From assembly GCA_003024175.1 (NCBI GenBank), contig MDYQ01000303.1, forward strand, positions 1-27,158: a stretch of 27,158 nucleotides of DNA, in the 5' to 3' direction. A program made the position numbers and the translations under genes. Under the pieces are notes generated by a model that was not told where the DNA came from, searched no databases, and was given only the letters and a program-made list of their open reading frames with translations. This document shows, piece by piece, positions 1 through 27,158 of this stretch (position 1 is the first letter of the stretch; each line of letters opens with the position of its first letter). Source of the DNA: Planoprotostelium fungivorum (Eukaryota; Evosea; Variosea; Cavosteliida; Cavosteliaceae).

Positions 1-3000
1 TTCATCGGTTGCAGACCATATTTCGAGGTCAGGAATTATATCTTGAGTCGATGGCACAGTAACGTCTACGTTGTCTTAGATATAGACGAAATCTACGATC
101 GCTTCCAGGTAATCGTGATGATCCCTCATTTTCGATCATTTCTCATTCGTCTGTACAGAAGAAATATCACCCCTTCATCCGGCCAACTTTCTTGTTCCTC
201 AGGAGATTCGGTTACATCAATACGGGCATGGTCTTCGATGATGCGAAGAAACCAGACGGCGCATCTATCGTTGTGATCGGTGCCGGCATGGCGGGTCTTG
301 GGGCCGCCCGACAGCTACAACTGCTCGGCTTCAAAGTAATCATCGAACCATTCTCATCATCTGATATGGTGACAGGTGATCATCTTAGAGGCGAGAGATC
401 GCGTGGGGGGCCGAGTCAATACCGATTGGAACAGCTTTCAAGGTCCTGTAGATCTCGGTGCCTCCATCGTGACAGGTATCATCGGCTCACCTCTCCACTC
501 CGTCTTCAAACAATTAGACACCGTAACTCATCCCATTCATCAATCCTGTCCCCTCTACGATTTAGACGGAACCCTCGTTGATGCCGTTGATGATCGATTG
601 GCCGAGGAGAAGCACAATGACATCTTGAAGAGGAGTCGCAGTACGGGAAGTAAGAGTCTGGGAGAAGGTGTCTGCAGCCTCTGGGAGAGTGAAGCGAAAG
701 AGAAGGTGAGGGAGAAGAGTGAATGTCGGCTGATGAAGAGAAGGCGAGGACGGTGAAGGAATTGAAGAAGAGGAAGAGACTTTTCAACTGGCACGTGGCC
801 AATCTGGAATATGCCTGCGGTGTTGAACTCGACAAGGTGACACTTATTTCACATTTATTCTAACGCATCATCTGTGATGATCACCGTACGTCTCATCGCA
901 TGAAGAGGAAATTGATAAATTGGGACAGCTATCGTGCAATTTTTGGGACCAAGACGATGGACATGAATGGGGAGGAGAACACATCATGTTCAAGGGTGGT
1001 TACGGAAAGGTCGCTCTACAACTGTCTGAGAGTCTGGATATCAAGTACAATTGTCCCGTACATTCCATACACTACAACCAGCCAGGAGCAAACGGAAAGG
1101 TGATCCGTCTTCCTTTCTTTTTATTTATTTTTATCTTTACGAACGTTCTATGCCCATACCATCATCACCAGAAATCTCCACGCAATGTTCTATGATACAA
1201 TAATATGAACGATGATATAACATGCATGACAAATCATCGAATCATCACTCCATCTTCGAGATATTTACTTTCCCAGACGGTGGCGATCGTGAGAACAGAG
1301 ACAGAAGACATCCACTGTGACGCCGTTCTCGTCACCGTATCCCTCGGTGTGCTCAAATCCAGGTGAAATTTCCACGAGATTCGCGCGAAATCTCAATGAA
1401 ATCTACAGAGCCATCCAATTCGACCCACCCTTACCCGAATGGAAACTATCCGCCATCAACGATTTAGGTTTCGGTCTATTGAACAAGGTGAGATTTCTAG
1501 GATAATTCGGAGAAAAATCTGAGAAAAATACAGGTGGTGATGAAATTTCCCAATGTCTTCTGGGACGACACGATCGACATGTTTGGATCTACAACGGACA
1601 ACGGAGAGCTGAGGGGTGAAGCCTACATGTTCTGGAACCTGCACAGGTGAGATTTATATTCATTTCGATCATCCCACGAATAACATTTTATTTCATTTTA
1701 TTTCGATACATATGACAAAACCGTGATGCGTGAGATGATACATCATGTTGAAATCGATACGATGAATTGTATGAGGTATCGATGATGTGAGATCGTAACG
1801 TATGTCCAGAGTTATGGGTCAGCCGGTCCTTGTGGCACTTTTGGCGGGAAAAGCCGCACATTTACCCGAACAATTACCCGAAGCGGACATCATCCAACGC
1901 GTCCTCCAGCGTCTACAACGGTAATCTTTCCCCTTTTTCTTCCCTCACTTTTCTCAGAATATTCGGTACCATCCCCCAACCCACACACAGTCTCGTGACC
2001 AACTGGGGTCACGATCCTTACGCCCTCGGTACTTACAGTTACGTCGGAATCAACAGCACAGGCGACGATTACGATCGATTGGCTTCCACTGTGGACCTCA
2101 ATTTGTTCTTTGCAGGAGAAGCGACTTCTAGATGGCACCCCGCCACCGCCGCAGGTGTGACACTTTCACAGAAATTTCGTGGAATTGACTCCGAAAAAGG
2201 AGCGTATCACAGCGGTCTACAAGCTGCCGGAAAGATTACGGCCCTCTTTCACGGGAAAATTCGCGTGGATTTCGACGTATCAGCTGCTATCATGGAGCTG
2301 GAGGGTAATGCATCCGGGGTGAAGAGTTCGAGAAAGAGATCGAGGAGAAACACAGAGCAGGGAGACGTCTACAACAAGTGAGAGGGTAGAGACATCGCGG
2401 AGGACTGAAATATGCGATCGCAGGGAGAAGCACGTGTTTCCGAGGATGACGAGGAATTCGAAAGGTCAGAGGAATCCAGAAGATGTGAGTTTTATTTTAT
2501 TTTAATCTATTTTATTGTTCTCTTTATTCTTCCGTTTGATTTATCACTGCGGCTGTAAGTCATTCTAGTATCGTCCAAATGGTTTTCATCGAATTGAATC
2601 TGATATCTGCAGCCATCAACGACACCAGAGAAAACTCCTTCACCAAAGAAACAAAAGATCACAGAGAAGCCAATCCTCTCTAAGCCCATTCCTTTCCCTT
2701 CAGAAATTCCACCGAGGATGAATAACTTCTTCCCCGCACAAATTCCCACAAAGGCTCCAACACGGGAGACCTTCCTATTTCCACATTCATACAAGCACAT
2801 TGGAAGAGGACCTCACGGTACAACCAGCCGACCTCCAACACCTTCGAATCCCATCGAAATTTCGAGTCGAAATTTGAGACCACACCTCCGCCCGGCTGTT
2901 CAAATTCCGCCAAAAATTCCAGATGCACCCGCCAGGCCTCCACCCTCCCACACACAAATCAGAAAATCGGAGAAAACTCCACAGCCCGTGCAGAGAACAC

Positions 3001-3614
3001 CACTCACCAAGATCGTGGAGAGTTTCAAGAAGATTCAGAATCAGATCATACCACAGACGTCAACGGCGAATCTACAGAGAATTTCTCTGAAATTTCAAAC
3101 TCTCGGGGTACCCAACCCCGTCCAACCAGCAGAAACTTTGGAGATTCAGAGAAAACGAAAACAAGTTACACCACCACCACCACAGCCCACCCCCACGGTC
3201 ACGCCTTCGGTCTCAAATCCGTTCGTCGTGACGGGATTGGGACCCATCGACCAGAAGAAGAGCATCAACAGTCTCATGAACGAAGAGTCGAAGGCCCAAC
3301 TCCTCAGAAAGCTCATTGCACTCGATAAGCCAGCAGAGGTGAAGATTTATTGTTTTACATCTTTTTATTGTTTACTTCTTTTGATTGTTTTACATCGTTT
3401 CTTGCTCTACAACGCTTTTCAATCAAACACCATAACCAGAGAGCTGACGATGTGACAGACGAGCAACGAGTGCAATGGGCTCAGTAGTGCGATATCTCCG
3501 CTGATCAACATCATCAAGCTGAAGAGACTGATGCAAGAGAGAGAACAACAGCACACGACACAGGTGACACCGGGGAGTGGTTCTACGGGTGATCCCATCC
3601 TGCTGGATGATTGA
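1..3614 (+). CDS. KDM1: LSD1/KDM1-type histone lysine demethylase (SWIRM + flavin amine oxidase), 5' partial
   Basis: FAD-dependent nuclear demethylase of mono- and dimethyl-lysine on histone H3 (family knowledge). Exons read here: 1-108, 159-335, 376-705, 741-836, 929-1099, 1277-1362, 1409-1487, 1534-1646, 1810-1920, 1958-2154, 2200-2377, 2424-2484, 2613-3338, 3459-3614; all phases join, giving 862 residues of fragment. Fragment residues 1-60 are the end of a SWIRM domain (RRFGYINTGM). Then come the dinucleotide-binding motif VVIGAGMAGLG and LEARDRVGGR, NWHVANLEYA, FWDQDD, and GFGLLNK. The last of these places the conserved flavin-contacting lysine (human K661) at fragment residue 349. The C-terminal FAD motif is FFAGEATSRWHPATAAG. 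The roughly 60-residue stretch at the usual Tower position is short, as in plant FLD/LDL proteins. A 310-residue Pro/Thr/Lys-rich tail follows the oxidase domain. The 35-nt intron 706-740 is the least certain junction. The gene start lies upstream of the window. Confidence 0.93.
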
Positions 3615-3836
3615 ATATAGATAAACGTGTAGAGAACGAAGCTTTCATTTTAAGGTCATAGATGAATGGTTTCATGATCTTCTATCATGAGTGAAGGGTT
3701 TATGGCTTTAGGAGGTACACAAGACAGGAAACACGTGGGGAAGAAATGAGAGGCAAAGTTCATCAGAGGTGGTACACATCTATTCGCTCTACAACCTTTA
3801 CCTTCGAAAGGTACCGGCAGTCTGACTCTTTCTCTC

Positions 3837-5177
3837 TCACAAGGAGAAGCTCTGTCTGAATTCCATCGCTCGACCGAGGGGCGTTGCCTCCTTGAGTCTC
3901 ATGTCATCTGATCCGTGAGATCGGATGATGCCCGTGTAAGCACCCATCATGGCAGAGTGAAGTTGAAAGAGAGTGGCCTCTGCGACGTCCTCCACAGAAG
4001 CCAAGAAGGATCCATCATCGTTCACACGCACCATCTTCTCGTTGACACATGCGATCATGACGTAGTAGCCGTCGGCTCTCTGTTTGAAACGGAAGGCCTC
4101 CCAGACTCCAGCGGTAGCCGAGATGGCAGCGAGGGTTCCGTTGCCTCCAGTCTGTGCCGTGACGAATTGTTCGAGGGTGAGATCTTGGATAGAAACCGCA
4201 TGAGGGTATAGACGGTTGGCCACCAGGCGGTAGTTGAGAGCGCTGGTTACATTGGAAGGACCGGCTGTGAGACGCAGTTCTGGGCGACTGACACCGACGA
4301 AGCCACCATTCTTGATGCGAATGGCCAAGCGGCTGGCGGTGGTGACGGTGAAGCGCGATGCAACGTGAATGTCACTGGTGTCGGCGACGAGAAGTCCGGC
4401 CGAGTTTCGACGCAGGTAGAGACCGTTGTATGTGCTCTGGACGGTGGATGATTTCGTCTCTTCATCGTAGCGAATGGTAAATGCCTCCCAGATACCGCCC
4501 GAACGTCTGACTGCTGAGGGCTGAACGTTGGGTTCGGCGGTGATGAAGTGACCGTTGGACATATCTACGAGTGATTGGCTTCCTTTGAGATTCCAGTTGC
4601 TGACAGTCTGGAAGAAAGAAGGCTTTGTGCTGAAGGCGCTGGTGCTCTCTGAGTTGGATGAGACAAAGAGGCCAGTGTCAGCCATCTGTATGGTGATCTG
4701 ATCGAAAGGTTGAAATTCGAATAGAGAAGCTTCTTCTCCTCTGTTGGCCTCGGGGCGAAGAGTGCCGTCTTCTTGGACGGTGAGTGCTCTTCCTCTAAAC
4801 ATGATGTTCCAGTAACCGTTGGGCTGTTGTTGGAAGTGAAATACTTCTGTAGCGCCGGCTTGTGTCTGTGCTGCGACGGCTTCTCCTGATTGCATGGAAA
4901 GATAGAGACCGTGCGACAGATCTCGAAGGGTGAAGCACTCTGTGCAGTCTTGGTCACTCTCTCCAAATTGGTAGTGCGTGGCAAAGTTGAGTGTCGATTT
5001 GTGCGATGAGATGATTCGATCGTGATTGCGTGTCTGGAGGTACATTCCCGTCTTTACAGATCGGATAAGGAGGACTTGGTGCAGAGGTGAAGCCTGATTA
5101 GCTTCTCCTGTGACAAATGCAAGGAGTGAGAATACGATTACTGCGAACGTGATGCAGCCCCGCATTGTGGCGGACAT
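3837..5177 (-). CDS. Secreted beta-trefoil (fascin/agglutinin-like) repeat protein
   Basis: A single uninterrupted 446-residue frame. The N-terminus is a signal peptide: MRGCITFAVIVFSLLAFVTG with a likely cut before EANQ; Met5 is an equally good start. The rest is a set of repeats about 40-50 residues long, each with a hydrophobic-G-x-hydrophobic-L strand (TGMYLQT, HGLYLSM, TGLFVSS, NGLYLRR) and a W/V-x-x-F element. Two copies are clear, GIWEAFTIRY and GVWEAFRFKQ. This pattern matches fascin-like or ricin-like beta-trefoil folds, which bind carbohydrate or actin. Because of the signal peptide I infer an extracellular or endomembrane lectin-like role, not actin bundling. It has no introns although its neighbours are full of them. 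A GTGAG...CCAG segment just before the ATG (about 5178-5222) could be a 5' UTR intron. The fold assignment is by repeat pattern only; ligand unknown. Confidence 0.75.
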   Translation of the reverse strand: MSATMRGCITFAVIVFSLLAFVTGEANQASPLHQVLLIRSVKTGMYLQTRNHDRIISSHKSTLNFATHYQFGESDQDCTECFTLRDLSHGLYLSMQSGEAVAAQTQAGATEVFHFQQQPNGYWNIMFRGRALTVQEDGTLRPEANRGEEASLFEFQPFDQITIQMADTGLFVSSNSESTSAFSTKPSFFQTVSNWNLKGSQSLVDMSNGHFITAEPNVQPSAVRRSGGIWEAFTIRYDEETKSSTVQSTYNGLYLRRNSAGLLVADTSDIHVASRFTVTTASRLAIRIKNGGFVGVSRPELRLTAGPSNVTSALNYRLVANRLYPHAVSIQDLTLEQFVTAQTGGNGTLAAISATAGVWEAFRFKQRADGYYVMIACVNEKMVRVNDDGSFLASVEDVAEATLFQLHSAMMGAYTGIIRSHGSDDMRLKEATPLGRAMEFRQSFSL

Positions 5178-5597
5178 CTGGTATCATTATGAGACGAACG
5201 CTTCGTCTTCCAAAACCCTCACCTTCGTGTTGCTCTCTTGCTTTGGTGGTACAGAATGGTCCCTCCCTACCACACAAACTGGGTTGACAATTCAAAATAG
5301 ATACTAACGTGCTGCAGCCTCGTTAAATAACGGGTTCGATTACCAAATTAGAGCGAATCACGAGCCTAAGGGACGCATGATTTCCACGATTTTCCTTTTA
5401 TCGGAAATCTCTCCGATGGTGACCACAGAGAGCAAGTGAACTGAGAGAGGGTGTGACGAATTCAGCCTCTTCAGCTTCTAAACGGTGACCGAAGCTTCTT
5501 ATGACCTCTTATGGGGGAGGAAGCTGGAGTAATCTGTAACTATCTGCGGAATCTCCGCTCGTTTTTGCGAAGATGGGGTTCAAACGTGGGACAAGAG

Positions 5598-5605
5598 TAT
5601 AAATA
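5598..5605 (+). promoter_or_regulatory. TATA-like box
   Basis: TATAAATA, 8 nt before an inverted repeat and 19 nt before an ATG at 5624 that opens only a 19-codon frame. It could drive a short or non-coding plus-strand transcript. No downstream gene confirms it. Confidence 0.25.
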
Positions 5606-5612
5606 TAGAAAT

Positions 5613-5640
5613 AGCCTGCCGACATGTCGGTCGTCAGGCT
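5613..5640. repeat. Nested inverted repeat (hairpin)
   Basis: Outer arms AGCCTG (5613-5618) and CAGGCT (5635-5640) enclose the perfect 12-nt palindrome CCGACATGTCGG (5619-5630). It could be a dimeric transcription-factor site or an RNA hairpin at the start of a transcript from the TATA-like box at 5598. Confidence 0.4.
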
Positions 5641-5984
5641 TATCACCAAGAGAAACGATCACGAGCAACAGAAGCTGGCGTAGACGGTTCGTAGAGATGA
5701 AGATCAGCTTCTTGGCTGATGAGGCTCTCAACATGCAAGACGTCTCGTCTCACACACAAGAACGAAATGGATCGATGTGTAAACAGGTAGAAAACAATCG
5801 ACTATTCTTTATTATGCATTCCCTTCAGCTCAGTTTGCGATCATGAAATCGTGATGTTGAGATGGTTCACACGGTTACTACACTCGTCCTCTATAGAACG
5901 AAAACCTCATAAACAGTGATTATAACTTCTTGGTATAATCACCGCTCTCTCGATATCATCATCCATTCTAACTTGGCACCATCT

Positions 5985-6408
5985 TTACACCTCGAGGATC
6001 TCGGAAGGGTCGTGAAAGACCTTCCGTCCGCTGCTCTCCCTGAAGATCTTCAGCCGATGGTGCTGCTGTCGAAAGTCCTTCAACTCCGTGGCCAAAGGTG
6101 CCGTGAGGTTGCCGTGCGGAGTTCCTCCCGTGTAGTCTCAACTTCTGACACCAACTGAGCGTCCCATCACATCACTGCATCACATCATCACCTTCTCATC
6201 ATCCTCTTCGGGTCACCACGCGAGAGCTTGAGACGAGGATCAATCTTTCAGAGGTCCGCGGCTTCGTCACAACACTTCACACGTGAAATTTCGGTGATAG
6301 TTGAGTTGCAACATAGCGTCGCGTTAATGCAACGGATGGAAGAGCGGTTGTAACCGTGAAAGGTTGTCGCTGAGGTCTTTCCTCTTGTTTGTATGTGTCA
6401 GAGTTCAT
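5985..6408 (-). CDS. Possible small hypothetical protein, three exons
   Basis: Not recognised. A model with exons 6408-6283, 6244-6217 and 6136-5985 keeps frame and gives 101 residues, beginning MNSDTYKQEERPQRQ and ending KVFHDPSEILEV before TAA. The product is basic, without a clear membrane segment; its Arg/Thr-rich N-terminus could be a mitochondrial presequence (inference). The last exon gives a hydrophilic protein-like sequence (ELKDFRQQHHRLKIFRES). Weak points: the middle exon is only 28 nt, the acceptor at 6137 ends in GAG rather than CAG, and the plus strand is also open over 5916-6158. The start is 69 bp from the divergent gene at 6478. Confidence 0.4.
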
Positions 6409-6477
6409 TCGGCCTTCCTCTGAAGCATCACAAATCCACACGGTCAACCCTTTTATCTCTCTATCACATCACTTGCA
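6409..6477. promoter_or_regulatory. Short divergent intergenic region
   Basis: Only 69 bp separate the proposed minus-strand ATG (6408) and the plus-strand ATG (6478). The minus strand carries GATAAAAGG, a TATA-like element. If both genes are real they share this promoter; the call depends on the small gene being real. Confidence 0.3.
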
Positions 6478-7143
6478 ATGGACCTCGGAAGAGCACCCCG
6501 TCAGAACGTCCCACTCGACTTCTTTGGCTCCGTTAATCTTCCTCTATCAACATTCGCCATCACGAGACAACACGAATTGCCTTCTCTGATGACATCATCC
6601 AATTCGGCGGATACCATCACTCATCCCGAGCACCTCTCAGTCCTCTTTGGTCAGCTTCGCAGCACTGACGCGAATCCACGCTCTTCATTCTTCGAATGTT
6701 TCCCCTCTCCTAGGACATACGAGCAGCGGCGTCAACGTCTCAACACTTCTTCGTCTTCCTCGACGGCATCACTGTCTACATACAGACAGAGATCAGCGGC
6801 CGTAGCCGATCAAGACTTCGAAGTCGAACCCGAGCACGAAGACGTCCGATCGGTTTACATTCCTGGAAGAACCTCCCATCACAACACCAATCCATCATCA
6901 TCCGCCGACGAACCTGGAGAAGAGGACCACACTGTATCTCCCAGGGGCTTCTTTACGGTCGCACCCACCGAAGAGGAGATTACGGATGCACTATCTTCAC
7001 CATTTGCATTCCGCTCCACGCCCGTATCTTCACCTGCGGTCACACCCAGGATCGAGTCGTTCTGTAAGCAACAGATGATCCATCCCAGGCTATTGGAGAG
7101 GAGGGAGGAGGATGCAGCTCTCAAACAAGAGGGCTCAGCATGA
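6478..7143 (+). CDS. Hypothetical Ser/Thr/Pro-rich, probably disordered protein
   Basis: An uninterrupted 221-codon frame from ATG at 6478 to TGA at 7143. Not recognised. There is no signal peptide or membrane segment. The sequence is rich in Ser, Thr, Pro and acidic residues, with a poly-Ser patch (NTSSSSSTASLS) and an acidic patch (FEVEPEHEDV); a Phe/Leu-rich N-terminus (PLDFFGSVNLPLSTF) is the only hydrophobic part. Ser-Pro and Thr-Pro pairs (SSPAVTP, FPSPRTY) look like possible proline-directed phosphorylation sites. The frame's length, its start right after a short divergent gap and its end just before a convergent gene support a real gene; the lack of introns and homology keeps confidence moderate. 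Confidence 0.5.
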   Translation: MDLGRAPRQNVPLDFFGSVNLPLSTFAITRQHELPSLMTSSNSADTITHPEHLSVLFGQLRSTDANPRSSFFECFPSPRTYEQRRQRLNTSSSSSTASLSTYRQRSAAVADQDFEVEPEHEDVRSVYIPGRTSHHNTNPSSSADEPGEEDHTVSPRGFFTVAPTEEEITDALSSPFAFRSTPVSSPAVTPRIESFCKQQMIHPRLLERREEDAALKQEGSA

Positions 7144-7222
7144 ACGAGCGATGGCTCAAATGTACAAAGTAAAATTTTGAATCGGTATTTAATCCATTTT
7201 AATCTTTTTTTACAATGTGGGA

Positions 7223-7885
7223 TCAGTAGTAGTTCTGGACTTTCTTATCGCTATCACCCCAACGCTTCCACAGAGAGAAACCGAGAGAGAAACAACAGAT
7301 CTGAAACTACATCAGATGTCCATCCACGATTGTCATCGATCTCTCACATTGATGAAGATCTGTCCTGCGCATGGAAGCCAGAAATACCTCGTGTCCTCCA
7401 TCTTACAGATGAAGTCGAACAGGTGTAGAGCGGGGTTGTCGCAGTGGAGGTACGTCTCAATGCAGAGAGCCAGCTCGATGATACCCATCACAAACATGAC
7501 AACGTTGATGATGCTCCACTGTCTCACGTTCAGTCCGTGTTGGGATGACATCGAGAGGTCATCAGCTCGATGGTTGCTCACCTTGAGAACGAAAGAGCGC
7601 CGACGGATGAGAACGAAGACGATGCCTATGATGCCGATGATGAGCAGAAAGAATCCAGTAAGAACGAAGACGATCAGTCCCTTCATGTCGTTGTTTTTCG
7701 CGGCGATGGCAGTGAACCACCAGTACCAACCGGACCATCCCTTTAAGACGGTCAGATCTCATGATGTCGCTGTTGAGAAGAAGTGAACTCACAGCGAGAC
7801 ATATTGCGAAGAAGATAGTGAAGGCGGAATGGACCTTGAGTTGTTGTGGAGGAGGTTGAGAGGATGGTTTGTCGGAGGCAGTCAT
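7223..7885 (-). CDS. Four-transmembrane-segment membrane protein, family unknown
   Basis: Exons 7885-7793, 7740-7348 and 7300-7223 join in frame to 187 residues. TM1 spans the first junction (HSAFTIFFAICLA + GWSGWYWWF). TM2 is GLIVFVLTGFFLLIIGIIGI, followed by the basic turn IRRRSF. TM3 is IINVVMFVMGIIELALCIE. TM4 crosses the second junction (GQIFIN + ICCFSLGFSLW) and is followed by a short polar tail ending VQNYY. The N-terminus is Pro/Gln-rich and has no signal peptide, so both ends are probably cytosolic. Cysteines in the last loop (YLHCDN, DFICKM, LPCAG) could form disulfides. The overall plan resembles MARVEL or tetraspan-like proteins, but no CCG tetraspanin motif is present. The second acceptor could be 6 nt earlier, adding two residues. 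It converges on the gene ending at 7143 and is divergent from the anoctamin gene. Confidence 0.65.
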
Positions 7886-8218
7886 GCGTGCGTGTGATGG
7901 TGAGGGGATTCTTTTACATCAATCCAGACAACGTATGCAGGAGGGTAAATGGAAGTTGGAAATGATTTCCAAGGTACCCTCCATGTTCGGGATGATGTTG
8001 AGGTCGCATATACCACGGTATCGACTCTCACTCTCGTATCGATCGTCTCTCCTCTACCTCACTATACGTGCACTCTGCCTAGAGAGTATTGCTGTCGTCT
8101 CAAAATGATCTGACAAACATTAATAGAAGTTTTTTCCTAGAAAATTTGGCTGTCAGATCGGGCTCCTTTCCGCTGTGAGCGCCAGAGACGGGAGAGAGAT
8201 AAACACAGCGCATTAGAG
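7886..8218. promoter_or_regulatory. Divergent intergenic region between tetraspan and anoctamin genes
   Basis: 333 bp between two start codons on opposite strands; it must hold both promoters and 5' UTRs. Frames inside it (for example 7869-8108 +) show no protein-like sequence. I see no convincing TATA box. Confidence 0.45.
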
Positions 8219-11200
8219 ATGTCTGAAGAAGGACACGAGAATCCCACACCTCCACCTTTCGAGCCCGATGAACATGGATTGGTGGTGATGCCGGACGAGT
8301 TATCAGAGGAGGAGCTGGAAGTTTCGAGGAGAATGACGCAGGAATCACTGTTGAATTCGACCCATTCGAAGAAGGAGGAACATGCGAGGTCCAGAGCACC
8401 AACATTGAGAAAGACGATTGCAATCAGTGTAGACAGCCCGGGAACCGTTCCAGACGAGCACATACGATATCCCAACTGTCCCATCGTCGAAGTGAGTACA
8501 TCACAATTGTCCATTTTCTGGATCTCAACTTCTCTCAGCTGGACCATTCCTTCCACGAGTATGAATATGTGATCCAATTCAGAGAGTCCAAGAAGCACTC
8601 ACAACGTTTCCTCGATTCGGCCGATGATAAATGGGACTCTGCCAGCTTCCAGGAAGAATACGCAGTACACATCCACATGAATGAGATCTACTTCAAATTG
8701 AAGGAGAAGGGACTCATCGTCCATGTCGTACGTTCAGAGAGAGACGTAGGACTTCTCAGCATGCTGGTCGATGCCCCCGAAGAACTCATCGAGCGTACGG
8801 CTGAGATGTTGCAGATGGAGTTACCTCTGAGGGTGAAGGGTGTCTTCACCATATGTGATACTCATCATCTCATACAGGAAGAGTTGGGAGGGGGATGGGC
8901 GGCTTTCGATCGAAAGCACAAGAAGAGTTTCAAGCCTTTTCACACGGACAACCGACACAATGTGCGTTCTCGATGCATCGCGAAAGATGGACTCTGATGT
9001 TGCCCCAGGTCGAGGACACACAGAAGGGCCACGGAACCTTTGGAGAATTATTCCACTCGAGAGTATTCGAAGAGGAAAACCCTGAGGTCATTCCAGAGCA
9101 CAGCATCGAGATGGAGGTGTCTTCTCATGTCAGCAAGACAGGTGATGATGTCATCTCTTCTCCTGTTCCATCATCTCTCCATCGCATCTCATCATCGCGA
9201 TGAGAACAAAATCCAAAGTATTCCGTTTTCAATTCCGATGAAACTGACTCGTTGTAGTTCCCATCGACTGCAGCGACGAGGAACACACTCGTTTCTTCAA
9301 TTCCGCCATGCGTCAGCGGATCGTCTTCGCACTCATCACCGAAGACAGCTACACTCCTACAGGAGGTGCCGGTGTCAGTGAGTCCTTTCTCTCATCTTCT
9401 CATCATCACCATCTGTCCATCATCATCATCACCTCATCTTTCTCATCACCTTCTCACACCCTCAGATCTGGACCGCCTGATCGAAGACAAGACCGTAGAG
9501 AAATATTTTCCAGTGCATCATGATGCACCGAGGATTCACCTCTTAAACACATGGACAAAGACTCTATTCAAGAGACAGCCCATCGACCGCATTCGAGAGT
9601 ATTACGGGGAGACCATCGCACTGTTCTTCGCCTTCTTGGACTTTTCTCTCTTCTACCTCATCTTAGCTTCCATCGTAGGTGTACCCATCTACATCGTCAC
9701 GTGAGTCTGAAATTTCACTCGAATTTCGACGAGATTTCTCATTACGTATCAGCGAGATCTACCAGCGTACGAAGGATCAATCAGAGAGCTCCACCACCGA
9801 ATGGCCCGCCTCGGCTTATTCAGTCTTCCTTGCCATTTGGGCCACCGTTTTCCTTAATTTCTGGAAGAGGAAGAACGCCGAACTCAACCACAAGTGGAAC
9901 ACCATGGATTTCTCCATGAAGGAAGTGCGTACGACGTACGTAACGCGAAATCTCACCGAAATTTCAGTCCACGAGAACGACCTACCGCGGCCGCACTCGT
10001 TACGGTTTCGAGCAGGATGACATCTGGATCGATTGGCCGACAGAAACCGATGAGAGTGGCAACACTGTCTACTCCACCGTCCTCAACATCAAACCGAGGC
10101 AGTCGAGATATTTCGACCCGAATCGAAGGGTATTGAGGATGTTTGCATCTCTCATTCCAATGTCTATCATGTGTGGTATCGTGGTCATCATCACCATCTG
10201 CATCTTTGCTCTGAGGCTGTACATTGCCAAGAATGCGAGCAGTATCATTGGAAGTAATTACATCGGGAGTGTCGTCAATGCCATCACGATTGTGATCTTC
10301 AATGCGATTTACACCGAGATTGCCGTGATATTGACAGAGTGGGGTGAGTCATTTCATTTCACTTCATTTCACTTCACTTATTTATTTCACTTCACTTATT
10401 CATCTCACTTCACTTATTTATTTCACTTCATTTGGAAGGAGCTCCTTCCAATTTTTATTGATCTGATTGAATTGTCTTCCATATCTCACTCTCAATCGTT
10501 CCGTTTTATTTCGATTTATTTCTTTTCCTCACATTTCTTACGCCCAAACAGAAAACCACCGCACCCAGAATGGATGGGACAACATGTTCATCCTCAAGCA
10601 ATTCATCTTCCAATTTGTAAACTCTTACACATCCCTCTACTACATTGCATTCTTCAAGGGAAGCAAGACGAGACTATTCGGTGTCATCGGTTTAGAGGAC
10701 AGCTGTGCCACGGCGAGGGAGCAGAATCCTTTTGGAGGCTGCGTGGATGAATTGGCACAGCAGCTTCTCATCATCTTGGTCGTGAATACGGCAGTCAACC
10801 AGGTGATCATCACATTGTCACATCACAATCACATCACATCACTCACATCATCCGATCACATCACACTTGATCATCATCTAATCACATCACATGATCACTC
10901 ACTCATCACATCATGACATCATGGAGAATGGACAGAGACTGAACCCCTCTCAGTTGACTTCGGTAGTTCTCCCCGTCGTGTTGAACAGTTGGTGGGCCGT
11001 CTACCTCTTCTGCTGCGGCCGTGGATCGAAAGAGCACAGACTACCAAAGTGGGAGAAGGAAGGAAGGAGAACTCAATACACACAATTACTGGCAACCGAA
11101 AAATTCACCCAGGTGACCATCTACAATTCAAACTACAACGAGCCATTCGAAAATGAACGGATGGATTTTATTGTTTATATTCGAGACTGAAGGATGTAGA

Positions 11201-11892
11201 TCGTCATTCAGTATGGGTTCATTGTCCTCTTTGCTGCGTCTTTCCCTATCGCCCCTTTCATCGCGCTCATCAACGTCATCCTCTGCATCAAGACCTATTC
11301 TTTCCAGATGTTACAGCTACTCAACCGACCCAACTATAGATGTTCGAACGACATCGGTATCTACTATTGGATCTTAGAGGTGCAGAGTCATCCGCCGTGA
11401 TGCCATCTTCTGAAATGAGATCAGATCTTGGGTGTGATGGCAGTGATTACCAATTGTTTCCTCATCGGATTCACTCATCAGGCCGTTTTCAAGATGTTTC
11501 AGAGGAACATCAGTGACTTCTCGGGTCAGGCCTTGGGTGTCTTAATCATCGTGATGGCATTAGAACATCTTCTTCTCATCGTCAAACTGTTGGTTGAGCT
11601 GGGCATCCCGGACGTCCCGCAGAAAGTCCGTAAAGACATCATCTGGCAAGATTTCCTTCACGATGAAGTTTACAATCAGATGGCGGAGGCGCAGAGAAAC
11701 AAGGAGGGAGGAGGCAGAATGAAGAACCACCGCCTCAAGTTCATCACGAAACAACACAACAAGCACAAGAACGCCGCGGAATCACAGAGCTCGAATCTGA
11801 ACGTCTTAAAGAGGTTGCCGACCCTGTTTGGCATACGAAAGTCCACGATGAAAGACTCAAAGATATCGCTGCGAGAGACGACTTCACAATAA
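8219..11892 (+). CDS. Anoctamin/TMEM16-family membrane protein
   Basis: TMEM16 proteins are dimeric phospholipid scramblases or anion channels, usually Ca2+-activated. Exons 8219-8491, 8539-8961, 9009-9141, 9258-9377, 9466-9700, 9753-9924, 9968-10343, 10552-10802, 10936-11112, 11200-11379 and 11425-11892 join to 935 residues. A cytosolic domain of about 340 residues is followed by the family signature REYYGETIALFFAFLDFSLF leading into TM1. Later landmarks are the charged loop WKRKNAELNHKW, TM3 (LIPMSIMCGIVVIITICIF), the GWDNMFILKQFIFQFVN segment, TM7 (IVIQYGFIVLFAASFPIAPF), NDIGIYYWILE, and the last helix ending EHLLLIVKLLVELGIPDVP. A basic tail follows. Junctions at 10935/10936 (alternative acceptor a few codons on) and 11113-11199 are the least certain. 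Acidic residues that bind Ca2+ in TM7/TM8 are not seen. The TAA stop overlaps AATAAA. Confidence 0.93.
10370..10433 (+). repeat. 18-nt tandem repeat in an anoctamin intron
   Basis: Three and a half copies of a unit like CACTTCACTTATTTATTT, at 10370-10387, 10388-10405, 10406-10423 and a partial copy to 10433, in intron 10344-10551. This intron is about four times the usual length, and the repeat explains part of the excess. Confidence 0.8.
10803..10935 (+). repeat. CATCA-rich low-complexity intron
   Basis: Anoctamin intron made mostly of CACATCA/TGATCA permutations. It is typical of the CATCATCA or GATGATG texture of many introns here and has no coding potential. Its 3' boundary is ambiguous because of several AG choices near 10935-10953. 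Confidence 0.6.
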
Positions 11893-11893
11893 A
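11888..11893 (+). terminator. AATAAA polyadenylation signal overlapping the anoctamin stop
   Basis: The last codons CAA TAA are followed by A, so the stop lies inside AATAAA. The 3' UTR must therefore be very short or run into the convergent Ubl gene. Confidence 0.55.
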
Positions 11894-11921
11894 GAATCAA
11901 ATTGTATCTATCTTCTTCTCG

Positions 11922-11927
11922 TTTATT
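11922..11927 (-). terminator. AATAAA polyadenylation signal overlapping the Ubl gene stop
   Basis: On the minus strand the final CAA TAA reads into AATAAACG. It mirrors the signal of the convergent anoctamin gene 30 bp away. Confidence 0.55.
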
Positions 11928-12300
11928 GGGACTGGAGATGTCACTTGAATGATGCATGCATTGTGCAAGGTGACTCACCTCGACCTTCAATTTCAAAGAG
12001 CTGCCCAAGTTGGGGACGACGTCGACGAGAGAGAGGGGATCTAGCATCTTCTTTCCCTCGTAAGACAGTGTCTGATTCCATCAGTTGCAGATTCACATGT
12101 GATGTCGTCACCGTCTTATCGAAGGGAAGTCCCTTCTCTTTGTCCAGCGCAGACTTTAAGAACTCAACGGTGGCGTCCTTCTTGGTTTGGAGGCTGTATG
12201 AGCTTCCGTCAGGTAATGCAAAATCGATGGTGACCTTCGTGTCTGCTGATTCGGTGTGGTCGTGGCCGGTGGTTCCCAGGTTGAGCTTTAGGCTTGCCAT
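11923..12300 (-). CDS. Small ubiquitin-like (beta-grasp) domain protein
   Basis: Exons 12300-12112, 12071-11979 and 11931-11923 give 96 residues. A direct reading seems to lose frame near 12070, but removing a 40-nt GTGACG...TCAG intron restores it. The junction (PFDKT + TLSYEGKKMLDPLSLVDV) reproduces the ubiquitin pattern L-x-Y-x-G-K-x-L-x-D. The fold runs from VTIDFALPDGSSYSLQ (first hairpin) through ATVEFLKSALDKEKG (helix) to SSLKLKVESQ at the C-terminus. There is no C-terminal Gly-Gly, so it cannot be conjugated like ubiquitin; it is more likely a stand-alone Ubl adaptor. A longer reading from an upstream in-frame ATG (12381) is open but would overlap the 3' UTR of the neighbour; the ATG at 12300 is preferred. 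Specific family not recognised. Confidence 0.75.
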
Positions 12301-12380
12301 GATGATCGAAATGTGTTTGACTGAAAATGGCTCGGACGTCATAATCTCCACAAATAGAAATAAAGGACAATCTATACACA

Positions 12381-12386
12381 TTTATT
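12381..12386 (-). terminator. AATAAA polyadenylation signal of the GTPase-RhoGEF gene
   Basis: AATAAA on the minus strand, about 27 nt after the TAG at 12413. It lies inside the roughly 110-bp gap before the Ubl start. Confidence 0.5.
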
Positions 12387-12412
12387 TCTATACACATAAG
12401 ACACAAGGCACT

Positions 12413-15400
12413 CTAATTGAACTCGTGGGCGGATTTGGATAACCTCTTAGAGAAGGGAAGGCCTCTCAGATTCAGAGTCTCAGCGTTGACCGACCTCCTC
12501 TGCATCACCCTCTTGTTCGTCTCTGACCATCACATCAACATCATGCGATATAATGTTGAACGTCGTGTCTCACCCGCTCTCCATTCAGACAGTTTCGTCT
12601 GTTTAAGAGATGCCGCGTAGAGGGCGGACATCCATTCTTCCTTCACCTCTCGCGACTCAGCTGAGAAGACAGCCCCAGTCTCTCCGTTCAAAAACTCGAA
12701 GCCATTCACGACTGTCTCATCATCAATCCATCTTCTACATCATCATCATCACTCACGCGTGTCACTGTCTGGATGGTCCACGATGAATCCGTTGGACAGG
12801 AAGATATCCTTGTCGAACTCGTAGGACACCGATGATGATCTGACGAGACCATCTATACTCCCCACCAGAGCCTGGCTGCTCTTCAGACTGACATCCCTCT
12901 CCCTCGTCACGATGAATCGATCGTTGAAGAGGAATACGTGTCTGAGTTTCAATCTCTGATTCTCGTACACTTTCAGCTGTCCCTCCCTCACGAACCTCCT
13001 GTGTGCGTCGAGCAGCACCTGCGGCACGTCAGACGTGAAACTCGATCGCAGCCCACCGGAACCTTTCCGGTCATGTTTTTCGATATCTCAAAGACTTTTC
13101 TCGCCCCTTCTGCGTCTCTCTTCTTCTCGTTCATGATGGTAGCCGTATCCATCAACTTTTTCACGGCGAGTGAGATGTCCTCGTGGTCCGGGTGATCTTT
13201 CCAAGTGTATTTTTGTAATTTCTCCAGTAACATGACGTAGCGGGGAATGCGCTGTACTGGCTGGATCAAGCTGGGGAGGTGAGGAGGGGGAAAAGAGTGA
13301 GGACTCACAGGGATTCGAGCTGGCTTTCGATCATGTCGTGGTTGACGAGCCATTTGACGTAGCGTGGATCTCTCAATAACTCCTGGATGCGAACGGTAGA
13401 GAAGGGAGAATTGTTGACATAGCCGGAATAGACGTGCAAGGTGTCATTCTGTAAAAGATTAAATCATTGAATAAACGATTTTCCAGTGAAACGAAATGTA
13501 TCATCAAATAGGAGAAGAAAAGATTTACAAAGAAAGACTCACCATAGACAAGAAGATGTCTCCAACGCATCGAAATACGCTCCAATTGGTCCACCTCTCT
13601 TCTAACAGCTGCAAGAAATTCTCGTGGAACTTGAGAATGACTTGAATGTCCGAAAAGACAACTTTCATGTCTTCCTTTGTGAACCAGGGCTCTTCTTCTA
13701 CCGTGAGACATCTCATCCTCTCCATGTAATCCTACAGGATGAGCGTTGTAGATGGAATCTTCCGAGAAATTACCTCGTCGACGATTTTCATGGATCGAAT
13801 GTACGTGATTTCTGTCTGGATGATCTCTTGCAGGATTCTCGTTCTCTGTTTTTGGCATTCAACTGTGCACAATTCAATCCACCGTTTCATCATCTCACGA
13901 TCGATGCACCATCTCATGTGATGTCTCGAGATGTTATGATGATTACCTCTGTGGAATACTCTTCTTCTGGCCACCCATCTTCTCACGCAGCTCTGACACA
14001 GTACGAGTCGTTTGATCTCGTCGTCTCTCCACTGTGTGGCGTCGAATGCTTGCACGATCTATCCTTTTGAATCAATTCGTGAATCCCCTCATGCATTCTG
14101 ACCTTCTCTCTCAGCAGGGATTCTAATACGGAGATGTCCAGCTTGGTGGCATTTACGGACCGAAAGCACTTTTCAGACTCTTCCACCTCACCGTTCGATC
14201 TGTCATCCGTTGAGCAACTTTGTCATCTCGTGATGACGATTGAGATAGCGTGGACCGCTCCTCGATGACGATCGCAATGTGATGATGATGGAGGGTGTTG
14301 TGATGATGTGATCACTCACTTTAGAAATCCAGCCATCTTCAGATCCTTGTTCATGGCACACCTCGTCACCCCCAACTTGCCCTCGATCTCTTTCACCGTC
14401 AGACTCTCCCAAGCCATTCTCTTTGATGCATCCACTGGATGACTCTTCCTCTTCGTCTCCAACTTTGATGCCCGCAGCGTCGCCGCGGGGCTAGCTATGG
14501 GAGAAGATATCCTTCCTCTCATCACGTTCAACGTGTAACACAGATGGTTGAACCTCCGAATGCATTGATTCGTCAATCTGAGAAAATATTCGAGCTCATC
14601 GTTGGTGTCGGCGTAGAGATGAGCGCGGGAGGAGCTGTTGAATGTGAGCAGATGTTTGAAAGGAGGATTTACCGTAGGGTGATGATCTCCATCGTGTCGA
14701 TCTTCCTCTGGAGGTTCTTCATCTCTTCGGTCGCATCGGATGATGATGATGTTTCTCGATCGGGACAGAAACGAGAGATGTGGTCAGATCGTGCTGATAG
14801 AGTGGGGCCGTTGGAATTGGAGGCTTTCGAGTTGCTTCTCCTCGTGCGGACGGCTACATCTTGGCTGGTGATGAACGTTTGGACGACAGTCTGATTCAAA
14901 CTGAAGAGTCCATCGCCCGTGTCGGAAGACACTTCGATGTGAGGACATCGCATGTGTTTGGAGAGATCGCGGGCGAGATCATCGTGCACTTCACGATCGA
15001 TGGTGTTTAACAGATCGACTGCGGTGGTCGGTGATGAAGGTGACAGTGAAGTCTCACTCTTATTGGCCACGAGAACGGATGGGATGGTGGACGTCTGCCA
15101 ACTGTTTTGGATGTTGTTGAAGATGATGGGGAGAGCGTAGAAACTGTTCAGATCGACGACCGAATAGACAAAGACGAAGATGTCGGCCATGTCCCAAGTC
15201 TTCTCAATGATCAATCACGAGCAGTGGTGACATTGGTCGTGTCTCACTCTCTTAGAGGAAGAATCGACTGAGCTAGGGTCTTCCAGATAATCCAAGGTGG
15301 GCTCGCCGTCGAATGATTCGACAGATAGTGGTGTTTTGAATGCTTGTAATTTAGAGATGAGGGAGGTCTTTCCACTGGTGGGCAAGCCAACGACGCACTG

Positions 15401-15725
15401 TCAAAAGATGAATCATGTGATACAAAGGCGAATCGGATGGTCTCACCACATTCAGCGAGCGGTTCATCTTCCCTGGATCATTACCCTTTGTCGCTTTACC
15501 CGTCGATCGATTCAAGAGTTTTGGTGATTTCAGTGGTAGTTCTAAAACACTCTGTGGGCCATCGAGACCGAGAAGTCTAGAGGCTTTACTTCCCTCGACG
15601 TATCTCTGTATCTCGTCGCTGCTCATCTTCTTTGGCGCTATCTGTTCCTGACATGATTGCACTCCGAATCCCAACAGCTTCGAGGCCTTCGAACTGCAGC
15701 CCACATCAGCTCTTCCATCCCTCAT
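12413..15725 (-). CDS. Multidomain Ras-like GTPase - IQ - RhoGEF (DH) - PH protein
   Basis: Thirteen exons: 15725-15447, 15397-15248, 15202-14673, 14634-14320, 14217-14103, 14058-13947, 13862-13774, 13731-13543, 13448-13309, 13270-13063, 13018-12757, 12711-12574 and 12522-12413. All phases agree, giving 878 residues. Residues 12-56 hold two SKAS(K/R)LLG repeats. Residues 94-250 resemble a small GTPase: P-loop GLPTSGKT (97-104), switch-I-like EPTLD, helix/strand ADIFVFVYSV, a G4-like NKSE (190-193) and a G5-like SSDTG. No DxxG (G3) is seen. An IQ-like helix (LVLCQSCVRRWVARRR, about 481-496) precedes a DH domain (about 507-703: EIIQTEITYIRSMKIVDE, LIQPVQRIPRYVMLLEKL) and a PH domain (about 713-838, ending VKEEWMSALYAAS). 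By family it should load GTP onto Rho/Rac GTPases at membranes, probably with calmodulin input through the IQ helix. Splice sites near 14217 and 14103 are inferred. Confidence 0.88.
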
Positions 15726-15927
15726 GCTGGATGGCGGCCGGTTTGTTACCGTTGGTCTGAATGTTTTTCAAATGGCTCAGTCTGCCCACCTTAGCGTGGC
15801 TCTTCCACAGAAATTACCTTTTCTATCTGACAACCATGGTACTGAATAATCACCACCCAATACGTCTTCCAATGCAACTCCATAACGATTTGGAAGAGCA
15901 AGACTCGTCGTTCTCTATTTTATTCTA
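15726..15927 (-). promoter_or_regulatory. Intergenic region between the tandem OPT and GTPase-RhoGEF genes
   Basis: About 200 bp holding the OPT 3' end and the promoter/5' UTR of the downstream GTPase-RhoGEF gene. No clear TATA box or other signal seen. Confidence 0.4.
15919..15924 (-). terminator. AATAAA polyadenylation signal of the OPT gene
   Basis: AATAAA only a few nt after the TAG at 15928-15930, matching the tight stop/poly(A) spacing of the other genes. Confidence 0.5.
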
Positions 15928-18900
15928 CTAACAGAATCCGGGAGCACAACCGAATTTGGAGGATGGCACTTGAAGACTCTTCAGGATGGCAGTGATGATG
16001 GACGTGACTCCCTCTCCCAAGACGAAGCCGGAGGCCAAGATGATCATGTACTTTCCATGGCTAGATGATGAGCGCCTGTTGGTTTCAGTTTGAAATCTAC
16101 TTTGTAAAAGTGACAGGGGGTGGGACGCTGACACCAATTCGAGGGGACGAGAAATGACTTTAAGAGGGAGACATCGATGAAATAAAGAGAACGGGGAGTA
16201 AGGTGAAGAGATAAAGAGGAGCGGTTGATGATGAGATCACCTCCTCCAAAAGTATTCGATGAGAGCCCCCACAACTCTAGGTATCGTCCAGTTCGGTGTG
16301 ACGTACATTCCAATGGCAAAAGCGATGCCAGAAGGCAAGAACTTTGTGTACCTGTCCACCTTCAACATCATCATATCACATGATATGACATGATGCATCA
16401 CCTCTCGGGAACGAAAGGAAACAATTCGAAGAGAGGTAAGATGCCTCCCAACACACCAAAGACGACACAAAATGGAAGAACATTCGTGGCAAGGTGACCT
16501 CCGTTGAGGACCCTAGCCATGTCTAACCAGATGCCCGCCGTCGGCACTGGAAACTCTGGACCGGGTATCTGATAGTTCCTCGAGTAGAGTTCGTAGGCAG
16601 CCACAGCGAAGATGACCGAGAAGAAAGAGCCGACCATCTGTCCGATGAATTGGGCTCTTGGACTCGCTCCCAAGAGGTGGCCCGTCTTCAGATCTTGCAT
16701 GAGATCACCTGATGGAAGATGAGAGGAGGGCGGTGTCGATGATGTTGCATGATGGTGTTGATGAGTGTTCTCACCTGCTTGTTGGGCTCCTGCCTCAGCG
16801 ATAGCTCCTGCCACAATATTTGGGACGATCTGACCGGGAGACACCAAGGCGAAGAATATCTGAGACACCTTCCCCACCCCCGATACCGGCTGTATGACGT
16901 CATCACACGTCATCACAAGTCATCCTCACGTTCAGATCTGTCTCTCCCAGAGCTCTCACTGCCAGAACTGAAACGAGAAGTGCCATGAAGACAGCCAAGA
17001 GTGGTTCTACAACGATCAATTTCTTCGCCTTTCTTCGGTTCGACATTTGAACGTTGATGCCAATGATGGCGGTGATGTTGATGACGATGATGTTGATGAC
17101 GATGATGTTGATGACGATGATGTTGATGACGATGTTGATGATGTTGTCTCACCCCACACTGGAAGTTTGAAGATGGGTGAAACAACGACAATGCATAGAA
17201 TAGTAGACAGGACTAATCCAATGATCCATACTTTCTTTGATACCTACACGGTCATCAGCTGATCGTCGCTCTTCACAAATAAAATGAAATAAAACATATT
17301 TTCCCTTCACACCTGCTGAGAGGCAGGAGCTGGATCGTGGACTTCTTCTCCTTTACTCTTCACTGCACTATGTATGATCTTTCCCACCATCACTGTACGT
17401 CTCAATCTTTCGTGCCTCTGAGACGGTCACGTGACTCACCCAATAGAGACACCGTCGCCTCACTCATCATGATGGATAGCGATATCCACAGCAACCACCT
17501 AGTAAAACGTTTCAACGAAATCTCATCGAAATTTCGCACCCCTTGGCGCCATCTTTCCAGTCTCCGATCTTATCAGACGGTGCCCAGCCTCTCGCCTTCG
17601 CTATGGGTCCCAAAATAGCCCAGCCCGTGATGGTTCCCGCCAACATAGACATGTTCGTGTGCATTCCCATGATCATCCCTTGTCCCACGTAACTCAGAGC
17701 TGAAGGTGAAAGTCAGCCTGGTCCGTGACTTCATGATCATCACGATCATCATGGATGTCTCACACGGTGTGATGACCCAGTACCAGCTGGTTAATACGCT
17801 CAGCCCAACCCAAGTTCCCAACGGAATGTTCTTCAGAACCGGAAGGAAGTATCCCAAGAGCGTGTAACCCGCGGAAATTCCGAAGGAGATTCCGAGGACT
17901 TTCCACTTTGTCTTCCACTCTTCCTCTTCTCTGCTCTTCTCTTGGTGGCCCATGGCCTGTTGGAGGAAATTGTCTTCATCTTCTTCGTCTCTGAGGGGTT
18001 CCATCTCTCGAGGGTGGGTCAGAGGGGGTGGGCACGAATGTTTGAGCCCACCAAGCTGTCGGTCGGATCCCGCGTCTTCGTTTGGAGGGGCGGGGAGTTT
18101 GTGGAGGACGCGAATCATCTGTGCGGTGGCTGTACCCGATGGAAATCGTAATTTTTCTTTCAGAATCTATAGAAATTTTAAATTTTACATCGAAAAATGA
18201 GATCTTTCAAAAATCGAAATTATGAAATGGCAAAATCACATCATTTTGATCGTAAAAAGACATGATTTGGTGAGATGCAGAAGAACGCTCTGGAAATGAA
18301 TGGATGATCATTCAACGTCATCACGATCACAAACGTGATCCACAAGATAAGAAAATTGCTCACTGCTTGTCTCCTCAGAGGTACAGCGAAGAACACGCCG
18401 AAGAAACAGAGTGCAACAGACCACAGTATCATCTGCATGAAACTCAACCGTATCGGTTTCACCCCATCCTGCCATCGTCATCATCATCTTCCAATCATCA
18501 CACGAGGTCTCACCTCCTCTTCCACCAACATGTTCAAGGCTGGAAGAATACCGACAAATCCTCCGGCCAGAGGCATGGTCGCCGTTGCAACCGCAGTGGA
18601 CTGCAGTAGTACGTTGTCTAAAGGTCCAAATTGAGCGAACAAACCGTCTGGACTCTTCATGCCGATCAGTTTGAAGATGCCGAAACCTGAAGACGTTGGT
18701 GATCGGGTGATGTGAGATGGAACAGCTGTACCCAATAGAGTTGATTGTAGAGAACCCATCGTGACCCATCCTGTTTGGAGACCGAAGTACATGTTGGAGA
18801 AACACATGAGAGCTGTTGTGAGTTGAGGTGATAAATTATGGAAGTGGCATTACCTCCGACGGAGACACCGACTGCGAGAGAGGCGAGACTGATGGGCTGA

Positions 18901-19180
18901 GGTCGTGTCAACCCAATTGAAAACGATGATTACATTCGAAAGCATCAATACATGAAACATGACACCCAAATGATTTGAGAAGAATCAATCGCTCACCGAC
19001 AGTATTCCCCTGTCTGTAGAAGTTGAACTTGTCAACTCAGGTCTTTCATCCTCATCTATCTGTCCCTCTTCGTGTGTCGCTAATTTCTCTTGATTATGAC
19101 GCAGCCGCTGCACCACAGAATCCATCGATTACAGTGTCGAGGATGATGATCACCACCCGATCGGGCGTAGTTGTAGACAT
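15928..19180 (-). CDS. OPT (oligopeptide transporter) family membrane transporter
   Basis: OPT proteins import peptides or metal chelates with protons. Sixteen exons: 19180-19154, 19107-18997, 18896-18854, 18812-18732, 18686-18514, 18468-18364, 18166-17764, 17699-17540, 17498-17440, 17392-17313, 17243-17153, 17006-16930, 16889-16775, 16708-16402, 16351-16241, 16075-15928. They give 696 residues with all phases consistent. Family motifs in order: SNMYFGLQTGWVTMGSLQS, NVLLQSTAVATATMPLAGG, RLSFMQMILWSVAL, KEKLRFPSGTATAQMIRVL, YVGQGMIMGMHTNMSML, GWLLWISLSIMMSEATVSL, ALGETDLNPVSGVGKVSQ, DLMQDLKTGHLLGASPRAQ and LASGFVLGEGV. These match the YSL/bacterial-fungal-like branch better than the classic yeast OPT1 branch. 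A hydrophilic loop rich in Glu/Asp (RDEEDEDNFLQQ) lies in exon 7. The first intron could start 3 nt earlier. Substrate cannot be told from sequence. Confidence 0.92.
17074..17147 (+). repeat. 15-nt tandem repeat in an OPT intron
   Basis: Four exact copies of GATGTTGATGACGAT (17074-17133) and a decayed copy, inside OPT intron 17007-17152. The plus strand translates as Asp/Val-rich repeats, which is a by-product and not a gene. Confidence 0.85.
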
Positions 19181-19499
19181 AAAAAAATTTCAATTACCAG
19201 GTTTAGCGGGCGACAGAAGACAGAGCGCTTCAAAATTATGTGAAGCGGCAGACACCACTTCCACCAGCTGATGGAAGCACATCACCTCTCAGATATGAGG
19301 CCATATGAACGAGCATAACAAAGGGGTTAAACTTGTCAACCCTTTAACGACACGTCCCCCGAAAAAAATTCGAATCGTGTGTCGCCTATTCGTGGCGGAC
19401 GATCATCCAGTGTCGATTTTTGCAGACGTGTATGTTTATGCAACAGAAAACAAGATATCGGTCATTGCAGCACAGTTATTCAAAACAGTAACACGCAAG
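19181..19499. promoter_or_regulatory. Divergent intergenic region between OPT and A2M genes
   Basis: 319 bp between the OPT start (minus) and the signal-peptide ATG of the A2M gene (plus). It contains an imperfect inverted repeat at 19320-19346 (arms AAAGGGGTT and AACCCTTT). An upstream in-frame ATG at 19305 opens toward the A2M gene but would place 65 polar residues before the signal peptide, so it is probably leader. Confidence 0.4.
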
Positions 19500-22400
19500 A
19501 TGAAGGTCCTCCTACTTTTACTCCTAGTTTCGACTTCTTTCACCTCTCTCGATGCAACCAGCCCTGACTCTGAAACATGTTCAATCTCTGCCTCAGTGGA
19601 GACACACCATCATATGCCAACGAACAATATGAGAGCTATAGGTATAGACACTAGAGAAGAATATAATGTGAAAGGAAAGGATCCCTATGTTGCAAGTATA
19701 CCCAAATCAGAGTCAGCTCAAGAGCTCGAAATATTGTCAGAGGAGCAGGTGATGCCCACTCGCAATTCAACTTCTGACCATGACAGATCCAAGCGATATA
19801 CAACAGACTGCCTCCGTTAACACCACGCATCAACAGAGGCGATGAGTTTCACAAGAGGCCAGACACCCCTACACCACCCACAGCTGAGAACAAGAGTGAG
19901 AACGTCCACTCTGACGAACATCGTCCTCATGTGTGCTGCAGTCCAAATGCCTTTTCCACCACAAGGAGAAGAACCACAGAGGACTCTGACAGAGCCTTCG
20001 AAACAAAAGTTGAAAGTGTTATCGAGCCGACCAGAGGGAAAGATCCAATCGTGTGATCGAGTGACTCTGAACTTCTCTCATTCGCTCACTGCCATCACTG
20101 ATCTCGATCAGTTGGATGACGCAGCGGGTGAGTGTATCCTCTTTGCCACTGCTGAACCACAGCAGAGAGAGTGTTCACGATCGAGCCCAGACCTGAAGGA
20201 AGATTCCAATTCGAAGGAACGAACACCGTCACTTTCACTTCCACTAAACCTTTCCCCAAGGCCACACGATACACGGTCAAGGTGGGATGACACGCCGTCT
20301 CAAAGGCCCTGACAGGTCACCCAAAAGAGACTGAACGGACACCAGGTGTCACCTGATCTACAGACACCAACGGGAATTAAGATGGAAGGAGCATTCGAGA
20401 CAAGCTTCACCTTACCTCCCCCCACTCTACTCAGTTATCATCCACGTCACGAGTCCATCACGAACACGACTCAGATCTTTAATGTCTGCTTCGATCAGAA
20501 GGTTGATACCGCCGAAGTGAGAGAGTCTTCTTCCTCTCCAAGATCTCACGCGCCACGATCTCACAAGTCGTCAGTTCATGAAGGGATTGAAGCTTGATTA
20601 CGAATGGTGGAAGCACCCTCTGGGATGGTGGGAGCAACACCTCAGATTGTGCAGAGAAGATGAGATGGGTAGAGGGAGGTGAAACACTCCTCACGTCTCT
20701 TCATCTCACCACACTTCAGTACCTGGGGAGAGAGGGACAAGTGTGTCGCCTTCGTGGTGGAAGATCTTCCGGTGGATACACCCTACACGATCACATTTGA
20801 TGAAGGCATCGTGAGTCCTCGCGCGTCGTTTGTTGTTGACACTTTCAGCCATCTATGGAAGGACCGATGTTGTCATCTACGAGAAGAGTTTATGCATCCT
20901 ATCGAACGTATGCTCCACTCAAAGTCATCACGAACGAAGATCAAGGGTATCTGTTTTATCAGATCCGATTCAATAATCGCTTGGATTTTCACCGCGATGT
21001 GGAGAGAGATGTCACCGTTGAGCCTCCCACATTGGTCGATATGTATGGCGACTCCATCGAATTCATGATACATCCGAGAAAGACGTACAGAGTCAAGGTG
21101 CACACGTCTTTGAGGGACGTATACGGTCAGAACCTCTCTACACCCTTGGAGTTGGAAGTGAAAGTGAGAACTAAGACGGGTCCACGTGTCATCACTCACA
21201 GTCACAGGGTAGACCCATTCCCCGACTGGCTTCTCCCTTCACCTGGTATGGAGGACTCGTCACCTTGGACCCTTCTTCATCCGACACATCCGATCTGTGG
21301 TCGTTCCCCTTCTTTGCCGATCATCATGAGAAGGTAAATGGTGTAGAGCGAGACGAGAGTAACGCACCGTAGCTGCACGTGAACGTCAGGAGGCTATCGA
21401 TAGAAGATATCATCGCATACAACACGGAGAAGGCCAAGGTGGGAGCAGACATCTTCTCTAACTCACTCGCACAGCTCGAAACGTTGGGAACATCCATCAC
21501 CGCCCACGAAATCGAATTGAACGGCTCTACTGAAGGACAAATCCACCAAGTTGATCTAAAACCAGCCATGAGAGACATTCTGAATCATCTGGGCATGGCT
21601 GCCATCATTATCAGGGGGAACAAGGATGAGATCACATCTATCGTACAGATGACCAAACTGTCCGCTTCCGTCTTTCCTCACGGAGAAAACGCGACGGTTC
21701 TCGTGAGGAGTCTAGTGGATCAATCGGTGGTGAAAGATGCCACCGTTCGATTGGGAGGGAAGGAGTACAAGACAGACGAGAATGGCTCGACAGTCATACA
21801 ATTGTTCTCCTTAGAACATCTGGGATGGATGTCGGTCACAAAGGTGGCGTACCAATGGTCTGTGACACTACTAAGTGTTGAAAGGGAGAAGACCAGATGG
21901 CCATGAAGGTACCGATGGCTAATGTTCTATCACCCAATCAGAAAGTGTACGGCGTGACGGACAGAGGGCTGTACAGGCCACAAGAAGAGGTTCGTTGAAC
22001 GAGTGGGATCGATCGATGATACGACGCAGGTGCATGTCAAGTGCATGGTGAGAGATGTGACTGAGAGAGGATTACAAATGCCTCCCAGCGGAACGAATAT
22101 AACCATCATCGTCCGATCTCCACGTCAAAAAGGTGACATACATCATCACTTGCAACCTTTCGTGATTCTATGTGCAGAAATTTTCGTGTCCGAGTACAAG
22201 ACGAACGAACACGGAAACTTTGACTTTTCCTTTCCTCTGGCTGCAGAATCTGATCTGGGAGATCATACAATCCGAAGGGTAGACGCAGATGGGAGTCACG
22301 ATGAGATCTGTACCTTTTCCGTCCACGAGGTCACAGGAATTTTCTCAGATATTCCAAATAGGCTGATGTCGATTAGTTCCGCAAGCCCGAGTTCAAGAGC

Positions 22401-25400
22401 TCGGCTCAAGTGACATCCACTGGTCCCTTCATCATGAACGGAGAGGCCACCGTCTCCACATCTGCCTCTTACTACTCTGGAGGTCCACTGAGTGACTCCA
22501 GCGTGTCGTGGAGAATCAGTACCACCAAGTCTCACTTTTCACCTCCCGGTTGGGGCGGCTTCTCATTCTGTGACAACAAGTTTTCCTTCCACAATGCGTA
22601 CGAATATCATCATGACGTACATGTGGAAGGAAAGACGGATCAGACAGGAGAGCACTCGACAAAGATCAATTTGACTGGATACAAGGACGAGCTTCAGCCG
22701 GTGAGGCTCCATATCACGGCACTCATGCAAGATATCAACCGACAGACACTCTCGTCGAGCACCTCTCTGTTCGTCCATCCCGCCACTCTGTACGTGGGCA
22801 TCAAAGCGGAGAAGGTAGACAACGTGTCAGGTGTACCTCTGACTCATCTTCAGGTGTTGGCCAGAGCGGAAGAGGACATCTCTGTTGATTATGTCGTGAC
22901 GAACATCAAGGGTGAAGCCGTTGAGGGTAGAGAGATTGAGGTGAGATGGTGAGATGAAAATGTATGAAAAAATGGTTAGATATTGGTGACTGCGGAAGAG
23001 ATAAAGAACGGTGAAGGAGAGTATGTCACAATCAATAAGGAGATACAAAGTTTCACGAAGAAGAGCGGAAACGGAGTACAGACATTCCACATCACCACAC
23101 CACAGAGTGAGCATTTCAACTTGATCGATAATCGAACATCTATTCGCATATCTCGATCACCTTCATCCCTCTGATGGAGACCTAGGTGGTCCACACACGA
23201 TCCAAGTGACCGTGAGAGACGTTCAGAATCGAACGCAGCTGACTACGACCACCCTGTACGTCATCAATGATGAACAGAAGAACGATGAGAGAATGAGCAA
23301 TCAGAAGGGATCCCATAAGAAAGTCGCTCCAATGGAAGAAAAGATCGATGTTATGGCCGACAAACCATCTTATCAGGTGACATCCAGAGATGACAAATGA
23401 CTGATGTCGGTAGGTGGGAGATGTAGCCGAACTTCTGTTCAAGAACCCTCTCTTTCCATCTAGAGGAGGTTATATCATCGTAACAAGCACGAAAGTGTTA
23501 CCAATGGTTCCGATCACTTTCACGAAGAACGAAGAGACTGTTAAGTTTACCGTGAGTTGAATGAATAGAAAGAAGATTAGGTAATAGCCGTAGATCACGG
23601 AGGACATGATGCCTGGTATTCGAGTACAAGTGATGAGTGAAGGCTACAGTAAGACACAGCAGCTACCTGTATGGTCTATTGGGTCACAAGATCTGTCTGT
23701 ATCCACGGAGACAAAGTCACTGACAGTCTCACCCTCTCCTGCAGCAGAGAGCTCCACGCCTGGCTCATCTACAAAGGTGTAGATCACCGAATCTCAATTA
23801 TCATTTACTCCTACAGGTAAGCATACAAGTGAAAGACCATAAAGGGGCGAATGTCAGCGGTGCTGAAGTGACACTGATCGTGGGTGAGTCATATGATAGA
23901 GTTCGCCACGCTGACACGATCAGTGGACGAATCCATTCTATCAATGAGCGACTATAAGATCCATGATCCCCTCCTCTTCTTCTACCCTCCTAACATAAGA
24001 TCTGTCACGTTAGTTTCCAGTCGAAGGTCCATCGTAGCTCAGAGAGATTTCGATCCACGATCGTACCAATTAGATCGCTCTTCTCACATTTTGGGCGGTC
24101 ATTCAGCGTATTCGGAGGGTAATATTCAGCGTTCGGTCGTCAGAGACAACTTTAACTCTTTGGCCGCTTGGATCGGTTCCTCCATCACGGATGACAAGGG
24201 TCAAGTCGAGTTGGACGTCAAGATGCCCGATACTCTCACCAACTACAGGTGAGCTCACCATCGTTGACTTACACAAGAATGACGATGATCATAGGATATT
24301 CGCTCTGGCATCTGAAGGCAGAGATCGATTTGGAGTGGGAGAGTCAGAGATAAGAGTCTCTCTTCCTCTCGCTCTGCGTCCATCTATTCCCAGGTTCTGT
24401 AACTATGGTGACCGTGTGAGGCTGTCCACTGTAGTGGTCAATCAGACACCACAGAAGAGAGAAGTGAGATACGATCGATGGTCTGTCTGACGTGTGGAGG
24501 TGTCCGTTGTGATCAGAAGTGATCAAGTGAAGTTTGAGGGAAGCAGCGGTTATCGTCTCACTCTGGAACCTAATGGAAGAACTGAGGTGGTTTTCTTCCT
24601 TGATTTCAGGGTCTGACGATGTGATAGGTTCCATTTATGGGAATAATCAATCATACTGGTAAAGTCTCCATCCAGGTGGGAGAAAGTAAGATCAAAAGAT
24701 ATTGATACGGGACAGTTTGCCATGAGCAGTGAAGAGATGCAAGATGCAGTGACCATCGAGATACCTGTCTACACTCCTTTCACCTCAGAAGATTTCGCCA
24801 CATACGGCAACACAGCAGAGACGACTGTCATCTCACAGACCATCCAGCCACCATCCAATGTCATCCCCAAGGTGAGTCGCTTGTGCACTGTTACTCTTCG
24901 TGATCTTTGTTCTTGACGATGACACGCCATCAGTTTGGACGACTGGAAGTGACTACCAGCTCTACCCTACTGTCCAGTCTGCTTGACTCGTACAAGTACC
25001 TCTACAGATATCCCTATGGATGCAGCGAGCAGGTCGCATCGAGGCTCTTGTCCAACGTAATGATCGGACCTCTTCTCTCTTCCTTCGCCGGCACAGTCGA
25101 TGGACTTCCCAGCCAAAAAGAGCTAGAGAAGAGCATGCAAGATGACGTAGACAAGTGAGAGGAGAGAGGAGAAGAGAAGATGACGTTGTACAGGCTGAGG
25201 CAGAGAGAAGTGAGAGGAGGGTTTCGATTCTGGGATCAAGGGGAGGTATCACACTATGTGACAGTCCACTGTCTGCATGCTCTCGTTCGATACAGAAAGA
25301 CACTCGTGAGATCATCGCTACATTGCACAGCCTTGTAACAAGGGCCAGAATGGAGATGAATGGTCGACAAGTCATTTGATCGACAATGTCATATCATCTT

Positions 25401-27053
25401 TCCCATCTTGGATTGCATCCGTGCCAAAGGATAGAAGAAGCTACATTCACATGTACTTCTTGGTGTGTCTCATTGAAATGAACGTAATTATGACGTGGAG
25501 CAGTACGTCTGCACTCTGCACCACGGTAATTCCGATCAGTACTACGCGAAGGCGGCAGAATTGTTAGGTGACGACTATTCCGAGGCTCCTACCGAGCTGT
25601 TATGCTGGGCATTACAAGTGAGGAATTTCGATTTCATTCAGAACTCAGAACATTCAAATCAAGTGCACACCAAGGAGGAAGTTTGAAGAGGAACATAGGT
25701 TCTGCACGGAAAGAATGCAGAGAAAGAGAAAGAGCTGCTGAGAGTACTCATGAATCGCATCACAGAGAGTGCAGACAAGGCACACGTTCGAGAGAATAGA
25801 AGGCTGGACCACGATGTGTTCGTCTATCTCCTTGGAAACGATGCAAGAGGAGTGGGCGTTCTGTTGGAAACACTGATCACGGTGTCGCCTGACCATCACA
25901 TCATTCCCAAGCTGGTCAGGGGTGAGACAGATCATTCACATGTAGAGTGGATGGAATGACGAGAGACAGGTCTGATGAGTGGTCGAAGCAGCAGAGGCAT
26001 CTGGGCCAACACACAAGAGAACTGTTTCAGTCTTCTGGGTCTGCGAGCTTACTTTGACAAGTACGAGACCGATGTGCCAGACTACAAGGTGAACCAGTGG
26101 TACGGACAGACATATGTGGGCACGACACAACACGAGGGAAGAGACACAGAAGTGAAGAGCATCTCAGTGCCCATGGATGTGTTACTCTCTTCCACGTGAG
26201 TCATCCCATATTCCATACTACATGCTGCATGAGGAAAAGAGCTGAAGGGAAGCAGTGGACAGAAAGAGCTAGTGATGGAGAAGAAGGGAAAGGGGAGGTT
26301 GTACTACCGTGTCGGTCTCACGTATGCCCTTTCCAACCTCACGGTAGACTCTAGAGATCGTGGCTTTGAGGTGACAGAAGAGAGGATGAGAAGATGAGAG
26401 AGCTGACAGAGAGCAGATCAGTCGTCAGTATGTGGCAGTGGACGACAAAGGGGATGTTGAGAAGAGAGAAGATGGAACGTGGAAGATAAGGATGGGAGCG
26501 AGAGTGAAGGTAGAGATCACAGTGAAGAACAGAGATCCCAGATATCACGTGGCACTCGTGGATAATCTACCTGCAGGTGAGACACAGATCGACTTTCCTT
26601 TTGTTTCATCTTCGTTCGCGATTGCACTTTATAAGATGATTGAATCTATGGATGACATCTTACGTTGAGATTGAATGAGAAATAGGCATGGAAGCACTGA
26701 ACAGCTCCATCAAGAACACAGAGAGTATTCCCTCTTCTGAAGCGAGATCTTTCTGTTATCTTCCATACTTCCATTCTGATCACGAAAACCTGAGGGATGA
26801 CAGATTGGAAGTGTTCTCCTCTTATGTGTACCCAGGTCAATCTCCCTCATGGTCATCATCTATATCGCATCTCTACATATGATGTTCTGCGTGTTTTGTG
26901 ATGACTGAGAGGGACACAGGAGAGAAGAAGTACGAATTTTACGTGAGGGCCACAAATGGAGGAGTGTTCACAGCGCCACCAGCAAAGGTAGAGGAGATGT
27001 ACAGCCCTGAAGTGTTTGGAAGAAGTGCCAGCGACAAGTTGGTCATTGAATAG
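19500..27053 (+). CDS. Secreted alpha-2-macroglobulin-like protein of bacterial type, thioester-containing
   Basis: A2M proteins trap proteases through a bait region and an internal thioester. Thirty-four exons: 19500-19748, 19787-20008, 20043-20127, 20166-20281, 20346-20516, 20575-20678, 20720-20810, 20849-21163, 21208-21333, 21373-21843, 21885-21989, 22030-22132, 22178-22329, 22377-22940, 22980-23106, 23186-23376, 23414-23551, 23594-23776, 23817-23883, 23924-24248, 24295-24463, 24500-24586, 24628-24685, 24735-24871, 24934-25154, 25194-25305, 25343-25462, 25504-25617, 25699-25921, 25970-26195, 26256-26370, 26417-26576, 26686-26835, 26920-27053. The product is 1976 residues, all phases consistent. 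It has a signal peptide (MKVLLLLLLVSTSFTSL), an N-terminal domain with DRVTLNFSHSL, then TDRGLYRP (675-682), VVDESIL, LRPSIPRF, the thioester YPYGCSEQ (Cys1482-Gln1485), GIWANTQEN, and a C-terminus GGVFTAPPAKVEEMYSPE. These landmarks match YfhM-like bacterial A2M rather than animal A2M/C3. No lipobox, so it is predicted to be freely secreted. Exons 2-3 and 23-24 junctions are the least certain. Confidence 0.92.
25012..25032 (+). other. Thioester motif (YPYGCSEQ end) of the A2M gene
   Basis: TGC at 25021-25023 (Cys1482) and CAG at 25030-25032 (Gln1485) are spaced C-x-E-Q, as needed to form the beta-cysteinyl-gamma-glutamyl thioester. The preceding YPYG is typical of bacterial A2M; animal proteins usually have GCGEQ. 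Confidence 0.85.
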
Positions 27054-27158
27054 AAGACAAATGAATGTACTTTAAAGTATGTTGAACTACAACGATGCAA
27101 TTCTCTTCATTGTACAATCTTAATATCCGACGGCGACCAACGTGCCGTAACCGATGGA
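27054..27158 (+). other. 3' flank of the A2M gene
   Basis: A/T-rich 3' flank after the TAG at 27051-27053. No canonical AATAAA is seen in the first 60 nt. Nothing else can be supported before the window ends. Confidence 0.4.

Follow-up and report, generated by a model that had tools for sequence, protein, structure and literature searches.

How a bacterial type of protein comes to be encoded in a eukaryotic genome by a gene broken into dozens of exons is the question raised by one locus of the protist Planoprotostelium fungivorum. In a 27,158-nucleotide stretch of DNA (the window), an initial annotation had described an intron-rich gene for an alpha-2-macroglobulin (A2M), reading it as an old bacterial gene captured by a phagotrophic protist, filled with introns and turned into a secreted protease trap that might serve in defence or feeding. 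That overall interpretation is partly supported by our analysis. We consider it likely that the gene was captured from a bacterium, filled with introns and duplicated, and is now one of three intact bacterial-type A2M genes in this microbial eukaryote.

Gene model and domain architecture

Rebuilt independently of the earlier model, the gene again comprises 34 exons and 33 introns (Table 1), although its product has 1969 residues rather than 1976. The final exon model combines reading frame, paralogue alignment and GT..AG boundaries; a strict splice consensus used alone missed the exon encoding DRGLYRP, a loosened one placed other exons wrongly, and both were rejected. From the start ATG at 19500 to the stop at 27051-27053, the frame is free of internal stops. 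The introns, which bear out the description of an intron-filled gene, are all GT..AG (33/33) and 36-109 nt long (median 42), with weak donors at introns 10, 11 and 22 of this predicted model. Projected straight onto the DNA alignment, 30 of the 33 begin with GT and end with AG in each of the two paralogues (the exceptions are introns 4, 6 and 23, with an earlier intron-4 end used), and in the final models 31 are common to the window gene and its paralogues, with the same phase and a position agreeing to within 3 columns. Neither count is wholly independent evidence, since the paralogue models were biased toward the window exons by a bonus and several window junctions were picked with the paralogues in view. 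The match of introns in two paralogues excludes a chance origin of the 34-exon model.

By architecture, the window protein is a bacterial-type A2M (COG2373). The MG2, bait-region and A2M domains follow in that order, all above the Pfam cut-offs, and the N-terminal Ig-like repeat reported earlier is the Pfam domain Big_5. All five motifs quoted in the annotation occur in the spliced protein: DRGLYRP (residues 672-678), VDESIL (1190-1195), LRPSIPRF (1325-1332), YPYGCSEQ and the C-terminal PPAKVEEMYSPE, which ends at residue 1956. The bMG5 domain scores below its cut-off here, and in the best bacterial relative, L092, it reaches 26.3 bits against 26.5; TED_complement is likewise below threshold in the window protein (16.8 bits against 22). 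Pfam gave no A2M_recep match in the window protein at E<=1, and no NCBIfam family matched it at E<=0.01. A search of the genome with the A2M_recep profile found no match anywhere, but the controls were equally silent, and the search is uninformative on absence. Residues Tyr1477, Tyr1479, Cys1481, Gln1484, Met1952 and Tyr1953, invariant in an alignment of six sequences, are the counterparts of the thioester pocket reported in PMC4498604. The N-terminus is hydrophobic (Kyte-Doolittle peak 2.97 over 10 residues) and by eye carries no lipobox cysteine, in keeping with the plain signal peptide, in place of a lipoprotein box, that the annotation had proposed.

Table 1. Positions in the window of the A2M gene, its exons and its principal features.
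Feature	Position	Strand	Basis
Bacterial-type A2M gene	19500..27053	+	Splice-aware gene finder, then manual fit against two paralogues
Exons 1-9	19500-19748, 19787-19895, 19942-20127, 20166-20281, 20346-20516, 20575-20678, 20720-20810, 20849-21163, 21208-21333	+	
Exons 10-18	21373-21843, 21885-21989, 22030-22132, 22178-22329, 22377-22940, 22980-23106, 23186-23376, 23414-23551, 23594-23776	+	
Exons 19-27	23817-23883, 23924-24248, 24295-24463, 24500-24586, 24628-24675, 24716-24871, 24934-25154, 25194-25305, 25349-25462	+	
Exons 28-34	25504-25617, 25699-25921, 25970-26195, 26256-26370, 26429-26576, 26686-26835, 26920-27053	+	
Putative signal peptide, residues 1-19 (cleavage site a guess)	19500..19556	+	Hydropathy; without lipobox by eye
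Big_5 bacterial Ig-like domain, N-terminal, residues 144-242	20013..20411, introns included	+	Pfam 4e-7, above cut-off
MG2 domain with DRGLYRP, residues 666-758	21942..22305	+	Pfam 2.3e-17, above cut-off
bMG5 domain, residues 783-886	22425..22736	+	Pfam 8e-5, 23.4 bits against cut-off 26.5 (below)
A2M_BRD bait-region domain, residues 1051-1197	23347..23946	+	Pfam 2.5e-17, above cut-off
Core of presumed bait segment (residues 1221-1260), differing strongly among the three copies	24016..24135	+	Copy alignment, dN
A2M domain (PF00207), residues 1271-1358	24166..24511	+	Pfam 1e-17, above cut-off
Intron 23, seen only in the window copy of three	24676..24715	+	Paralogue comparison
Thioester motif YPYGCSEQ, residues 1477-1484	25009..25032	+	Sequence alignment
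577-base tract identical in paralogue C248, spanning introns 29 and 30	25718..26294	+	Alignment, 586 columns, some gapped in both
bMG10 domain, C-terminal, with thioester-pocket Met-Tyr (1952-1953)	26438..27011	+	Pfam 5.4e-27, 95 bits against cut-off 26.2

Placement among bacterial A2Ms

The annotation had likened the protein to YfhM along its whole length. The bacterial architecture holds, but in a PDB search E. coli YfhM aligns to residues 670-1558 and a weak C-terminal piece, and the nearest relatives found are A2Ms of Chloroflexota type. The best match among the bacterial genomes sampled, from a Chloroflexota class, shares 36% identity over residues 68-1969 (903 bits). L092 has the same main Pfam domains as the window protein, and homology with the bacterial relative extends to the linker that follows the lipobox (LSEEQIQAIYNRLPP vs LSPEEIQAVLDRLPP).

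For the phylogeny we examined 122 loci, excluding L041, L053 and L078 as too short and L106 as the same gene as L012; the tree held 118 bacterial rows and the three host copies. The bacterial rows are themselves a sample, drawn from the matches listed. Among the bacterial A2Ms sampled, the host copies nest, with support of 100/100, within a subfamily from Chloroflexota and the presumed phyla Myxococcota and Actinomycetota. An AU test, performed after the tree had been seen, rejects this bacterial subfamily as a clade without the host copies (p 3e-7). A full-length tree was built with 29 of the 118 bacterial rows, namely 9 outgroup and 20 subfamily rows, the latter being 19 of the 32 bacterial rows of the supported set plus L119; L012, its frame broken, was left out. 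In this full-length tree the position of the host copies inside the subfamily has support of only 87/78; L119 branches outside them, and their stem is long, at 1.95 changes per column. Thioester chemistry is not fixed across the subfamily, since Phe replaces the second pocket tyrosine in three of the four bacterial relatives shown (L092, L095 and L117) and L117 is without the thioester cysteine.

This nesting supports acquisition of the host A2M by bacterium-to-eukaryote transfer, as the annotation had supposed. As the tree compares the host copies with bacterial rows alone, the gene may also have been transferred more than once, passed from one eukaryote to another, or been held earlier by an older eukaryote. 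Bacterial A2Ms were themselves reportedly once proposed to be animal-derived (Budd et al. 2004). Vertical inheritance from an early eukaryote, or a wide distribution in protists, would fit the long stem in a tree that holds no other eukaryote, as well as the COG2373 A2M-like protein reported in Dictyostelium (PMC2430557). We hold it to be unlikely: L119 branches outside the host copies, which fall within the bacterial subfamily, the competing topology is rejected, and the 2008 search with the Dictyostelium protein met diverse bacteria and a sole eukaryotic entry, another Dictyostelium protein.

Three copies, a converted tract and a divergent bait segment

The locus, treated in the annotation as a single gene, is one of three intact A2M copies in the genome, the others lying on two further contigs (C316 and C248). 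Identity with the C248 copy over 577 bases, two introns included, argues for recent gene conversion. An obvious signal peptide is seen in the window copy alone; the C316 and C248 copies show none, which is odd for a secreted trap.

The copies differ most in the presumed bait segment (about residues 1209-1261, 53 codons), where dN to the paralogues is 0.77 and 0.85. The 200 codons that follow have 0.05-0.07, and no 150-codon window of the gene exceeds 0.44. In this segment dN/dS is 0.31-0.59, below 1 and on a poor alignment, so that a relaxation of constraint would explain the divergence as well as selection for change would; positive selection was considered and is not claimed.

Together these features suggest a history and a mode of action. 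The donor would have been a bacterium carrying the A2M subfamily now found in Chloroflexota and in two phyla presumed to be Myxococcota and Actinomycetota; the captured gene would have acquired more than 30 spliceosomal introns and been duplicated, with conversion between copies. The window copy is probably secreted. A protease cutting the bait segment would make the A2M close around it, exposing the Cys1481-Gln1484 thioester, and this thioester would then form a covalent bond with the protease, a mechanism that has been put forward for E. coli A2M. More speculatively, the diverged bait segments might let the copies respond to different proteases. We tentatively extend this to a protist-made trap repertoire from one captured gene, consisting of three thioester traps with differing baits, their machinery partly homogenised by conversion, together with a decayed remnant, some copies possibly lacking classical secretion.

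A protein of bacterial origin could instead act as an opsonin, its cleavage-activated thioester tagging microbes for uptake as in mosquito TEP1, which, according to PMC5489563, marks bacteria for phagocytosis. The thioester and its pocket are intact, and a bacteria-eating host is our guess; however, the A2M_BRD bait domain is retained with a divergent bait segment, A2M_recep is not matched, and the relatives are bacterial A2Ms, of which PMC4498604 presents the E. coli protein as a trap for proteases. We regard this role, too, as improbable.

Preservation of the gene is also favoured over decay. A fourth copy, partial and decayed, lies at C248:2727-3814 and would suit a degenerating family in which the window copy has lost its function, but the window frame is open over 34 exons and its dN/dS to the two paralogues is 0.29 and 0.37. 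The gene is under purifying selection, and these values (0.22-0.37 among the three copies) together with intact frames indicate that it is not the decaying copy against which the annotation had cautioned; we judge such decay very unlikely. An animal-type A2M/C3/TEP protein merely resembling bacterial ones, likewise raised there, is more improbable still: MG2, A2M and bait domains are common to the superfamily, and CD109 and alpha-2-macroglobulin entries reach E-values of about 2e-8 to 3e-8, but with about 35 bits against 74 (2.5e-20) for YfhM in the same PDB search, and bMG10 is present while A2M_recep is not matched. Bacterial contamination or an assembly chimera, suggested by closest matches that are bacterial among those listed, has next to no probability, being already refuted by 33 introns, 31 of them common to paralogues on two other contigs, and by eukaryotic-type neighbours, as six of the nine window ORFs scanned reach Pfam cut-offs (fascin, anoctamin, RhoGEF, Ras and OPT transporter families).

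Significance and comparison with known systems

The locus offers a well-supported case in which a very large protein of many domains passed from bacteria to a eukaryote, with a gene structure and paralogues that allow intron gain, conversion and bait divergence to be studied within one family. If the trap works, thioester-based protection would have arisen in a protist from bacterial stock, separately from animal complement and A2M. In outline the idea is not new. Among the literature matches listed, one is a direct precedent for bacterial-type A2M in protists: the 2008 report (PMC2430557) proposed horizontal transfer for two Dictyostelium proteins, DdiCPRas2 and another of COG2373-like type. 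A candidate donor subfamily is our addition to it. Like the window protein, DdiCPRas2 is a bacterial-type A2M in a eukaryote, but as described it has 3933 residues and an inserted circularly permuted Ras domain, whereas Pfam finds no Ras match in the window protein.

Animal A2M/C3/TEP proteins share superfamily domains and the thioester, and in A2M the bait region; the window protein differs in its C-terminal domain complement, as above, and its thioester motif reads GCSEQ against the GCGEQ named in PMC5489563. E. coli YfhM (ECAM) shares the A2M core and thioester-pocket residues at 20% identity. It falls outside the subfamily in the 118-row tree, where it served as outgroup, and is an intronless bacterial lipoprotein, whereas the window copy by eye is without a lipobox and is not assigned to this membrane-anchored periplasmic lipoprotein form. 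The closest likeness is to the Chloroflexota-class subfamily, which shares the main Pfam domains, N-terminal linker, bait region and CxEQ site; L092 is 33% identical over 1881 aligned residues. Genes of this subfamily are single open frames, against 33 introns in the window gene, except in its member L012 (Caldilineaceae MAG CATOTS010000032.1), where the gene is broken in two; and 8 of 11 members checked with a simple pattern carry a lipobox-like motif, in place of which the window copy starts with a plain hydrophobic leader.

Gene model and paralogues

We rebuilt the window gene independently of the initial annotation, using a codon-use-trained gene finder followed by hand correction against two paralogues, and recovered the same numbers of exons and introns. 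All 33 introns (36–109 nt, median 42) have GT..AG ends. The product, free of stops, has 1969 residues, close to the 1976 first proposed, and the five motifs initially picked out are correct. By Pfam, bMG10, A2M, MG2, A2M_BRD and Big_5 score above cut-off and bMG5 and TED_complement below it, with no match to A2M_recep at E ≤ 1. Elsewhere in the window, six of nine scanned ORFs match at Pfam cut-offs (fascin, anoctamin, RhoGEF, Ras and two OPT transporter), a second anoctamin piece and a FAD-type fragment fall below, and one has no Pfam match; as expected, this pattern fits a eukaryotic contig read one exon at a time.

In the genome (36.86 Mb, 471 contigs), PF00207 matches at three places and bMG10 at seven: three genes hold a pair of bMG10 matches each, and the seventh lies apart from them. 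Besides the window copy, these genes are the intact paralogues C316 and C248, named after their contigs. By straight projection through a DNA alignment, before intron 4 was corrected, 30 of the 33 window introns are bounded by GT..AG in each of the two paralogues, the exceptions being introns 4, 6 and 23. In the final models, where agreement with window exons was awarded a bonus and a few paralogue junctions are open to doubt (a 33-nt intron close to the end of the C248 gene is one case), 31 of 33 are common to all three copies in place (within 3 columns) and phase. Intron 15 is matched in C248 only, the aligned C316 site still reading GT..AG in projection; six introns in C316 and four in C248 lack a match in the window copy. 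Intron 23 (24676–24715, 40 nt) has no counterpart in either paralogue, and was either gained in the window copy or lost in the common ancestor of C316 and C248.

Ratios of dN/dS (Nei-Gojobori) of 0.29 for window–C316, 0.37 for window–C248 and 0.22 for C316–C248 indicate purifying selection, and the first two contradict the alternative, named in the initial annotation, of a decaying copy. Decay is seen in a fourth, partial copy, which has an in-frame stop within an exon-like stretch; there, sequence near residue 1315 joins directly onto sequence near residue 1915, so the thioester domain is missing.

Features of the window and of the related A2M copies
Feature	Location	Strand	Description
A2M gene	window; ATG 19500, stop 27051–27053	+	34 exons, 33 introns
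Fascin-domain ORF	window 3840–5177	-	446 residues, hydrophobic N-terminus, apparently single exon
Anoctamin-like protein exons	window 10133–11892	+	Pfam
C316 paralogue (L004+L005)			1950 residues, 38 exons; reading frame open in model
C248 paralogue (L006)			1935 residues, 37 exons; reading frame open in model
Decayed partial copy (within L129)	C248:2727–3814	+	accounts for seventh bMG10 match

Bacterial relatives and probable origin

The genome collection gave at least 591 pattern matches, of which 560 were confirmed; among the best 80 of these 560, the top match is a Caldilineaceae MAG (33% identity over residues 79–1969), and the second by E-value has 26% identity. In the class of this MAG, 125 of 150 genomes match at E ≤ 1e-20 (best 903 bits, 36% over 68–1969), and in its phylum 4 of 301 at E ≤ 1e-110 (best 831 bits). 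For other phyla, named here solely by the starting record of each search, matches were found in 43 of 195 genomes at E ≤ 1e-90 (Corallococcus genome, best 787 bits), 16 of 247 (Ignavibacteriae MAG, best 411 bits) and 8 of 296 (Acidimicrobiia MAG, best 555). These scores indicate that the closest subfamily is centred on Chloroflexota, not confined there. Among plasmid-borne bacterial A2Ms, 247 records match, and the 40 listed have 19–25% identity.

Trees were built with bacterial A2Ms as comparators, the three protist proteins being the sole eukaryotic rows; some rows have unusual composition or long branches. In a C-terminal tree (121 rows, 703 columns, quick search), the trio falls inside a 35-row set with 32 bacterial members (SH-aLRT 100). 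In a longer tree (32 rows, 1887 columns, careful search), it groups with 19 subfamily members at 100/100, bacterial L119 falling outside; its stem is long and its position inside the subfamily is not fixed (87/78). A topology that keeps the 20 bacterial subfamily rows as a group excluding the trio was rejected (p 3e-7, a test run once the tree was known). This placement among bacterial comparators supports the proposed capture of a bacterial gene, and from the sequences we read the family as having come by transfer from bacteria, with no donor phylum singled out.

N-termini and probable gene conversion

By a simple pattern, 8 of 11 bacterial subfamily members checked carry a lipobox-like motif, and the linker that follows it is common to the protist proteins too. 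In the window copy the leader is clearly hydrophobic and lacks a lipobox, as the initial description of a plain signal peptide held. The start ATGs of C316 and C248 have a similar context; no hydrophobic leader was seen there (peak hydropathy 1.06 and 1.26, against 2.97 in the window copy). One hydrophobic frame lies 137 nt upstream of the start in C248 and another 761 nt upstream of that in C316, and either may belong to an exon that the models missed. If the starts are right, these would be thioester A2Ms without a leader, which would be odd in a eukaryote.

The window copy and C248 share 577 identical bases (25718–26294; 586 alignment columns) spanning introns 29 and 30, most simply read as recent gene conversion between them. 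Of the remaining 31 introns, 26 are 27–72% identical, intron 23 is missing in C248, and introns 20, 24, 25 and 31 reach 84–95%, which suggests more than one conversion event. The longest identical tract with C316 is 102 bases.

Thioester site, bait segment and known A2Ms

In E. coli A2M, as described in PMC4498604, bait cleavage releases a disordered segment and the protein then closes on the protease, upon which the CxEQ thioester turns reactive; its shield consists of two thioester-domain tyrosines together with the Met-Tyr pair in the final domain. The window protein has the same six thioester-site and pocket residues as the E. coli protein, and both paralogues retain all of them. The site is not fixed across the subfamily, since the second pocket tyrosine is Phe in three of four bacterial relatives compared and L117, from the phylum of Corallococcus, lacks the thioester cysteine (NSTEQ versus GCSEQ in the window protein). 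In the bait segment (about residues 1209–1261), dN is 0.77 and 0.85 between the paralogues and the window copy and 0.20 between C316 and C248, exceeding every 150-codon window of the same pair; in the following 200 codons it is 0.04–0.07. Bait-segment dN/dS of 0.31–0.59 points to loosened or shifting constraint, with selection for change unproven. The window protein is best read as a protease trap, a trapping activity that we infer.

In literature listings on protist A2Ms, we found no printed account of the likely donor subfamily, of three intact copies whose bait segments diverge, or of the conversion tract. A Dictyostelium COG2373/cpRAS report, reportedly by Elias and Novotny, offers the nearest precedent. 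It describes two COG2373 A2M-like proteins, one carrying an inserted cpRAS domain and the other lacking it, and proposes horizontal transfer (PMC2430557). A eukaryotic bacterial-type A2M is thus already known in kind, and the window gene is a variant of it.
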